From: Halalkalicoccus tibetensis
Lineage (GTDB): Archaea; Halobacteriota; Halobacteria; Halobacteriales; Halalkalicoccaceae
DNA: 64,000 nt
NCBI RefSeq assembly: GCF_037996645.1
Contig: NZ_JBBMXV010000003.1
Span: forward strand, 372,001 to 436,000
Reading direction: 5' to 3'
Positions 1 to 64,000 of this stretch are shown here, one piece after another. Below the pieces are notes generated by a model. It was given only the letters and a program-made list of their open reading frames with translations, ran no database searches and was not told where the DNA came from. The position numbers and the translations under genes were made by a program. Every line of letters starts with the position of its first letter. The first letter of the stretch is position 1.

Positions 1-702
1 GTCCGCCGGGTCGTCGTCCGCCAGGCCCAGGACCTCGAGTCGATGTACTACACGATCAAGCAGGTGCTGAACGACCCCGAAACCAGGGGAACGATCCTCA
101 TTCCTCTCGGGATCCTCCTGCTGATCTACCCGCTCGTGGCCGTCGCCGACCTGCTGGGGCTGCCGGGGAGCATCCTCGGGGTGCTCTCGGCGATGCTCGG
201 GCTCTACGTCCTGTTTCGGGGACTTGGCCTCGAGGAGACCGTCGACGAGCTCGCCGAGCGCGGTCGCCGGCTGCTCTATACGGGTCGGGTGACGCTGATC
301 ACGTACGTCGTCGCCGCGGCCCTGCTCTTCATCGGCGGCGTCGACGGGCTCGAATCGCTCGAGGCGGCCCGCGCGGAGATGTCGATGGGGGCGATCGAGG
401 TGATCGCCGCGCTGGTCTACGGCGCGATCCAGTGGTTCGCCGCCGCCGGTATCACCTCCAGCCTCGGCCAGATCACCGACGAGTACCTCGCGGATCGCTT
501 CGAGTGGCGCTACCTCAACGCGCCCTTTTACGTGATCTCGATCGCGGTCGTGCTGTATGCCGTCAGCGCGTTCGTGCTCGACTACCAGGACCTCCCCTAC
601 GTGGCGATCGCGCTCACGATCGGGACCCTACTGGGGCTGGCGAGCACGCTGACCTTCGCCATCGCGGAGTCGAGAATGGAACGCCGGGCCGAGCCGACCT
701 GA
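1..702 (+). CDS. DUF373-family membrane protein, N-terminus cut by window edge
   Basis: The frame is open from base 1 (VRRVVVRQAQDLESMYYTIKQ...), so the gene starts upstream; the ATG at 43 is internal. The visible 233 residues hold six hydrophobic segments, such as LIPLGILLLIYPLVAV, TLITYVVAAALLFIGG and VAIALTIGTLLGLASTL, separated by short charged loops. This matches the C-terminal membrane half of the archaeal DUF373 family, whose N-terminal soluble half would lie outside the window. The biochemical role of the family is unknown. The stop lies 4 bases from the convergent zinc-finger gene. Confidence 0.75.
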   Translation, partial: VRRVVVRQAQDLESMYYTIKQVLNDPETRGTILIPLGILLLIYPLVAVADLLGLPGSILGVLSAMLGLYVLFRGLGLEETVDELAERGRRLLYTGRVTLITYVVAAALLFIGGVDGLESLEAARAEMSMGAIEVIAALVYGAIQWFAAAGITSSLGQITDEYLADRFEWRYLNAPFYVISIAVVLYAVSAFVLDYQDLPYVAIALTIGTLLGLASTLTFAIAESRMERRAEPT

Positions 703-706
703 GCCG

Positions 707-1009
707 TCAGGCGCGGAGGCGCAGGCGCTTCGGTCGGCGGAACCAGGCGCTGGCCGCGCGGACCCACGCGGACCACGCCCGCACCAACGGGGCTCGATCG
801 TGGTCGTGCTCGTGCTCGTGTCCGGACTCTCGCTTGCGCTCGGTGAGCAGCGCCTCGCAGTCGGGACAGCGGTACTCGATGCTGCTCGTGTGCTCGCGGA
901 CGACCCAGTCCCCGTCGATCGGGCTCTGGTGGTCACAGGCCGGACAGAACAGCGTCGTCTTCCTGTCGGGTGGGCTATCGGGATCGATCGCGTGAACGGA
1001 TCGCGTCAT
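707..1009 (-). CDS. Small zinc-ribbon protein, unknown function
   Basis: A 100-residue protein. Two CxxC knuckles (CPAC near residue 23 and CPDC near residue 48) form a probable zinc ribbon. A His/Glu-rich stretch (GHEHEHDHD) follows, then a basic tail ending RRPKRLRLRA. The basic C-terminus is unusual in this acidic proteome and could touch nucleic acid or membrane; that is inference. A TATA-like ACTTTTACC about 26 bases upstream of the ATG fits a leaderless mRNA. No specific function is assigned. Confidence 0.7.
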   Translation of the reverse strand: MTRSVHAIDPDSPPDRKTTLFCPACDHQSPIDGDWVVREHTSSIEYRCPDCEALLTERKRESGHEHEHDHDRAPLVRAWSAWVRAASAWFRRPKRLRLRA

Positions 1010-1066
1010 TGGATGGATGAAGGGGAACGACGGGTAAAAGTCCGTTGGCCCACCGGAAAAACTGGG

Positions 1067-1909
1067 CTATTGTTCACGAATAACGACGAACTCCGCGAGG
1101 TCGCGGAGGTACTCGTAGGCCTGTTCGTCGGCGACCTCGATCCGCGAGAGCGCCTCGAGTGCGGCCTCGGACTGGTCGTGGGCACGCTCGTTGGCCTCCT
1201 CGGGGTCGAGGTCCGTGACCCGCAGCAGCGAGGGGCGATCCATCTCGTCGTCCTGGCCCGTAGGCTTGCCCAGCTCCTCGGGGTCGGCCGTCTCGTCGAG
1301 CACGTCGTCGCGGATCTGGAAGGCGACCCCCACGCGCTCGGCGTACTCGCCGACGGCCTCGACGGTCACGCCGTCGGCGCCGGCGCCGATCGCGCCCAGC
1401 TCGGCGGCCGCCCGGAACAGCGCGCCGGTCTTCCGCCGGGCGAGCTCCATGTACTCCTCCTCGCTCCCCGGTCGGTCGGCGAGCTCGGTCGCCTCGCCCT
1501 CGCCGAGCTCGACCATCGCCTCGGTGACCGCCTGCATCGCGCGCGGATCGGCCGAGAACAGCGCGAACGCCTCGCCCAGCTGGGCGTCGCTGCCGATGAT
1601 CGCCGGGCCGTAGCCGTACTTCGCCCAGGCGCTCTCGACGCCCCGTCGAACGTCCGACCGGTCGATGATGTCGTCGATCACCAGCGAGGCGTTGTGCACC
1701 AGCTCGACGCCCACCCCGAAGTCGACGGCGTCGCTCGGCTCGCCGCCGACCGCCTCGCAGACGAGGACGGTGACCGTCGGGCGGACCCGCTTGCCGCCCG
1801 ACAGGGCCGTATGGCCCACCTCGTCGGCCAGCCCGTCGGGCTCGACCCCGCCGACGACGGCCTCCAGGCGCTCGTCGACGAGCGCCCGCCGACGTTCGAG
1901 ATACTCCAT
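1067..1909 (-). CDS. Polyprenyl (isoprenyl) diphosphate synthase
   Basis: A 280-residue trans-prenyltransferase, expected to condense isopentenyl diphosphate with an allylic diphosphate in the cytoplasm to feed lipid, quinone or carotenoid synthesis. It has the GGKRVRP substrate-binding motif near residue 38, the first aspartate-rich motif DDIID near residue 78 and the second one DDVLD near residue 201. It is shorter than the roughly 340 residues usual for archaeal GGPP synthase, mainly through short loops. Chain length cannot be read safely from the sequence. Confidence 0.88.
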   Translation of the reverse strand: MEYLERRRALVDERLEAVVGGVEPDGLADEVGHTALSGGKRVRPTVTVLVCEAVGGEPSDAVDFGVGVELVHNASLVIDDIIDRSDVRRGVESAWAKYGYGPAIIGSDAQLGEAFALFSADPRAMQAVTEAMVELGEGEATELADRPGSEEEYMELARRKTGALFRAAAELGAIGAGADGVTVEAVGEYAERVGVAFQIRDDVLDETADPEELGKPTGQDDEMDRPSLLRVTDLDPEEANERAHDQSEAALEALSRIEVADEQAYEYLRDLAEFVVIREQ

Positions 1910-1998
1910 TACCGGGTCTTCAGGGGGCTCGAGGCAAGTAGATGACGGATCGGGGACGCCGACACCGGAGTTAACCGAGCCGCTTCCGTAGGGGGCGT

Positions 1999-2751
1999 AT
2001 GGAGTTCTCGATCCCCCTCGCCTTCGAGTGGCGCCACCTGCTGTTCGCCAACTGGCCGATCGACCCCGACCGGCTCGACGCCCACCTCCCCGACGCGCTG
2101 TCGGTCCAGACCTACGACGGGGCGGGCTGGCTGACGGTCGTCCCGTTCGTCAACGTCGACACCCGCCCCCGGGGGCTTCCCGAACGGGTCGGGATCGACC
2201 TCCCCGAGCTCAACCTGCGGACCTACGTCACCCACGAGGGCGAGCCGGGGGTCTACTTCTTCAGCCTCGACGCGCCGAGCGTCGCGGCCGTCCTCGGTGC
2301 GCGCCTGCTGCATCGCCTCCCCTACTACTACGCTCGGATGAACTGTCGGTGGACGGGCGACGAAATGGCCTTCTCGAACCGGCGACTGCATCCCGGCGAC
2401 CGCCCGGCCCACTTCGAGGCGAGCTACGGCCCCGACGGCGAGCCCTTCACGCCCGAACCCGGGGGCCGCGCCGCGTTCCTGACCGAACGCCGCCGGCTCT
2501 ACACGGAGGGGATGGACGGCGCGGTTCGCCATACGGACGTCGCCCACGAACCGTGGACGCTCTATCCGGCGACGATGGGGGTCGCGGAGAACACGCTGTT
2601 CGAGGCCAACGGGTTCGACCACCCCGAGGCCGATCCGGTCTGTTACTACAGCCCCGGCGTCGACGTCGTGACGACCCGGAGCAAACGACGGGACCGAAAC
2701 GGCGGCCTCACGGACCGGCTGGCCGCGGTCCGCGACCGGTTCGACGGCTGA
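1999..2751 (+). CDS. DUF2071 (YqjF-like) family protein
   Basis: A 250-residue soluble protein starting MEFSIPLAFEWRHLLFANWP. It has the DUF2071 layout: an N-terminal WRHLLFANWP(I/V)xPxxLxxHLP segment, a central WLTVVPF strand, the PYYYARM segment and a C-terminal VCYYSPGVDV. The family is widespread in bacteria and haloarchaea; the fold resembles acetoacetate decarboxylase-like proteins but no reaction is established. It is divergent from the polyprenyl synthase gene. An overlapping long antisense frame has no recognisable protein and was ignored. Confidence 0.8.
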   Translation: MEFSIPLAFEWRHLLFANWPIDPDRLDAHLPDALSVQTYDGAGWLTVVPFVNVDTRPRGLPERVGIDLPELNLRTYVTHEGEPGVYFFSLDAPSVAAVLGARLLHRLPYYYARMNCRWTGDEMAFSNRRLHPGDRPAHFEASYGPDGEPFTPEPGGRAAFLTERRRLYTEGMDGAVRHTDVAHEPWTLYPATMGVAENTLFEANGFDHPEADPVCYYSPGVDVVTTRSKRRDRNGGLTDRLAAVRDRFDG

Positions 2752-2828
2752 GGGGATCTGGATCCCCCGTTCCAACCCCGTCACCCGTGCCCGTCTCGTC
2801 GTCCTGACCCGTCGTTCCGCCCTCCCCC

Positions 2829-3467
2829 TCAGTCCGTTTCCACGGTCGTCAGCACCTTATCGCCGTATTCCGCGGCGCTGATCTCGCCCGTGGTATACTC
2901 TTCGGCCCACGTCCCCTCGATCTCGTAGGAGCCGAACGGTACGTCGGCCGGGTCGAGGATGTTCGCTTCCAGCAGCTCCGAGTCGTGGCTCGCCTCGAGG
3001 AGCGCGGCGTACGCCCCCGCGACGATCCCGATCGTCTGTACCGTTCCCTCTTCGACCTGCTCCTCGATGACGTACTCGAGCTCGACGATCGGCACCTCGA
3101 CGGGCCCTTCCTCGACGTCCCCCTCGTCGATGACCTCCTCCTCGGGCTCCTCGTCGACCTCCTCGAGTGGCGCCTCGATGATGCTTTCCGTTTCAAGCAC
3201 CTCCTCGACGAGAAGCCCCTGATCCACCAGATACCTCTCGAACGACTTGACGTCCTCGATCTCGGCGTCCGCCGCCTCGATACCCTCCACGATGATAGCA
3301 TGCGTCCGGTCGACCGGGAGATCGGCCTCTTCCGGGCTGAGCGGGGAGTCCTCGATGAACGGCGGTTCGGCCTCTGCGTCCTCGAGCGCCTCCTCGGTAC
3401 AGCCGCTTAGCGCGAGGAGTCCTCCGAGGGCGAGACCCGCCTGTTTCAACGCGTCGCGTCGATCCAT
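2829..3467 (-). CDS. Acidic Tat-type lipoprotein, unknown function
   Basis: A 212-residue protein. The N-terminus MDRRDALKQAGLALGG has an arginine pair followed by a hydrophobic stretch and the lipobox LSGC at residues 20-23, so a lipid-anchored protein outside the cytoplasm, probably exported by Tat, is expected. The mature part is very rich in Glu and Asp, with a long EEVDEEPEEEV-type stretch in the middle. No catalytic motif is recognisable. It is divergent from the antiporter gene. Confidence 0.72.
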   Translation of the reverse strand: MDRRDALKQAGLALGGLLALSGCTEEALEDAEAEPPFIEDSPLSPEEADLPVDRTHAIIVEGIEAADAEIEDVKSFERYLVDQGLLVEEVLETESIIEAPLEEVDEEPEEEVIDEGDVEEGPVEVPIVELEYVIEEQVEEGTVQTIGIVAGAYAALLEASHDSELLEANILDPADVPFGSYEIEGTWAEEYTTGEISAAEYGDKVLTTVETD

Positions 3468-3553
3468 ACCCGATATTGGGCCCTTCTTTGGGAAAGGTGA
3501 GAGCCTTCATGCGCAAGCTATGGACACTAAACGGTCCGTCCAAAACTGCTCGC

Positions 3554-4834
3554 ATGGTTCTGGAAATCTTCGAACTATACGATCTCGTTCTGCTACTCGT
3601 GGGTCTCGCGCTGCTCGGCGTCGCGCTCCTGCCGCGAGTCATTTCCGAGCGGCCGATCTCGGCGCCGGTTCTCTTCCTCCTCTTCGGCCTCGTCGTCTTC
3701 TCACTTCCGCTCGGTCTGCCTGAGCTCCATCCGATCGAACAGGGCCACTTCGTCGAACGACTTACCGAGCTCGGCGTGATCATCGCGCTGATGACCGCGG
3801 GGCTGAAGATCGACCGTCCGCCGAGTCTGCGCGGTTGGATGTCGACCTGGCGGCTGCTCGCCATCACGATGCCGGTGACGATCGGGCTCGTGGCGCTGGT
3901 CGGCTGGTGGGGGATCGGTCTCGCCATCCCGACGGCGATGCTGCTCGGGGCAGTGATGGCGCCGACCGATCCCGTCCTCGCCAGCGAGGTACAGGTCGAA
4001 GGGCCCGAGGGGAGTACCGAGGAGGAAGGAAAAGAGGACGCCGCCGGCGGCGAGGACGAGGTTCGATTCGCGCTCACCTCCGAGGCGGGACTCAACGACG
4101 GTTTCGCGTTTCCCTTCACGAACCTGGCGATTCTGATGGCGCTCGTCGGGGCTGCCCCCGGAAACTGGATCGGCGAATGGCTGCTGGTCGACGTGCTGTT
4201 TCGGGTGGGCATCGCGATCGTCGGCGCGATCGGCCTCGGCTGGCTGCTCGCCAGACTCGTCTTCGCGCTGCCGGTCGACGCGCCCATGGCGAAGTCGATG
4301 CTTGGGCTTGAGTCACTGGCGGTCATGTTCATCGTCTACGGCGCCATCGAGTTCGCCGGCGGCTACGGCTTCATCGGGGTGTTCATCGCCGCGGTGACTT
4401 TCCGGGACTACGAACGCCGCCATGAATTCCACGAACCGCTCCACGACATCGCAGAACAGAGCGAGCAGCTGCTGATGGCGACGATCATGATCCTTTTCGG
4501 GGGATTGATCGCGAGCGGCCTGTTCGCACCTCTCACATGGCAGGCCATCGTCGTCGCCGTCGTGATCGTGTTCGTCATCAGGCCGGTCGCCGGGATCGTC
4601 GCGTTGCTCGGGTTTGAGCGAAAGTGGACCGATCGATTGGCGATCTCTTTCTTCGGCGTTCGGGGGATCGGCACGTTCTACTACCTCGCACACGGGCTGA
4701 ACTCGGCGCCCTTCAACGAGCCGTATCTCATCTGGGCGATCGCCGGCTTGGCCATCCTCGTCTCGGTCGTGGTTCATGGGCTGAGTGCGACCCCGATCGT
4801 CGAACATCGGCTAGGCGAGGGGAGTCCCAGCTAG
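3554..4834 (+). CDS. Cation:proton antiporter (CPA1/NhaP type)
   Basis: About 426 residues with 11-12 membrane segments; expected to exchange Na+ or K+ for H+ across the cytoplasmic membrane. The signature APTDPVLASEVQVEGPEG and EAGLNDGFAFPF motifs of CPA1 exchangers flank an acidic cytoplasmic insert (EEEGKEDAAGGEDE). I chose the ATG at 3554 because MVLEIFELYDLVLLLVG leads straight into TM1; ATG 3509 and TTG 3476 are in frame upstream, and a GATATT element near 3473 could serve either. Confidence 0.87.
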   Translation: MVLEIFELYDLVLLLVGLALLGVALLPRVISERPISAPVLFLLFGLVVFSLPLGLPELHPIEQGHFVERLTELGVIIALMTAGLKIDRPPSLRGWMSTWRLLAITMPVTIGLVALVGWWGIGLAIPTAMLLGAVMAPTDPVLASEVQVEGPEGSTEEEGKEDAAGGEDEVRFALTSEAGLNDGFAFPFTNLAILMALVGAAPGNWIGEWLLVDVLFRVGIAIVGAIGLGWLLARLVFALPVDAPMAKSMLGLESLAVMFIVYGAIEFAGGYGFIGVFIAAVTFRDYERRHEFHEPLHDIAEQSEQLLMATIMILFGGLIASGLFAPLTWQAIVVAVVIVFVIRPVAGIVALLGFERKWTDRLAISFFGVRGIGTFYYLAHGLNSAPFNEPYLIWAIAGLAILVSVVVHGLSATPIVEHRLGEGSPS

Positions 4835-4945
4835 AACCGCCCCGCCATCCTTCGGGGTGTGCCGATCGCTGAAGTCGTGTCCGTTCAGTCGATTCGGTAC
4901 GGCGTCACCTACTTCTATACCGCCTCCCGGTCTACGTCGGAGGCG

Positions 4946-5503
4946 ATGACACGCGAACGCATCGAGAACCCGGTGACGGGCGAGCGGATCGAGTTCCGTC
5001 GGGGGACCGACGCGAACGACTCGCCGATTCGGTTCGACTACTACCTCGAACCCGGCGGGTTCGCGACGGGCCGGATCGACCACGTCCACCCCCGCCAGGA
5101 GGAACGCTTCGAGGTCCGGTCGGGGCGCCTCGGCGTCCGCATCGCGGGCGACGAGTGGACGGCGACGCCGGGAACGCGGTTCTCGGTCCTCCCCGAGACC
5201 CCTCACACCGTCTGGAACGACGGCGACGACGAGGTGCATGCCGTGATCGAGATCCGCCCGGGATCCGACATCGGGGCGTTCTTCGAGACCGTCTTCGCGC
5301 TCGCGCGGGAGGGGAAGACGAACCGGTGGGGGATTCCGGGGCCGCTCGGACTGGCGGTGCTCGTCGACGAGTTCCACGAGGACATCTACTTCGACGCCGT
5401 CCCGTTTCCGATCCAGCGGGCGTTCGCGGGCGTCGTCGCCCCGGTCGGCCGGCTCGCCGGCTACCGGGCGAGCGATCCTCGCCGTAGCGAACCGGAACCG
5501 TAG
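4946..5503 (+). CDS. Cupin-domain protein
   Basis: A 185-residue protein beginning MTRERIENPVTGERIEF. The cupin core shows HVHPRQEERFEVRSG (metal-ligand motif 1) and PETPHTVWNDGDDEVHAVIEI (motif 2), so a small metal-binding beta barrel is likely. The substrate is unknown. A TTCTATACC element at about 4913-4921 sits 26-30 bases before this ATG, supporting a leaderless start here rather than the in-frame GTG at 4859. Confidence 0.8.
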   Translation: MTRERIENPVTGERIEFRRGTDANDSPIRFDYYLEPGGFATGRIDHVHPRQEERFEVRSGRLGVRIAGDEWTATPGTRFSVLPETPHTVWNDGDDEVHAVIEIRPGSDIGAFFETVFALAREGKTNRWGIPGPLGLAVLVDEFHEDIYFDAVPFPIQRAFAGVVAPVGRLAGYRASDPRRSEPEP

Positions 5504-5614
5504 GCACGGGCTCCGATGGGGGAGGAATCGACCGATCGGGACCGTCCCGGTGCGTCAGCGGCCCCCTCCGTGACCGTCTTCTCTACCGATCGGACGACCA
5601 CGTCGATCCGCCCT

Positions 5615-6424
5615 TCATCCCCTGAGAAACGTTAGCATCCGATTCTCGAAGCTCGGCTTGTGGGTGTAGAAGACGCCGTGTTTCGCGCCCTCGATCACCG
5701 CCAGTTCGGCGCCGGGGATCGCCTCGGCGGTCTCCTCGAGGATCGCGGGCGGGAAGAAGCGATCCCGCTCGCCGCCGATCACCAGGGTTCGCGCGTCGAT
5801 CCTCCCGATGCTCCTTCGTCCATCGTAGTCCAGCACCGCCTCGGTGGAGATCCAGGCGTCCGACGGGACCGCCGGCTTCGGGAGCGTGAACCGCCCGACC
5901 GACGCGGTCAGCGGCGGGTAGACGTACCGCCGCCAGTCGGGGAACATCTCCGAGGCGACCATCGCGCGGATCGACTGCCAGTCGTGGTCGTAGGCCCGCC
6001 GGCGCATCCGGTCGGTGAGCTCGCGGCCCTCCGCCGAGAGCCGGGTACCCGTGACCGAGAGGACGAGCTCCTCGACGCACTCTGGGTGTTCGACCGCGAG
6101 CTGCTGGGCGATGCAGCCCCCCATCGAGAGCCCCCAGACGGTCGCAGAGCCGAACTCCTCGCCGATCGCTCGGGCATAGTCGTCGGCCATGTCGCGGATC
6201 GTCTTGCCCGCCTCGAGCCCGCGCGGGCGGCTGATCACGTAGACGGTGTACTCGTCGGCGAACCGGTGGTAGTACCGACGGAAGAGATGGGCGGCGATCC
6301 GTGGGTAGTTCCCGTCGAACAACGGGTCGGTCACGCCCGGAACGAACACGAGGGTCCGCGGGCCGTCGCCCACCCGGACGTACGGGAACTCCTCGAGAAG
6401 CTGTCCTGTCTCTCCAGGAATCAT
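5615..6424 (-). CDS. Alpha/beta hydrolase
   Basis: A 269-residue hydrolase. The nucleophile elbow GLSMGG, the acid strand GGERDRFFP and the catalytic-His region EGAKHGVFYTHKP are all present, giving a complete Ser-Asp-His triad. It resembles the enol-lactonase / lipolytic hydrolase branch, but the substrate cannot be named. The start is the ATG at 6424 (MIPGETGQLLEEFPYV); the in-frame extension upstream is Arg-rich and non-protein-like. It lies downstream of etfBA on the same strand, 172 bases away. Confidence 0.83.
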   Translation of the reverse strand: MIPGETGQLLEEFPYVRVGDGPRTLVFVPGVTDPLFDGNYPRIAAHLFRRYYHRFADEYTVYVISRPRGLEAGKTIRDMADDYARAIGEEFGSATVWGLSMGGCIAQQLAVEHPECVEELVLSVTGTRLSAEGRELTDRMRRRAYDHDWQSIRAMVASEMFPDWRRYVYPPLTASVGRFTLPKPAVPSDAWISTEAVLDYDGRRSIGRIDARTLVIGGERDRFFPPAILEETAEAIPGAELAVIEGAKHGVFYTHKPSFENRMLTFLRG

Positions 6425-6595
6425 TATGCGTACCGAGACGGGTGATCGACAAAAACCTACCGTCGAACCGACCCCGTCCCGGGGATCCCCGGCTTCCAAA
6501 ACGGGCTCGGGCCGGGACCGTCGCCACCTCCTCGATCGTCGCGTTCGCACCCAGTAGCCCGCGCCCGAGCAGGACCCCGGCGACACAGGGCGGGC

Positions 6596-7549
6596 TTATT
6601 CGAACTCGGCGATCAGCGCCGGCACCACGTCGAAGAGGTCGTCGACGATCCCGTAGTCCGCGATGTCGAAGATCGGCGCGTTCGGGTCGGTGTTGATCGC
6701 GACGATCGTCTCCGAGCCCTTCATCCCGGCGACGTGCTGGACGGCGCCCGAGATCCCGATCGCGATGTAGACCTCGGGGGTGACGGTCTTGCCCGACTGG
6801 CCGACCTGCCTGTTGGGGGGGAGCCACTCGTTGTCGACGATCGGTCGGGAGGCCGACAGCGTCGCGTCGAGCGCGTCCGCGAGCTCCTCGATCAGCTCGA
6901 TGTTCTCCTCCTCCTCGATGCCCCGGCCGACCGAGACGAGCACCTCGGCGTCCGCGATGTCGACGTCGCCGCCGGCGACCTCCTCGAAGCCCGCGACCGA
7001 CGTCCGGACGGCCGACTCGTCGACCTCGAACTCGAACTCCCGGATCTCGGCGTCGCCGTTGCCGCTCGCTCCGGGCCACTCGCCGCCGCGGATCATGGCC
7101 GCTACCCGGTCGCCGCCGACCTCGACGGTCGTCTCGACCTTCGAACCGTACATCTCGCGGGTCGCGACGAGCCCGTCGTCGAAGGAGGCGTCGACCACGT
7201 CGGTCACCAGCGGCCGCCCCAGCCTGTTCGCGACCGCGGGCCCGTAGTCGAGCCCGTTGACCGAGTTGGGCATCAGCAGCACCGTCGGGTCGAGCTCCTC
7301 GATGAGCGCCTCAACGGCCTGTACGTAGACGCCGTGGTTGAACTCCTCGCCGTCGGACACCGTGTGGACGACGTCGACGCCCTCCCGGTCGAGCCGGCGG
7401 GCGAACTCCTCGACCTGCCCGCTGACGACCGCGACGTGGAGCTCGCCGCCGAGGTCGTCGGCGAGCCCGCGGCCGGCGCTGATCAGCTCGTAGCTCACGT
7501 CCCGGAGCTCGCCGCGACGGTGCTCGGCGATCGCGAGGACGTCCGTCAT
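6596..7549 (-). CDS. etfA: Electron transfer flavoprotein subunit alpha
   Basis: A 317-residue EtfA/FixB protein. The C-terminal FAD-binding domain is clear: [19 protein letters not shown], then [55 protein letters not shown] in broken form, followed by [19 protein letters not shown]. With EtfB it forms a soluble heterodimer carrying electrons from acyl-CoA and related dehydrogenases toward the quinone pool. Its ATG overlaps the stop of the 21-codon mini-ORF (ATGA). Confidence 0.95.
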
Positions 7550-7611
7550 CGGCTCTCACCGTCCGTGAGAATGATGCAGTCGGTGCGCGCCGGGCGTGCA
7601 CCGTCGGTCAT
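7546..7611 (-). CDS. 21-codon mini-ORF coupled between etfB and etfA
   Basis: A frame of 21 codons (MTDGARPARTDCIILTDGES plus Arg). Its ATG overlaps the etfB stop (ATGA) and its own stop overlaps the etfA start (ATGA), so all three frames are joined by 4-base overlaps. That suggests either a real micropeptide or a translational relay keeping ribosomes moving from etfB to etfA. It has one Cys and no membrane segment. No homologue is known to me; the ORF is far below usual annotation cut-offs. Confidence 0.45.
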   Translation of the reverse strand: MTDGARPARTDCIILTDGESR

Positions 7612-8384
7612 TGTGCGCCCACCCCCTTTTCGCGCAGCACGCTCGCGAGCTGGACGGCGGTGTCCCCGGCGTCGCCCTCGAAGATCGTCGCGTCGCTCTC
7701 GACCTCGGGCTCGTACATCCCGGTCACCGTGAGGTCGCTCGCCACCGCCTCGATCCCCAGCTCCGCGAGCCCCTTCACGGCGATCTCCTTGCTCTGGGCC
7801 TGGCGGATCCCCCGCAGGCTCGCGTAGCGGGGCTCGTTGATCCCGGTCTGGATGGTGAGGACCGCGGGCGTCTCGACGTCGGTCAGCTCCTCGACGCCGC
7901 CCTCGAGCTCGCGGTGGACGTGTGCGGTCCCGTCCTCGAGCTCCAGATCGTTGACCACGGCGGCCCACGGGTAGTCGATCGCAGCGGCCAGCGAGACGCC
8001 CGTCGCGCCGAACATGGCGTCGCCGGTCTGGACGCCCGAGAGGATCAGATCGGGCTCCTCCTCCTCGACGACCGCCCGCAGGATCCCCGTCTTCGCGGCC
8101 ACGTCGAGCAGCCCGTCGATCGAGTCGTCCCAGACACGGATCGCGCGGTCGGCCCCCTTCGCCAGCGCCATCCGGATCGTCTCCTCGCTTCGCTCGGGCC
8201 CGATCGTCACCGCGACGACCTCGTCGGCGAGCCCCTCCTCGCTCAGCTGGACGGCCTCCTCGATCGCGTAGTCGTCCCACTCGTTCAGATCGTATTCGAG
8301 GTATCGCTCGTCGATGGCCGTACCGTCGATCTCGAAGTCGTCCCCGACGGTCGCCACCTCCGCGACGGTCACGAGAACCTTCAT
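7608..8384 (-). CDS. etfB: Electron transfer flavoprotein subunit beta
   Basis: A 258-residue EtfB/FixA protein starting MKVLVTVAEVATVGDDFEID. Family landmarks are NEWDDYAIEEAVQL, the GPERSEETIRMALAKGADRAIRV nucleotide-fold segment, LILSGVQTGDAMFGATGV and VLTIQTGINEPRYASLRGIRQAQSKEI in broken form. It is the AMP-binding partner of EtfA. It is first gene of the etfB/mini-ORF/etfA unit; the ACAD at 45756 is a possible redox partner but is not linked. Confidence 0.95.
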   Translation of the reverse strand: MKVLVTVAEVATVGDDFEIDGTAIDERYLEYDLNEWDDYAIEEAVQLSEEGLADEVVAVTIGPERSEETIRMALAKGADRAIRVWDDSIDGLLDVAAKTGILRAVVEEEEPDLILSGVQTGDAMFGATGVSLAAAIDYPWAAVVNDLELEDGTAHVHRELEGGVEELTDVETPAVLTIQTGINEPRYASLRGIRQAQSKEIAVKGLAELGIEAVASDLTVTGMYEPEVESDATIFEGDAGDTAVQLASVLREKGVGAQ

Positions 8385-8420
8385 GGTCGATGGTTCCGAC
8401 CCCGAACTCCTAAACGTTTC

Positions 8421-9533
8421 CTAGCCCTCCCGGTCGGCGAGAGTAATGAGGTTCTCCCGGCCGATCCGCAGCTTCTCGATCTCGCCCTCCTCCTCCATCG
8501 CCGAGAGCAATTGGGAGACCTTCGCGTTCGACCAGTCGGTCTCGACGACGATCGACGCCTGCTTCATCCGGCCGTCGTTGGCCGCGAGCAGCCGGAGGAC
8601 CCGCTCCTCGTCCGAGAGGAGGTCCTCGTCGACGTCGGCCAACGGGTCGGGATCGGGCTCAGGCTCGATCGCCGGCTCCCGATCGGGGTCGGGTTCGGGA
8701 TCGTGCGTCGCCGAGCCATCGTCCGTCCGGGCAGCGGGGGTGAGCAGCGCCATCCACCCGCGGCCCCCGCCGGTCGGCGCCGGCACGAACGACTCGTCGC
8801 CCTCGCGCCGCGAGAGCACGTAGACCAACAGGACGATCGTCGCGACCAGCCCGAGCCCGAGCCCGACGGTCAGCAGCGAGAACCCGTCCTCCGACGGTTC
8901 GCTCCGGACGAGCGTCGCCTCGAACTCGCCGGGATCGAAGCTCTGGGGGCCCTCCCAGACGAGCGTTCCGTCGTCGATCGACGCCTCGTCGGCGCTGTCG
9001 ATGGCGTACCCCTCCGGCGTGTGGATGACGAGCCGCTGGTCGTCCGACAGCGCGGGTAGCCACGTCTCGCCGTCGATCACGAAGGCGTCGCCGACCTCGA
9101 CCCGCTCGTCGGTGGCGTCGGCGAACCCGTTCCAGACGAAGTTCAGCCGGAGCGTCCCCGTGTTCGAGGTCGCCTCGGTCTCCCGCTCGACGTCCTCGAT
9201 CGTCATCTCGCGGTCGGTCTCCTCGCTCGCCCCGGCCGCGACCCGCTCGTAGGTCTCCGCCGAGAGCTCGCCGTCGGCCTCGCCGTCCTCGAAGTCCTCG
9301 GCGAGGCGGTCGAACGCCTCCTCGTCCTCGGCGGTCTCCAGCCCGAACTGTTTGTAGACCGAAACGTCCGCGTGGCCGTCCTCGTCGAGCCAGATCTCGA
9401 TCGTCTGGGAGCCGTTCTCGACCTCGGACTCGACGCCGTTCGACTGGCCCGCCGCCGACTCCGCACCGAACGCGAGGCCTCCGATGGCGACCACCAGACA
9501 GAGACCGAGGACGACGACGGCGGACATCCGCAT
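8421..9533 (-). CDS. Membrane-anchored winged-HTH protein (haloarchaeal sensor-regulator type)
   Basis: About 370 residues: signal/anchor segment (MRMSAVVVLGLCLVVAIGG), an extracytoplasmic beta-rich domain, one membrane helix (LLTVGLGLGLVATIVLLVYVL near residue 225), a Pro/Asp/Glu-rich linker (DPEPDPDREPAIEPEPDPDP), and a C-terminal winged helix (LSDEERVLRLLAANDGRM...WSNAKVSQLLSAMEEEGEIEK). This matches the haloarchaeal proteins I know as DUF7345/DUF7343. The layout suggests an external signal relayed to DNA. The start is the ATG at 9533; upstream residues are not signal-like. Confidence 0.72.
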   Translation of the reverse strand: MRMSAVVVLGLCLVVAIGGLAFGAESAAGQSNGVESEVENGSQTIEIWLDEDGHADVSVYKQFGLETAEDEEAFDRLAEDFEDGEADGELSAETYERVAAGASEETDREMTIEDVERETEATSNTGTLRLNFVWNGFADATDERVEVGDAFVIDGETWLPALSDDQRLVIHTPEGYAIDSADEASIDDGTLVWEGPQSFDPGEFEATLVRSEPSEDGFSLLTVGLGLGLVATIVLLVYVLSRREGDESFVPAPTGGGRGWMALLTPAARTDDGSATHDPEPDPDREPAIEPEPDPDPLADVDEDLLSDEERVLRLLAANDGRMKQASIVVETDWSNAKVSQLLSAMEEEGEIEKLRIGRENLITLADREG

Positions 9534-9674
9534 GCAGTAGCCTGGTAGCCGGGGGGAGAAAATGCTTTCCATGCTAAATGAAACAGCGGACAAAGATCTA
9601 AGATAATTATTTTGACGGTTGTGGCATTGATACATGTCGAGTAGATTTTTGTAGTAGAAGGGGTATGGGGGCAC
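9534..9674. promoter_or_regulatory. AT-rich divergent promoter region
   Basis: This 141-base spacer separates the membrane-HTH gene from the exported-protein gene. It is markedly AT-richer than its surroundings (for example AAGATCTAAGATAATTATTT near 9594-9613) and must carry both promoters. GAAAATGCTTTC near 9558-9569 is a short dyad. No single TATA box is clearly best. Confidence 0.5.
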
Positions 9675-10913
9675 ATGACCCGGCTGCTCCCGTTTCTGCT
9701 CGCAGCCCTGCTGATCTGCTCACTGCCGGCCATCGCGGTTCCGGGGTCGGTCGGGCCCCAGGCGGGCATCGACGGGGCCGGCGGCGAGTACGCCGCCGTC
9801 GACGCCGGATCGATCGACTGGCTCGCCCTCTCCGAGGAGCCCGCGGTGAGCGGCGACGACCACGTCACCGTCGACGTGGGCGCGACCCTCGAGGGCGACT
9901 CGGACCGGCTCGAGGCCCGCTACGACGACCATCACGTCGATGTCCGGATCGAGAACGCCGACTCCGAGGCCGAGCAGCGCGCGATCGTTCGCGAGGAGGA
10001 AGGCCGCATCGCCGCGGAGATCTCGCAGCTCCGCGAGCACGAGCGGGCCGCCTACGTGGGCTACTACGGGGGCGACATCGACGAACACGAGCTGCTCGTC
10101 GAGCTCGCGGTGGTCCACACCAACGCCGCGATGCTCGAGGAGTCGGTCTCGCGCCTCGAGGAGAGCGCCGACGAGGTGCCGGAGGTCTCCCTCGGCTCGG
10201 AGATCGGGGAGCTCGAGGTCGAGACGCTCACCATGCAGGGGCCCGTCCGCGAGCGGGTCGCGGAGATGCTGCGCGGCGAGACCGACCCCGAACGGGTCCA
10301 CGTCGAGAGCGACGGCAACGGCGTCGTCCTCGCGCTCGTCGACGGCGATCAGTTCCACCGGGAGGCCTACCGCGACGACAACCGGGAGCCCGATGCCGAG
10401 GCCCAGTATGCGAGCCTCGGCCAGTCCGAGGACCGGATCGCCGAGCTCTACCCCTCGATATTCCCCGAGGCCCGCTGGAGCTACAGCGAGGTCGGCGAGA
10501 ACACTCACCGCGGGATCGGGAACCACGCACAGGGGAGTCTGACGACGTATCTCGACACCGGGACCGGCGAGGTCTACCGCGAGTCCCAGACGCTCCGGCT
10601 CGGCGGGATCGACGCCACGACCGTCGGCAGCGACACCGACGAGGGCGTCGAGCTGACCGTCAGCGGGACGCTGCCCGGCGGCCCGGCGCAGGCGACGCTG
10701 ACCGACGCCGAGACCGGCGACCCCCTCTCGGGCGAGATCGAACTCGACGACCGCGCCGTCGGCGAGACCGACGACGGCACCCTCTGGTTCGTCGCCCCGC
10801 GGAGCTCGGTGACGGTCACCGCCACCGTCGGGGAGGCCGAAGTCACCGTCGAGATCACCGAGGGGGTCGTGAGCCAGAGCGACATCAGCGTCTCCGGCGA
10901 CGAACGTTCATAA
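9675..10913 (+). CDS. Exported protein with coiled-coil region and C-terminal Ig-like domain
   Basis: A 412-residue protein with a clear signal peptide (MTRLLPFLLAALLICSLPAIA). Residues ~100-170 are Glu/Arg-rich and likely helical (REEEGRIAAEISQLREHERAA). A central globular part contains SIFPEARWSYSEVGENTHRGIG. The last ~110 residues look like a beta-sandwich of carboxypeptidase-regulatory type (AQATLTDAETGDPLSGEIELDD...VTVTATVGEAEVTVEITEG). No catalytic motif. It lies just upstream of a pilin gene, so a surface role is plausible. It belongs to a haloarchaeal family of unknown function. Confidence 0.7.
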   Translation: MTRLLPFLLAALLICSLPAIAVPGSVGPQAGIDGAGGEYAAVDAGSIDWLALSEEPAVSGDDHVTVDVGATLEGDSDRLEARYDDHHVDVRIENADSEAEQRAIVREEEGRIAAEISQLREHERAAYVGYYGGDIDEHELLVELAVVHTNAAMLEESVSRLEESADEVPEVSLGSEIGELEVETLTMQGPVRERVAEMLRGETDPERVHVESDGNGVVLALVDGDQFHREAYRDDNREPDAEAQYASLGQSEDRIAELYPSIFPEARWSYSEVGENTHRGIGNHAQGSLTTYLDTGTGEVYRESQTLRLGGIDATTVGSDTDEGVELTVSGTLPGGPAQATLTDAETGDPLSGEIELDDRAVGETDDGTLWFVAPRSSVTVTATVGEAEVTVEITEGVVSQSDISVSGDERS

Positions 10914-10936
10914 ACGATGACGGGTCCATCGGGGGC

Positions 10937-11395
10937 GTGGCTCGAGCGATCTCCCCGGTCATCGGCGTCGTCCTGCTGATCGCCTGTACGATCGGCCTGA
11001 GTGCCGTCGTTGGCGTGATGGCCTTCGCCTACGAGCCCGCCCAACCGGCCTCGATCGTCGTCGTCGGCGGCGAGGCCGACGCCGCGGCCGACCGGATCAC
11101 GCTCACCCTCGAGCGGGGCGGCCCGCTCGACATGCGCGAGCTGTCGCTCGCCGTCGCGATCGACGGCGACCCCCTCGAGACGCAGCCGAGCTACGGAAGT
11201 CAGCGCGGGCTGTCGGGCTACCCCAACGGGGCGCTCAACCCGGGGACCGATTCAGAGTGGAACCAGGGCGAATCGACCTCCTTCGTCATCGCCGGGACGA
11301 CCAACGGTCCGCATCCCGAGCCCGGGAGCGCCGTCACGGTCCGGCTCCACGAGGACGGCCTGCCGATCGCGACCGTCGAGACCACCGCCCGGTGA
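10937..11395 (+). CDS. Type IV pilin-like protein
   Basis: About 152 residues from a GTG start (MARAISPVIGVVLLIACTIG). The short basic head, the ISPVIGV segment and the hydrophobic helix are the class III signal peptide and N-terminal domain of haloarchaeal pilins, cleaved by PibD. The remaining 115 residues are beta-rich, ending in VTVRLHEDGLPIATVETTAR. The ATG at 10917 is in another frame, so GTG at 10937 is the best start. It follows the exported-protein gene by 23 bases and is probably co-transcribed. Confidence 0.8.
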   Translation: MARAISPVIGVVLLIACTIGLSAVVGVMAFAYEPAQPASIVVVGGEADAAADRITLTLERGGPLDMRELSLAVAIDGDPLETQPSYGSQRGLSGYPNGALNPGTDSEWNQGESTSFVIAGTTNGPHPEPGSAVTVRLHEDGLPIATVETTAR

Positions 11396-11419
11396 CCCGC
11401 GTCTCCCGGCCGCTCGCGC

Positions 11420-12040
11420 TCACTCGGTGATGCGTGCGACGGAGGTGATCGCGATGTCGGGGTCGTAGGAGGGGCCCATCAGTCGGTGTTCGACGTCCTC
11501 GTAGCCGGCCTCGGCGAACATCCGGTCGGCCTCCTCGGCGTCGTAAAAGAGCATGATCGAGTCGGCGACCGTCTGCATGATCCCCGTCTTCGGATAGTTC
11601 GGGCCGACGACGAGCACCTCGCCGCCGGGCTTGGTGACCCGCCGGATCTCCCGGAGCGCCTCGACGGGCTCGGGCCAGTACTCGATCGAGCCCGACGACC
11701 AGACGACGTCGAAGCTGTCGTCGGCGAAGGGGAGGCGTTCGGCGTCGCCCAGATAGAACTTCACGGGGTCGTGCTTGCCGAGCTTCGCCCACGCCTTCTC
11801 GAGCTGGTGGGGGCTCTGATCGAGGCCGTGGACGTCGCTCGTCTGTCCGAGCAGCCCCTCGGTGGCGAACCCGGTCCCACAGCCGACGTCGAGCACCCGG
11901 TCGCCCTCCTCGATGTCGAGCATCGAGAGGGCCTGCCCGCGCATCTGTTCGTTCCAGATGAAGGGGTTGACTCGATCGTAGACCTTCGAGAGGTACTTGT
12001 AGAACAGCCGCGCGCGCGCCTTGTCTTCGAGGACTCCCAT
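11420..12040 (-). CDS. SAM-dependent methyltransferase of the VTE3/MPBQ type
   Basis: A 206-residue class I methyltransferase with SAM motif VLDVGCGTGFATEGL, acidic loop HGLDQSPHQLEKA, GDAERLPFADDSFDVV and the distinctive SSGSIEYWPEPVEALREI and VVGPNYPK segments. The SIEYWP block closely resembles plant 2-methyl-6-phytylquinol methyltransferase (VTE3), which methylates a prenylquinone. Methylation of menaquinone in the haloarchaeal membrane is therefore the best guess, not a proven role. The start at 12040 is supported by a TATA box about 26 bases upstream. Confidence 0.82.
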   Translation of the reverse strand: MGVLEDKARARLFYKYLSKVYDRVNPFIWNEQMRGQALSMLDIEEGDRVLDVGCGTGFATEGLLGQTSDVHGLDQSPHQLEKAWAKLGKHDPVKFYLGDAERLPFADDSFDVVWSSGSIEYWPEPVEALREIRRVTKPGGEVLVVGPNYPKTGIMQTVADSIMLFYDAEEADRMFAEAGYEDVEHRLMGPSYDPDIAITSVARITE

Positions 12041-12062
12041 TGTCGCCTCGTTTGACCCGTGT

Positions 12063-12070
12063 TCATATAA
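12063..12070 (-). promoter_or_regulatory. TATA box of the methyltransferase gene
   Basis: TTATATGA on the minus strand, centred about 26 bases before the ATG at 12040. The spacing predicts transcription starting at or next to the start codon. Confidence 0.6.
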
Positions 12071-12128
12071 TCCCTCACACTTCCGGCCCACCGAAATACA
12101 CAGGGAGGGGGCCGTCGTGCGGGTATCC

Positions 12129-12977
12129 ATGACACGCAACGAGATCGAAGCGCCGGAGCTCACCCGCGAGGAGGTCCTCCTCGTCCCCGACGACCGGTTC
12201 TCGCCCGATTCCGTCGCGATCGTCACCGGCGCGGGCTCGGGGATCGGCCGGGCGACCGCGCTCGCGCTCGCACACAACGGCCTGACCGTCTGTGCGACCG
12301 ACATCGACGAGGAGGGGCTCACGGGTACCGCCGACCGCCACGCCGACCTCGGCCTCGACGGCCGGATCGAGACCACGACCGCGGACCTGACCGACGACAG
12401 TGCTTTGGAAGCGATCGTCGAGGCCGCGAGCGCGGAGGGCGAGATCAGGTATCTCGCGAACATCGCCGGGATCCAGCACGTCGCGCCCATGGAGGAGTTC
12501 CCGATGGAGAAGTACGACCTGATGCACCGGCTGATGCTGCGCGCGCCGCTCGTCCTCTCGAAGCTGTGTCTGCCACACATGCGCGAGGCCGGCGGCGGTG
12601 CGGTCGCGAACATGTGTTCGATCCACGGCCATTACGTGACCCGGGACAAGGTCGCCTACAACGTCGTGAAGTTCGGGCTTCGCGGGCTGACCCAGTCGAT
12701 CGCCGCCGAGGGCGAGGGCGACGTGCGCGCGTTCTCGTTGAGCACGGCCTACGTGAAGACGCCGCTGGTGGTGAACCAGATCGCCGACACCGCCGAGAGC
12801 CGCGGGATCACCGAGCGCGAGGTCGTCGAGGACGTGATGCTCGGCGAGGCGCGGGTCACGGAGCTGATGGACCCCGTCGAGGTGGCGAACGTCTTCGCGT
12901 TCGGGCTCTCGAAACACGGGCGCTTTCTCGACGGCGGGGACCTGCTGTTCGACGGCGGCTACACGCTGACGTACTGA
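12129..12977 (+). CDS. SDR-family dehydrogenase (3-hydroxybutyrate dehydrogenase-like)
   Basis: A 282-residue short-chain dehydrogenase. It has the NAD(P) glycine motif TGAGSGIGRA at ~39-48, the acidic cofactor residue in ATDIDEEG, NIAGIQHV, the catalytic CSIHG and YNVVK (Tyr and Lys), then LSTAYVKTPLV. The C-terminus LDGGDLLFDGGYTLTY is typical. The whole resembles bacterial 3-hydroxybutyrate dehydrogenase, so acetoacetate/3-hydroxybutyrate interconversion is a reasonable guess. The start at ATG 12129 fits a TATA-like AAATAC about 30 bases upstream. Confidence 0.82.
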   Translation: MTRNEIEAPELTREEVLLVPDDRFSPDSVAIVTGAGSGIGRATALALAHNGLTVCATDIDEEGLTGTADRHADLGLDGRIETTTADLTDDSALEAIVEAASAEGEIRYLANIAGIQHVAPMEEFPMEKYDLMHRLMLRAPLVLSKLCLPHMREAGGGAVANMCSIHGHYVTRDKVAYNVVKFGLRGLTQSIAAEGEGDVRAFSLSTAYVKTPLVVNQIADTAESRGITEREVVEDVMLGEARVTELMDPVEVANVFAFGLSKHGRFLDGGDLLFDGGYTLTY

Positions 12978-13002
12978 TCAAGCGTTACGGTTTCGCAACT
13001 AC

Positions 13003-13008
13003 CTTATA
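13003..13008 (+). promoter_or_regulatory. TATA box of the ATP synthase operon
   Basis: CTTATA in the 63-base gap before atpH, 33-38 bases before the ATG at 13041. It predicts transcription starting near 13032 with a leader of about 9 bases. This is the only clear promoter for the eight-gene run, whose remaining genes are tightly spaced or overlapping. Confidence 0.6.
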
Positions 13009-13040
13009 GCCCGTCATGCAACCTTCCGACTGATTACAGC

Positions 13041-13373
13041 ATGCCGAGGCCAGAGGTTCTGGACAGTATCAAGGAGGCCGAAGCGGAGGCCGACGAGATC
13101 GTCGCCGAGGCCGAACGCGAGCGCGAGGAGCGCATCGCCGAGGCCCGCGCCCAAGCGGAGGACATCCGCGACGAGGCGCGCGAGGAGGCGAACGAGCTCG
13201 CCGAAACACGCCTCGCCGAGGCGCGCGAGGAGATAGACGCCGAACGCGAGGAGATCCTCGCCGCCGGCGAGGAGGAACGCGAAGCCCTCGAGTCGCGTTC
13301 GGAAGGCCGCGTCGACGAGGTCGTCGAGTTCGTCGTTTCCAGGTTCGAGGAGGCGGTGCATGCTCAGACCTGA
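13041..13373 (+). CDS. atpH: A-type ATP synthase subunit H (peripheral stalk)
   Basis: A 110-residue, almost wholly helical and highly charged protein (ADEIVAEAEREREERIAEAR, EAREEANELAETRLAEAR). This is the long coiled-coil peripheral stalk subunit that pairs with AtpE to hold the A1 head against the Ao motor. It is the first gene of the atpHIKECFAB run, and its 3' end overlaps atpI by 14 bases, which suggests translational coupling. Confidence 0.92.
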   Translation: MPRPEVLDSIKEAEAEADEIVAEAEREREERIAEARAQAEDIRDEAREEANELAETRLAEAREEIDAEREEILAAGEEEREALESRSEGRVDEVVEFVVSRFEEAVHAQT

Positions 13374-15597
13374 GCGAATGAGCAAGGTCTCGGTGACCGG
13401 GTCCAAGCGCGTGATGGACGAGGTCATCGAGACGGTTCATGGGCTGAAGCTGCTCCACGTCGTCGATTACGACGGCTCCTGGGCGGGCTTCGAGCCCGGC
13501 GACCCCGGCGAGGAGGCCGAGTCGATCTCCGAGACGCTCGTGACGGTGCGCTCGATCGAGAGCATCCTCGACGTCGACGAGGAGGACGCCGGCCCGAGCC
13601 GGATCGTCTCCGACGAGGAGGTCGACGCCGAGATCGCCGACGTCCGCGCCCGCGTCAACGAGCTCGACGACCGACGAAGCGAGCTCCGCGAGGAGCGCCG
13701 CGAGGTCGACGAGCGGCTCTCGTCGATGCGCCCGTTCGCGAAGCTCGGGATCGACCTCGACCTGCTCTCGGGCTACGACTCGCTCGAGACCCGGGTCGTC
13801 GAGGGCCGCGAGGATCAGATCCGGGAGGCGCTCTCGGAGGCCGAGGGGATCGAGGAGTTCGAGACCTTCGCCGAGGCCAACGTGGTCGCGCTCTTCGTCT
13901 ACCCCGAGGAGGGCCACGAGGCCGTCCTCGAGGACGCGCTCGTCGGCGTCGAGGCGGCGCCGCTGACCGTTCCCGACGCCGAGACGGGCCCCGACGAGTA
14001 CGTCGCGACCCTCGAGGAGCGAAAGGCCGGGATCGACGCGAAGCTCGAGGAGGTCGACGACGAGCTTGAGGAGCTGAAGCTCGACGCCGCGGGCTTCCTG
14101 CTCGCGGTCGAGGAGCAGCTCTCGATCGACGTGCAGAAGGCCGAAGTGCCGCTGTCGTTCGCGACGACCGACCGCTCGTTCATCGCCGAGGGCTGGGTCC
14201 CGACGAGCCGCTACGACGAGCTCGAGGCCGCCCTCCACGAGGAGGTCGGCGAGCACGTCGAGTGCGAGGAGCTCGCGCGCGTCGACTACGACGAGGCGGC
14301 GGCGGGTCACGGCCACGGCACCCACGACGACGAGCCCGGCGACGCGGGCGACGCCGATCGCCAGCCCGCCGCGGCCGACGGCGAGGGCGAGCCCGCGGAG
14401 GTCCGTTCGGACGGTGGACAGACGCGGAGCATGCACGGCGACGAGCCGCCGGTCGTCCAGCAGAACTCGACGGTCGTCAAACCGTTCGAGATGCTGGTCC
14501 AGGCGGTCAACCGGCCCAAGTACTCGGAGCTCGACCCGACGATCATCCTCTTCCTGACGTTCCCGACGATGTTCGGGCTGATGATCGGTGACGTCGGCTA
14601 CGGCTTCCTGTATATGGCGCTCGGTTACGGTCTCTATCGGTTCTTCGAGAGCCCCGGCATCAGGAGCCTCGGCGGCGTGGCGATCTGGTGTGGGGTCTTC
14701 ACGACGATCTTCGGGTTCTTCTACGGCGAGCTGTTCGGCTTCCACACCCTCTCGTACGTGTTCTGGCAGGACATCGCGGGGCTGTCGTACGCCCCGTTGG
14801 AGAAGGGTCTGGACAGTAGCTTCGCGCTGCTGTGGCTCGTGGTGAGCCTGCTGATCGGCGTGGTCCACCTCTCGCTGGGCTTTCTCTTCGGCTTCGTCAA
14901 CGACCTCGAGGCCGAGGGGATCGTCCCGGCGTACCTCGACAACGCCTCGTGGATCCTGATGATCGTCGGGGTCTGGACGTGGGTGTTCAGCCACTCCGCC
15001 AGCGCGTCGAAGCCCGACTTCCTGTTCACGGTGTTCAACGGGGACCCCGTCTCGCTCGGCTTCGGCGGCTTCTCGGCCACGGTCGGGCTCGCCGGCGTCG
15101 GGCTGTTCCTGGTCGGGATGGTCTCGATGATCGCCGGCGAGATCCGCCACGAGGGGCCGATGGTCGGCGGCCTCGCCGGACTGATCGAGAGCGTCAACGC
15201 GCTCGTCCACGTCGTCTCCTATGCCCGTGTCGCCGCGGTGTTGCTCGCGAAGGCCGGGATGGCCTTCGTGGTCAACCTGCTGGTGGTCGGCGCCTACCAG
15301 GACGACGCCGGACTGCATTTCCTCGACGCCTCCACCGCCACCGCCCCGCAGGGGGCCGAACTGATGTTCCCGGGGATCATCTCGACGGACGCCGGACTCG
15401 CGGTCGCGGCGGCGACGTTCGTCGCCGGCGCGCTCGTGTTCGTCGTCGGCCACATCCTCGTCCTGATACTTGGTATCACGAGTGCCGGTCTACAGGGCGT
15501 ACGCCTCGAATACGTCGAGTTCTTTGGGAAGTTTTATGACGGCGGTGGGGAGAATTACGAACCGTTCGGATACGATCGAACTCACACGACGGAGTAA
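13360..15597 (+). CDS. atpI: A-type ATP synthase subunit I (membrane stator)
   Basis: A 745-residue fusion of a cytoplasmic stalk (residues ~1-385, coiled-coil-rich) and a C-terminal membrane domain with about eight helices. The conserved Arg in VSYARVAAVLLAKAG faces the K ring and is needed for ion transfer. A hydrophilic His/Asp-rich loop (GHGHGTHDDEPGDAGD) near residue 313 separates the halves. The start at 13360 overlaps atpH; MSKVSVTGSKR at 13378 is a possible alternative start. Confidence 0.94.
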   Translation: MLRPERMSKVSVTGSKRVMDEVIETVHGLKLLHVVDYDGSWAGFEPGDPGEEAESISETLVTVRSIESILDVDEEDAGPSRIVSDEEVDAEIADVRARVNELDDRRSELREERREVDERLSSMRPFAKLGIDLDLLSGYDSLETRVVEGREDQIREALSEAEGIEEFETFAEANVVALFVYPEEGHEAVLEDALVGVEAAPLTVPDAETGPDEYVATLEERKAGIDAKLEEVDDELEELKLDAAGFLLAVEEQLSIDVQKAEVPLSFATTDRSFIAEGWVPTSRYDELEAALHEEVGEHVECEELARVDYDEAAAGHGHGTHDDEPGDAGDADRQPAAADGEGEPAEVRSDGGQTRSMHGDEPPVVQQNSTVVKPFEMLVQAVNRPKYSELDPTIILFLTFPTMFGLMIGDVGYGFLYMALGYGLYRFFESPGIRSLGGVAIWCGVFTTIFGFFYGELFGFHTLSYVFWQDIAGLSYAPLEKGLDSSFALLWLVVSLLIGVVHLSLGFLFGFVNDLEAEGIVPAYLDNASWILMIVGVWTWVFSHSASASKPDFLFTVFNGDPVSLGFGGFSATVGLAGVGLFLVGMVSMIAGEIRHEGPMVGGLAGLIESVNALVHVVSYARVAAVLLAKAGMAFVVNLLVVGAYQDDAGLHFLDASTATAPQGAELMFPGIISTDAGLAVAAATFVAGALVFVVGHILVLILGITSAGLQGVRLEYVEFFGKFYDGGGENYEPFGYDRTHTTE

Positions 15598-15618
15598 CAC
15601 GATAACCCAACCTAATCA

Positions 15619-15885
15619 ATGTACGAAGCTACCAACGCACTGGCGGACACGATGATCGCACTACAAGCAGAGAACGGCGGCCCGGCCCTCGACGCCGAGG
15701 GTGCGGCGGCGCTGGCGGTCGGTCTCGCGGCGCTGGCCGCGGGCTACGCGGAGCGTGGCATCGGGAGCGCGGCGATGGGCGCGATTGCGGAGGATCGCAG
15801 CCTCTTCGGGCTGGGACTGGTCCTTACGGTCCTGCCGGAGACGCTCGTGATCCTCGCGCTGGTCGTCGTGTTCGTCGTCGGTTAA
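15619..15885 (+). CDS. atpK: A-type ATP synthase rotor ring subunit K
   Basis: An 88-residue two-helix hairpin. Helix 1 is Ala/Gly-rich (AAALAVGLAALAAGY), the loop AERGIGSAAMGAIAEDRS joins the helices, and helix 2 carries the ion-binding Glu in LPETLVILALV (Glu74). This is the single-hairpin form, not a duplicated V-type subunit. Multiple copies form the membrane ring turned by the ion gradient. It sits 21 bases after atpI. Confidence 0.93.
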   Translation: MYEATNALADTMIALQAENGGPALDAEGAAALAVGLAALAAGYAERGIGSAAMGAIAEDRSLFGLGLVLTVLPETLVILALVVVFVVG

Positions 15886-15905
15886 ACCGCCCTTTCCCTT
15901 CATCA

Positions 15906-16487
15906 ATGAGTTTAGAAACGGTCGTCGAGGACATTCGGGAGGAAGCCCGCGCGCGTGCCCGCGATATCGAGCAGGACGCCGACGAGCGCGTCGACGCGAT
16001 CATCGCCGACGCCGAGGAGGAGGCCGAGGAGATCCGCCTCGAGCGCCAGCGTGAGGTCGAGCGCGAGATCGCCCAGGAGCGCGAGCAGCGCCTCTCGAGT
16101 GCGAACCTCGAGGCCAAACAGAAACGCCTCGAAGCCCGCCGGAACGTCCTCGAGGACGTCCGCGGACGGGTCGAGGAATCGATCGCGTCGATCGACGGCG
16201 AGCGCCGCGAGGAGCTCACCGACGAACTGATCGCAGCGACCGCGGCGGAGTTCGACGAGGGGGCGTCGGTCGAGGTCTACGGACGGACCGACGACGAGGC
16301 GCTCATTGCCGCGCTGCTCGAATCCTACGACGGCTACACGTACGCCGGCGAGTACGACTGTCTGGGCGGCGTCGTCGCCGAGAGCGAGGGATCGCGGATC
16401 CGCGTGAACAACACGTTCGATTCGGTGCTCGAGACGGTCTGGGAGGACAACCTCAAAGAGGCTAGCGACCGTCTGTTCGAGCAATGA
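15906..16487 (+). CDS. atpE: A-type ATP synthase subunit E (peripheral stalk)
   Basis: A 193-residue protein. The N-terminal ~100 residues form a long charged helix (REEARARARDIEQDADERVD, QEREQRLSSANLEAKQKRLE) that pairs with AtpH. The C-terminal half is globular and contacts the A1 head (YAGEYDCLGGVVAESEGSRIRVNNTFD). Its stop overlaps the atpC start by 4 bases (ATGA), indicating coupled translation. Confidence 0.94.
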   Translation: MSLETVVEDIREEARARARDIEQDADERVDAIIADAEEEAEEIRLERQREVEREIAQEREQRLSSANLEAKQKRLEARRNVLEDVRGRVEESIASIDGERREELTDELIAATAAEFDEGASVEVYGRTDDEALIAALLESYDGYTYAGEYDCLGGVVAESEGSRIRVNNTFDSVLETVWEDNLKEASDRLFEQ

Positions 16488-17557
16488 GCCCCAGAACGCG
16501 AACGATCGGGAGTTCGAACCCGGAGTACGTGAACGCCCGCGTTCGGGCTCGCCGCGCCGCGCTGTTCGACGACGAGGAGTATCGCAAGCTGGTCCGGATG
16601 GGCCCCAGCGAGATCGCACGGTTCATGGAGGAGACGGAGTACGACGAGGAGATCAACGCGCTCGGCGCGCGCCACAGCGGCGTCGACCTGATTGAGTACG
16701 CGCTGCATACGAACCTCGCGAAACACTTCGACGACCTGCTTCGCTGGGCCGAGGGACGGCTCTACGAGTTCATCGCGAACTACCTGCGGAAGTTCGACGC
16801 CTGGAACGTCAAGACGATCATCCGCGGGATCTACGCCGACGCCGACCACGAGGAGATCGAGTCCGACCTGATCCGCGCGGGCGAGTTCTCCGATCGGGAG
16901 CTCGACCGGCTGCTCGAGGCGAACTCGATCGAACAGGTCGTCGAGGGGCTCCACGGAACGATCTTCGAGGAACCCCTCCAGAGGGCCTACGAGGACTACG
17001 AGGAGACCGACACCCTCGTGCCCCTCGAGAACGCCACCGATCGGACCTACTATGAGCACATCCTCGACAACGTCGGTCGGGTGAGCCACGAGCCCGACGA
17101 CCCGGTCGCCCAGTACGTCGAGTTCCTGCAGGCCGAGATCGACTTCCGGAACGCCCGCAACGCGCTGCGGCTCGCGCGGACGGGCGCGGACATCGATCCC
17201 GGCGAGTACTTCATCGAGGGCGGGACGCTGTTCGAGCAACGGGAGATGTCCGGGCTCGTGGCGAACCGCGACGAGCTGCTCGGGCGCATCGAGGAGAGCA
17301 AGTACGGGAGCCGGCTGGCCGACCCGCTGACGCAGCTGCGCGAGGCGGAAAGCCTGATCGCATTCGAGCACGCGCTCGATACGGCGCTGTCGGCGTACGC
17401 CGACCGGCTCGCCAACCGGTACCCGATGACGGTCGCCTCGGTGCTGTCGTACATCCTCGCCAAGGAGCGCGAGGTCGACAACATCCGGGCGATCGCCCGC
17501 GGACGGGAGGCCGGACTGAGCGAGGAGGAGATCACGGAGGAGCTGGTGATCCTATGA
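16484..17557 (+). CDS. atpC: A-type ATP synthase subunit C (central stalk adaptor)
   Basis: A 357-residue, nearly all-helical protein of the V-type d / A-type C family. It sits on the K ring and couples it to the central rotor (D and F). Typical segments are SNPEYVNARVRARRAALFDDEEYRKL at the N-terminus in broken form, KFDAWNVKTIIRGIYA in the middle and SYILAKEREVDNIRAIARGR at the end. The gene overlaps atpE and atpF by 4 bases each. Confidence 0.95.
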   Translation: MSPRTRTIGSSNPEYVNARVRARRAALFDDEEYRKLVRMGPSEIARFMEETEYDEEINALGARHSGVDLIEYALHTNLAKHFDDLLRWAEGRLYEFIANYLRKFDAWNVKTIIRGIYADADHEEIESDLIRAGEFSDRELDRLLEANSIEQVVEGLHGTIFEEPLQRAYEDYEETDTLVPLENATDRTYYEHILDNVGRVSHEPDDPVAQYVEFLQAEIDFRNARNALRLARTGADIDPGEYFIEGGTLFEQREMSGLVANRDELLGRIEESKYGSRLADPLTQLREAESLIAFEHALDTALSAYADRLANRYPMTVASVLSYILAKEREVDNIRAIARGREAGLSEEEITEELVIL

Positions 17558-17880
17558 GTCAGGAGATCGCAGTCATCGGCAGTCCCGAGTTCACGACCGG
17601 CTTCCGACTGGCCGGGGTGCGCGTCTTCGAGAACGTCCCCGACGAGCGGAAGGACGAGGAGCTCGACGAGGCCGTCTCGAACGTGCTTCGAAACGACGAC
17701 GTCGGCATCGCGATCATGCACGAGGACGACCTCGACCACCTGCCCCGGAAGCTCCGACAGAACGTCGAGACGAGCGTCGAACCGACGTTCGTCATGCTCG
17801 GCGGCGGCGCGGGCAGCGGCGGGCTGCGCGAGAAGATCAAGCGCGCGATCGGTATCGACCTGATGGACGAAGACAACTGA
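17554..17880 (+). CDS. atpF: A-type ATP synthase subunit F (central rotor)
   Basis: A 108-residue Rossmann-like protein starting [21 protein letters not shown], the hallmark of NtpG/AtpF subunits, with the conserved [14 protein letters not shown] strand and loop. It binds subunit D in the central rotor and modulates activity. It overlaps atpC by 4 bases and precedes atpA by 10 bases. Confidence 0.95.
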
Positions 17881-17890
17881 ACTACGATAT

Positions 17891-19654
17891 ATGAGCCAAG
17901 CAACACAGACCGACATCGACGTCGTCAGCGAGGGTCGGATCGAGAGCGTGAGCGGTCCCGTCGTGACCGCGATCGACCTCGACGCCCGAATGAACGACGT
18001 CGTCTACGTCGGCGCGGAAGGGCTGATGGGCGAGGTCATCGAGATCGAGGGCAACATCACGACGATCCAGGTCTACGAGGAGACCTCGGGCATCAGCCCC
18101 GGCGGCCCAGTACAGAACACCGGCGAACCACTGAGCGTCGACCTCGGACCGGGGATGCTCGACACCATCTACGACGGCGTTCAGCGCCCGCTGGACGTCC
18201 TCGAGTCGCGGATGGGCGCCTTCCTCGACCGCGGGGTCGACGCGCCGGGCATCGACCTCGAGGAGACCTGGGAGTTCACGCCCGAAGTGGACGTGGGCGA
18301 CGACGTCGAGGCCGGCGACATCATCGGCACCGTCCCCGAGACCCCGAGCGTCGACCACAAGGTGATGGTGCCGCCCGACTCGGAGGGCGGCGAGGTCACC
18401 GCGATCGAGGCCGGCGAGTTCGACGTCACCGAGACGGTCGCCGAGCTCGACACCGGTGAAGAGATCGCCATGCGCCAGGAGTGGCCGGTCCGAGAGGCCC
18501 GTCCCTCCGCCAACAAGCGCTCGCCCGACCGCCCGCTGGTGACCGGCCAGCGCGTCCAGGACGGGCTGTTCCCGCTCGCGAAGGGCGGGACGGCGGCGAT
18601 CCCGGGTCCCTTCGGCTCCGGAAAGACCGTCACCCAGCAGTCGCTCGCGAAGTTCTCGGACGCGGACATCGTCGTCTACATCGGCTGTGGCGAGCGGGGC
18701 AACGAGATGACGGAGGTCATCGACGACTTCCCGGACCTGCCGGACCCCCAGACGGGCAACGCGCTGATGGCCCGGACCTGCCTCATCGCGAACACCTCGA
18801 ACATGCCCGTCGCGGCCCGCGAGTCCTGCGTCTATACGGGGATCACGATCGCGGAGTTCTACCGCGACATGGGCTACGACGTCGCGCTGATGGCCGACTC
18901 GACCTCGCGGTGGGCAGAGGCCATGCGCGAGATTTCCTCGCGACTGGAGGAGATGCCCGGCGAGGAGGGCTATCCGGCCTACCTCGCCGCGCGCCTCTCG
19001 CAGTTCTACGAGCGTGCGGGGCTGTTCGACAACATCAACGGCACCCAGGGCTCGATCTCGGCGGTCGGCGCCGTCTCGCCGCCGGGCGGGGACTTCTCCG
19101 AGCCCGTCACGCAGAACACGCTGCGCATCGTCAAGACGTTCTGGGCGCTCGACGCGGACCTGGCCGAACGCCGGCACTTCCCGTCGATCAACTGGAACGA
19201 GTCCTACTCGCTGTACAAGGACCAGCTCGACGACTGGTTCATCGAGAACGTCGCGGGCGACTGGCCCGAGACCCGCCAGTGGGCGGTCGACGTCCTCGAC
19301 GAGGAGAGCGAGCTCCAGGAGATCGTCCAGCTCGTCGGTAAGGACGCCCTGCCGGAGGACCAGCAGCTCACCCTCGAGGTGGCGCGCTACCTCCGCGAGG
19401 GCTTCCTCCAGCAGAACGCGTTCCACGACGTCGACCAGTTCTCGCCGCCGGAGAAGAGCTACCTGATCTGGAAGGCGATCAAGACCTTCAACGACGAGGC
19501 GTTCGCGGCCCTCGAGGCCGGCGTGCCCGTCGAGGAGATCACCGCCATCGACGCCGCCCCGCGGCTCAACCGGATCGGGACCCAGGAGGACTACGAGGCG
19601 TACATCGAGGAGCTCCAGGAAGACATCGAAGCGGAACTCAGGGAGAAATACTGA
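17891..19654 (+). CDS. atpA: A-type ATP synthase catalytic subunit A
   Basis: A 587-residue catalytic subunit. The P-loop GPFGSGKT lies near residues 238-245, followed by the GCGERGNEM and [35 protein letters not shown] motifs in broken form. The family-specific nonhomologous region lies around residues 110-190. No intein is present. It makes ATP at the A/B interface in the cytoplasm. The stop shares one base with the atpB start. Confidence 0.97.
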
Positions 19655-21144
19655 TGAAAGAATACCAGACTATCACCGAGATCAGCGGCCCGCTCGTCTT
19701 CGCGGAGATCGACGAGCCCGTCGGCTACGACGAGATCGTCGAGATCGAGACGCCCGGCGGCGAGGTAAAGCGCGGCCAGGTGCTCGAATCCGAGAGCGAC
19801 ATCGTCGCGATCCAGGTGTTCGAGGGCACAACCGGGATCGACCGGAAAGCTTCAGTTAGATTCCTCGGCGAGACGATGAAGATGCCCGTCACCGAGGACC
19901 TCCTCGGGCGGGTGCTCGACGGCTCGGGCAACCCGATCGACGGCGGCCCCGAGATCGTTCCCGAGGAGCGCCAGGACATCGTCGGTGCGGCGATCAACCC
20001 CTATGCCCGGGAGTATCCCGAGGAGTTCATCCAGACCGGGGTTTCGGCGATCGACGGCATGAACACGCTCGTCCGGGGCCAGAAGCTGCCGATCTTCTCG
20101 GCGTCCGGACTGCCGCACAACGATCTCGCGCTGCAGATCGCGCGGCAGGCGACCGTGCCGGAGGAGTCGGCCGAGGACGAGGCGACCGACGAGCCCGGCA
20201 GCGAGGAGGGCGGCGAGCTCGGCGAGGGCGAGGAGGACGAGGGCAGCGAGTTCGCGGTGATCTTCGGCGCGATGGGGATCACCGCCGAGGAGGCGAACGA
20301 GTTCATCGATGACTTCGAGCGCACGGGCGCGCTGGAGCGCTCGGTCGTCTTCATGAACCTCGCGGACGACCCCGCAGTCGAGCGCCAGGTCACCCCGCGA
20401 CTCGCGCTCACCACGGCAGAATACCTCGCCTTCGAGAAGGGCTATCACGTGCTCGTGATCCTCACGGACATGACCAACTACTGTGAGGCGCTCCGGGAGA
20501 TCGGCGCGGCTCGCGAGGAGGTCCCGGGTCGACGTGGCTACCCCGGCTACATGTACACCGACCTCGCCCAGCTCTACGAGCGGGCGGGCCGGATCAAAGG
20601 CCGTGAGGGCTCGGTCACGCAGATCCCGATCCTGACGATGCCCGGCGACGACGACACCCACCCGATCCCGGACCTGACGGGCTACATCACCGAGGGCCAG
20701 ATCGTGATGGATCGAGACCTGAACAGCCAGGGGATCGAGCCGCCGGTGAACGTGCTTCCCAGCCTCTCGCGGCTGATGGACGACGGGATCGGCGAGGGCC
20801 TCACCCGCGAGGACCACGGCGACGTTTCCGACCAGATGTACGCCGCCTACGCGGAGGGCGAGGACTTGCGCGACCTGGTGAACATCGTCGGCCGCGAGGC
20901 CCTCTCCGAGCGGGACAACAAGTTCCTCGACTTCGCGGACCGTTTCGAGGAGGAGTTCGTCCAGCAGGGCTACGAGACCAACCGCGACATCGACGAGACG
21001 CTCGATCTGGGCTGGGAGCTGCTGGGCATGCTGCCCAAGACCGAGCTCAACCGGATCGACGAGGAGCTCATCGAGCAGTACTACCCCGAGGACGCGACGG
21101 AGGACGAGGACCCCGAAGCGGTCGGCGTCGAAGCCGACGACTAG
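19654..21144 (+). CDS. atpB: A-type ATP synthase regulatory subunit B
   Basis: A 496-residue non-catalytic head subunit without a P-loop, as expected. Landmarks are [40 protein letters not shown] and [33 protein letters not shown] in broken form. After ARQATVP it carries an unusually long acidic stretch ([20 protein letters not shown]...), about 35 residues, before the [10 protein letters not shown] strand. It is the last gene of the contiguous run; atpD is displaced 3.2 kb downstream. Confidence 0.97.
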
Positions 21145-21181
21145 TCGTCGGCGTTCAGGTCGCCTCCGGCTCTCCGCTCCC

Positions 21182-21205
21182 TTCTGTTTTCCCCATTTTC
21201 TGTTT
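21182..21205. terminator. T-rich tracts after atpB
   Basis: The 77 bases between atpB and the convergent membrane-protein gene contain two pyrimidine runs (CTGTTTTCCCC and ATTTTCTGTTTC), the kind of T-rich signal at which archaeal RNA polymerase stops. No strong hairpin accompanies them. Confidence 0.4.
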
Positions 21206-21221
21206 CGACTCTCGAGCGTCG

Positions 21222-22274
21222 CTACTCGGCGTCGCCCGGCTCGTCGTCGGGCAGCCCGCGCTGGAGGACGAACGGGCCGAAGTCCGCGGCGGTTCGGCGC
21301 GCGACGGTTGCGATCCTGAGCACGTAGACGATCAGCACGGCGAAGGGGCTGAACAGCGCCGTGATCGTCGCGCTCACGACGACCGCGTAGACGTACGGGT
21401 GGAACTCGAGCGCGAGCAGGTTGCCGTAGGCGAGGACGACGAACCCGCCGCCCAGAAGCGTCGGGAAACCGACGTAGAGCAGCACCTTCGAGAGGTCCGC
21501 GAGCTCCTGTTGCATGTGGACCGTCTTGAAGTACTGGCGTGCGACGTGGACGTCCTGGAGCAGCTCCTCGAGGCGGTCGAGCTGGCGGTCGGCGGCCTCC
21601 GAGAGCTCGTCGACGTAGTTCTCCTGGATCCTGCGTATCACCTGGAGCTGCCAGGGATCGTCGTAGTCGATGATGACCCCGATGACTTCGAACGTCCCGA
21701 ACGTCGCGTCCTCTAGGGTCTTCACGGCGGCCTCGTCCCTGGGCTCCGTGGTCTCGACGTAGTCGTCGATCTCGTCTTGGAGCTCGGGCGAGGCGTCGGC
21801 ACACACCTCTCGGAGGCCGAGTGCCGTCTGTCGTTTCTTCGCGATCAGGACCTGGAGGAACTCCGAGGGCTCGGCCGGAGTCGGACGGACCCCGGTGTGG
21901 TTTTCGATGCCGCGTCGGTACTCGCGCGTCTCCTCGAGGCGCTCGAAGAACGTCCCCGTCGTCCCGAACTCCTCGGAGAGGATCAGCTGGTTGATCGCGA
22001 GCACCACCGTGATGAAGGGGAGCATCCCGCCGATCAGCGCGCCGGCGAGTTCGGTGACGTCGCCCGCCTCGGAAGGGGTGATGAGTCCGCTCCGGATGAG
22101 CAACAGCGACACGACGAACACGACGACGAGCAGCCCGCCCGAGAGCAGCCCGCGGTGGCCGTCGAGGTAGATCCACCGCGTGAGCCCCTCGACGTTCAGC
22201 CGCTCACCGAGGCCCGGATCCGGCTGGGACTCCGGCGGATCGTCCCCGTCCCGGGTCTCGCTCGTCTCGCCCAT
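21222..22274 (-). CDS. Four-TM haloarchaeal membrane protein, unknown function
   Basis: A 350-residue protein. Two membrane helices near residues 45-105 (GLLSGGLLVVVFVVSLLLIR; GALIGGMLPFITVVLAINQL), a ~150-residue cytoplasmic helical domain (EETREYRRGIENHTGV ... LDRLEELLQDVHVARQYF), and two C-terminal helices (VLLYVGFPTLLGGGFVVLAYG; VVVSATITALFSPFAVLIVYVL). No family is recognised. The start at 22274 (MGETSETRDGDD) gives an acidic head. It lies between atpB and atpD on the opposite strand. Confidence 0.72.
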   Translation of the reverse strand: MGETSETRDGDDPPESQPDPGLGERLNVEGLTRWIYLDGHRGLLSGGLLVVVFVVSLLLIRSGLITPSEAGDVTELAGALIGGMLPFITVVLAINQLILSEEFGTTGTFFERLEETREYRRGIENHTGVRPTPAEPSEFLQVLIAKKRQTALGLREVCADASPELQDEIDDYVETTEPRDEAAVKTLEDATFGTFEVIGVIIDYDDPWQLQVIRRIQENYVDELSEAADRQLDRLEELLQDVHVARQYFKTVHMQQELADLSKVLLYVGFPTLLGGGFVVLAYGNLLALEFHPYVYAVVVSATITALFSPFAVLIVYVLRIATVARRTAADFGPFVLQRGLPDDEPGDAE

Positions 22275-22345
22275 ACCCCGATACCGATCCCCGAACGGAA
22301 AGGACCCCGGGTCGGTCGTCGGCACGCGTCCGTTCGCGGGCGACC

Positions 22346-23341
22346 TCAGTCCTGGTCGTTCCAGGCGTGGCCGCGGAGCTTCGATGGCTCCGACGGGCGC
22401 GGGTCGTCGGTACCCGTCCCGAGGCGGGCCGCTAGCCCGCTCGCGAGCTGCTCGTAGTTGATGATCGCGAAGCCCGCGAACACCACGAGGAAGCCGGCGG
22501 CGGTCGTCGCGGTGATCGCCTCGCCCAGCACCGCCCAGCCGCCGATCGCGGCGACGACCGGGACGAGGTAGAACGCGAGGTTCGCCCTGGTCGCACCGAT
22601 GTCGTCGATGAGCCCGAAGTAGACGACGTACGCGAGCACGCCCGAGAAGACGGCCACGTAGCCGAGCGCGATCAGCGCGCCGGGGGTCCACTGGATGGCC
22701 GAGAGCTGCTCGCCGCGCAGCCCGGCCAGCAGGTGACAGAGCGCCGCGCCGAGCGGCAGCCCCCAGGCGATCCGAACGGTGCTCGGCATCGTCGAGTCGA
22801 CCCGCCGGATGAGCACGCCGCCCAGCGCGACCGCGACCGCGCCGACCAGCAGTACGAGATGGCCGATCCCGGCGCTCGCGAGCAGGCCCGCGGGGTTCAG
22901 CTCCATGACGACCGCCACGCCGACGAGCGCGACGACCATCCCGACGGCCTCGACCGGCGCGAGGCGTTCGTCCGAGAGCAGGACCGCCGCGAACACCGGC
23001 GTCAGGATCGGGCTGAGGCTGAAGATGACGGAGGCGACGGCGCTGGTGACGTACTGCTGGCCCATGAAGATCATCGCGTTGGCGAGCCCGACCGTCAGCA
23101 GGCCGGCGGCGGCGATTCCCGCGAGATCGGCGCGCGACTCAGGCAGCCACTGCTCGCGGGGCAGCGCCAGCACGACGTAGCCGAGCAGCAGTATCGCCGC
23201 GATGTCGAACCGGATCGCGACGAACAGCAGCGGGGGCATGTACTCGAGGCCCGCCTTCGCGGCAACGAACGTCCCTCCGAAGAACACCGCCGTCGCGAGG
23301 AAGGCGACGACGCTGCGGGTCGTCGAGTCTATCGCCCCCAC
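22346..23341 (-). CDS. EamA/DMT-family transporter
   Basis: About 331 residues with ten membrane helices in two EamA repeats (FGGTFVAAKAGLEYMPPLLF; GGVLIRRVDSTMP; AVLGEAITATTAAGFLVVFAG). DMT exporters of this type move small metabolites or amino acids; the substrate is unknown. I prefer the GTG at 23341 because a TATA box (ACATATAAACG on the minus strand near 23398) would start transcription around 23370, downstream of the in-frame ATG at 23392. It is divergent from the HTH regulator at 23518. Confidence 0.82.
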   Translation of the reverse strand: MGAIDSTTRSVVAFLATAVFFGGTFVAAKAGLEYMPPLLFVAIRFDIAAILLLGYVVLALPREQWLPESRADLAGIAAAGLLTVGLANAMIFMGQQYVTSAVASVIFSLSPILTPVFAAVLLSDERLAPVEAVGMVVALVGVAVVMELNPAGLLASAGIGHLVLLVGAVAVALGGVLIRRVDSTMPSTVRIAWGLPLGAALCHLLAGLRGEQLSAIQWTPGALIALGYVAVFSGVLAYVVYFGLIDDIGATRANLAFYLVPVVAAIGGWAVLGEAITATTAAGFLVVFAGFAIINYEQLASGLAARLGTGTDDPRPSEPSKLRGHAWNDQD

Positions 23342-23465
23342 CTCCCTTTGCCGACGAAACGAATCATTCTCGACTCGAAGTAGGCCTCTCATACGTTTAT
23401 ATGTGTCCAGAAATAACTTCATTAAGTGAACGTAAGTACACGGCACGACGGAATATCGGACGGTG

Positions 23466-23492
23466 AAACGGTTTCACGGTACGAAACCGTTT
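23466..23492. promoter_or_regulatory. Operator-like inverted repeat upstream of the FilR1-type regulator
   Basis: A perfect 10-base inverted repeat (AAACGGTTTC, 7-base spacer, GAAACCGTTT). Each arm also lies in its own pseudo-palindrome of type GAAACnGTTTC, the second one ending in T. It lies 26-52 bases before the regulator start at 23518, over the expected core promoter, in the spacer shared with the divergent EamA gene. Autoregulation is the natural reading, by inference. Confidence 0.55.
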
Positions 23493-23517
23493 TGTGGAGC
23501 TGTCGTCCAGGTCGTGT

Positions 23518-24306
23518 ATGAAGTCGGCGCTCGCGGAGATCGAGTTCCTCGCCCTGTCGTCGAACCGCGTCGCTGTGCTGGAGGCGCTTGCCGATGGGCT
23601 CCACACGCGAAGCGAGCTCGCCGACGCCACGGGCGCCTCCCAGCCGACGCTCGGGCGGATCCTGCGGGATCTCGAGGAGCGCCGGTGGATCGCGCGGGCC
23701 GACGGCGGGTACGAGGCGACGGCGACGGGGAGGATGGTCGCCGAGGGGATGACGGACCTGCTCGCCATCGTCGAGACCGAGGCGAAGCTGCGGCCGGTGA
23801 TGGAGTGGCTCCCGACCGAGTCGATGACGTTCGACCTCGGGCGGCTTCGCGACGCGACGATCACCGTCCCGAGCAGGACGCGACCGAGCGCGCCGGTGAA
23901 ACGCGTGAACGAGGCGCTCGGGCGCGCCGAGGACGTGCAGGTCTGCTCGCACGCGTTCAACGAGGGGACCTTGGAGACCGTCCGCGAGCGGGTCGTCGAC
24001 GGCCGGCAGCGCTTCGACGGGGTGCTCTCGCGGGCCGCGATCGACGCGCTCGCGGAGGACGACTCGCTGCGGGCCGGCCTGCGCGAGCTCGTCGCCGCCG
24101 AGGGCGCGACGATCCGCCGCCACCCCGAGGAGATCCCGATCGCGATCACGATCGCCGACGGTCGGGTCCTCCTCCTCGTGCGCGACGACGACGGCGTGTT
24201 GCAGGCGTCGATCGACACCGACGATCCGGAGGTGGTGTCGTGGGCGCGATCGGTCTACGAGGAACACTGGGAGGCGGCGACGCCCGTCGAGGCCGACGAG
24301 CTCTAG
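23518..24306 (+). CDS. Winged-HTH regulator with FilR1-like middle domain
   Basis: A 262-residue regulator. The N-terminal winged helix (residues ~1-75) includes SELADATGASQPTLGRILRDLEERRW as its recognition region, in one piece of about 26 residues quoted here only by its ends. The rest matches the methanogenesis-regulator FilR1 middle domain (LRPVMEWLPTESMTFDLGRL ... SRAAIDALAEDDSLRAGLREL), thought to sense ligands. The start at 23518 was chosen over GTG 23494, which overlaps the operator. It probably controls itself and perhaps the EamA gene. Confidence 0.8.
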   Translation: MKSALAEIEFLALSSNRVAVLEALADGLHTRSELADATGASQPTLGRILRDLEERRWIARADGGYEATATGRMVAEGMTDLLAIVETEAKLRPVMEWLPTESMTFDLGRLRDATITVPSRTRPSAPVKRVNEALGRAEDVQVCSHAFNEGTLETVRERVVDGRQRFDGVLSRAAIDALAEDDSLRAGLRELVAAEGATIRRHPEEIPIAITIADGRVLLLVRDDDGVLQASIDTDDPEVVSWARSVYEEHWEAATPVEADEL

Positions 24307-24355
24307 GCCGATCGACTGAAAAGGATTAACAGCGTTCGCGTACAATCCCCGCCTA

Positions 24356-25042
24356 ATGGCCAAGGACGTCAAACCGACTCGGAAGAACCTGATGGCGATC
24401 GAGGATCGCATCGACCTCTCCGAGCGCGGCCACGACACCTTAGAGAAGAAGCGCGACGGGCTGATCATGGAGTTCATGGACATCCTCGATCAGGCCCAGG
24501 ACGTCCGTTCGGACCTCGATCAGGACTACGAGCGCGCCCAGCGCACCCTCGACATGGCCCGCGCGATGGAGGGCGACGTCGCGATCCGCGGCGCGGCCGA
24601 AGCGCTCAAGGAACACCCCGAGATCACGCTCCAGTCGAAGAACATCATGGGCGTGGTCGTTCCACAGATCGAGTCCACGCGAGTCAAGAAGGGCCTCGAC
24701 CAGCGGGGCTACGGCGTGCTCGGCTCCTCGGCGCGAATCGACGAGGCCGCCGACGCCTACGAGGAGCTGCTCGAGACGATCATCCTCGTCGCGGAGGTCG
24801 AGACGGCGATGAAGAAGATGCTCGACGAGATCGAGACGACCAAACGCCGCGTCAACGCCCTGGAGTTCACCCTGCTGCCCACGCTCTACGATAACCAGGA
24901 GTTCATCGAGCAGAAGCTCGAGGAGCAGGAGCGCGAGGAGATCTTCCGCATGAAGAAGATCAAGGACAAGAAGGAACGCGAGGAAGAGGAGGAGGACGAG
25001 CCCGACGTCACCGAGGGCGCGCCGATCCCCGCCGACGACTGA
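24356..25042 (+). CDS. atpD: A-type ATP synthase subunit D (central rotor shaft)
   Basis: A 228-residue protein. The N-terminus [17 protein letters not shown], the central loop and the C-terminal helix ([20 protein letters not shown]) are typical of AtpD/NtpD, the coiled-coil shaft inside the A3B3 head. The C-terminal 35 residues are a charged tail ([19 protein letters not shown]). It has its own promoter candidate (GGATTAACAG about 28 bases upstream) because it is separated from atpB by three unrelated genes. Confidence 0.95.
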
Positions 25043-25082
25043 TCCGCTCGCCGACTGACCCCTTTCTGAGTCCCTCTCTCAC

Positions 25083-25478
25083 ATGTCCTGTCCGACCTGC
25101 GGCGGCGAGCCCCTGTTCGTTCCGGCCCCGGAGCTCGGCGCGTATCTCCCCGGCGAGCCCCGGGTCGTCGCCGTCTGTCGGACCTGTCTCACCGTTACGC
25201 CGACCGAAGCCGACGCGACCGACGACCCCGAATCGGTCGCGGAGCTCTCGAACGCGCTTCCCGACGACCCCGACGCCGCGCTCGCGATGGCGCTCGTGGT
25301 GACGCTCTGTGAGTCGCTCGCGCTCTACCGGGCCGAGCTCGAGGAGCTCGTGACCCGCGTCGAGCGCGCGGGGACCGACCCGCTTCTGGCGCTCGACTAC
25401 CTAGCCGACGATCCCGATCTGGCGATCGCGCTCGACGTCGAGCGCCGCCGGCCGCAGCTGGTCCAGCTGCTCGAATAG
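25083..25478 (+). CDS. Haloarchaeal zinc-knuckle protein (DUF6276-like)
   Basis: A 131-residue protein. The N-terminal half is a zinc ribbon with CPTC at residues 3-6 and CRTC near residue 38. The C-terminal half is helical (AALAMALVVTLCESLALYRA ... LDYLADDPDLAIALDVERR). I recall it as DUF6276, often found next to atpD in haloarchaea, but its function is unknown. It follows atpD by 40 bases on the same strand. A 10-base tandem repeat covers its stop codon (25471-25490). Confidence 0.7.
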   Translation: MSCPTCGGEPLFVPAPELGAYLPGEPRVVAVCRTCLTVTPTEADATDDPESVAELSNALPDDPDAALAMALVVTLCESLALYRAELEELVTRVERAGTDPLLALDYLADDPDLAIALDVERRRPQLVQLLE

Positions 25479-25490
25479 GCTCGAATAGGC
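25471..25490. repeat. 10-base tandem duplication at a stop codon
   Basis: TCGAATAGGC occurs twice in direct succession. The first copy contains the TAG stop of the zinc-knuckle gene, so the protein is not changed. It looks like a recent replication slip. Confidence 0.8.
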
Positions 25491-25513
25491 GGCGACAGGA
25501 AGAACGTGGCCGG

Positions 25514-26755
25514 TCAGACGCCGGTCTCGTAGCGCAGGATGCCCGCGATCCCGCCGAAGGCGTCGTGGAGCTGCTCGCCCTTCTCGAAGTCCGTCGAGAT
25601 GAACTTGGGCTCGGTCCCGCGCTGTTCGGCGATCGCGATCAGGTGCTCGATCACGTCCTCGCGCTCTACGACCTCCGCCTCGGAACCGTCCTCGCAGGTG
25701 TGTTCGGGCGTCGAGTTGCGCTGGTCGACGACCTCGTACTCCTCGACGTCGCCACAGTCGTAGACGACGACGTCCTTGCGGAGGTCCTCGCTGATCAGCA
25801 GCCGGTCGACCGACCCCATCACGAGGTTCCGGCGGGTGGGCTCGAAGCCGTAGGTCGCGAGCCCGCCGTCGTGGAGCTGTTTGAAGAACTCCTCCATCTG
25901 GTTCTTGTCCTTCATCACCTCGGCGTCCGCCAGCGCCTCCTCGGCGGCGTCGACCAGGTCGTAGAGCCCCGACTCGTCGGTGTAGGAGACGTCGAACTTG
26001 CCCAGCACCTGGTCCTGGAGCTCGTGGTGGAGGTAGTCGCCGTCGAGGAACTCGTCCTTCGTCGGCGAGGGGCCGCCGACGAGGATACCCTCGAGGTCGT
26101 GGCGCTCGGGGACGAACAGGTCGTTGGCCATCCCCGCGACCTCCTGGTAGAAGTTGTCGATGGCCTCGAGGCGGAGCCGGGCGAAGCGCTGTGCGGACTG
26201 GCCACCCTTTCGCTGCTTGCCGGGTACGAGCGAGGAGGCGCTCTTGACGGGTTCGACGCGCTTGCCCCGGAGCCAGCCGACGTTGGCCTCCCGGCGGTCG
26301 AGGACGACCAGGCCGTACAGGCCCTGGTCGGCGAGCATGTGTTCGAGGGGTTCGGTCAGGAAGTCCGAATCGCAGTGATAGCGGAAGGACTCGACGGGCT
26401 GGGGCGGGCTCTCGAGCACCCGGGTGATCATCTCGGTCTGGCCGCCGCCCGAGTCGACCGCGCCCGAGAACAGCACCATCCCGTTCTCCGGCGGGAAGTT
26501 GCCGTAGTACTTCAGGCGGTCCTTGATGCTCGTCAGGGCGTCCTGGACGTTCGTTCGGGTCTGCTTTGACTTGATGTTCGACGCCTCGCTGTGCTCCTGG
26601 GTGACGTGGGCGGCCACGTCGGAGATCTGTCTGTCCTCGGGAACGTAGATCGTCACCAGCTGGGTGCCCGACCCCTCGAAGTCGTTGAGCTCCTCGATGA
26701 CCCGCCTGAACTCGTATTTCTTCCTGTCGGACTCCTCGATGTCCTGACCACTCAT
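25514..26755 (-). CDS. prf1: Archaeal peptide chain release factor aRF1
   Basis: A 413-residue class I release factor that reads all three stop codons and frees the finished protein on the ribosome. Decoding motifs in domain 1 are NIKS at 60-63 and the YxCxxxF motif YHCDSDF at 126-132; the catalytic GGQ lies at 184-186 (GGQSAQRFARLR). Domain 3 includes the YDCGDVEEYEVV strand and a mini-domain with Cys. A TATA-like TACTTA 26-31 bases upstream marks a start at 26755. A truncated paralogue lies immediately upstream. Confidence 0.96.
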   Translation of the reverse strand: MSGQDIEESDRKKYEFRRVIEELNDFEGSGTQLVTIYVPEDRQISDVAAHVTQEHSEASNIKSKQTRTNVQDALTSIKDRLKYYGNFPPENGMVLFSGAVDSGGGQTEMITRVLESPPQPVESFRYHCDSDFLTEPLEHMLADQGLYGLVVLDRREANVGWLRGKRVEPVKSASSLVPGKQRKGGQSAQRFARLRLEAIDNFYQEVAGMANDLFVPERHDLEGILVGGPSPTKDEFLDGDYLHHELQDQVLGKFDVSYTDESGLYDLVDAAEEALADAEVMKDKNQMEEFFKQLHDGGLATYGFEPTRRNLVMGSVDRLLISEDLRKDVVVYDCGDVEEYEVVDQRNSTPEHTCEDGSEAEVVEREDVIEHLIAIAEQRGTEPKFISTDFEKGEQLHDAFGGIAGILRYETGV

Positions 26756-26780
26756 TACCGTTTCTAGCCCCGCCAACCGG

Positions 26781-26786
26781 TAAGTA
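26781..26786 (-). promoter_or_regulatory. TATA-like element of prf1
   Basis: TACTTA on the minus strand, 26-31 bases before the prf1 ATG, in the 55-base gap after the paralogue gene. It suggests prf1 has its own promoter even if it is also read from argS. Confidence 0.45.
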
Positions 26787-26810
26787 CCCTTTGACCGGCC
26801 GTGTCCGCCC

Positions 26811-27191
26811 TCAGCCCGCGAGCAGCTCGCGATACGCCTCCGTGAGGAAGATCTCCTCACAGCTGTACCGAAACGTCCCGACGGACCGGGGCGGGCTCTC
26901 GAGGGTCGCCTCGATCCACTCGTCGTCGACCCGCCCGCAGAACAGCGCCATCCCGTTCTCGGGCGGCGTGTCGTACTCCGTGAGGCGGTCCTGCAGCCGG
27001 ACGAGCGCCCCCTCGACGTGCTGGCGACGTTCCTCCGACAGCTCCCCGGCCTCGGCGTGCTCGTCGCCCAGGAAGACGATCACCTCGTCGACGAGCCGCT
27101 CCGGGGGGACGTAGACCGACACCAGCCGCGGGTCGTCGGTCGAACACCGCCCGAGCCGGTCGAGGACGGCGTCCGGATCGTCGGGGTTCAT
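26811..27191 (-). CDS. Stand-alone aRF1 N-domain paralogue lacking NIKS
   Basis: A 126-residue protein that aligns along its whole length with domain 1 of the neighbouring aRF1: LVSVYVPPER / LVTIYVPEDR, DRLTEYDTPPENGMALFCG / DRLKYYGNFPPENGMVLFSG, and FRYSCEEIFLTE / FRYHCDSDFLTE. The NIKS stop-codon motif is replaced by GELS (49-52) and the GTQ motif is also gone, while YxCxxxF (YSCEEIF, 109-115) is kept. There is no GGQ or domain 3, so it cannot release peptides. Its role is unknown; it sits between argS and prf1. Confidence 0.85.
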   Translation of the reverse strand: MNPDDPDAVLDRLGRCSTDDPRLVSVYVPPERLVDEVIVFLGDEHAEAGELSEERRQHVEGALVRLQDRLTEYDTPPENGMALFCGRVDDEWIEATLESPPRSVGTFRYSCEEIFLTEAYRELLAG

Positions 27192-27231
27192 CGGACGTGA
27201 TACGTGAACAGCCGTCAAGGGTCTTGTGGCC

Positions 27232-28971
27232 TCACATCGACTCGGGTGCCTCGACCCCGAGCACCCACAGCGCGTTCGCGATCGTGTGGCGGGCGGCCGC
27301 CACGAGCGCGAGGCGAGCCTCGGTCAACGCCTCGTCGTCGGTGAGCACCTGGCACTCCCGGTAGAAGGCGTTGAACGTCTCGGCGAACTCGCGGGTGTAG
27401 GTGGCGACCTGGTGGGGCTGGCGGTCGCCGGCGGCGGACTCGACCACGGCAGGGAACCGGGCGATCACCTCGATCAGGTCGCGTTCCTCCTCGCTCTCGA
27501 GCAGCGCGGGATCGACCGCACCGGGCTCGCGATCGGCCTCGCTGAGGATCCCACACGTGCGTGCGTGGACGTACTGGACGTAGGGCGCCGACTGGGCCTC
27601 GAAGTTCAGCGCGCGATCCCACTCGAAGGTGATCGCCTTCGAGGGCTGTTTCGAGACGATGTCGTAGCGGACGGCGCCGATCCCGACCTGGCGGGCGATC
27701 CGCTCGACGTCGTCCTCGTCCAGGTCGTCGTCGCGGATCCGGTCGTCCATGCGGGTCTCGACCTCCTCTCGTGCGCGCGCGACCGCCTCGTCGAGCAGGT
27801 CGTCGAGGTCGATCCCCGTCCCCGCGCGCGTGCTCATCTTCCCTTCGGGGAGGTTGACGTAGGAGTAAAAGACCGAATCCAGCCGGTCGGTGTCGTTGCC
27901 CAGCAGGTCGAGCGCCGCCGCGAGCTGCTGGGCCTGGAGCTTGTGGTCCTCGCCGAGGACGGTGACGGCGCGGTCGTAGTTATCGAACTTCCACTCGTGG
28001 TGGGCCAGGTCGCGGGTCGTGTAGAGCGAGGTGCCGTCCGAGCGCAGGAAGACGAGGTTCTTCTCGAAGTCGGGCAGGTCGAGCTGCCAGGCCTCCTCCT
28101 CGTAGACGGCTTCGTCGAGGGCCTTGAGCCGCTCGACCAGGTCGTCGGTGCTGCCGTCCCGGATGAAGCGGGTCTCCTTGACGAACTCGTCGAACTCGGC
28201 TGGCAGGCGAGCGAGGGACTCGCGCATCCCGCCCAGCACCCTATCGACGACGCTGCCGACGCGCTCGTAGGCCTCCTCGTCGCCCTCCTCGAGGCCCTGC
28301 ATGATCGACTGGATCTCGGCCTCCGCGGCCTCGACCTCCTCCTCCGATCCTTCCTCCAGCACCCGGTTGCCCTTCCGGTAGTAGCGCACCAGCTCGTAGT
28401 CGCTCTTCTCGCGTTCGGGCTCGGGCAGGTCGTCCTCGTCGAACGTCTCGTAGGCCCAGGTGAACACCGCCATCTGCCGGCCGGCGTCGTTGACGTAGTA
28501 GTGGCGGTCGACGTCGTTGCCCGCGAAGTCGAGCAGGCGGGCGATCGCGTCGCCGATGATCGGGTTTCGCGCCCGGCCGACGTGGACCGGCCCCGTCGGA
28601 TTGGCGCTGGTGTGCTCGACGACGACCTCCCGCCCGGTGGGTTCAAGCCGGCCATAACCGTCCTCGCGGGCGGCCTCGAGGGTCCCCCCGTAGTAGGCGT
28701 CGCTCGCGTGGAAGTTGACGTACGGGCCCTGCTGGGTCGCGCCGGCGAGCAGCTCGTAGCCCTCGACCTCGATCGCGTCGACGAGGTCGGCGGCGACCGC
28801 CCCAGGGGCCTTTTCGGCCTCGCCAGCCAGCCGGAAGGCGACGCTCGAGGCCAGCACCGCCTCGACGTCTTCGGGGGGCTCTTCGATCGCGAGCTCGGCC
28901 GTCGGAAGCGAGAGCGCCGAGAGCGCCTCCGAAAGCGCGTCTTCGGCGTCCGCACGAAGCGCGAGGAACAT
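27232..28971 (-). CDS. argS: Arginyl-tRNA synthetase
   Basis: A 579-residue class I aminoacyl-tRNA synthetase charging tRNA-Arg with arginine. The HIGH-type motif reads HVGR in [18 protein letters not shown], and the KMSKS region reads [11 protein letters not shown]. The Arg-specific DALR anticodon-binding domain forms the C-terminus ([28 protein letters not shown], given here as a region). The gene leads a same-strand group argS, aRF1 N-domain paralogue, prf1. Confidence 0.95.
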
Positions 28972-29005
28972 ACCCGCCGTTCAGGATCGGCGGATAAAGC
29001 CGTTT

Positions 29006-29443
29006 TCAATCGTCGAGGTCCGCGAGGTCGCCGTCGGTCTCGAGGGCCGTCAGACAGTCCCAGACGCTGTAGGCGTCCTCCTCGTCCCGGCAGGGGAACA
29101 CTCGCCGGAGCTCCTCTTCGACGTGGACGGCGATACAGATGACCGGGAAGACGATCTCGCGGATCTCGCCCCGCTCGTGCTCCTGGAAGAACGGTTCGAT
29201 GGAGTGTCCCATCTCCCCGGCCCGTTCTTTGAGTGCCTCGAAGGTGGCCACCGCCTCGGCGTCGTCGCCGTTCCGGACGGCGACCCGGGCCTCCCAGTGT
29301 CGAACGCGCAGGTCGGCGATCAGCTCGTCGTCGGCCAGGCGCTCGGCCCGTTCGATCACCTCCTCCTGGCGCTCGCGGGCCGGAAACGGCGTCGACGACC
29401 GGAGGTAGACGGTCAGCTCGGGTCGCGTATTCGGTTGGCTCAT
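29006..29443 (-). CDS. Unrecognised haloarchaeal protein
   Basis: A 145-residue acidic, mainly helical protein starting MSQPNTRPELTVYLRSSTPF. Helices such as ARERQEEVIERAERLADDEL and EAVATFEALKERAGEMGHSI are predicted. Near the end, VICIAVHVEEELRRVFPCRD and SVWDCLTALETD hold three Cys. No domain is recognised. It precedes argS on the same strand by 34 bases, so it may be co-transcribed with it. Confidence 0.65.
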   Translation of the reverse strand: MSQPNTRPELTVYLRSSTPFPARERQEEVIERAERLADDELIADLRVRHWEARVAVRNGDDAEAVATFEALKERAGEMGHSIEPFFQEHERGEIREIVFPVICIAVHVEEELRRVFPCRDEEDAYSVWDCLTALETDGDLADLDD

Positions 29444-29507
29444 GTCTGCCCCACCCACGGTACGTGGTCACGATACTGTTGGACAGCCAACTACAAAACT
29501 GCGGGGG

Positions 29508-30131
29508 CTACTCGGGCATCTCGTCGATGAGGACGACCGCCTCGCCGTCGATCAGCTCGTTGCCGTCGGCGTCGGTCACCCGCGCGGTCAGGCGGTACTT
29601 CTCGTCCCCGAGGTCCTCGACGATCTCACAGCGCGCGGTCAGCACGGCGCCGATCCGTGCGGGCCCCTTGAACTCCATGTTCTCCGAGAGGTAGATCGTC
29701 AGTCCCGGGAGGCGCGCGAGGGCGGCGCTGATCAGCCCGGCGACCAGGGTTCCGTGGACGATCCGCCCGCCGAAGCGCGACTCGCTGGCGAACCCCTCGT
29801 CGAGATGCAGCCGGTTGGTGTCGCCGCTCGCTTGCGCGAAGGCGTGGACGTCCGCGTCGGTCACCGGCTTGGTGAACTCGACGTACTCGCCGACACCGAG
29901 CTCCTCGCGGGTCTCGACCGAGCGCTCCATCGTCCAGTCGGGAAGGCCGTGCGCCAGCGAGGGGATCGGCGCCGGATCTCGCTCGCTTCCGGCCGGCGAG
30001 GAGAGCCCCATTCCGGCGAGGAACGCCCGGTTAGCCTCGACGTAGCTGTTGACGGCGTGCTTCGAGGCGTCAGACCAGGAGTCGACGAACTCCGTCACGG
30101 GGGTCTCCCCCTCGTCGGAGCTCCCGCTCAT
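29508..30131 (-). CDS. MaoC-like (R)-specific enoyl-CoA hydratase
   Basis: A 207-residue hot-dog-fold protein. The hydratase-2 motif is present: SGDTNRLHLDEGFA...FGGRIVHGTLVAGLIS, with catalytic Asp and His. Such enzymes hydrate crotonyl-CoA to (R)-3-hydroxyacyl-CoA, the polyhydroxyalkanoate monomer. An extra N-terminal helix (WSDASKHAVNSYVEANRAF) of about 45 residues recalls phasin-like granule proteins, which would fit a PHA role; that is inference. The start at 30131 was chosen because upstream sequence is not protein-like. Confidence 0.82.
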   Translation of the reverse strand: MSGSSDEGETPVTEFVDSWSDASKHAVNSYVEANRAFLAGMGLSSPAGSERDPAPIPSLAHGLPDWTMERSVETREELGVGEYVEFTKPVTDADVHAFAQASGDTNRLHLDEGFASESRFGGRIVHGTLVAGLISAALARLPGLTIYLSENMEFKGPARIGAVLTARCEIVEDLGDEKYRLTARVTDADGNELIDGEAVVLIDEMPE

Positions 30132-30238
30132 CGTCCCTCCCCTACACTGCGGTCGGGAATCGGGCGACACACGGACTTCGAGGTATGATCCATGGTCACA
30201 AATAGTCCACGAGCACCTTAAGTACATTGAACCTAAGC

Positions 30239-30257
30239 GCGGGGCTTTTCACCCCGC
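30239..30257. promoter_or_regulatory. GC hairpin in the twy1 upstream region
   Basis: GCGGGG, a 7-base loop (CTTTTCA) and CCCCGC form a 6-pair hairpin 18 bases before the twy1 ATG. A TATA-like CCTTAAGTA lies at 30217-30225; transcription would begin near 30246, inside the loop, so the hairpin may not form in the mRNA. Confidence 0.3.
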
Positions 30258-30275
30258 CCGTCCAACGACGGTTCC

Positions 30276-31244
30276 ATGAGCGGGCCCAAGCAGGTGTCCT
30301 CGCCGGACTACCACAGCGAGAACCACACCGCCGCCCAGACCTGCGGGTGGACCGCGAACGCGCTGCGGGGCGAGGGCAAGTGCTACAAGTACGCCTTCTA
30401 CGGGATCGAGTCCCACCGCTGCATCCAGATGACGCCCGTCGTCAAATGCAACGAGCGCTGTGTCTTCTGCTGGCGCGATCACCGGGGCCACGCCTACGAA
30501 CTGGGCGACGTGGAGTGGGACGATCCCGAGGCCGTCGTCGACGCGAGCCTCCGCCTCCAGAAGAAGCTGCTCTCGGGGTTCGGCGGCAACGACGAGGTCC
30601 CGCGCGAGGTCTTCGAGGAGGCGATGGAACCGCGCCACGTCGCGATCAGCCTCGACGGCGAGCCCACCCTCTACCCCTATCTCCCCGAACTCATCGACGC
30701 CTTCAGTGATCGAGGAATCACCACCTTCCTCGTTTCCAACGGAACGGATCCCGAGATGCTCTCGCGGTGTGACCCCACGCAGCTCTACGTCAGCGTCGAC
30801 GCCGCCGAGCGCGCGACTTTCGACGACGTCGTGCGCGCGGTCGAGGACGACGCCTGGGAACGCCTGATCGACACGCTCGACGTACTGGCGGAGAAGGACG
30901 AGACACGAACCGTGCTTCGCACCACGCTCGTCGGCGGCGAGAACATGCGCGACCCCGACTGGTACGCCGCCCTCTACGACCGCGCGGACCCCGATTTCGT
31001 CGAGCTCAAGGCCTACATGCACGTCGGCCACTCACAGGGCCGTCTCGACCGAAGCGCGATGCCCGACCACGAGGACGTCGTTGCGTTCGCCGAAGACGTG
31101 AGAGAACATATGCCCGAACACGACTACATCAACGACGTGCCGGCCTCGCGGGTCGCGCTCCTCTCGCGCGACGAGGACACCTGGGTGCCGAAGCTCAGGA
31201 AGGACAGCGAGTTCTGGGAGGACGATCCGCTCGCGGCCGACTAG
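30276..31244 (+). CDS. twy1: tRNA 4-demethylwyosine synthase (TYW1/Taw1)
   Basis: A 322-residue radical SAM enzyme that builds the tricyclic base of wyosine at G37 of tRNA-Phe from N1-methylguanosine and pyruvate. The cluster motif CNERCVFCW lies near residues 59-67; the preceding Cys (TCGWTANALRGEGKCYK) provide the second iron-sulfur site of archaeal Taw1. SLDGEPTLYPYLPEL and KAYMHVGHSQGRLD are further family blocks. The gene is divergent from the MaoC gene. Confidence 0.93.
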   Translation: MSGPKQVSSPDYHSENHTAAQTCGWTANALRGEGKCYKYAFYGIESHRCIQMTPVVKCNERCVFCWRDHRGHAYELGDVEWDDPEAVVDASLRLQKKLLSGFGGNDEVPREVFEEAMEPRHVAISLDGEPTLYPYLPELIDAFSDRGITTFLVSNGTDPEMLSRCDPTQLYVSVDAAERATFDDVVRAVEDDAWERLIDTLDVLAEKDETRTVLRTTLVGGENMRDPDWYAALYDRADPDFVELKAYMHVGHSQGRLDRSAMPDHEDVVAFAEDVREHMPEHDYINDVPASRVALLSRDEDTWVPKLRKDSEFWEDDPLAAD

Positions 31245-31280
31245 CATCCCAGATACGTTACGCATCCCACATCCGATACG

Positions 31281-31289
31281 CTTATACGG
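31281..31289 (+). promoter_or_regulatory. TATA box of the rbkR-ribB operon
   Basis: CTTATACGG centred about 26 bases before the ATG at 31311, indicating a leaderless mRNA and deciding the start over the GTG codons at 31302 and 31305. The preceding bases contain two GATACG copies (around 31256 and 31275), a possible RbkR recognition element. Confidence 0.55.
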
Positions 31290-31310
31290 GCAACTCCCGG
31301 AGTGGTGGGT

Positions 31311-32009
31311 ATGTCACGGACCGTGACCCGAGACGTGGGTCAGGACGAGCTCGCCGCCCTCCGACAGTTGGGACTCGACGGCGCGCTCTCGGGGGAAACG
31401 AAGATCTCGTGTTCCGCGCTCGCGGACCGGCTCGAGACCTCGAGCCAGACCGCCTCGCGGCGCCTGCAGGCGCTCGAGGCGGCCGACCTGATTGCCCGCG
31501 AGACTGTCACGGACGGCCAGTGGATCGCCGTCACCGGCGAGGGCGAGCGCGCGCTGCGCGCGGAGTACGACGCCTACCGGCGGCTGTTCGAGGAGCGATC
31601 GAGCGTCGACCTCGAGGGGTTCGTCACCGGGGGGATGGGCGAGGGCAAACACTACATCTCGCTGCCGGGTTACATGGCCCAGTTCGAGGAAAAACTGGGC
31701 TACGAGCCGTTCCCCGGCACCCTGAACGTGGACCTGACCGAAGAGAGCGTGCGCCGGCGTGCCGCCCTGGAGGCGCTCGAGCCGGTCCACATCGACGGCT
31801 GGGAGGACGAGGATCGGACCTACGGCCCATGTGTCTGCTATCCGGCGACGATACTCGCCGACGGCGAGTACGACGGGGCCCACGTCATCGCGCCCGAACG
31901 GACCCACCACGACGAGGACCAACTGGAGGTGATCGCGCCCGCCAAACTACGCGATGAGCTCGGGCTGGACGACGACGACCGGATCACCGTCCGCGTGGAG
32001 GAGAAATGA
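31311..32009 (+). CDS. rbkR: RbkR: HTH regulator fused to CTP-dependent riboflavin kinase
   Basis: A 232-residue two-domain protein. Residues ~1-90 form a winged helix ([20 protein letters not shown]). The rest is the archaeal CTP-dependent riboflavin kinase fold (DUF120): [30 protein letters not shown] and [11 protein letters not shown]. In archaea this fusion makes FMN and also controls riboflavin genes. Here it overlaps ribB by 4 bases (ATGA), fitting a self-regulated riboflavin operon. Confidence 0.92.
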
Positions 32010-32668
32010 CCCAGCGACAGACGCGTTCGGCCCAGCGGGCCATCGAGGCGTTCCGCGAGGGCTCCCCGGTGTTGATCCACGACGCCGACGACCGCGAGGG
32101 CGAGACCGACCTGATCTACCCCGCCGGCGGGGTCGATCCCGAGGACGTCGCGCGGATGCGAAACGACGCCGGCGGGCTGGTCTGTGTCGCGCTTTCGTCG
32201 AACGTGGCCGACGCCCTTTCGCTCCCGTTCGTCCAGGACGTCCTCGACCACCCGGCGGCGAACGACCACGAGCTGGCCTACGACGACCGCTCGTCGTTCT
32301 CGTTGACCGTCAACCATCGCGATACCCGAACGGGGATCACCGACGCCGACCGCGCGCTGACGATCACCGCGCTCGCGGAGGCCGCCGCGGACCCCGATCC
32401 CGAGGCGTTCGCCGAGACCTTTCGGGCGCCGGGCCACGTCCACCTGCTTCGGGCCGCCGAGGGCCTCCTCGAGGAGCGCGAGGGCCACACGGAGTTCGGC
32501 GTCGCGCTCGCCGACGCGGCGGACCTGCCGCCCGCGGTCGTGGTCTGCGAGATGCTCGACGACCACACGGGAGAGGCGCTCTCGCCGGACGACGCGCGGG
32601 CCTACGCCGAGCGCCACGACCTCCCCTATCTCGAGGGTCGGGAGCTGTTCGCCGGCCTCGACCGATAG
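32006..32668 (+). CDS. ribB: 3,4-dihydroxy-2-butanone 4-phosphate synthase
   Basis: A 220-residue RibB that converts ribulose 5-phosphate to the four-carbon precursor of riboflavin plus formate. The acidic metal-binding loop [15 protein letters not shown] lies at ~26-40, followed by [20 protein letters not shown] and [23 protein letters not shown] in broken form. It is a single-domain enzyme without the RibA fusion. It is coupled to rbkR by an ATGA overlap. Confidence 0.94.
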
Positions 32669-32718
32669 CGACCCCCGGAAACCGCACACTCATTACGGAG
32701 GGATTCGACGGGTCGGAT

Positions 32719-33642
32719 ATGGGATTCGACGACATGGACGTCGATACGATCTGGATGGACGGCGAGTTCGTCGACTGGGAGGACGCACAGATCCACGTCC
32801 TCAGCCACGGGCTGCACTACGGCACCGGCGTCTTCGAGGGGATCCGCTGTTACGACACCGAGGAGGGCCCCGCGATCTTCCGCTGGGACGAACACGCCGA
32901 ACGCCTCTACGACTCGGGCCAGCCCTACGGCCTCGAGATCGACCACGAGCCCGAGGAACTCGAGGAGGCGACCAAGGAGCTGATCCGCCGCCAGGAGATG
33001 GAGTCGTGTTACATCCGCCCGATCGCCTTCTACGGCTACGACAGCCTGGGCGTGAGCCCCGGGGACTGCCCGACCCGGGTGGCGATCGCCGCCTGGCCCT
33101 GGGGCGCGTATCTCGGCGAGGACGCTCTCGAAAAGGGCGTCGACGTGAAGGTCTCCTCGTGGCGCAAACACGCCTCCAGCCAGATCCCGACGAACGCGAA
33201 GACGACGGGCCTGTACGTCAACAGCCTGCTCGCGGGCGAGGAGGCCCGGAGCCACGGTTACGTCGAGGCACTCGTGTTGAACAAGGAGGGAAACGTCGCC
33301 GAAGGCCCCGGCGAGAACCTCTTTCTGGTCCGCGACGGCGAGCTCTACACCCCCGGGCTCTCGGAGGGTATTCTGGACGGCATCACCAGAAACAGCGTGA
33401 TCACCATCGCCCGCGATCTGGGCTATACGGTCCACGACCAGGCGTCGATCAGCCGCGGGGAGCTGCACACCGCCGACGAGCTGTTCTTCACCGGCACCGC
33501 CGCGGAGGTCACCCCGATCAAGAAGGTCGACAACGTCACCGTCGGCGAGCGGGGTCCCGTCACCGAGGAGATCCAGACCCGCTTTTTCGACGTGATCGAG
33601 CGGCGCACCGACAACTACGACGACTGGTTCAGCTACGTCTGA
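32719..33642 (+). CDS. ilvE: Branched-chain amino acid aminotransferase
   Basis: A 307-residue PLP fold-type IV transaminase interconverting Leu, Ile and Val with their 2-oxo acids. Landmarks are HVLSHGLHYGTGVFEGIR, the PLP lysine in PTNAKTTGLYVNSLLAG, the phosphate cup EALVLNKEGNVAEGPGENLF and FFTGTAAEVTPIKKVD. Length is typical of class IV BCAT. The start at 32719 (MGFDDMDVDTIWMDGEFV) lies 50 bases after ribB. Confidence 0.93.
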   Translation: MGFDDMDVDTIWMDGEFVDWEDAQIHVLSHGLHYGTGVFEGIRCYDTEEGPAIFRWDEHAERLYDSGQPYGLEIDHEPEELEEATKELIRRQEMESCYIRPIAFYGYDSLGVSPGDCPTRVAIAAWPWGAYLGEDALEKGVDVKVSSWRKHASSQIPTNAKTTGLYVNSLLAGEEARSHGYVEALVLNKEGNVAEGPGENLFLVRDGELYTPGLSEGILDGITRNSVITIARDLGYTVHDQASISRGELHTADELFFTGTAAEVTPIKKVDNVTVGERGPVTEEIQTRFFDVIERRTDNYDDWFSYV

Positions 33643-33676
33643 AACCCCCTTCCGTCGTGGGATCATAACCCCGGAT

Positions 33677-34102
33677 ATGGTTCTCTCGGATCGGGAGCGG
33701 GCGTACGTCGAACGCGCGCGGGTGGCCCGCCTGGCGACCGCCGACGACCGCGGTCGTCCACAGGTCGTCCCCGTCTGTTTCGCGCTGGTCGACGGGGCCG
33801 TCGTCTCGGCGGTCGACGAGAAGCCCGCGGAGGCGGGCGAGCAGCTCAGACGGGTACGGGACGTCGAATCCAACCCCTTCGTCTCGCTGGTGGTCGATCA
33901 CTACCGCGAGGACTGGGACCGCCTCGGCTGGGTCCAGCTCCGCGGGTGGGCGACGGTCCTGAAGCCCGGCGCCGACGGTCGGGAGGCGGCGATCGGGGCG
34001 CTGCGCGGGAAGTACGAGCAGTACGAGGACCACGCGCTGGAGGAGCGGCCGCTGGTGTGGATCGAACCGGGTCACGCGGTCTCGTGGGGCGACCTCCGGT
34101 AG
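33677..34102 (+). CDS. PPOX-class (F420-type) oxidoreductase, TIGR03668-like
   Basis: A 141-residue split-barrel flavin/deazaflavin-binding protein. RVARLATADDRGRPQVVPVCFAL is the cofactor-contact strand, followed by NPFVSLVVDHYREDWDRLGWVQLRGWATVL in broken form and KYEQYEDHALEERPLVWIEP. It fits the TIGR03668 group of PPOX-type F420-dependent enzymes. The substrate is unknown. It converges with tatC; the stop codons are adjacent. Confidence 0.82.
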   Translation: MVLSDRERAYVERARVARLATADDRGRPQVVPVCFALVDGAVVSAVDEKPAEAGEQLRRVRDVESNPFVSLVVDHYREDWDRLGWVQLRGWATVLKPGADGREAAIGALRGKYEQYEDHALEERPLVWIEPGHAVSWGDLR

Positions 34103-34927
34103 CTACCGGCCGACCCACTTCAGGACCAGCAGGGTCCCCTCGAAGAGGCCGGCCATCGTCAGCGCGATGATGATCGGCGCCATGCCGGTCGGGTCGGGAC
34201 TGGAGATGAACGCGAGCCCGAGGAACGCGCCCCAGAAGTAGAGCCTCTTGTCGGCGAGCCAGTCCCGCGTCGTGATCCCCATCATGATCGCGAGCATGAT
34301 GATCAGCGGGATCTGGAAGACGATCGCGAGATACGCGATCAGGATCAGCATCAGCCCGAACGTATCGCCCAGCCCGAAGGCGATCGCGCCGGCGTCCTGC
34401 GAGTAGGTCAGGAAGTAGGTGAAGATCGCGGGCAGCACGACGAAGTACGCGAACAGCACGCCGACCACTGCGAGGACGAGGCTGGTCGGCACGGCCGCGA
34501 GGTAGTACTTCCGTTCGTTGCGGTAGAGGCCGGGGCGCATGAACCGGTAGGTCTGATAGACCATCACGGGTAAGGCGACGATCAACCCCGCGAGACTGGC
34601 GACCTTGATGCGCGCGAAGATGAACTCGAGGGGACCGTAGACGCGAGGTTGGGCGATCTCGCCCTCCGGCAGCACGGAGTACCAGAGGAAGGTGATCGCC
34701 TGATCGGCAAGCGGGAAGACGACGATGCTGACCGAGCCGGCGATGACGATGACGATCGCCAGCCGTTTTATCATCTCCTCGATGTGATCGGCGAGGGGCA
34801 TCTCCTGATCCTCGGTGGGCGCGGAGATGCCGCCGACGTCGGTTTCGGCATCGTCGGCCGTGGCAGCCGCCGTGGACGTTCCGCCGTCCGTGGCGACCCG
34901 CTCGTCGCTCGCGCGATGCTCGCCCAT
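34103..34927 (-). CDS. tatC1: Twin-arginine translocase subunit TatC (TatCo type)
   Basis: A 274-residue six-helix membrane protein. After an acidic head (TDVGGISAPTEDQEMPLADH) come the conserved cytoplasmic entry PLADHIEEMIKRLAIVI, FMRPGLYRNERKY, and helices such as FEGTLLVLKWVGR at the C-terminus. TatC recognises RR signal peptides and exports folded proteins, the main export route in haloarchaea. It is divergent from the double TatC gene. Confidence 0.93.
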   Translation of the reverse strand: MGEHRASDERVATDGGTSTAAATADDAETDVGGISAPTEDQEMPLADHIEEMIKRLAIVIVIAGSVSIVVFPLADQAITFLWYSVLPEGEIAQPRVYGPLEFIFARIKVASLAGLIVALPVMVYQTYRFMRPGLYRNERKYYLAAVPTSLVLAVVGVLFAYFVVLPAIFTYFLTYSQDAGAIAFGLGDTFGLMLILIAYLAIVFQIPLIIMLAIMMGITTRDWLADKRLYFWGAFLGLAFISSPDPTGMAPIIIALTMAGLFEGTLLVLKWVGR

Positions 34928-34999
34928 TCACCAGAGTGTACGTGTCCCCGCGGTTATAGGCTTTCTTGAACGCCCTCGCGCACGCCGAGAGGGAAGATT

Positions 35000-35020
35000 G
35001 ATAACGACCTATCGGTTATC
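35000..35020. promoter_or_regulatory. Dyad upstream of the double-TatC gene
   Basis: GATAAC, a 9-base spacer and GTTATC form a perfect 6-base inverted repeat ending 8 bases before the ATG at 35029, in the 101-base spacer between the two tatC genes. It may be an operator or only part of an AT-richer promoter. Confidence 0.3.
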
Positions 35021-35028
35021 GTCGATGA

Positions 35029-37815
35029 ATGTCGAGTTCGATCGTCGACGAGGACACCGCCCAGACGCTCGACAGTGGGCGGCAGACGGTCGGGGCGATG
35101 CTGTCGACGATCCAGACGCATCTCCAGAAGGTCTTCATCATCTTCGTGGTCGGCTTCCTCGGGACGTTCTACGCGCTGCGAGCGGTCATCTGGGACTGGC
35201 TGCGGGCGGTCACCGAATCCGAGATGCCGGCACAGGTCGCAGAACAGCACGAGATCATCGTCACGACGCCTTTCGAGGTGATCCTGCTGCAGGCGAAGAT
35301 CGGGATCGTCGGTGGGATCCTCATCGCCATCCCGCCACTGCTGTATTTCTCGCGCCACGAGCTCCGGGCGCGGGGCTACTGGCCCCAGACGCCGATCGCG
35401 CGCTGGAAGCTCGTCGGCATGGGGCTGATGTCGTTCCTCCTGTTCGTCGGCGGCGTCTCCTACGCCTACGGTCTGTTCTTCCCGCTGATCCTCGGCTTCC
35501 TCGCCGAGTTCGCGTTCAACGTCGGGATCGATCCCACGTGGTCGATCGTCATGTGGACGGAGTTCCTCGTCCTGCTGACGATCTCCTTCGGGCTCGCGGC
35601 CCAGCTCCCGTTGATGATGAGCTCGCTGGCCTACGCCGAGATCGTCCCCTACGAGACCTTCCGGGACAAGTGGAAGTACGCGATCATGGGGATCTTCGTC
35701 TTCGGGGCGATGTTCTCGCCGCCGGACCCCATCTCCCAGGTCATGTGGGCGCTGCCGCTGATCGTCCTCTACGCCTTCAGCCTCGGGCTGACGCGCTTCA
35801 TCGTCAACCTCAAACGCGGCGGCCGGGCGAACATCGTCGGGACGGCCAAGCGGAACCTCGGGAAGCTCCTCGGGATCCCGCTGTTGCTCGCGGCCGGCGC
35901 CTACGCCGCGCTCGTCTCCGGGCTGGGCGAGTACGTCAACGAGGAGTTCCTCGCCCCGCGCGACGTCGTGCTGCCCGAGGCGCTCTGGCTCCAGGAGCTG
36001 CTGGGTGTCCCCCAGGAGGTCGCGCTGGCGGTCGGGGCGGGGGCGGCCCTGTTCGTCCTCTCGTTCCTGCTCATCGGGTTCTTCCTGCTGGTCTCCTCGG
36101 TCGAGGAGCCTCCCTCGCAGTCGGGCGGCCGGATGGGCGACCCCGAGTCGATCGACCTCGAGGGGCTCGACGCCAACGGGGTCCACGCCGCTCCGCAGGC
36201 GGCCTTCGAGGAGCTCTCCGAGGAGGAGGCGCTTTCGGTCGCCCGCGGGGCGATGGAGGACGACGACCCCGAGAAGGCCCAGGCGGTCCTCGACCGGTAC
36301 GACGCGGTCCACGAGGAGGAGGCCGAGACCGACGAGGACGAGGGGACAGCCGACGCCGCCACCGGGAGCTCCTCCGAGGGGCAAACGGCGGGCGCGGACG
36401 CTGACCCCGAGACCGACGAGGAGGACGTCGGCGGGATCCTGACCGGGACGGCCTCGGGGGTGTTCGCCTCCTTCTCCGAGGAGAAGGACGAGGACGACAT
36501 CGGCGGCTACCTCTACGACATGAAGTACATCGCCGACAGCCTCCGTTCCCGGATGCTGTTGATCTTCGCGGTGTTCGGGCTCGTGCTCGTCGGCGTCTTC
36601 ACCTTCTTCTACATGGGTGGGGTCCGGGTCATTACCCAGGACTTCGTCTCGCGAATGCCCGCGGCGGTGGTCGACATCGACGACATCCGGATCATCGACC
36701 TCCACCCGGTCGAGACGCTGATCTTCATCATCAAGGTGAGCACGATCGCCGGCCTGCTCTCGATCCTGCCGATGGTGCTGTACTACGCCTGGCCGGCGAT
36801 GAAGGAACGCGGGCTGACGACGGGCCAGCGCTCGGTCGTCTACGAGTGGACGATCGCGTTCACGCTCGCGCTCGCCGGCGGCACCTTCCTCGGCTACTAC
36901 TACATCGCCCCCAGCCTGATCGGCTTTCTCGTCTACGACGCCGTCCAGGGCGGGATGGTCATCTCCTATCGGATCAGCAGCTTCTCCTGGCTGATCATCT
37001 ACACCACCGTCGGGGTCGGTCTGCTCGCCTGCGTTCCGGTGACGATGTGGATGCTGTTCCGGGGTCGACTCGCCTCCTACGGCGCGATGCGCAACCGCTG
37101 GCGCGAGTTCACGATCGCCGTCTTCGCGGTCGCCGGGGTGTTCACGCCCGCCGGCGTCCTGACGATGTTCCTGGTCGCCGTCCCGACGATGCTGGTCTAC
37201 TGGGTCGGGCTCGGGGGGCTTCACGCCGCCACGCTGGGCGGCCGGCGGGACTTCGGCGACCAGCCCGTGGCCGAGACGAACAGCGGCAACTCGAAGTGGC
37301 TCGTGGGGATCCTCGCGGTGCTGGTCACCGTCGGCGTCGCCGTCTCGATGACCGGCGGGCTCGGGACCGTCCTCTCCGACGACAGCGAGATCCCGGAGGA
37401 GGAGGGCCCGGACGCGGGTGTAGAGCCCGGCGACGAGGACGATGAGGACGACGTCGGCGCCGACGACGGGAGCGAGGAGGCTTCCGACGGCGCCGAAGGC
37501 GGTGAGGACACCGACGGCCCGGACGACCCGGACGGAACTGATACGGCCGACGATACCGACGACGCCGGCGATCAGGGAACGGACGAGACTGACGACGAGA
37601 ACGACGCGTTCGACGAGGGCGACGCCGCCGAGGAGGACGATAACGAGGCCGACGACCAGGACGCTCCGGCGGCCGACGATGCCGACACCGAGGATGCGGA
37701 CGAGGCTGACGAACAGGACGATGACGACGGCGACGTCGACGAGACGGAAGACGACGAAGCGGAAGCGGACGGTGACGACGACGACGGGATCGAGATCATC
37801 GACCCGGAGGGCTGA
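35029..37815 (+). CDS. tatC2: Double TatC translocase (TatCt) with long acidic tail
   Basis: A 928-residue fusion of two TatC units. Unit 1 (~1-290) has LSTIQTHLQKVFIIFVVGFL; a hydrophilic acidic linker (~370-490) follows; unit 2 (~490-750) has DMKYIADSLRSRMLLIFAVF. Additional helices join them, as in the 14-helix TatCt of haloarchaea. After the last helix (WLVGILAVLVTVGVAVSMTG) about 145 residues remain, with 79 Asp/Glu by my count and no Lys or Arg. It should work with TatCo in Tat export. Confidence 0.93.
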   Translation: MSSSIVDEDTAQTLDSGRQTVGAMLSTIQTHLQKVFIIFVVGFLGTFYALRAVIWDWLRAVTESEMPAQVAEQHEIIVTTPFEVILLQAKIGIVGGILIAIPPLLYFSRHELRARGYWPQTPIARWKLVGMGLMSFLLFVGGVSYAYGLFFPLILGFLAEFAFNVGIDPTWSIVMWTEFLVLLTISFGLAAQLPLMMSSLAYAEIVPYETFRDKWKYAIMGIFVFGAMFSPPDPISQVMWALPLIVLYAFSLGLTRFIVNLKRGGRANIVGTAKRNLGKLLGIPLLLAAGAYAALVSGLGEYVNEEFLAPRDVVLPEALWLQELLGVPQEVALAVGAGAALFVLSFLLIGFFLLVSSVEEPPSQSGGRMGDPESIDLEGLDANGVHAAPQAAFEELSEEEALSVARGAMEDDDPEKAQAVLDRYDAVHEEEAETDEDEGTADAATGSSSEGQTAGADADPETDEEDVGGILTGTASGVFASFSEEKDEDDIGGYLYDMKYIADSLRSRMLLIFAVFGLVLVGVFTFFYMGGVRVITQDFVSRMPAAVVDIDDIRIIDLHPVETLIFIIKVSTIAGLLSILPMVLYYAWPAMKERGLTTGQRSVVYEWTIAFTLALAGGTFLGYYYIAPSLIGFLVYDAVQGGMVISYRISSFSWLIIYTTVGVGLLACVPVTMWMLFRGRLASYGAMRNRWREFTIAVFAVAGVFTPAGVLTMFLVAVPTMLVYWVGLGGLHAATLGGRRDFGDQPVAETNSGNSKWLVGILAVLVTVGVAVSMTGGLGTVLSDDSEIPEEEGPDAGVEPGDEDDEDDVGADDGSEEASDGAEGGEDTDGPDDPDGTDTADDTDDAGDQGTDETDDENDAFDEGDAAEEDDNEADDQDAPAADDADTEDADEADEQDDDDGDVDETEDDEAEADGDDDDGIEIIDPEG

Positions 37816-37893
37816 CGCCGTCGCTTCACGGTCCTTCGGAACGCTCGGCTCTTCTTACCGATACGCAGAAAGCAGGAGTAGCGAGTCGCGGGC

Positions 37894-38637
37894 TCAGCGC
37901 TCGCCCGGCGTGGCGTCCTCGCTGAGCGCCAGCGAGAAGGAGAACTCCTCGGGCGCGTCATCGGGGGCTCCCTCCGGGTCGCGATAACCGACGGCGAACG
38001 CGGAGTAGACGCTGCCGGCCGCGGGTTCGAGCGCGAACCGGGCGAGGCTCTCCCCGTCGGCGCCGATCGAGACGATCGACTCGCCGGCGGGCAGTTCCGC
38101 CGTCGCCGCCTCGCCGAACCCGAGGCCCTCGGCGATCACCATCCCGTCCTCGGTCTCGACGTCGACCGCCGGGACGTCCGGCGCGGCGTGGACGACCCGG
38201 AACCGCGCGTGGTCCTCCTCGGTCGGTTCGAAGTCGTCCTTCAGCGCGACCAGGTCGAGCGGGTTGCCGCTCAGATTGCAGACCTCGCCGACCACGCCGA
38301 GGGTACAGGGCCCCGGCTCGACCTCGCAGTCGGTCTCGACGAGCGCGTCCTCGAGCTCCCCGCCGGCCGGCACCGCTGCCACCTCGTAGACCCCCGGCTC
38401 CGAGGGCATGTAGTGGTCCTGAACGGTCAGCGACTCGACGGTCTCGAACCACAGCTCGCCCTCGACGTAGATGTCGAGCGCCGGCGCATCCGGCGAGAGG
38501 TGGACGACCCGGGCACCGTCGTCGCCCGTCTCGGGGTCGTCCCCGTGTTCGTCCGCACCCGCGACGCTGCTTCCGGCCGCGAGGGCTATCCCTGTTCCGG
38601 CCGCCGCGAGGACGGACCGTCTGGTGTGATCGATCAT
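37894..38637 (-). CDS. Tat-exported DUF4397-domain protein
   Basis: A 247-residue exported protein. The N-terminus HTRRSVLAAAGTGIALAAGS carries a Tat-type RR signal with cleavage near AGADE. Two DUF4397 repeats follow: RVVHLSPDAPALDIYVEG and FRVVHAAPDVPAVDVETEDG, each a small beta-sandwich found in surface proteins. A Cys pair (TDCEVEPGPC) may form a disulfide. Its TATA box (TTTTATT, minus strand, 38664-38670) is shared in a divergent promoter with the RHH gene. Confidence 0.82.
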   Translation of the reverse strand: MIDHTRRSVLAAAGTGIALAAGSSVAGADEHGDDPETGDDGARVVHLSPDAPALDIYVEGELWFETVESLTVQDHYMPSEPGVYEVAAVPAGGELEDALVETDCEVEPGPCTLGVVGEVCNLSGNPLDLVALKDDFEPTEEDHARFRVVHAAPDVPAVDVETEDGMVIAEGLGFGEAATAELPAGESIVSIGADGESLARFALEPAAGSVYSAFAVGYRDPEGAPDDAPEEFSFSLALSEDATPGER

Positions 38638-38663
38638 CGTTTCGACCCTCGGTGCCGCTGAAC

Positions 38664-38698
38664 AATAAAAGCCGCCGGATCGAGCCGGCGGGCTTATG
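38664..38698. promoter_or_regulatory. Divergent promoter with central dyad (DUF4397 / RHH-transporter)
   Basis: Minus-strand TTTTATT at 38664-38670 and plus-strand CTTATG at 38693-38698 lie about 30 and 26 bases before the two ATGs. Between them, CCGCCGG (38672-38678), ATCGAG and CCGGCGG (38685-38691) form a perfect 7-base inverted repeat. A dimeric RHH protein bound here would cover both TATA boxes. Confidence 0.55.
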
Positions 38699-38721
38699 GC
38701 GCCGTCCGATATTCTTCGAGT

Positions 38722-38898
38722 ATGCCCAAGATAAGCGTCGAAGTGCCCCGGGAGCTGCTCGAGGACCTCGACTCGCACGTCGGCGAGGACGGGAAGTTCG
38801 TCAACCGCAGCGAGGCGATCCGCGCGTCGGTCAGGAAGACCCTCGACCTGCTCGACGAGATCGACGACCGACAGGGACGGCACGATGGCCCGCAGTGA
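38722..38898 (+). CDS. Ribbon-helix-helix (CopG-type) regulator, 58 aa
   Basis: A 58-residue protein: MPKISVEVPRELLEDLDSHV, then a helical GKFVNRSEAIRASVRKTLD and an acidic/basic tail. The N-terminal beta-ribbon (KISVEVP) and the NRSEAIR helix are diagnostic of RHH DNA-binding proteins, which act as dimers. Its ATG is 26 bases after a TATA box and its 3' end overlaps the transporter start by 14 bases. It probably regulates its own divergent promoter, by inference. Confidence 0.8.
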   Translation: MPKISVEVPRELLEDLDSHVGEDGKFVNRSEAIRASVRKTLDLLDEIDDRQGRHDGPQ

Positions 38899-39592
38899 TC
38901 ACGCGCCGCGGCTGGTGCTCGCGGCGCTGTTCGTCACCGCGCTGGTCGTCGCCCAGCTGCTCGCGGTGAAGATCCTCGCGCTCCCGTTGCCCGCCGCGCT
39001 GCCGGCCGTCGGCGGCGAGATCATCGTCCCCGCGGGCGTGCTGGCCTATGCGATCACCTTCGTCGCCACCGACTGCTACGCCGAGCTCTACGGCAAACGG
39101 CCCGCCCAGCTGCTGGTCAACGTCGGCTTCGGGATGATCTTCGTCATGCTCGGGCTGCTCTGGCTCGCGATCCTTGCGCCGGGCTCGCCCGCCGGCGTCG
39201 ATCCCGACCTGTTCGCGCAGGTGCTGGCCCCGAGTACCAACGTCGTTCTCGGCGGTCTCCTGGCGTATCTCGTCAGCCAGAACTGGGACGTGCTCGCCTT
39301 CCACCGGATCCGCGAGCGGACGGGCGGGAGGCTGCTCTGGGCGCGCAACCTCGGCTCGACGGCGACCAGCCAGGCGCTCGATACGGTCGTCTTCATCCTG
39401 GTGGCGTTCTCGCTTGCCCCGTCGCTGCTCGGGATCGGGATGGCGCTCCCGGGAAGCGAGCTGGCGGCGCTGATCGTCGGCCAGTACCTGATCAAGCTGC
39501 TGATCGCGCTCGCCGACACGCCCGTCGTCTACGCGGTCGTCGGGTTAGTCCGATCGCGAGAGGGCGATCCGGCGGCGACGCCCGCAGACTGA
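38885..39592 (+). CDS. YhhQ/VUT-family transporter (queuosine-precursor type)
   Basis: A 235-residue membrane protein with about six helices. The VUT/DUF165 blocks are present: LLAVKILALPLPAALPAVGGEI (by its ends), TFVATDCYAELYGKRPAQLLV, and the LGSTATSQALDTVVFILVAFS segment. Bacterial members import preQ0/preQ1; in an archaeon a 7-deazapurine taken up this way could feed archaeosine in tRNA, by inference. It overlaps the RHH gene, so the two are co-translated. Confidence 0.82.
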   Translation: MARSDHAPRLVLAALFVTALVVAQLLAVKILALPLPAALPAVGGEIIVPAGVLAYAITFVATDCYAELYGKRPAQLLVNVGFGMIFVMLGLLWLAILAPGSPAGVDPDLFAQVLAPSTNVVLGGLLAYLVSQNWDVLAFHRIRERTGGRLLWARNLGSTATSQALDTVVFILVAFSLAPSLLGIGMALPGSELAALIVGQYLIKLLIALADTPVVYAVVGLVRSREGDPAATPAD

Positions 39593-39597
39593 CCCGA

Positions 39598-40353
39598 TCA
39601 GTCGGCGCGCTTCGCGAACGCGAAGTTCGGCTTGACGTCCTCGATCTCGACCTCGACGCGCTCGCCCTCCTCCGCGTCGGGCACGAACACGGTAAAGCCC
39701 TCGACCTTGGCGACCCCGTCGCCCTCGCTGCCGCGTCCCTCGACCTCGACCGTCAGCCGGTCGCCGGCCTCGACGGGCGCGGTCAGGAACCCCTTCGCGA
39801 TCATGTAGATCTCCGAAGACTCGTCGCGGGAGGCCTTCGGGCTCGTCGTCCGGACGTACTCGAACTCCGCCTCCATGTCCTCGCGGAGCGCATCGACGTC
39901 CCGGCCCTCGAACACCTTGGTGACGAAGTCCCCGCCGGGCGCGAGCAGCTCGAGGGCGGTCTCGAACGCCTGGCGCGCGAGATGGAGCGATCGCGCCTGA
40001 TCCAGCGAGTACTCGCCGGTCATGTTCGGCGCCATGTCCGAGAGCACCACGTCCGCCTCGCCGACCCGCTTGATGACCCGCTCGCGGGTCCGTTCGTTCG
40101 TCATGTCGCCCTTGATCGTCTCGACGCCGTCGAGATCGTCGATGCGCTGGAGGTCGACGCCGACCACCGTGCCGGTGCCGACGCGCTCGCTCGCGACCTG
40201 GAGCCAGCCGCCCGGGGCGGCCCCGAGGTCGACGACGCTGTCGCCGTGCGAGAAGAGGTCCTCCATCTCGTCGAGCTGCTGGAGCTTGTAGGCCGCCCGG
40301 GAGCGATACCCCTGCTGTTTCGCCTTGTTGTAGTATTCGTCCTTTCCGGCCAT
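39598..40353 (-). CDS. rlmE: 23S rRNA 2'-O-ribose methyltransferase RlmE with TRAM domain
   Basis: A 251-residue FtsJ-type enzyme. The N-terminal RSRAAYKL lysine, VDLGAAPGGWLQVA, LSDMAPNMTG and TKVFEG give the K-D-K catalytic set and SAM site. The last ~60 residues form a TRAM RNA-binding domain (LTVEVEGRGSEGDGVAKVEG ... VEVEIEDVKPNFAFAKRAD), as in archaeal members. It methylates ribose in the 23S rRNA A-loop. It converges with the transporter gene. Confidence 0.93.
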   Translation of the reverse strand: MAGKDEYYNKAKQQGYRSRAAYKLQQLDEMEDLFSHGDSVVDLGAAPGGWLQVASERVGTGTVVGVDLQRIDDLDGVETIKGDMTNERTRERVIKRVGEADVVLSDMAPNMTGEYSLDQARSLHLARQAFETALELLAPGGDFVTKVFEGRDVDALREDMEAEFEYVRTTSPKASRDESSEIYMIAKGFLTAPVEAGDRLTVEVEGRGSEGDGVAKVEGFTVFVPDAEEGERVEVEIEDVKPNFAFAKRAD

Positions 40354-40428
40354 CTGAATGGCGGCTATAGACGGCCGAGGGGCTTACGGGCTTCGCTGTC
40401 CGTCCGAGAAAACCGCGTGGTCAGGAGG

Positions 40429-40617
40429 CTATCCTTCGATCGAGATCGAGATGTCGAAGAGGCTGGCGATCAGTTCCAGCAGCGGGCCGAATTCGTCGGC
40501 CTGCAGGAGGAGGTCCGTCGATCCCTGTGCGGCCGCCGTTCCGGCCAGGCTGGCGAGCATCCCCACCGCGAACACGACCGCGAGCGCGGTCATAATGGTT
40601 CGTCTCATGGTGTTCAC
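40429..40617 (-). CDS. Tiny exported peptide, unknown function
   Basis: A 62-residue protein. MRRTIMTALAVVFAVGMLAS followed by LAGTAAAQGS is a strong Sec-type signal peptide with an AxA cleavage site, leaving a mature peptide of about 30 residues (DLLLQADEFGPLLELIASLF and a short end). The mature part is amphipathic and acidic. Its promoter (TTAAG, minus strand, 40641-40645) lies inside an 82-base nested inverted repeat. ATG 40608 is an alternative start. Confidence 0.65.
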   Translation of the reverse strand: MNTMRRTIMTALAVVFAVGMLASLAGTAAAQGSTDLLLQADEFGPLLELIASLFDISISIEG

Positions 40618-40622
40618 ACTGT

Positions 40623-40704
40623 TGTTCTCTCCATAACAACTTAAGCTCTCGCAGACCTCTGAATTGCTAGGGTTGTTCGATATGGTTTCAGACTGGAGAG
40701 AACA
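40623..40704. repeat. 82-base nested inverted repeat between small peptide and TrmB gene
   Basis: TGTTCTCTCCA (40623-40633) is repeated in perfect inversion as TGGAGAGAACA (40694-40704). Inside, AACAAC (40635-40640) pairs with GTTGTT (40672-40677). The left arm is nearly continuous (11 + 6 bases with one T between); the right arm has a 16-base insertion. The region is AT-rich. It could be a structured RNA, a regulatory region or a short element; no target duplication is evident. Confidence 0.55.
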
Positions 40705-40722
40705 GAATTAACGGGTCGAGGG

Positions 40723-41517
40723 CTACGCCCCCTGCTCGGCGGGCGTCGCGGCGTCCCAGAGCGCCTCGAACGTCTCCGCCAGCTCCCGGGCGGGCTGGTT
40801 GTTCCGGAAGTCGACGACGGCGAGCAGCCGATCGGGCGAGACCGGGCGGACGACCTCGATGCAGGCCTCGGCGCCGTCGATCACGGCGAAGCGGTGCTCG
40901 GGTTGCCGGTCGGGGTCGACGACCCGGACGTCGAACCCCTCCCCGTTCAGCTCGCTGCCCCGCTCGGCGGCATCCACGAGGAGCAGCCGGATCTCGATCC
41001 CCTCGTCGACCCGCCGGCGAAGCAGCTCGTCCAGCTCCTCGTCGCCCTCGGTTCGGGCGGTCGCCTCGTCGACCACGATCCGGATCGATTCCTCGGCGGC
41101 CTCGAAGCGATCGAGCAGCAGCTCGCGCGCCTCGTCGTGGTGGAAGGCGCTCGTCGAGAAGCCGGCGTCGCTCTCGTCCGTTTCGAGCGACGACAGCGAG
41201 CGCCGCAGGCGCTCGGCCGTCCGCTCGTAGTCCACGCGCTGCTCGTCGAGCTCGTCGAGGCGCGTCTCGAGGAGGCGGTCGACCGCCCGCGCCGCGCCGA
41301 CCACGGTGTAGGTCTTGGGTCGCTCGTCGTCCGAGCGGACGAGCGAGCGCTCGGTCAGCGCGTTCAGGACGTCGTATATCCGCCCCTTCGGAACCTCGGC
41401 GGCCGTCGCCACCCCCTCCGCGGTCTCGGGCTCCTGCTGGAACAGGGAGACGTAGGCCCGAGCCTCGTATCGCGACAGGCCGAGGTCGACGAGTCCCTCG
41501 ACGATCCGTTCGTCCAT
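40723..41517 (-). CDS. TrmB-family transcriptional regulator
   Basis: A 264-residue regulator. The N-terminal TrmB winged helix is clear (LVDLGLSRYEARAYVSLFQQ ... VPKGRIYDVLNALTERSLV), followed by a coiled-coil segment (LDELDEQRVDYERTAERLRR) and a C-terminal effector domain. TrmB proteins usually sense sugars or metabolites. The start at 41517 (MDERIVEGLV) was chosen because upstream codons cover the promoter. It is divergent from the COG1361/RND pair and likely regulates it. Confidence 0.85.
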   Translation of the reverse strand: MDERIVEGLVDLGLSRYEARAYVSLFQQEPETAEGVATAAEVPKGRIYDVLNALTERSLVRSDDERPKTYTVVGAARAVDRLLETRLDELDEQRVDYERTAERLRRSLSSLETDESDAGFSTSAFHHDEARELLLDRFEAAEESIRIVVDEATARTEGDEELDELLRRRVDEGIEIRLLLVDAAERGSELNGEGFDVRVVDPDRQPEHRFAVIDGAEACIEVVRPVSPDRLLAVVDFRNNQPARELAETFEALWDAATPAEQGA

Positions 41518-41557
41518 ACCCGTTGGTCCCGGTCGAGAAACAACGCTGTTGTGGTTT

Positions 41558-41596
41558 CGATAAGGGAAGATTGATGTGAGTTCTTCCCGACTATCG
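41558..41596. promoter_or_regulatory. Extended operator-like dyad before the COG1361-RND operon
   Basis: GGGAAGA (41564-41570) and TCTTCCC (41582-41588) form a perfect 7-base inverted repeat with an 11-base loop. Outside them CGATA (41558-41562) and TATCG (41592-41596) extend it. A second small dyad, ACAAC-GCT-GTTGT, is at 41540-41552. Both lie in the 84-base gap between the TrmB gene and the operon, ending 6 bases before the operon ATG. Confidence 0.6.
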
Positions 41597-41601
41597 GCCA
41601 T

Positions 41602-43335
41602 ATGGGGAAACGGGGAGTTGTACTCGGGATACTTATCCTATCCGTGATGATTTCCGGAATCGCGTTCGCACAGGCAGAGGGCAGCCCCGCGTTCGAGGCG
41701 TATGCGCCCGACAACACCGTCGCGCCCGGCGAGGAGACGAGCCTCACGGTGACCTTCGAGAACCAGGGCGAGATCACCACCGAGGGCGAGGAGATCGAGG
41801 AGGCGACGGTGACCGAGGCCCGCGGCGTCACCGCCGAGCTCGACTCCGGCGGCGCGCCGATCTCGGTCCAGACGGATACCGCCCCGATCGGCACGGTACA
41901 GGAGGGGGCGACGGGGACCCAGAGCTTCGACATCACCGTCAACGGCGACGCGAACCCCGGCACCTACGAGGTCCCGATCGAGCTCGAGTACAGCTACACC
42001 CCCGAGGCCGACGAGGACGGCGACGACGCCGACGAGGTGACGACGACCGAGACCGTCACGGTCGATCTCGTGGTCGACGAGGGCTCGCAGTTCGAGATCG
42101 AGGGCGCGACCTCCGACGTCGTCGTCGGCGACAGCGGCGACTCGACGATCGACATCACCAACACCGGGCCCGGCGACGCCAGCCAGGCGGTCGTCACGCT
42201 CGACGCGCCCGACACGAACGTCGACGTCACCTCCCAGAGCCAGCAGATCTACGTCGGCGACTGGGCCGCCGGCGAGACCCAGGCGATAAACTTCGTCACC
42301 GAGCTCTCGGACGACGCACTCCCCCAGGACACGACGCTCAACGCGACCGTCGAGTATCTCGACGAGAGCGACAACGAACGGAGCTCCCGCGAGCTCCGGA
42401 CCGCGATCGCGACCGGCGACCAGCAGGCGTTCTCGGTCGACGACGTCGAGAGCGAACTCTACGTCGGCGAGAACGGCCAGGTGACCGGCCAGGTCACCAA
42501 CGATGGGCCCAACGCGGCCGAGAACGTCGTCCTCCTGCTGGGCGACGGCGGCGGCGACGGCGAGGCGCTCGACATCCTCGGCGACGTCGGCGGCGGGCCG
42601 GGCGTCGGGCTCGGCGAGAACGTCGACGCCCGCGAGTCGCAGTTCTCGGTCGGCTCGCTCGACCCCGGCGAGAGCGCCGAGTTCGAGTTCCCGATGGCGG
42701 TGAGCAGCGAGGCCGAGCCCGGTCCGCGCGAGGTCGAGGTGACGACCCGCTATCGGAACGTTGCGGGCGACGTCCAGACGACCGATCCGATCGACATGAG
42801 CGTCGAGATCGACGACGAACGCGAGGTGTTCACCGTTGAACGCCACGTGGCCGAGACCGACGAGGACGCCGAGACCGAGACGGAGACGGAGACGGACGAC
42901 GAGACGGCGGAGGACACTTTCGAGCCCGGGGCGACCGACACCCTCGAGATCGCGGTGACCAACGACTACGACCAGACGCTCACCAACCTCCGGGCGCAGG
43001 CGTTCACCAACGACCCGCTGTCGATCGACGACGACGAGGTCTTCATCGGCGAGATCGAGCCCGGCGAGACCGAGGTGCTCGAGTTCGATCTCGAGGTCGG
43101 CGAGGGCGCCGATCCCCAGACCTACCCCGTCGAGATGGACTTCCAGTACGACGACGAGGACGACTCCGACCAGCTCTCCGACACCTATCGGGTCCCGGTG
43201 ACCGTCGCCGAGACCGAGGACGACGGGCTGGGTTGGCTGCTCGTGATCATCGCCGTGATCGCGCTGCTGGCCGCAATCGTCTGGTGGTTCCGCGACGACG
43301 TCCGTGAGTGGTACCACTCGCTCGATCGGCCATAA
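41602..43335 (+). CDS. COG1361-type surface protein with C-terminal membrane anchor
   Basis: A 577-residue exported protein: signal peptide (MGKRGVVLGILILSVMISGI, Ala-rich cleavage at AFAQA), several CARDB/COG1361-type beta-sandwich repeats (TSLTVTFENQGEI, DSTIDITNTGPGDAS, GQVTGQVTNDGPNAAENVV, DTLEIAVTNDYDQTL), an acidic linker of repeated ETET, and a final helix (GWLLVIIAVIALLAAIVWWF). It should face the outside. Its TAA stop shares a base with the RND ATG, so the two are translated together and may form one complex. Confidence 0.8.
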   Translation: MGKRGVVLGILILSVMISGIAFAQAEGSPAFEAYAPDNTVAPGEETSLTVTFENQGEITTEGEEIEEATVTEARGVTAELDSGGAPISVQTDTAPIGTVQEGATGTQSFDITVNGDANPGTYEVPIELEYSYTPEADEDGDDADEVTTTETVTVDLVVDEGSQFEIEGATSDVVVGDSGDSTIDITNTGPGDASQAVVTLDAPDTNVDVTSQSQQIYVGDWAAGETQAINFVTELSDDALPQDTTLNATVEYLDESDNERSSRELRTAIATGDQQAFSVDDVESELYVGENGQVTGQVTNDGPNAAENVVLLLGDGGGDGEALDILGDVGGGPGVGLGENVDARESQFSVGSLDPGESAEFEFPMAVSSEAEPGPREVEVTTRYRNVAGDVQTTDPIDMSVEIDDEREVFTVERHVAETDEDAETETETETDDETAEDTFEPGATDTLEIAVTNDYDQTLTNLRAQAFTNDPLSIDDDEVFIGEIEPGETEVLEFDLEVGEGADPQTYPVEMDFQYDDEDDSDQLSDTYRVPVTVAETEDDGLGWLLVIIAVIALLAAIVWWFRDDVREWYHSLDRP

Positions 43336-45752
43336 TGTCGCGGTTCAGCCTCGAAGGGGCGATCGAGTGGACGAACTACTGGATCACCCAGCGATCGGGC
43401 GTTGTCATCGCGTTGTTCCTCGTGCTGACGCTCGTCTTCGCCGGCGGGCTGGGCGACATCGAGCTCGACGAGGGGACCGAGGGGTTCGCCGAGGACGTCC
43501 CCGCACAGCAGGCTCTCGAGGACGTCAACCAGCAGTTCGAGCCCCCCTTCGAGGACGACCAGCCGACGACCCAGCTGATCCAACGGGGTGACAACGTCGT
43601 CACACAGGAGGAGATGGTGCGGATGTTGACCCTCCAGCAACGCCTGGAGGACGACCCGACGGTCCGCGTCGAGGACTCCTCGAGCTTCGCGGAGACGATC
43701 GCGCTCTCGATCGACCCGACCGCAGAGACGCCCGGCGAACAGGCCGACGCGATCGAGGCCGCGACCCGCGGCGAGGTCCGCGAGACCGTCCGGACGACCA
43801 TCGAGGAGCAGCCGGAGGTCGAGGGGCTGTTGAGCGACGACGTCAACGCCCAGGACCCCTCGGCATCGGCGACGATCGTCACCGTCACCCACACCGAGCG
43901 GGGCGATCCGGGCGGTGACTTGGACCGCATCGATCATATCGTCGACTCGGTCGGCGGGGACGTCATCGTCTTCGGCCAGGGCGTCTTCGAGAACGAGTTC
44001 GAGGCCGTGATCGGCGACTCGCTCGCGCTGGTGATCCCCGTGGTGGTCGTGCTGATCCTGGGCTTCCTGATCTTCGCGTTCCGGGACCCGTTCGACCTGC
44101 TTTTGGGCCTGGTCGCGCTCGCGATGACGATCGTCTGGACGTTCGGGTTCACGGGACTGGCTGGCATCCCCTTCTCGGAGATGCTCATCGCGGTGCCGCC
44201 CCTGTTGCTCGCGATCGGGGTGGACTTCGGAATCCACGCGGTCAACCGGTATCGCGAGGAACGGACCGGCGACCGGTCCCCGGGCGAGGCGATGTCGATC
44301 GCGACTCACCAGCTGCTAGTCGCGTTCTTCATCGTGACCGGTACGACCGTCATCGGCTTCGGCGCCAACATGGTGAGCGACCTCCCGCCGATCCAGGAGT
44401 TCGGGGTCGTCGCGAGCGTCGGCGTCGTGTTCACCTTCCTCATCTTCGGCGTGTTCATGCCCGCCGCGAAGGTCGCGATGGACCGCGCCCGCGAGGGCCG
44501 GCCGATCCCCGCGTTCGGCTCCTCGCCGCTCGGCTCCGAGGACTCGATCCTCGGGCGGGTCCTCCCGGCCGGGGCGATCGTCGGCCGGAAGGCGCCGATG
44601 GCGATCCTGGTGGTCGCGCTGCTGGTGACCGCGGGCGGCGGGCTCTCGGCGACGAACGTCGACACGACCTTCGACGACGAGGACTTCCTGCCCCCCGACG
44701 AAGAGCCCGGCTACCTCGAATATCTTCCCGAGAGCGTCCAGCCCCAGGAGTACACCATCACGGCGACGCTCAACTACCTGGAGGAGAACTTCGCGAGCGG
44801 CGACGACGACCAGGTGACGATCTACGTCGAGGGGCCCTTGCGCCACGACTACGCCTTGGAGTCCATCAACCGGGCCGGACAGGACCCGCCGCCGTCGATC
44901 GTGACCGAGGACGGCGAGGCCCAGAGCGAGAGCATCATCGACGTGATCGAGACGCAGGCCGAGAACGACCCCGAGTTCGCCGCGCTGGTCGAGCGAAACG
45001 ACCTGAACGACAACGGCGTCCCCGACCGGAACCTAGAGGAGATCTACGACGCCTTGCTCGCCTCCGAGTCGGGCGATCAGGCGAGCCAGTACATCACCGA
45101 CGACCGCCGAAGCACCCAGGTCATGTACTCCGTCGAGGCCGACGCCGACGACGAGCAGGTGACCGAGGACATCAACGAGCTGGCCGACGACTACCGGCTG
45201 GACGCGACGCCGACCGGCGAGATCGTCGTCTTCCAGGAGGTCTCGGACCTGATCCTCGACTCGGCCATCGAGTCGCTGATCCTCGCGCTGGTGTTCACGG
45301 CGGTGTTCCTGCTCGTCATCTACTACGTCCTCGAGGGCCACTTCGCCCTCGGGATCGCGAACCTCGTCCCGATCGTCGTGAGCGTCGCCCTGTTGGCGGG
45401 CTCAATGCCGATCCTGGGGATCCCGTTCAACGTGCTGACGGGGACGATCCTGCCGATCTCGATCGGCGTCGGGGTCGCCTACTCGGTGCACATCACCCAC
45501 CGGTTCATCGACGAGTACAACGTCACGGCCGACGCCTACGAGTCGCTGCTGACCACCCTCCGGGGAACGGGCGGCGCGCTCACCGCGAGCATGCTGACGA
45601 CGTTCGGCGGTGCGGGCTCGCTGATGCTCGCGCTGACGCCGATTCTCGGGCAGTTCGGCGTCCTGATGACGATCAGCGTCGTCTACTCCTATCTGATGGC
45701 GATCGTCGTCCTGCCGCCGACGCTGCTCGTCTGGGCGCGCTACTTCGGCTGA
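43335..45752 (+). CDS. RND/MMPL-family transporter
   Basis: A 805-residue membrane protein with about 12 helices in two halves, each with a large extracytoplasmic loop. Family blocks are LALVIPVVVVLILGFLIFAF, PPLLLAIGVDFGIHAVNRYREER, LPISIGVGVAYSVHITHRFIDEY and TTFGGAGSLMLALTPILGQFG. It is of the archaeal/MMPL branch that exports lipids or hydrophobic compounds using the proton gradient; the substrate is unknown. The COG1361 protein encoded just upstream is a probable external partner. Confidence 0.88.
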   Translation: MSRFSLEGAIEWTNYWITQRSGVVIALFLVLTLVFAGGLGDIELDEGTEGFAEDVPAQQALEDVNQQFEPPFEDDQPTTQLIQRGDNVVTQEEMVRMLTLQQRLEDDPTVRVEDSSSFAETIALSIDPTAETPGEQADAIEAATRGEVRETVRTTIEEQPEVEGLLSDDVNAQDPSASATIVTVTHTERGDPGGDLDRIDHIVDSVGGDVIVFGQGVFENEFEAVIGDSLALVIPVVVVLILGFLIFAFRDPFDLLLGLVALAMTIVWTFGFTGLAGIPFSEMLIAVPPLLLAIGVDFGIHAVNRYREERTGDRSPGEAMSIATHQLLVAFFIVTGTTVIGFGANMVSDLPPIQEFGVVASVGVVFTFLIFGVFMPAAKVAMDRAREGRPIPAFGSSPLGSEDSILGRVLPAGAIVGRKAPMAILVVALLVTAGGGLSATNVDTTFDDEDFLPPDEEPGYLEYLPESVQPQEYTITATLNYLEENFASGDDDQVTIYVEGPLRHDYALESINRAGQDPPPSIVTEDGEAQSESIIDVIETQAENDPEFAALVERNDLNDNGVPDRNLEEIYDALLASESGDQASQYITDDRRSTQVMYSVEADADDEQVTEDINELADDYRLDATPTGEIVVFQEVSDLILDSAIESLILALVFTAVFLLVIYYVLEGHFALGIANLVPIVVSVALLAGSMPILGIPFNVLTGTILPISIGVGVAYSVHITHRFIDEYNVTADAYESLLTTLRGTGGALTASMLTTFGGAGSLMLALTPILGQFGVLMTISVVYSYLMAIVVLPPTLLVWARYFG

Positions 45753-45755
45753 GCT

Positions 45756-46958
45756 TCAGAACGACCGGGGGAGGCCGAGCACGTTCTCGCCGACGTAGTT
45801 CAGCGCGAGCTCCTGTGTGATCGGCACGAGGCGGGTGAGCCTGGCCTCCCGGAAGTAGCGCTCGACGTCGTACTCTCGGGCGACGCCCCGACCGCCGTGG
45901 GTCTGGACCGCGGCATCCGCGGCCTCGAAGCACGCCTCGCTTGCGAGATACTTCGCGACGTTCGCCCAGGTCCCGATCGTCTTCGGATCGTCGTCGGTCC
46001 GGCCGGCGGCGGCGTACACCAGCTGGCGGGCCGCCTGTACGCGCGCGTAGGCCGCCGCCAGGGGGTGTTGGACCGCCTGGTTCGAACCAATGAAACGACC
46101 GAACACCTCCCGCTCGCCGGCGTAGGCCGCGCCACGTTCGATCGCGAGCTCGCCGAGCCCGGTACACTCGGCGGTGATCACCAGCCGCTCCTCGTTGAGC
46201 CCGTCGAGCACGTGGTAGAACCCCCGGTCCTCCTCGCCGATCAGGGCGTCGGCGGGTACGCGCAGCCCGTCGTACCTCACCCGAAAGGAGCTCACGACGT
46301 TGCTCGCGGTCTTCTCGATCTCCTCGAGGTGGATCGAACCCGCGTCGAACGCCCGTTCGAGATCGACCAGGAACAGCGAGATCCCCTCGGTCTTCCTCTC
46401 CACGTCCGATTTGGGCGTGGTCCGGGCGGCGACCACGGCGTAGTCTGAGACGTCGATTCGCGAGGTCCAGAGCTTCTCGCCGTCGATCACGTACTCCTCG
46501 CCCTCACGCCTCGCACGGGTCTCGATCGCGGTCGACTCCGAGCCGGCCTTCGGTTCCGTCAGCGAGAAACACTGGATCCAGGCGTCGCCGCTGGCCACCC
46601 GCGGAAGGAGCTCCTCCTTCATCGCGTCGTTGCCGTGGGCCACGAGCGGCGCGGAGTTGTAGACCGCCGCGTGGATCGTCTGGGCGCCGCTGAAGCCGGC
46701 GCCGCTCGCGGCGATCGTCTCCATCATGACTACCGCCTCCGCGGTGTCGAGACCCTTTCCGCCGTACTCCTCGGGCACGAGCACGCCGAGCCAGCCCTCC
46801 TCGGCCAGCGCCTCGACGAACGCGTGGGGGTACTCGCCGGCGGCGTCCCGCTCGCGCCAGTACTCGCGATCGAACTCCGCACAGATCTCTCCGACCGCCT
46901 CGTGGACCCGTCGCTGGCGATCGGTGAACTCGATCGCGCGCTCGGAAAACGGTAGCAT
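45756..46958 (-). CDS. Acyl-CoA dehydrogenase
   Basis: A 400-residue FAD enzyme with CFSLTEPKAGSESTAIETRA and DGEKLWTSRIDVSDYAVVAAR (FAD/substrate), and QTHGGRGVAREYDVERYFREARL near the C-terminus. The usual catalytic Glu after this block (YEGT type) is missing: the sequence reads TRLVPITQELAL. A Glu at LNEERLVI corresponds to the alternative position used by isovaleryl-CoA dehydrogenase. Electrons would pass to EtfAB. A TATA-like CTTAAC about 27 bases upstream supports the start at 46958. Confidence 0.88.
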   Translation of the reverse strand: MLPFSERAIEFTDRQRRVHEAVGEICAEFDREYWRERDAAGEYPHAFVEALAEEGWLGVLVPEEYGGKGLDTAEAVVMMETIAASGAGFSGAQTIHAAVYNSAPLVAHGNDAMKEELLPRVASGDAWIQCFSLTEPKAGSESTAIETRARREGEEYVIDGEKLWTSRIDVSDYAVVAARTTPKSDVERKTEGISLFLVDLERAFDAGSIHLEEIEKTASNVVSSFRVRYDGLRVPADALIGEEDRGFYHVLDGLNEERLVITAECTGLGELAIERGAAYAGEREVFGRFIGSNQAVQHPLAAAYARVQAARQLVYAAAGRTDDDPKTIGTWANVAKYLASEACFEAADAAVQTHGGRGVAREYDVERYFREARLTRLVPITQELALNYVGENVLGLPRSF

Positions 46959-47009
46959 ACCTCTCGATGGCTCCCCTGCCGTGTTAAGGTTGTAGTTCAC
47001 GGTGGTCCG

Positions 47010-48386
47010 TCACTCGCCGGTCGCAACGGCCACCAACTCCCCGACCGAACGATCCGGTAGCCTCTCGACTGCTCTCGCGAGCGCGTCGGGGTCGACTCCC
47101 GTTTCCGCCGTCTCGATGAGCCCCCGTGCCTTCTCGACGACCGCCTCCCAAGCCATCGGGTCAGAGGGCTCGCCGCGGGGAACATCGACGAACCGCTCGT
47201 ACCGGTCGCCGGCCTCGACGACGACCCGGGCGCACCACCGCTCTGGGAACGCCGCCTGCACCTCGGGATCCGTCGTAACGTCCGTCGCGTCCATCAACCG
47301 GCGGAACCCGCGGTCCTCGAATCGCGGCGGGTCGTCGAGTCGCCCGGCCGCTCGCAGGAAGGGTTCGGCGCCGGCCGCGCCCTCTGAGAGCGCGAGCGCC
47401 GCCGCGAACGGCATGCTGAACTGACAGTCGACGAAGTTCTCCGGACGACGTTTCGACCCGATCGGATCGCCGGTTAGGCGCACGCCAGCCTCGGGCAACG
47501 CCACTTCGATCCCCGTCACCGCCTCGGGGCCGACCACGGGCGCGAGTTCGCGAAGCGCGTCGATCGCGGGATGCATGTACCGACAACAAGGGTAGGGCTT
47601 GAGCCCCGTCTCAGCGACCGCGTTCCGTCCCTCGAGTCGGTCGATCCTCTCGGGACGAGGCTCGTCCGTGTAGCCCGCGAGGAAACCGAACTCACCCTCG
47701 ATGGGTTCGGCGGCGCCCTCGAAGCCCGCCGCCGCGAGTTCGACCGCCGTCACCGCCCGCCGCGCGGCGAGTCCCGGATGGAGGCGCTTGTTCCACGCAC
47801 CGTTCGCGAGGAACTGCAACGAGCCGGCGGCCTGGCTCCCGTTGATCCCGAAGGCGTCGGCGAACTCCCGCTCGGTGAGCCCGTGGACGACGCCGGCGGC
47901 CGCGGTCGCGCCGAAGGTGCCGCAGGTCGCGGTGACGTGGAATCCTCGGGCGTAGTGGGCGTCGGGGTTGACCGCCTCCCCGACGGTGCAGGCGACGTCG
48001 TAGCCGACGGCGACCCCGGTGAGGAACCGTTCGGTGGGGGCGTCGGTCGCCTCGGCGGTCGCGAGCGCGGCCGCGATCGACGGCGCGCCGGGATGCAGCG
48101 AGGAACCGAGATGTGTGTCGTCGAAATCGAGGCTGTGGGCGAGCGTGCCGTTGACGAGCGCCGCGGCTCCGGGCGGGCGGCGGTTACCGGTCGGGATCAC
48201 GGTGGCGGTGCCGCTTCCGGCGTCCCCCGTTCCTTCGAACAGGGCGGGCGTCGAGTCGGCATGGGCGGCGCCGCCGATCGCGACCCCGAACCAGTCGAGT
48301 ACGTGCTTTCGAAGCGCCTCTCCAGGCGCGTCGACGGGCTCCCGGCTGGCGCAGTGCTCCGCAAGCCGATCGGTGAACGCGATCAT
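47010..48386 (-). CDS. MmgE/PrpD-family protein
   Basis: A 458-residue protein of the 2-methylcitrate dehydratase / immune-responsive gene 1 fold. Typical segments are [40 protein letters not shown] and the [32 protein letters not shown] block (by its ends), plus [14 protein letters not shown]. The family includes methylcitrate dehydratases and decarboxylases; specificity cannot be read here. It lies 51 bases upstream of the ACAD gene on the same strand, so a shared acyl-chain catabolic role is possible. Confidence 0.88.
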
Positions 48387-48461
48387 CGATCGAGCCTACG
48401 GACCGCCGTGGTAAGTATCCGCACGCCTCGCTGCGCGCACGCGCGCGAACAGAAAGCTGCC

Positions 48462-48469
48462 TTTTTAAG
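48462..48469 (+). promoter_or_regulatory. TATA box of the PCNA gene
   Basis: TTTTTAAG centred 29 bases before the ATG at 48495, in an otherwise GC-rich spacer. It implies transcription starting only a few bases before the start codon. Confidence 0.6.
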
Positions 48470-48494
48470 CCGCGCTTCCGTAGCCGGAGACAAG

Positions 48495-49238
48495 ATGTTC
48501 AATGCGATCGTGAGTGCCGACACCCTCGGGACGGCGCTCGATTCCGTGAGCGCGTTGGTGGACGAGTGTAAGATCCACCTCAACGAAGACGGGCTGGCGA
48601 TCCGCGCCGTCGACCCCGCGAACGTCGGCATGGTCGATATGACGCTCGACGCCCAGGCCTTCGAGTCCTACGAGGCCGACGGCGGGCAGATCGGCGTCAA
48701 CCTCTCGCGGCTCGAGGACACCGTCGGGATGGCCGACGCCGGCCAGCTCGTCCACCTCGAGCTCGACGAGGAGACCCGCAAGCTCCACATCCGGATCGAC
48801 GGCCTCGAGTACACGCTTGCGCTGATCGATCCCGACTCCATCCGCCAGGAACCCGACATCCCCGACCTCGATCTCCCCGCGAACGTCGTCGTCGAGGGCC
48901 GCGACATCAATCGAGCCGTGAAGGCCGCCGACATGGTGAGCGATCACATCGCGCTGGGCGTCGACGAGACCGAGGACCTCTTCTACGTCGACGCGGAGGG
49001 CGACACCGACGACGTCCATCTCGAGCTCGACGAGAGCGACCTCATCGACCTGACGCCCGGGCCCGCCCACTCGCTCTTCAGCCTCGACTACCTCAAGGAC
49101 ATGAACAAGGCGATCCCGAGCGACGGCGAGGTCACCCTCGAGCTCGGCGAGGAGTTCCCCGTCAAGCTCCACTTCGAGGTCGCCGAAGGCCAGGGCCAGA
49201 TCACCTATATGCTAGCGCCACGCATCCAGAGCGACTAG
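48495..49238 (+). CDS. pcn: DNA sliding clamp PCNA
   Basis: A 247-residue PCNA that encircles DNA as a trimer and tethers polymerase and repair enzymes. It has the two-domain repeat: [24 protein letters not shown], the linker [20 protein letters not shown] (by its ends), and a C-terminus [12 protein letters not shown]. It is very acidic, as in haloarchaea. It precedes the primase large subunit, separated by an opposing acetyltransferase gene whose end it overlaps by 4 bases. Confidence 0.96.
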
Positions 49239-49717
49239 ATCCCCTTCCCGTAGCGGTACTCCCGATACGATTCGCCCCCGACCTCCACTTCCCGTTCTCC
49301 CTCCCGTTCGAACCCCCGTTTCTCGTAGAATCCGATCCCGACCTCGTTCTCCGCGAGTACTGACAGCGTGAGTCGGTCGTAGTCGGCGAGTTCCCCTTCG
49401 ACCGCCGCGAGCAGCCGGCTTCCGATCCCCTCTCCCCAGCGCTTGGGCCGGACGTAGAGTCGCAGGAGCTCCGCGACGTGCTCCTCGTTTGGGTTCGGCC
49501 CGATGTGTGCGAACCCCACTACGTCATCCGCGACGCGAACCACGTGCTCCGGGTGCTCGATCGACTCCCGGAGCCCGTCGAGCGCGTACCACTCCTCGAC
49601 GAGCGCCTCGACCGTTTCCCCACCGAGCAGGTCGTCGTAGGCGGCGTGCCACGACGCGAGCGCCGTTTCGCGGATCGCTTCGGCGTCCTCGGGCCGTGCG
49701 GGACGGATCGCGACCAT
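49235..49717 (-). CDS. GNAT-family N-acetyltransferase
   Basis: A 160-residue acetyltransferase. The acetyl-CoA motif [21 protein letters not shown], the preceding strand ELLRLYV and the [23 protein letters not shown] block are typical of GNAT enzymes. The substrate is unknown; similar proteins acetylate small molecules or protein N-termini. It lies between pcn and priL but on the opposite strand, with TATA-like GTTATATACG upstream of its ATG. Confidence 0.85.
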
Positions 49718-49796
49718 ACCGTTCGATCCCGGCGGTCGTATATAACTGCGGGCGTTCGCACAGGTTTATCGGCCTCGCCGTCATAGCCGCTCGCGG

Positions 49797-50885
49797 ATGA
49801 AGGCGCTTCACGCCCAGTACCCGTTTCTCTCTGGTGCCCGCGAGGCCGTCGAGGCCGCGGACGTCGATCTGGCCGAGCTGATCCGGGAGAACGATGCCGT
49901 CGTTTCGCGGGCGAGCGAGCGGGTCACGGGCGCGCTACAGGAGGGGTCGATCGGGAACGCCCACCGCAACACGCGCGTCGAGCTGCTCTCCTACCCGGTC
50001 GCGCGCGTGCTCGTCTCGCTGGTCGACGAGCGGGTCTGTACCCGCAAGTACGCCCGCGCGGAGGCCGAACGCGCCATCTCGCAGTTCGGCGCCGGTGAGA
50101 CCAGCTCGCGGCTCAAGAGCGACCGAACCGAACGACTCGGGCTGTCGGAGCTGCTCGCGGAGTTCGACCTGGAGGAGGCGATCGTCGAGGCCGAAGACGG
50201 CTATCGCGTCGCCGTCGGCACCTACCTCCGCCTCGCCTCAGACGTCTGGGGCGACGAGTGGCGCCTGGTCAACCGCACGCTCGCAGACGGCGAGGTCCAC
50301 GTCGCAAGCGAGGAGCTGGCCACGCTGCTGGAGGAGGCCATCGCCCAGCGGGTCGCCGACGGGCTGCCGCTATCGGTGCCCGACCCGATCGCCGAGCCGG
50401 TCGAGGCGGAGGTCGAGGCGATCCGTGAGACCCTCTCGGAGCTCGACCTGACCCGCGAGATCGACACCGTCGTCCCCGAACGGTTCCCGCCGTGTATGAA
50501 GGCGCTGCTCGACTCGATCCAGCAGGGCGAGCATCTGCCACATCACTCCCGGTTCGCGATCACCGCCTTCCTCACGAGCATCGGGATGGACACCGACGAG
50601 ATCATCGAGCTCTACATGGTCAACTCCAGTTTCGGCGAGGAGATGACGCGCTACCAGACCGACCACATTCGGGGCGAGACCAGCCCGACGGAGTACACCC
50701 CGCCGAGCTGTGCGACCATGCAGTCATACGGCGACTGCGTGAACAAGGACGAGATCTGCGAGGAGGAGATCAACGAGTCCCACCCGCTGAACTACTACGA
50801 GTATCAGCTTGACGAGGCCGACGAGGACGAACTGGTCGACTGGCGCGAGGAGAACGACGAGGAAGCGGCGGTCGAAAGCGACTGA
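49797..50885 (+). CDS. priL: DNA primase large subunit PriL
   Basis: A 362-residue subunit that partners the catalytic PriS and carries a 4Fe-4S cluster in its C-terminal domain. The four likely cluster Cys are in FPPCMKALL, PPSCATMQSYGDC and DEICEEE. The N-terminal domain starts MKALHAQYPFLSGAREAVEAA; the C-terminal domain includes HHSRFAITAFLTSIGMDTDEI. A TATA-like TTTATCGG lies about 25 bases upstream. It lies close to pcn, so replication genes are grouped. Confidence 0.92.
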   Translation: MKALHAQYPFLSGAREAVEAADVDLAELIRENDAVVSRASERVTGALQEGSIGNAHRNTRVELLSYPVARVLVSLVDERVCTRKYARAEAERAISQFGAGETSSRLKSDRTERLGLSELLAEFDLEEAIVEAEDGYRVAVGTYLRLASDVWGDEWRLVNRTLADGEVHVASEELATLLEEAIAQRVADGLPLSVPDPIAEPVEAEVEAIRETLSELDLTREIDTVVPERFPPCMKALLDSIQQGEHLPHHSRFAITAFLTSIGMDTDEIIELYMVNSSFGEEMTRYQTDHIRGETSPTEYTPPSCATMQSYGDCVNKDEICEEEINESHPLNYYEYQLDEADEDELVDWREENDEEAAVESD

Positions 50886-50891
50886 ACGGTT

Positions 50892-51104
50892 CTACTCCTG
50901 GTTGAGGTAGTACGCGAGCCCGAGCCCGACGCACGACATGAGGACCACGAAGGCGGTGATCGCGCCGACCAGCACCAGGCCGCCGTCGGCCGAGAGCCCG
51001 CCGTCGTTGTAGGCGGAGCCGATACCGACCAGCACCCCGACGAACAGCCCCACCGCCCCCACGGAGACGACGACTTCGACGATCGTCTCCCGGTCTATGT
51101 CCAT
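50892..51104 (-). CDS. Small two-TM protein, unknown function
   Basis: A 70-residue protein with two helices (VVVSVGAVGLFVGVLVGIGS and VGAITAFVVLMSCVGLGLAYYL) joined by a short polar loop (YNDGGLSADGG). The start at 51104 (MDIDRETIVEV) avoids a basic upstream extension. Similar small proteins are common in haloarchaea but uncharacterised. It converges with priL, 6 bases apart. Confidence 0.72.
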   Translation of the reverse strand: MDIDRETIVEVVVSVGAVGLFVGVLVGIGSAYNDGGLSADGGLVLVGAITAFVVLMSCVGLGLAYYLNQE

Positions 51105-51217
51105 GGCGTGGCGTTTTCCGCCCCGAAGTAAAAGCACTTCGAAGCGAATCCTCCACACCCGTTTCCGGTGGAAGACTTAGGTTCCTCGGGCGCCTACCTA
51201 TGACTGCAACGATTCGG

Positions 51218-51234
51218 GGGTTCCAGTGGAACCC
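51218..51234. promoter_or_regulatory. 7-base dyad before the SWIM gene
   Basis: GGGTTCC, AGT and GGAACCC form a perfect 7-base inverted repeat ending 11 bases before the ATG at 51246. It sits where transcription would begin, so it could be an operator or a short 5' hairpin. Confidence 0.4.
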
Positions 51235-51245
51235 TCGGTGATTCC

Positions 51246-51881
51246 ATGACGCAAGCCAGACACACACCAGCGTCACTGCCGTCCAGTGAAAGCGAACTCG
51301 ACCGGCGCTCGGTCCGCGCCAGAACCGAACGGATGACCACCACGGCCCTCGGCGACGCGCTCTACGAGGTCGCAACCGAGCGCGACGAGCGCTATCTCGT
51401 CGACCTCGACGCGCGGCGCTGTAGCTGCCCCGACCACGCCTTCCGGGACGTCCGCTGTAAACACCTCCGGCGGGTCGCCATCGAGATCACGGAGGGCCGC
51501 CTCGCGCCGCCGGGCCGGCTCCCGGCCGACTGTGCGGTCTGTGGCGAGGAGCTGTTCGTCCCCGAGGAGGCGGTCGACGAGCCCCACTACTGCGAGGACC
51601 ACGCCCTCGAGCCGGGCGCGTTCGTCCGCGACCGGGAGACGGGCGACCGGCTGCTCGTCGTGCACGTCTCCGACCGGCGGGCCGACCACGTGGGGATCGG
51701 CAAATCGGCCTACAGCGTCGCGACCTACCCGACCAACCGCTCGTACGACCCGGCCGACCGGGTCGTCGGCGCGGTCTACCCGCAGTCCGTTTCGATGACC
51801 GACTCGGGGCCGGCACCCGACTCCCTCAGGGTCTACTCGTTCCCGCGCTCGCGGCTCGAACGCCTCTCCGAGCCCGCCTAA
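51246..51881 (+). CDS. SWIM zinc-finger protein
   Basis: A 211-residue protein. The SWIM motif is present as [19 protein letters not shown] (CxC...CxH, near residues 59-76). A second zinc site is likely in [13 protein letters not shown]...HYCEDH. SWIM domains bind DNA or protein and occur with recombination proteins; the adjacent Hjc resolvase, whose stop overlaps by 4 bases from the other strand, fits that theme, by inference. The first 25 residues are polar and variable. Confidence 0.82.
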
Positions 51882-52357
51882 TCGAACATCCCCGCGGCCT
51901 CCTCGGCCGAGAGCGTCCCCTGCTCGACGGCCGTGAGAACTCGCTCGACGTCCGCATCGCTCCCGCTCGTTTCGGCGAGCTCGGCGAGGGTCTCGCCCTC
52001 CTCGAGCGCCGTCTCCTTTTTGACCCTGTAATTGCCGCCGTCGGTCCGATAGACGTCGCCGGGGTGGAAGAAGTACCAGTCCTCGCGGTCGAAGCGCACC
52101 CCGATCTTGGGGCGGGCGCCGAAGTTCCGCGAGAAGTAGACCAGCGCCTCGACCTCCTCGCCGGTGAGGTAGATCGGCTTGCCCGAGCTGGATTTGGCCT
52201 CGATCGCGTAGAACGCCTCGCCGTTGCCCGCGAGCACGTCGGGCAGCTCGCGCTGGGTCGCCCCGCCGCTCGCGGGCGCGCGCATGACCGCGAAGCCGGC
52301 CTCGTCGAGCCGGTTGACCAGCTCGCGTTCCCGGCGATCGCCCTTCCGATTCGCCAT
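51878..52357 (-). CDS. hjc: Holliday junction resolvase Hjc
   Basis: A 159-residue archaeal resolvase cutting four-way DNA junctions. The nuclease core shows the Glu of [12 protein letters not shown], Asp in LPDVLAGNG and the ExK motif [13 protein letters not shown]-terminal acidic extension (~45 residues, [20 protein letters not shown]) resembles a small helical hairpin. It shares the strand and lies directly downstream of ahcY, separated by no more than one codon. Confidence 0.93.
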
Positions 52358-53647
52358 CTACGTTCCGTGTTCCCAGCTGCCCATGTACTCGCGCTGCTCC
52401 TCGGAGAGGCTGTCGAACTCGACGCCCTCGGCGGCGAGCTTGATCTCCGCGATCTCCTCGTCGAGTTCGTCGGGCACGTCGTGGACGCCCGCGCCGTAGC
52501 TCTCGCCGTTCTCGACGAGCTCGCGGACGCAGGCGGCCTGCACGCCGAAGCTCTGGTCCATGACCTCGACCGGGTGGCCGAGCGCGACCGGCGCCGCGAG
52601 GTTCACCAGCCGCCCCTCGGCGACCACGTTCAGACGGCGGCCGTCGTCCATCTCGTAGGCCTCGACGCCGTCGCGGGCCTCGTAGCGATCGGCCGCGAGG
52701 TCGTCGAGCGCGTCGAGGTCGATCTCGATGTCGAAATGGCCCGCGTTCGCGAGCAGGACGCCGTCCTGCATGGCCTCGAAATGCTCGCGAACGATCACGT
52801 CGCGGTTGCCGGTCGTCGTGAGGAAGACGTCGCCGACCTCGGCGGCCTCGCTCATCGGCATTACGTCGTAGCCCTCCATGTGGGCCTCCAGGGCTCGGCG
52901 GGGCTCGACCTCGGTGACGATGACGTTGGCGTTCTGGCCCGAGGCCTTCTGTGCGACGCCCTTCCCACAGTAGCCGTAGCCCGCGACGACGACGTCCTTG
53001 CCGGCCCACGAGAGGTTCGTGGTCATGGCGATGCTCGCGAGCGAGCTCTCGCCCGTGCCGTGGACGTTGTCGAACAGGCGCTTCATCGGCGTGTCGTTGA
53101 CCGCGAAGACGGCGTAGTTCAGCGCGCCGTCCTCGTCCATCGCTCGAAGCCGGTGGACGCCCGTCGTCGTTTCCTCGCAGCCTCCGACGATCGAGTCGAT
53201 CAGCTCGGGGTAGTCGTCGTGGATCGCCGCGACCATGTCCATCCCGTCGTCGACCGTAATGGAGGGTTCGTGGTCGATGACGGCCTCGATGGCGGCGTAG
53301 TACTCCTCGTCGTCGACGCCCCGCACGGCGTAGGAGGTAATGTTTTCATGACTGTCTAGCGCCGCGCTGACGTCGTCGTGGGTCGAGAGGGGGTTACAGC
53401 CCGTGATGGCGACCTCGGCGCCGCCGTCGGCGAGCACCTCCACGAGGTTCGCCGTCTTGGCCTCGACGTGCATCGCCATCCCGATTGTCTGGCCCGAGAG
53501 GGGCTTTTCGGCCTCGAAATCCTCCTGAAGCTCCGTGAGGATCGGCATGTGTTGGAACGCCCAGTCCATCTTGCGTCGGCCCTCCTCGCGGGCGCCCTCG
53601 ACGTCGTCGAGGTGCTCGCTGATCGGGGGATACGCGGTCTGACTCAT
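52358..53647 (-). CDS. ahcY: Adenosylhomocysteinase
   Basis: A 429-residue NAD-dependent enzyme that splits S-adenosylhomocysteine, the by-product of SAM methylations, into adenosine and homocysteine. The Rossmann motif VVAGYGYCGKGVAQKA, the HVEAKTANLVEVLADGGAEV block and VNDTPMKRLFDNVHGTGES are typical. It is the archaeal length, without the long C-terminal tail of eukaryotic enzymes. The S-inosylhomocysteine variant cannot be excluded. It lies near the MTA/SAH deaminase gene. Confidence 0.93.
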   Translation of the reverse strand: MSQTAYPPISEHLDDVEGAREEGRRKMDWAFQHMPILTELQEDFEAEKPLSGQTIGMAMHVEAKTANLVEVLADGGAEVAITGCNPLSTHDDVSAALDSHENITSYAVRGVDDEEYYAAIEAVIDHEPSITVDDGMDMVAAIHDDYPELIDSIVGGCEETTTGVHRLRAMDEDGALNYAVFAVNDTPMKRLFDNVHGTGESSLASIAMTTNLSWAGKDVVVAGYGYCGKGVAQKASGQNANVIVTEVEPRRALEAHMEGYDVMPMSEAAEVGDVFLTTTGNRDVIVREHFEAMQDGVLLANAGHFDIEIDLDALDDLAADRYEARDGVEAYEMDDGRRLNVVAEGRLVNLAAPVALGHPVEVMDQSFGVQAACVRELVENGESYGAGVHDVPDELDEEIAEIKLAAEGVEFDSLSEEQREYMGSWEHGT

Positions 53648-53678
53648 GAAACGAGATGGGAAGCGCGCGCCCAAAACC

Positions 53679-54116
53679 CTACCGAAGGTCGCGCCGGGCG
53701 CGGTAGTATCGCCCCATCGCGTCGACGAACAGGAGCTTGAGGGCGAACGTGACGAGGAAGCCGACGAGGGTCCGAACCGGGTACTGGCGATACGCCGAAC
53801 AGAGGGTGTACAGGTACAGCGGGACGTTCAGCACGTTGATTACCTCCGGATACCCCATCCCGAACATCGGGTTGCCGTCGGCGATCCAGGCCTCCTCGCC
53901 GAGGACGCCCTCGCTCAGCCAGTTGTCCGTGTCCTCAGGTTCGGGAAACAGGACCGGGTTGAGGACGAGGAAGGCGACCGTCGTCGCGAGTCCTTTCCAG
54001 GCGTGGCGATAGAGCGTGAGGAGCAGTGCCGCGCCCCCGAGCATTCGCGTCGCCCCGCTCCAGGGGTTTGTATGTCGGCTCCAAGCCCCCTCGGGCATCG
54101 GGCTCGGGACTGCCAT
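53679..54116 (-). CDS. DUF6653-like membrane protein
   Basis: A 145-residue protein with a WSRHTNPWSGATRM motif, then about three to four helices (MLGGAALLLTLYRHAWKGLA, LATTVAFLVLNPVLFP, VNVLNVPLYLYTLCSAYRQY region, TLVGFLVTFALKLLFVDAMG). The N-terminal W-x-RHxNPWS block is typical of the haloarchaeal/bacterial DUF6653 group. Function is unknown. The start at 54116 (MAVPSPMPEGA) excludes an Arg-rich upstream part. Confidence 0.72.
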   Translation of the reverse strand: MAVPSPMPEGAWSRHTNPWSGATRMLGGAALLLTLYRHAWKGLATTVAFLVLNPVLFPEPEDTDNWLSEGVLGEEAWIADGNPMFGMGYPEVINVLNVPLYLYTLCSAYRQYPVRTLVGFLVTFALKLLFVDAMGRYYRARRDLR

Positions 54117-54195
54117 ACGCCGTGGACGATCGCTGCCGGCAAAACGATTCGTACTCAAGCCGCAGACCTTTGTATCGCGCGGCCGACCCACCTCT

Positions 54196-54351
54196 ATGAG
54201 CTACAACGACTCGGGCTACCGGACCACGATCGGTTGGTCGCTGCTCTCGTCGGGTATCGTCACGCTGATCCTCAAGATCATGCCGTTCGACTCGCTGTGG
54301 TGGGGGCTGTTACTGATCGCGGCCGGCATCGCCGTCATGGTCTACCGTTAG
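54196..54351 (+). CDS. Small two-TM protein, 51 aa
   Basis: A 51-residue protein: MSYNDSGYRTTIGWSLLSSG, then helices IGWSLLSSGIVTLILKIM and WWGLLLIAAGIAVMVYR. A TTTGTATC element lies about 25 bases before this ATG at 54196, which is why I reject longer in-frame starts. Nothing is known about its function. Its end overlaps the deaminase gene end by 4 bases. Confidence 0.65.
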   Translation: MSYNDSGYRTTIGWSLLSSGIVTLILKIMPFDSLWWGLLLIAAGIAVMVYR

Positions 54352-55634
54352 ACGCGTTCGATCAGCTCCGTCGCCCGCTTCTCGGCGGTCTCGCGCACCT
54401 CCTTCTCGTCGAGCGTCAGGACCTCCCGGTCACACATCAGCACCTCGCCGCCACAGACCGTGTGGCGCACGTCGCTCCCGCGGACCGCGTAGGCGAGGTG
54501 GCTCACGGGGTCGTGAGCGGGCGTGAGATGGGGCTTCCCGAAGTCGATCACGGCGAGGTCCGCGTTCGCGCCCGCCTCGATCCGCCCCGAGTCGATCCCG
54601 ATCGCCTCGGCGCTTCCCGCGGTCGCCATCCGCACCACTTCCTCGGCGGGGACGGCGGCCGCCGAATCGGCCGCGAGCTTCCCGATCATCGCCGCGTCGC
54701 GCATCTCGTCGAAGAGGTCCAGGTCGTTGTTCGAGGCCGCGCCGTCGGTACCGACTCCGACGGAGACGCCCGCATCGAGCATCGCCTGGACGGGCGCCAT
54801 CCCGCTCGCGAGCTTCATGTTCGAGGCCGGACAGTGGACGACCCCCATTCCGGTTTCGGCGAGCAGTTCGATCCCCCGTTCGTCCGTGTGAACGCCGTGG
54901 GCGAGGAAGTTCTTCTCGTCCAGTAGCCCGAGCTCGTCGGCGTATTCGAGGGGGCGGATCCCGCGCTCCTCGACGATCGGCTCGACCTCGTCGCGGGTCT
55001 CGTTTATGTGGATGTGGACCGGGACGCCGATCTCACGAGCGCCCTTGACGGCCATCGAGAGACACTCCTCGGAGACGGTGGTCAGGCTGTGGGGCATCAC
55101 CGCCGTCGAAACCCGTCCGTCCCCCGTGCCGTCGAATTCGCGGGCGATCGCGATGCTCTCCTCGACGTCCTCGCGGGCCTCCTCGTCGTCCTTGCCGACG
55201 GTAACGATCCCGTGGCCGATCCGTGCGCGCATGCCCGACTCCCGGACGGCGGCGGCGATCTCGTCCACCTCGAAGTACATGTCGGCGAACGCCGTCGTAC
55301 CCGATTTGATCATCTCGACGATCCCGAGTTCGGCACCGGCACGCACGTCCTCCGGGGTGAGCTCGGCTTCGGCGGGCCAGATGTCCTCCTGGAGCCACGC
55401 GTCGAGGGGTTTGTCGTCGGCGTACCCCCGCAGGAGCGTCATCGCGGCGTGGCCATGGGCGTTCACGAGCCCGGGAATCACCAGACTGCCCTCGGCGTCG
55501 AGTCGCTCGTCGCCGCGCTCGGTCTCGCCGACGGCGAGGATCTCGCCCGCCTCCCGATCCACGAGTACGTCGGCGCTCTCGACGGTCATGTCGGGCAGGA
55601 GCACCTGCCCGCCCGTTATCTGCAGCGTCGTCAT
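54348..55634 (-). CDS. mtaD: MTA/SAH deaminase (amidohydrolase)
   Basis: A 428-residue amidohydrolase. The metal motif NAHGHAAMTLLRGYADDKPL lies at ~59-78, then HIHINETRDEV, LAHGVHTDERG, and GTDGAASNNDLDLFDEMR near residue 300. These match 5'-methylthioadenosine/S-adenosylhomocysteine deaminases, which make the inosine forms for salvage; in archaea 5'-deoxyadenosine is a further substrate. It should work with AhcY, 0.7 kb away on the same strand. Confidence 0.9.
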   Translation of the reverse strand: MTTLQITGGQVLLPDMTVESADVLVDREAGEILAVGETERGDERLDAEGSLVIPGLVNAHGHAAMTLLRGYADDKPLDAWLQEDIWPAEAELTPEDVRAGAELGIVEMIKSGTTAFADMYFEVDEIAAAVRESGMRARIGHGIVTVGKDDEEAREDVEESIAIAREFDGTGDGRVSTAVMPHSLTTVSEECLSMAVKGAREIGVPVHIHINETRDEVEPIVEERGIRPLEYADELGLLDEKNFLAHGVHTDERGIELLAETGMGVVHCPASNMKLASGMAPVQAMLDAGVSVGVGTDGAASNNDLDLFDEMRDAAMIGKLAADSAAAVPAEEVVRMATAGSAEAIGIDSGRIEAGANADLAVIDFGKPHLTPAHDPVSHLAYAVRGSDVRHTVCGGEVLMCDREVLTLDEKEVRETAEKRATELIERV

Positions 55635-55746
55635 GACAGCCCGTTTCGTCGGCGGCCGTGTCAATCTACCGAGTGCGGGGGACGACGTGGGTCCGACACG
55701 ACTCCACGTGATTCCATCCAACCGGTCGTTGCCCGTCGCCCGTCGG

Positions 55747-55756
55747 TTCTTATAGG
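55747..55756 (+). promoter_or_regulatory. TATA box deciding the start of the 61-aa membrane protein
   Basis: TTCTTATAGG lies directly before the ATG at 55757, too close to serve it, but about 26 bases before the in-frame ATG at 55778. This favours 55778 as the real start on a leaderless mRNA. Confidence 0.5.
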
Positions 55757-55777
55757 ATGACGGTCCAGGAGAGCGGG

Positions 55778-55963
55778 ATGGAACGGATGGATCACACCGA
55801 CTGGTTTCTCGGCATGCTCGTCTTCCTGCTTGCGGCGCTCGTCCACGAGGTCGGCTCGGGAAACACGCCGATGCTGATCGTGGTTCCGCTCCTGGCGATC
55901 CTCTACGGGCTCCCGGTCTACTTCGGACTCTACACGCTCTCGATTCTGACGACGGACGCCTGA
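55778..55963 (+). CDS. Small two-TM protein, about 61 aa
   Basis: A short membrane protein, MERMDHTDWFLGMLVFLLAA, then GNTPMLIVVPLLAILYGLPV and YFGLYTLSILTTDA. Two or three hydrophobic helices are predicted. Start 55778 is preferred on promoter spacing; ATG 55757 would add seven residues. Function is unknown. It lies 60 bases before hisG on the same strand. Confidence 0.65.
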   Translation: MERMDHTDWFLGMLVFLLAALVHEVGSGNTPMLIVVPLLAILYGLPVYFGLYTLSILTTDA

Positions 55964-56023
55964 GATCCTCTCCCCCCGCCGAGACACCGCAAGGCAGTTG
56001 CCGCCTCCATCGAATGAGGAGGT

Positions 56024-56872
56024 ATGCAGATCGCCGTTCCGAACAAGGGCCGGTTGCACGAGCCGACGATCGAGCTGCTCGAACGCGCGGGGCTCCACGT
56101 CGAGAACGGCGCCGACCGGAAGCTCTACGCCGACACCGTCGACCCCGACGTGTCGCTGTTGTTCGCCCGCGCGGCCGACATCCCCGGCTACGTCGCCGAC
56201 GGCGCGGCCGATCTCGGGATCACTGGGCTGGATCAGATGCGAGAAAGCGGCCACGAGGGCATCGAGGACCTGCTCGATCTGGAGTTCGGGAGCTGCCGGC
56301 TCGTCCTCGCGGCGCCCGAGGACGGCGACGTCTCGGCGGTCGAGGACCTCGCGGGCGGCTCGGTTGCCACTGAATTCCCCCGGATCACCCGGCGCTACTT
56401 CGAGGAGAGGGGCGTCGACGTCTCGGTCGTCGAGGTCACGGGCGCGACCGAGCTCACGCCTCACGTCGACATGGCCGACGCGATCGTCGACATCACCTCG
56501 ACGGGGACGACCCTGCGGATGAATCGGTTGGGCGTCGTCGACGACGTCCTCAAAAGCTCCGTCCGGCTGTTCGCCCGCGAGGACGTCCTCGACGATCCGA
56601 AGGTCGAGCAGCTCCGCACCGCGCTCGAGTCCGTTCTGACGGCAAACGGCAAGCGCTACCTGATGCTCAACGCGCCCGAGGACCGGGTAGAGGAGATCCG
56701 CGAGGCCCTGCCCGGGCTGGGCGGCCCGACGGTGATGGACATCGCAGGCGAGGGGATGGTCGCAGTCCACGTCGTCGTCGACGAGCGCGACGTCTTCGAG
56801 ACTATCACGCGGGTAAAGGAGCTGGGCGCGAGCGGCATCCTCGTCACCGAGATCGAGCGCCTCGTCGAGTGA
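56024..56872 (+). CDS. hisG: ATP phosphoribosyltransferase, long form
   Basis: A 282-residue HisG catalysing the first step of histidine synthesis, joining ATP and [24 protein letters not shown] is the classical N-terminus; the PRPP loop is [15 protein letters not shown] near residue 160. The last ~75 residues ([20 protein letters not shown] ... [12 protein letters not shown]) form the regulatory domain for histidine feedback, so it needs no HisZ. A GGAGGT run directly touches the ATG, too close for a normal ribosome site. Confidence 0.95.
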
Positions 56873-56873
56873 G

Positions 56874-57821
56874 TCATCGAAAGTCGGGGATCGCCACGCG
56901 CTCGTCGAGCTCGGCGTCCCCGTAGCGCCACCGAACCCACGCGACGGTCAGCAGGCAGCCCGCGACCATCGCTGCGAACCCGAGCAGGCCGGCCTCCGGG
57001 CCGAAGGAGCCGCCGGTCGCCATCTCGGGGCCGCCCTGCTCGATATCGACGATGCTCGCGCCGAAGTCGAGGCCGCTGACCGGGAAGCCGTAGACGGTGC
57101 CCTGAAAGAGGTTCCAGGTGATGTGCAGCCCGATCGGGATCGCGAGCTCGCCCGTCAGCAGGTAGCCAAGCGCGAGCATCACGCCCGCAAAGGAGATCGC
57201 AAGCGTGCTCACGGTGGTCGCGTTGGGGTTGCTCGCGTGCAGCGCGCCGAAGGCGACCGAGGAGGCGACGGTTGCGAAGGCGATCGCGCCCGCGATTCCG
57301 AGGGTGCCCCGGGCACCCTCCGCGAGGTTCGTCAGCAGGTAGCCCCGCAGCAACAGCTCCTCGTAGACGCCGACGATCACGAACAGCAACAGACTCCCGA
57401 CGACCACCCACAGCAGGGCCTCGCCGGCGAAGACGGCCGTCACTTCGATCCAGCCCGCCGTGAGCTGGACGAGGAAGACGCCGGTCATCAGCAGGCCGCC
57501 AAGCGCCAGCCCGAACCCGCAGTCGATCCACCACTCGCGGTCGATCCGCATCCCGAAGTCGGCGAAACGTCGCCGGTCGATATACCGGCCGGCGAGCCAA
57601 ATCCCCACGACAGCGCCGATCCCGCTGAGTCCTGTCGAGAACAGCATCGAGCCGACGCCGGCGCCCGCGAGCAGCGCGGCGTCGAACAGCGAGAGGACGA
57701 GCAGCGGCGGGATCGTCAGCACGGCGGTCGCGAGCACGAGGACCACGACGCCGAGGACCATCCTGATCGGCGTCCGGGGTCTCCCTTCCTCGGCGTTCCA
57801 GACGGTCGATTTGAGGTTCAT
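56874..57821 (-). CDS. CPBP-family intramembrane metalloprotease
   Basis: A 315-residue protein with about eight helices and the three CPBP (Abi/Rce1-like) motifs: EELLLRGYLL, FGALHASNPNATTVS and HITWNLFQGTVYG. These supply Glu, Arg, His and Asn for a membrane-embedded active site; such proteins cleave prenylated or other membrane peptides. The substrate here is unknown. The gene converges with hisG (1 base between stops) and overlaps the next upstream gene by 4 bases. Confidence 0.87.
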   Translation of the reverse strand: MNLKSTVWNAEEGRPRTPIRMVLGVVVLVLATAVLTIPPLLVLSLFDAALLAGAGVGSMLFSTGLSGIGAVVGIWLAGRYIDRRRFADFGMRIDREWWIDCGFGLALGGLLMTGVFLVQLTAGWIEVTAVFAGEALLWVVVGSLLLFVIVGVYEELLLRGYLLTNLAEGARGTLGIAGAIAFATVASSVAFGALHASNPNATTVSTLAISFAGVMLALGYLLTGELAIPIGLHITWNLFQGTVYGFPVSGLDFGASIVDIEQGGPEMATGGSFGPEAGLLGFAAMVAGCLLTVAWVRWRYGDAELDERVAIPDFR

Positions 57822-58165
57822 GTCGGTGCGGTTCCGAGCAGCGCGAGCAGGTTCTGCAGGGCGAACCCGAGCAGGAAGCTCACGGTGAAGTGAACGAGGG
57901 TGATCAACCCCGCGCGGCGATACGAAACCTCGTAGACCGACTGGACGACGAGCACGTCGGCGACGATCGCGAGGACGGCCGCGGTGATCGGCTGGCCGGC
58001 GAGCGTCAGCGAGAGGACGACCGCTGCCGGGGCGAACCCGGCGAGCGCGTTGCCCATCGGGACGTCGCCCAGCACGTACCGTGCGGCGATATGAAGGGTG
58101 AGACAGAAGCCGAGCCCGACCACCAGAAAGCTCGCGGCGAGGGTGAGAAGGGCGTCGAGAACCAT
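57818..58165 (-). CDS. Small four-TM protein, unknown function
   Basis: A 115-residue membrane protein: VLDALLTLAASFLVVGLGFC, GNALAGFAPAAVVLSLTLAG, ITAAVLAIVADVLVVQSVYE and LITLVHFTVSFLLGFALQNL give four helices. No motif is recognised. It overlaps the CPBP gene by 4 bases and lies 4 bases after tbp, so the three may be one transcript. Confidence 0.75.
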   Translation of the reverse strand: MVLDALLTLAASFLVVGLGFCLTLHIAARYVLGDVPMGNALAGFAPAAVVLSLTLAGQPITAAVLAIVADVLVVQSVYEVSYRRAGLITLVHFTVSFLLGFALQNLLALLGTAPT

Positions 58166-58169
58166 CCGG

Positions 58170-58727
58170 CTACTCGAGCAGGCCGAGCTCTTCGAGCCGG
58201 GAGACGATCTTGTCGACGGCGTGTTCCGCGTCGACGGGCTGCTTGCCGCCCGTGATCACGAGCTTGCCCGAGCCAAAGAGCAGGGCGACGACCTTCGGCT
58301 CGTCGAGTCGGTAGACCAGCCCGGGGAACTGCTCGGGCTCGTACTCGATGTTCTCCAGGCCCAGCCCGATCGCGATCGCGTTCAGGTTGAGGTTGCGCCC
58401 GAGGTCCGCGCTCGTGACGATGTTCTGGACGACGATCTCGGGGTCCTCCTGTACCTGGATCTCGAGGTCGCGAAGCTTGTCGAAGACGATCTGGAGGCTC
58501 TCGTGGACGTCGTCGGTCGATTTCGCGCCCGTACAGACGATCTTACCCGAACGGAAGATCAGCGCGGCCGACTTCGGGTTCTGGGTTCGGTAGACGAGGC
58601 CGGGGAACTGCTCGGGGTCGTAATCGGCGCCCTCGAGGTCCATCGCGACGCTCTGGAGGTCGAGTTCCTGCCCGATACCCGTCGACGCGACCACGTTCTC
58701 GATGTTAATAGTCTCCTTTGGGTCCAT
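58170..58727 (-). CDS. tbp: TATA-box-binding protein
   Basis: A 185-residue TBP made of two saddle repeats: IENVVASTGIGQELDLQSVA...FPGLVYRTQNPKSAALIF and VQNIVTSADLGRNLNLNAIA...FPGLVYRLDEPKVVALLF. It recruits TFB and RNA polymerase to promoters. Haloarchaea often carry several TBPs; this one has full-length repeats and so looks functional. Its promoter has three TATA-like stretches and an upstream dyad, suggesting self-control. Confidence 0.96.
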   Translation of the reverse strand: MDPKETINIENVVASTGIGQELDLQSVAMDLEGADYDPEQFPGLVYRTQNPKSAALIFRSGKIVCTGAKSTDDVHESLQIVFDKLRDLEIQVQEDPEIVVQNIVTSADLGRNLNLNAIAIGLGLENIEYEPEQFPGLVYRLDEPKVVALLFGSGKLVITGGKQPVDAEHAVDKIVSRLEELGLLE

Positions 58728-58734
58728 CGTTCTC

Positions 58735-58790
58735 TTTATAAGACGTATTTAAGGTTTATAAAGGTTGGTGGCTACCTCCGCGCGAGGTAG
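58735..58790 (-). promoter_or_regulatory. tbp promoter with repeated TATA-like elements and a dyad
   Basis: TTTATAAA (58755-58762) is about 30 bases before the ATG and is the likely TATA box. A second TTATAAAG-type element (58735-58742) lies over the expected start site and a TTAAAT stretch lies between. Upstream, CTACCTC-CGCGC-GAGGTAG (58772-58790) is a perfect 7-base inverted repeat. Confidence 0.55.
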
Positions 58791-59053
58791 GTTGGACTCT
58801 CCGCTTCGATCCTCCTGGTATTTCCGATCTACAGAGAGATGGATCTCGGATAGAGGTTGATGACGATGCCACATCAATGTTGTGTGTCCGGCTGATCCGC
58901 GGAGGCGACCGGGTTCGTTTCGATCCCGCGTTCACTGATCACACACGGTATGGAGCGATGAAAACCGCCGACATCGGGAATGAACCCACGGAGGGCGGCA
59001 GGGGATCGGCCATGAATAGGAACACGGATAGGGGTCGGGACGCCAGAGCTGTC
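58791..59053. other. Spacer before the HTH-10 gene
   Basis: With the tbp promoter this makes a 326-base gap without a convincing gene. In-frame ATGs at 58877, 58955 and 59012 could extend the HTH-10 protein, but the added sequence is polar and unlike the family. No RNA gene was seen. It probably holds the HTH-10 promoter. Confidence 0.5.
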
Positions 59054-59740
59054 ATGGGCGCGATCATCAACGTGCGGCTCCCCGCGGCGGAGGTCGAGTT
59101 AGGTGAGCGGGTCGCTTCGCTACCGGAGGTCGTGATCGACGTAGAACAGCTCGCATCCCGGACGAGCGACGACGTCCTCCCGCTTCTCTGGATCCGTGCG
59201 GACGATTTCGCGGCCGTCGACGAGGCCCTCGAGGCCGACCCGACCGTCGAGGGATTCGACGTCATCGGGTCGTTCGACCGGCGGCGGCTCTACCGAATGG
59301 AGTGGGCCGATGAGGCTGCGTCGACGATCCGGATCCTCGGGACGGCCGGCGGGTACGTCCGGAACGCGAGAGTGGTCGACGGGAAGTGGTCGATCGAGGT
59401 CCTGTTCCCCGACCGGGACGACCTCTCCCGGATGTACGACGTCGCGAACGAGGCGGATATCCCGCTGACGGTCGATTCGATCTACGAGCTCAGCGACGAG
59501 GATGGCCGGCCCAACGGGCTGACGACCGAACAGCAGGAAACGCTCGTCGCCGCGTTCGAACACGGCTACTACGACGTCCCACGCGAAGTCTCGCTCGTCG
59601 ACCTGGCCGAGAAGCTCGACATCTCCCATCAGGCCCTCTCCGAACGCCTGCGCAGGGCCCATGAGACGCTCGTCGATGCGTCCGTCAACGGGCACGTCAT
59701 GGACGGCGCGACCGAGGCGCCGCGGCCGACCGATCAGTAG
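59054..59740 (+). CDS. HTH-10 (bacterio-opsin activator type) regulator
   Basis: A 228-residue regulator. MGAIINVRLPAAEVELGERV is the usual haloarchaeal N-terminus of the small HTH-10 proteins, followed by a ligand-domain-like middle (FDVIGSFDRRRLYRMEWADE). The C-terminal HTH_10 domain begins LTTEQQETLVAAFEHGYYDV, with SLVDLAEKLDISHQALSERL as recognition helix. Targets are unknown; haloarchaea carry many paralogues. ATG 59054 was chosen by similarity. Confidence 0.82.
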   Translation: MGAIINVRLPAAEVELGERVASLPEVVIDVEQLASRTSDDVLPLLWIRADDFAAVDEALEADPTVEGFDVIGSFDRRRLYRMEWADEAASTIRILGTAGGYVRNARVVDGKWSIEVLFPDRDDLSRMYDVANEADIPLTVDSIYELSDEDGRPNGLTTEQQETLVAAFEHGYYDVPREVSLVDLAEKLDISHQALSERLRRAHETLVDASVNGHVMDGATEAPRPTDQ

Positions 59741-60158
59741 TTCCCCCGATCCCTTCATTCCATGTGTGTCCCGTTCCCCTTCGGTCATGGTCGCCCGATT
59801 ATCGTCTAGGAACCTCGCGGGCAGTACTGATAGCTCGTGCCGCCGAGCGCCTTTCAAGGCTACCTGCGACGTTCTCAGTATCGATACTGGCCTACGGCGT
59901 TCGGCCGGCCCGAACGCAATGATTTACATATGTATTTGTGTAATTCCCTGCCGCCACCGGCCAGTTCGGATGTCGACGCCGTTCTGGTTGCCCCGTCGAG
60001 CTACTAGCTACCCGCCAGTTCGCTATTGCCGGACGAAGCGGATCAATAGAGTCCTCTAATAGCGCTCTCGACCAGTCCTGTTCGGTGTCGGCGAAAACGT
60101 GATCCGCGAACGACGGACGTTCACGACTGTTTATTATGCCGGGGGCCCGACCGTGGGT
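59741..60158. other. 418-base spacer with 8-base dyad
   Basis: No convincing gene in this gap between the HTH-10 and IclR genes. It contains a perfect 8-base inverted repeat GCGTTCGG-CCGGC-CCGAACGC (59897-59917) followed by an AT-rich patch with the palindrome TACATATGTA (59925-59934), and the IclR promoter at the end. The dyad could stop or regulate transcription. No RNA gene was recognised. Confidence 0.5.
60130..60138 (+). promoter_or_regulatory. TATA box of the IclR gene
   Basis: TTTATTATG centred 25 bases before the ATG at 60159, placing the transcription start at the start codon and excluding the in-frame start at 60099. Confidence 0.6.
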
Positions 60159-60920
60159 ATGACAGGAGCACGGGATCGGCGGGTCAAGTCGGCCGGGACG
60201 CTCTTCGACGTGCTGGACGCGGTCCACGCGCTCGAGGGCGCGGGCGTGACGGAGGCGGCGGACCACGTCGGGATCGCCAAGAGCACCGCCCACGACCACC
60301 TGAGCACGCTCGTCGAACACGAGTTCCTCGTCAAGGACGGCACGGAGTACCGCGTCGGGCTCAAGCCCCTCCACTACGGGATGGGCGCGAAGAACCGGAT
60401 CGAGCTCGTCGACGCCGCGGGGCCGTCGCTCGAACACGTCGTCGAGGAGACCGACGAGATCGCCTGGCTCGTCGTCGAGGAGTACGGGCTGGCCGTCTAC
60501 GTCGAGAAGGCCGTCGGCGAGCGGGCGGTCCAGCCCTACGGCGCGATCGGCAAGCGGGTGCCGTTGCACAACATCGCCGCGGGCAAGGCCATCCTCGCAC
60601 ACCTCCCCGAGGAACGGGTTCGCGCGATCGTCGACCAGCGGGGCCTGCCCGCCCAGACCGAGCGGACGATCACCGACCTCGACGAGCTGCTCGCCGAGCT
60701 GGAGACGATCCGCGAACGGGGGTACGCGCGAAACGACGGCGAGACGTTCGAGGGCTTTCGCGCCGTCGCGAGCCCGATCCTCCACGAGGGCGAGCTGCTC
60801 GGCTCGATCGTCGTCTCCGGGCCCGAGAACCGACTGCGCGGCGAGCGCTTCGAGACCGAGCTCCCCGATCTGATCACCGGGGCGGCCAACGCGATCGAGC
60901 TGAGCCTCGCCAGCCAGTAG
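60159..60920 (+). CDS. IclR-family transcriptional regulator
   Basis: A 253-residue regulator. The N-terminal winged helix covers residues ~10-70 (TLFDVLDAVHALEGAGVTEA ... GIAKSTAHDHLSTLVEHEFL). The C-terminal effector domain has GKRVPLHNIAAGKAILAHLP, RERGYARNDGETFEGFRAVA and SIVVSGPENRLRG. IclR proteins usually sense small carbon compounds. It directly precedes the symporter unit on the same strand, so control of uptake is likely. Confidence 0.88.
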   Translation: MTGARDRRVKSAGTLFDVLDAVHALEGAGVTEAADHVGIAKSTAHDHLSTLVEHEFLVKDGTEYRVGLKPLHYGMGAKNRIELVDAAGPSLEHVVEETDEIAWLVVEEYGLAVYVEKAVGERAVQPYGAIGKRVPLHNIAAGKAILAHLPEERVRAIVDQRGLPAQTERTITDLDELLAELETIRERGYARNDGETFEGFRAVASPILHEGELLGSIVVSGPENRLRGERFETELPDLITGAANAIELSLASQ

Positions 60921-60963
60921 CCCGCGTTCCTGGAGCGTCGGGCGCCCTGTGGATGAATGCACC

Positions 60964-60990
60964 ATATTTATTAGGAACATACGAATCGTA
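60964..60990 (+). promoter_or_regulatory. Promoter and small dyad of the symporter unit
   Basis: ATATTTATTA (60964-60973) is a good TATA box; transcription would start near 60994. TACGA-A-TCGTA (60980-60990) is an 11-base pseudo-palindrome just before that point, a possible IclR site. Its arms are only 5 bases, so chance is possible. Confidence 0.45.
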
Positions 60991-61003
60991 CAGTGTGGTG
61001 GCC

Positions 61004-61126
61004 ATGAACGTACTGGAGGTACTAGCGGTGACGACGATACTGTACTTCGTCGTGGTGGCGGTGTGGGTATGGAAGATCGAAGACATCCTCGAGGCACGCG
61101 GCGACGAGCGCCGGGGTGAGGCCTAA
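61004..61126 (+). CDS. 40-aa single-TM peptide coupled to symporter
   Basis: A 40-residue protein: MNVLEVLAVTTILYFVVVAV, then WVWKIEDILEARGDERRGEA. One hydrophobic helix is followed by a charged cytoplasmic tail. Its TAA stop shares a base with the symporter ATG (TAATG), so the two are translated together. It is the first ORF after the promoter. It could be an accessory subunit like the small partners known for some sodium:solute symporters, by inference. Confidence 0.6.
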   Translation: MNVLEVLAVTTILYFVVVAVWVWKIEDILEARGDERRGEA

Positions 61127-62700
61127 TGGCCGCGACCGGCGCGGTCGTCACCTACGGCTGGGCCTTCCTCGTCGCCTACGTCGTCTTGATCCTCGGGCTC
61201 GGCTACTGGGGCTGGAAGCAGACCAATAGCCAGGACGACTACGCGACCGCACGCGGGGGCTTTGGCTTCCTCGTGCTCGCCCTGGCGTACGCGACGACCG
61301 TCGCGAGCGGTTCGACGTTCCTGGGGATTCCCGGGATGGCCTACGACATGGGGTTCAAGGCCGGCTACTACGCGCTGATCTACCCGATCGGTATCTACCT
61401 GGGGATGATGGTCGTCGCGCGGATCACCAAGAAGGTCGGCGACCGCTTCAACTCCCAGTCGGTGCCCGACTTCCTCGGCGACCGGTATCAGAGCCCGCTG
61501 CTCAGGCTGCTGGCCGCGCTCATCGCGCTGTTCCTGCTGTTCTACATCATGGCCCAGATCGTCTCGGCGGGCTGGATGTTCGACGCGATCCTCGGGGTCC
61601 CCTACGAGGTCGGGATCTGGCTGGCCGGCGGGCTCCTGTTGCTCTATCTGGTCGCCGGCGGAAGCCACGCCGACATCATCACCGACGCCGTCCAGGGCGC
61701 GATCATGCTCGCGATCACGGCCCTGATCGTGGTCATGTTCGTCACCGGCTACGGGCTCGACGCGGGCGGGATGGGCGCGGTCAACGCCCAACTCGACGCC
61801 AACCAGTCGTGGGACACCCACACCAACTACGAGAACCCGATCTTCGCGAACTGGTGGGTGATCTTCCTGTTGTTCGTCGGCCACATCGGCTTCACCGCCC
61901 AGCCGCACCTGGGTAACAAGTTCTTCGCGATCAAGGGCACCCAGTACATCAAGAAGTTCATGATCATCGCGGCGATCGTCGGGATGGCGATGCCGCTGAT
62001 GTTCCTCGGGGGCGTGCTGGGCGCGGCCGAGGGGATCGACATCGCCGACCCCGACGCGATCATCCCCGTGCTGTTCATCGAGACGATGCCCGCGATCGTC
62101 GCCGCGTTCCTCGGCGTCGCGATCCTGAGCGCGATCATCTCGACGGCCGACGGGATCATCATCTCGGTCGCTCAGATCTTCGCCAATGACCTCTATCGCA
62201 AGACGTACGTCCCCTGGAAGGGCGGCGACCCCGACAGCCCAGAGGTCGGCCAACGCGCGCTGTGGATCTCGCGGGTCGCGACGGTCGTCGTCACGATCGC
62301 CGCGGTCGCGGCGGTGACGGTGCCGCCACAGTACCTCTCGGTGTTCATGTGGATCGGCATCGGGGGGATCATCTCCGCCTACAGCGGCCCGTACTTCATC
62401 GGCAGCATCGAGGAGTCCACCTCCGCGAAGGCCGCGCTGGTCGGCTTCGTCGCCGGCTTCTCGGTCTACGCCATCATCCATCTCGGCCCGCAGGCAGGGC
62501 TGTACGACTCGCTGCTGGGCTTCAGCCTCTACCCCTACAGCGAGAACCCCTACGCCTCGACCGGGATCGGCTTCATCGTGAGCTGTCTGGGGACGTTCGG
62601 CGCCAACCGCTTCACCGAGCCGCTGCCGGCCGCGCAGGTCCAGGAGGTCTTCGGGCGCCAGGAAGCGAGCACCGACGGGGGTCGCGAGGAGACCGAATAA
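61126..62700 (+). CDS. Sodium:solute symporter (SSS family)
   Basis: A 524-residue membrane protein with about 13 helices. SSS blocks include GGFGFLVLALAYATTVASGS, PGMAYDMGFKAGYYALIYPI and the STADGIIISVAQIFANDLYR segment with a sodium-site Ser. It imports an organic solute with Na+; the family covers sugars, amino acids, pantothenate and organic acids, and the substrate cannot be read here. It follows an IclR gene and a coupled 40-aa peptide. Confidence 0.92.
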   Translation: MAATGAVVTYGWAFLVAYVVLILGLGYWGWKQTNSQDDYATARGGFGFLVLALAYATTVASGSTFLGIPGMAYDMGFKAGYYALIYPIGIYLGMMVVARITKKVGDRFNSQSVPDFLGDRYQSPLLRLLAALIALFLLFYIMAQIVSAGWMFDAILGVPYEVGIWLAGGLLLLYLVAGGSHADIITDAVQGAIMLAITALIVVMFVTGYGLDAGGMGAVNAQLDANQSWDTHTNYENPIFANWWVIFLLFVGHIGFTAQPHLGNKFFAIKGTQYIKKFMIIAAIVGMAMPLMFLGGVLGAAEGIDIADPDAIIPVLFIETMPAIVAAFLGVAILSAIISTADGIIISVAQIFANDLYRKTYVPWKGGDPDSPEVGQRALWISRVATVVVTIAAVAAVTVPPQYLSVFMWIGIGGIISAYSGPYFIGSIEESTSAKAALVGFVAGFSVYAIIHLGPQAGLYDSLLGFSLYPYSENPYASTGIGFIVSCLGTFGANRFTEPLPAAQVQEVFGRQEASTDGGREETE

Positions 62701-62731
62701 GGGATACGGCCCGCCGCGCATCTACCCGCAA

Positions 62732-63295
62732 ATGGAGATCAGGTCGTTCGAACCACGCCTCGACGAGGCCGCCGCCGTCGGTCGCACCGAGCGCCTGACC
62801 GTCCCGACCTACCTGCGCTCGAAGCTCCGCGGGCTGCTCGGGCGCTCGCCCGAGCCCGAGTCGATCACGCGGCTGTATTACCCCGACTACATCGCGTATA
62901 CGACCGTCGAGTTCGACCGGCTCGCACGGGGCGAGAAGACGGTGAAGTTCCTCGCGGCCGTCGACGCGGTCACCGGCCGGGTCGGCGAGGTCGATCTGGA
63001 GCTTCCCGAGCGCGAGACGCTCGAGGTTCCCGACGGGCGCGTCCTCCCGATCGAGGTCCCGGAGGAGGGAGCGACCGAGGCGTGGCGTGAGTGGCTCTTT
63101 CCCTACCTCGACCGGTCCTACCGTCCGGTCAGGCGTCCCGAGTCCACCCTCGACCGCCTTGAACTCGTTTATACCCCCTTCCTGATCGTCGACTACGGCG
63201 AGGAGGGCGAGCGTTATGCCGTCAGCACCCTCACCAAACAGGTCGAGCTGCTCGAGGACGTCGAGGCCCTCGAGGCCGGCTACGACCCCGCCTAG
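62732..63295 (+). CDS. Unrecognised haloarchaeal protein
   Basis: A 187-residue soluble protein starting MEIRSFEPRLDEAAAVGRTE. Segments such as TRLYYPDYIAYTTVEFDRLA, EKTVKFLAAVDAVTGRVGEV and LVYTPFLIVDYGEEGERYAV suggest an alpha/beta fold. No Cys, membrane helix or catalytic motif is visible. It follows the symporter by 31 bases but its link to transport is unproven. Its stop overlaps the convergent SDR gene by 4 bases. Confidence 0.65.
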   Translation: MEIRSFEPRLDEAAAVGRTERLTVPTYLRSKLRGLLGRSPEPESITRLYYPDYIAYTTVEFDRLARGEKTVKFLAAVDAVTGRVGEVDLELPERETLEVPDGRVLPIEVPEEGATEAWREWLFPYLDRSYRPVRRPESTLDRLELVYTPFLIVDYGEEGERYAVSTLTKQVELLEDVEALEAGYDPA

Positions 63296-64000
63296 TACCA
63301 GGCGGTGCCGCCGTCGACGTTCAGGTCCTGGGCGGTGATGTGGCGGGCGTTCGGGCTCAGCAGGAACGACACCAGCCCCGCGACGTCCTCCGGTTCGACC
63401 AGCTCGCCCAGAGCAGCGTCGTCGGTGAACACCTGTCGCTTGGCTTCCTCGTAGCCCACGCCCCGCTCCTCGGCCTGGCGTTCGATCACACGCTCGATCC
63501 TCGGGCCCTTCGTCGCGCCCGGGCAGACGGCGTTGACCGTCACGTCGTCCTCGCCGAGTTCGAAGGCGAGCGTCCGGGTGAGCCCGATCACCGCCGTCTT
63601 CGAGGCCGTATACGGGGTCCGCCCCTCGAGGGGGCGCTTGCCGCTGATCGAGGAGACGTTCACGACGCTCGCCCGGTCGCTCTCCCGGAGATGGGGCGCG
63701 GCGTGTTTCGCCATGAGGAACTGGCCGGTGGCGTTCACCGACATGGTCCGGTCCCACTCCTCGCGCTCGACCTCCTCGATCGGCGCGGTCGGCCCGGCGA
63801 TCCCGGCGTTGTTCACCAGCGCGTCGATCCCCTCGAACGCCTCGACCGCCTCGTCGATCGTTCCCTCGACCGACGCCTCGTCCGTCACGTCGGTCTCGAC
63901 CGGCAGTGCGCGCTCGCCCGCGTCCGATTCCTCGGCCGTTTCGTGGATCCCGTCGCTCCGAGCCGCGAGGACGACGTTCGCGCCCTCATCGAGGAGTCGA
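63292..64000 (-). CDS. SDR-family oxidoreductase, N-terminus outside window
   Basis: About 235 residues are visible; the frame stays open to base 64000 (RLLDEGANVVLAARSD...), so the cofactor glycine motif lies outside. Visible motifs are LVNNAGIAG, the catalytic SSISGKRPLEGRTPYTASK (Ser, Tyr, Lys) and NAVCPGATKGPRIE, ending LNVDGGTAWY. It is a classical NAD(P) dehydrogenase of unknown substrate, related to 3-oxoacyl reductases and glucose dehydrogenases. Confidence 0.88.
   Translation of the reverse strand, partial: RLLDEGANVVLAARSDGIHETAEESDAGERALPVETDVTDEASVEGTIDEAVEAFEGIDALVNNAGIAGPTAPIEEVEREEWDRTMSVNATGQFLMAKHAAPHLRESDRASVVNVSSISGKRPLEGRTPYTASKTAVIGLTRTLAFELGEDDVTVNAVCPGATKGPRIERVIERQAEERGVGYEEAKRQVFTDDAALGELVEPEDVAGLVSFLLSPNARHITAQDLNVDGGTAWY

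Follow-up and report, generated by a model that had tools for sequence, protein, structure and literature searches.

Between argS and prf1 in the haloarchaeon Halalkalicoccus tibetensis, a short open reading frame encodes a protein that resembles a single domain of the archaeal release factor aRF1. This raises the question of whether the protein, termed P126 here, still takes part in stop-codon decoding, is decaying, or has been retained for another purpose. The gene was analysed within a stretch of 64,000 nucleotides, referred to as the window, to which all coordinates below refer.

The P126 gene and its neighbours

The three genes are arranged on the minus strand in the order argS (28971-27232), P126 (27191-26811) and prf1 (26755-25514).

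27232..28971, minus strand: argS, the upstream neighbour of P126 on the same strand, with the same position in genus relatives
26811..27191, minus strand: P126, a stand-alone aRF1 domain-1 paralogue, recognised by its open reading frame, its homology to aRF1 and purifying selection relative to the copy in a related genome, G244
26811..27218, minus strand: a possible longer form of P126 with a TTG start (135 aa), proposed from upstream codons kept in the G244 copy
25514..26755, minus strand: prf1, a complete aRF1 of 413 aa with GTQ, NIKS, YxCxxxF, GGQ and domain 3

Read from its ATG, the P126 frame encodes 126 amino acids with no internal stops. Nine in-frame codons 5' of this ATG (LTAVHVSRP, from the TTG at 27218) match MPTAHVSRS in the G244 copy and are largely conserved, in part through synonymous changes. 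This conservation makes a start at the TTG, located 13 bp past the argS stop, plausible, and the protein may therefore comprise 135 amino acids.

Homology to domain 1 of aRF1

P126 aligned over nearly its full length with domain 1 of the adjoining prf1 product (41-44% identity, E 3e-22). A search of the whole genome with P126 returned three places, namely P126 itself, prf1 domain 1 (44%) and a 363-aa protein on contig C4, whose domain 1 is 34% identical (E 7e-12). Against solved structures, phmmer gave significant matches only to domain 1 of aRF1/eRF1, the best being 4AF1 (E 4e-22). Residues 17-124 of P126, which align with residues 28-142 of the 4AF1 chain, retain the core and the PPENGM and FRY segments of this domain (domain N of eRF1); P126 differs from it in consisting of a single domain, in having lost GTQ and NIKS and in its unconstrained tip. 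The low E-values exclude chance as the source of the likeness.

The NCBIfam aRF1 model TIGR03676 matched residues 9-124 (E 2e-21) with 76 bits, which is below the curated threshold of 234.7 bits for the aRF1 family because two domains are missing, while Pfam eRF1_1 gave no score at all on P126. The C-terminus of P126 coincides with the boundary of aRF1 domain 1, so that domains 2 and 3 are missing entirely. As in eRF1 domain-1 homologues, the alignment spans the whole domain and the core positions are kept. Class-1 release factors have three domains, including a GGQ-bearing domain 2 and a domain 3, of which P126 contains domain 1 only, and the catalytic-type RF-PH domain of the VLRF-1 and baeRF-1 paralogues is absent from it. 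P126 is a real gene with a narrow distribution, derived from aRF1 and comprising domain 1 only, and it is not a release factor. The original prediction of a stand-alone, 126-residue aRF1 domain-1 paralogue without GGQ or domain 3 was thus borne out. An AF2 model built from a three-row alignment had a mean pLDDT of 49, too poor for fold comparison.

Loss of NIKS and GTQ and of the decoding tip

Two segments of P126 correspond to regions used by aRF1 in decoding.

27003..27065, minus strand: the former decoding tip, residues 43-63 (DEHAEAGELSEERRQHVEGAL), equivalent to the TASNIKS region of aRF1
26847..26867, minus strand: YSCEEIF, residues 109-115, equivalent to YxCxxxF in the alignment with aRF1

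Among the decoding motifs of release factors, P126 has lost NIKS and GTQ and kept YxCxxxF. In the alignment, GTQ is replaced by DPR, and NIKS appears as E-L-gap-S, giving an acidic loop that is one residue shorter and without the lysine. The absence of GTQ and the presence of YSCEEIF agree with what had been read from the sequence at the outset; the replacement of NIKS by GELS, also proposed then, was right in substance as a loss but misaligned by one residue.

In both P126 copies, the tip plus the helix after it has a net charge of -6, compared with +2 in aRF1. Between P126 and the G244 copy, the tip (helix-NIKS-helix) is identical at 5 of 21 positions and the remainder at 64 of 88 (Fisher p 7e-5), a contrast that is strong and not final, since the region was picked after viewing the alignment and the two available P126 sequences include one that ends at residue 109. 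Pairs of aRF1 sequences behave in the opposite way, the tip being their best-conserved part (22/22, with 98/112 in the remainder).

Positions invariant in aRF1 were further sorted by their retention in NIKS-less VLRF-like paralogues, those shared with these paralogues being considered structural and those restricted to NIKS-bearing proteins being considered decoding positions. P126 retains 18 of 23 structural and 6 of 14 decoding positions, and the corresponding values for the G244 copy are 14/19 and 1/13. Among the structural positions are the Y and F of YxCxxxF. As these residues persist in relatives without NIKS, their retention is structural and offers no argument for decoding by P126, contrary to the weight first given to the motif; the G244 copy ends ahead of its C. 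At more than 10 aRF1-invariant positions, both P126 copies carry the same new residue, as expected under a changed function. Taken from these comparisons, selection on P126 appears to spare the fold and not the decoding tip.

Distribution

Wide conservation, named initially as a sign of function, was not observed. P126 is carried by two of the seven genomes examined in the genus, the window species and the metagenome-assembled G244, and by no other of about 390 haloarchaeal genomes. The G244 copy (contig JADFQH010000184.1) is 63% identical over residues 1-109, up to the contig end, and lies downstream of argS in the same gene order as in the window. On the G244 contig C52 (L053:1-520), the 5' contig end fuses an unrelated, putatively TrkA-C-like coding sequence in frame to prf1 codon 19. 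This junction is probably an assembly chimera, and because of it the adjacency of P126 and prf1 is hidden in G244. The five remaining genus members (G060, G196, G218, G135 and G203) have no P126; their argS-prf1 gaps measure 82 to about 267 bp, and no P126 remnants were found in them.

When 394 genomes of the class were searched, the window's own genome alone reached E 1e-26. In 244 genomes searched with a cut-off of E 1e-6, where a genome gave several hits, those ranked second and third lay in frames of at least 350 codons. When 90 genomes of the phylum were scanned with Pfam eRF1_1, there was no convincing stand-alone domain 1 among the matches listed, a weak result because the model misses P126 itself. 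The literature searched contained no report of an aRF1 domain 1 encoded on its own.

Selection on P126

The gene had also been considered as a possible decaying duplicate, to be recognised by absence from related species, frequent frameshifts or a lack of purifying selection. The first of these signs is present and the other two are not. The two P126 copies differ by substitutions and a single in-frame 3-bp indel, with no stop or frameshift in either. Counting by NG86 gave a pN/pS of 0.556 (95% 0.376-0.831), and a codon model allowing for the GC-rich codon usage gave an omega of 0.145 (profile range about 0.06-0.29; 2dlnL 31 against omega 1). Both approaches reject neutral drift since the two carrier species diverged, so P126 is not plainly a decaying duplicate. 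The proposal of a duplicated and reused domain 1 is supported. Constraint is nevertheless weaker than on the neighbours, dN/dS under the same codon model being 0.145 for P126, 0.038 for argS and 0.018 for prf1. Codon choice at residues shared by P126 and prf1 gave no clear sign of gene conversion between them.

Origin and transcriptional context

In the phylogenetic tree, P126 forms a long branch inside the clade of haloarchaeal aRF1 proteins (100/99), and a topology that groups it with the aRF1 of its own genus is not rejected (p-AU 0.47). The argS-prf1 neighbourhood recurs across several haloarchaeal families. Since this arrangement is ancestral, a tandem copy of prf1 would land there by default, and the position of P126, initially cited in favour of a role in translation, says little about its function. 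A viral or plasmid origin of P126 was considered and rejected: viral contigs and phage records contained no relatives, and the plasmid matches are longer aRF1-like genes annotated as prf1.

A conserved block is located between P126 and prf1.

26756..26796, minus strand: GGTCAAAGGGTACTTACCGG...GGGCTA, immediately before the ATG of prf1, kept in six genus species

This block is probably a leaderless promoter of prf1. Five of the six species with the block have no P126, and in the window it lies downstream of P126. Its presence with and without P126 suggests that prf1 is probably transcribed from a promoter of its own and that P126 is probably read together with argS. No RNA element was found, and a scan for sigma-70-type promoters and terminators, which is ill-suited to archaea, gave nothing.

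Possible functions of P126

The interpretation that we favour, with about an even chance of being correct, is that P126 is a recent copy of aRF1 domain 1 that is confined to one lineage and has taken on a new function, being retained as a folded binding module and not as a codon reader. Such a protein would have arisen by partial duplication of prf1 next to its parent, would be transcribed with argS and would take the aRF1 domain 1 fold. Binding would occur through the conserved side of the beta-sheet and the C-terminal segment, not through the tip, with RLVSVYVPPE, PPENGMALFCGR.D.EWIE and PP.SV..FRY as candidate segments. A first guess at the partner would be a protein involved in translation, for example ArgRS or aRF1 itself. 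A more specific version, which we regard as rather doubtful, is that P126 newly evolved from the aRF1 decoding domain when selection swapped the codon-reading tip for a conserved partner-binding face (for ArgRS, aRF1 or the small subunit), and that, within a single haloarchaeal lineage, it adjusts termination or the supply of arginyl-tRNA.

P126 could also be a weakly selected relic, i.e., a partial prf1 duplicate that is folded and expressed with argS, has little function and is heading for loss. Its absence from five of the six other genus members and from all other haloarchaea sampled, its long branch in the tree and a protein that changes faster than the products of the neighbouring genes are all consistent with this explanation. 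We nonetheless consider it unlikely, given that the codon model rejects neutrality, that the frames are intact in both copies apart from the in-frame indel, and that the protein ends cleanly at the domain boundary.

The proposal that P126 competes with aRF1 at the A site, made when the gene was first noted, belongs to a wider possibility in which the protein attaches to the small subunit at the site used by aRF1 domain 1, and there slows termination, sits on idle ribosomes or aids rescue. In eRF1, stop-codon recognition in the A site is the task of domain N (PMC4482090), the fold positions of P126 are kept, and the Y, C and F of YxCxxxF are all present in the window species. Against this, the tip is unconserved, acidic and devoid of the NIKS lysine, and the identity contrast and the charge reversal described above disfavour competition in particular; P126 also lacks a domain 2 or 3 for delivery by a GTPase or contact with the large subunit, and relatives without NIKS keep the same Y and F. 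A ligand of the decoding centre is a distinctly improbable reading. Less probable still is that P126 is the domain 1 that remains, next to argS, of a displaced or imported aRF1, either foreign or older and degenerate, and is not a copy of the present prf1. Genome G132 provides the precedent, with a derivative lacking NIKS and domain 2 at the same argS-side place and a complete, divergent aRF1 elsewhere, and this derivative groups with P126 in the tree with weak support (58/86). That grouping, however, links long branches and is flagged as unreliable, and the window prf1 has kept its position and shares 93-95% identity with that of most genus mates.

Related aRF1 variants

The favoured reading, a neofunctionalised domain-1 copy, can be compared with other aRF1 derivatives. 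The baeRF-1 and VLRF-1 clades are likewise specialised aeRF-1 paralogues, some of them domain-reduced, and the reduced members described by Burroughs and Aravind (2019) keep the RF-PH domain and lose the stop-codon domain (PMC6514570). P126 shows the reverse, having the decoding domain only and no RF-PH, and would represent the converse case at an early stage, in a small lineage where the probable parent gene lies alongside. If true, it would illustrate how a domain of a translation factor is freed for another use; its general weight is modest, given the narrow range and putative function.

Haloarchaeal VLRF-like paralogues are also related to aRF1, have lost NIKS and keep the Y and F of YxCxxxF, but differ from P126 in having three domains and in belonging to another clade. 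An example in the window's genome is the 363-aa protein of contig C4 (L003:772-1863, minus strand), an aRF1-like protein of three domains that lacks NIKS and GGQ, the one with 34% identity to P126; relatives of it were observed in most species of the genus.

In G132, the gene beside argS (L054:1728-2594, minus strand) encodes domains 1 and 3 only, the GGQ-bearing domain 2 being absent, with NIKS and YxCxxxF altered, and a divergent complete aRF1 with NIKS and GGQ is encoded on another contig (L055:2833-4095, plus strand), an apparent replacement of the housekeeping aRF1. This derivative resembles P126 in its aRF1 origin, its position adjoining argS and the loss of NIKS and GTQ, but it keeps domain 3, and prf1 was displaced there and not duplicated. 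A second aRF1-like gene was also identified in some haloarchaea, and the copy in G053 (L056:843-1985, minus strand) retains NIKS and GGQ. Copies annotated as prf1 are present on large Haladaptatus and Halomicrobium plasmids (NZ_CP085329.1, NZ_CP111042.1, NZ_CP085302.1 and NZ_CP084091.1).
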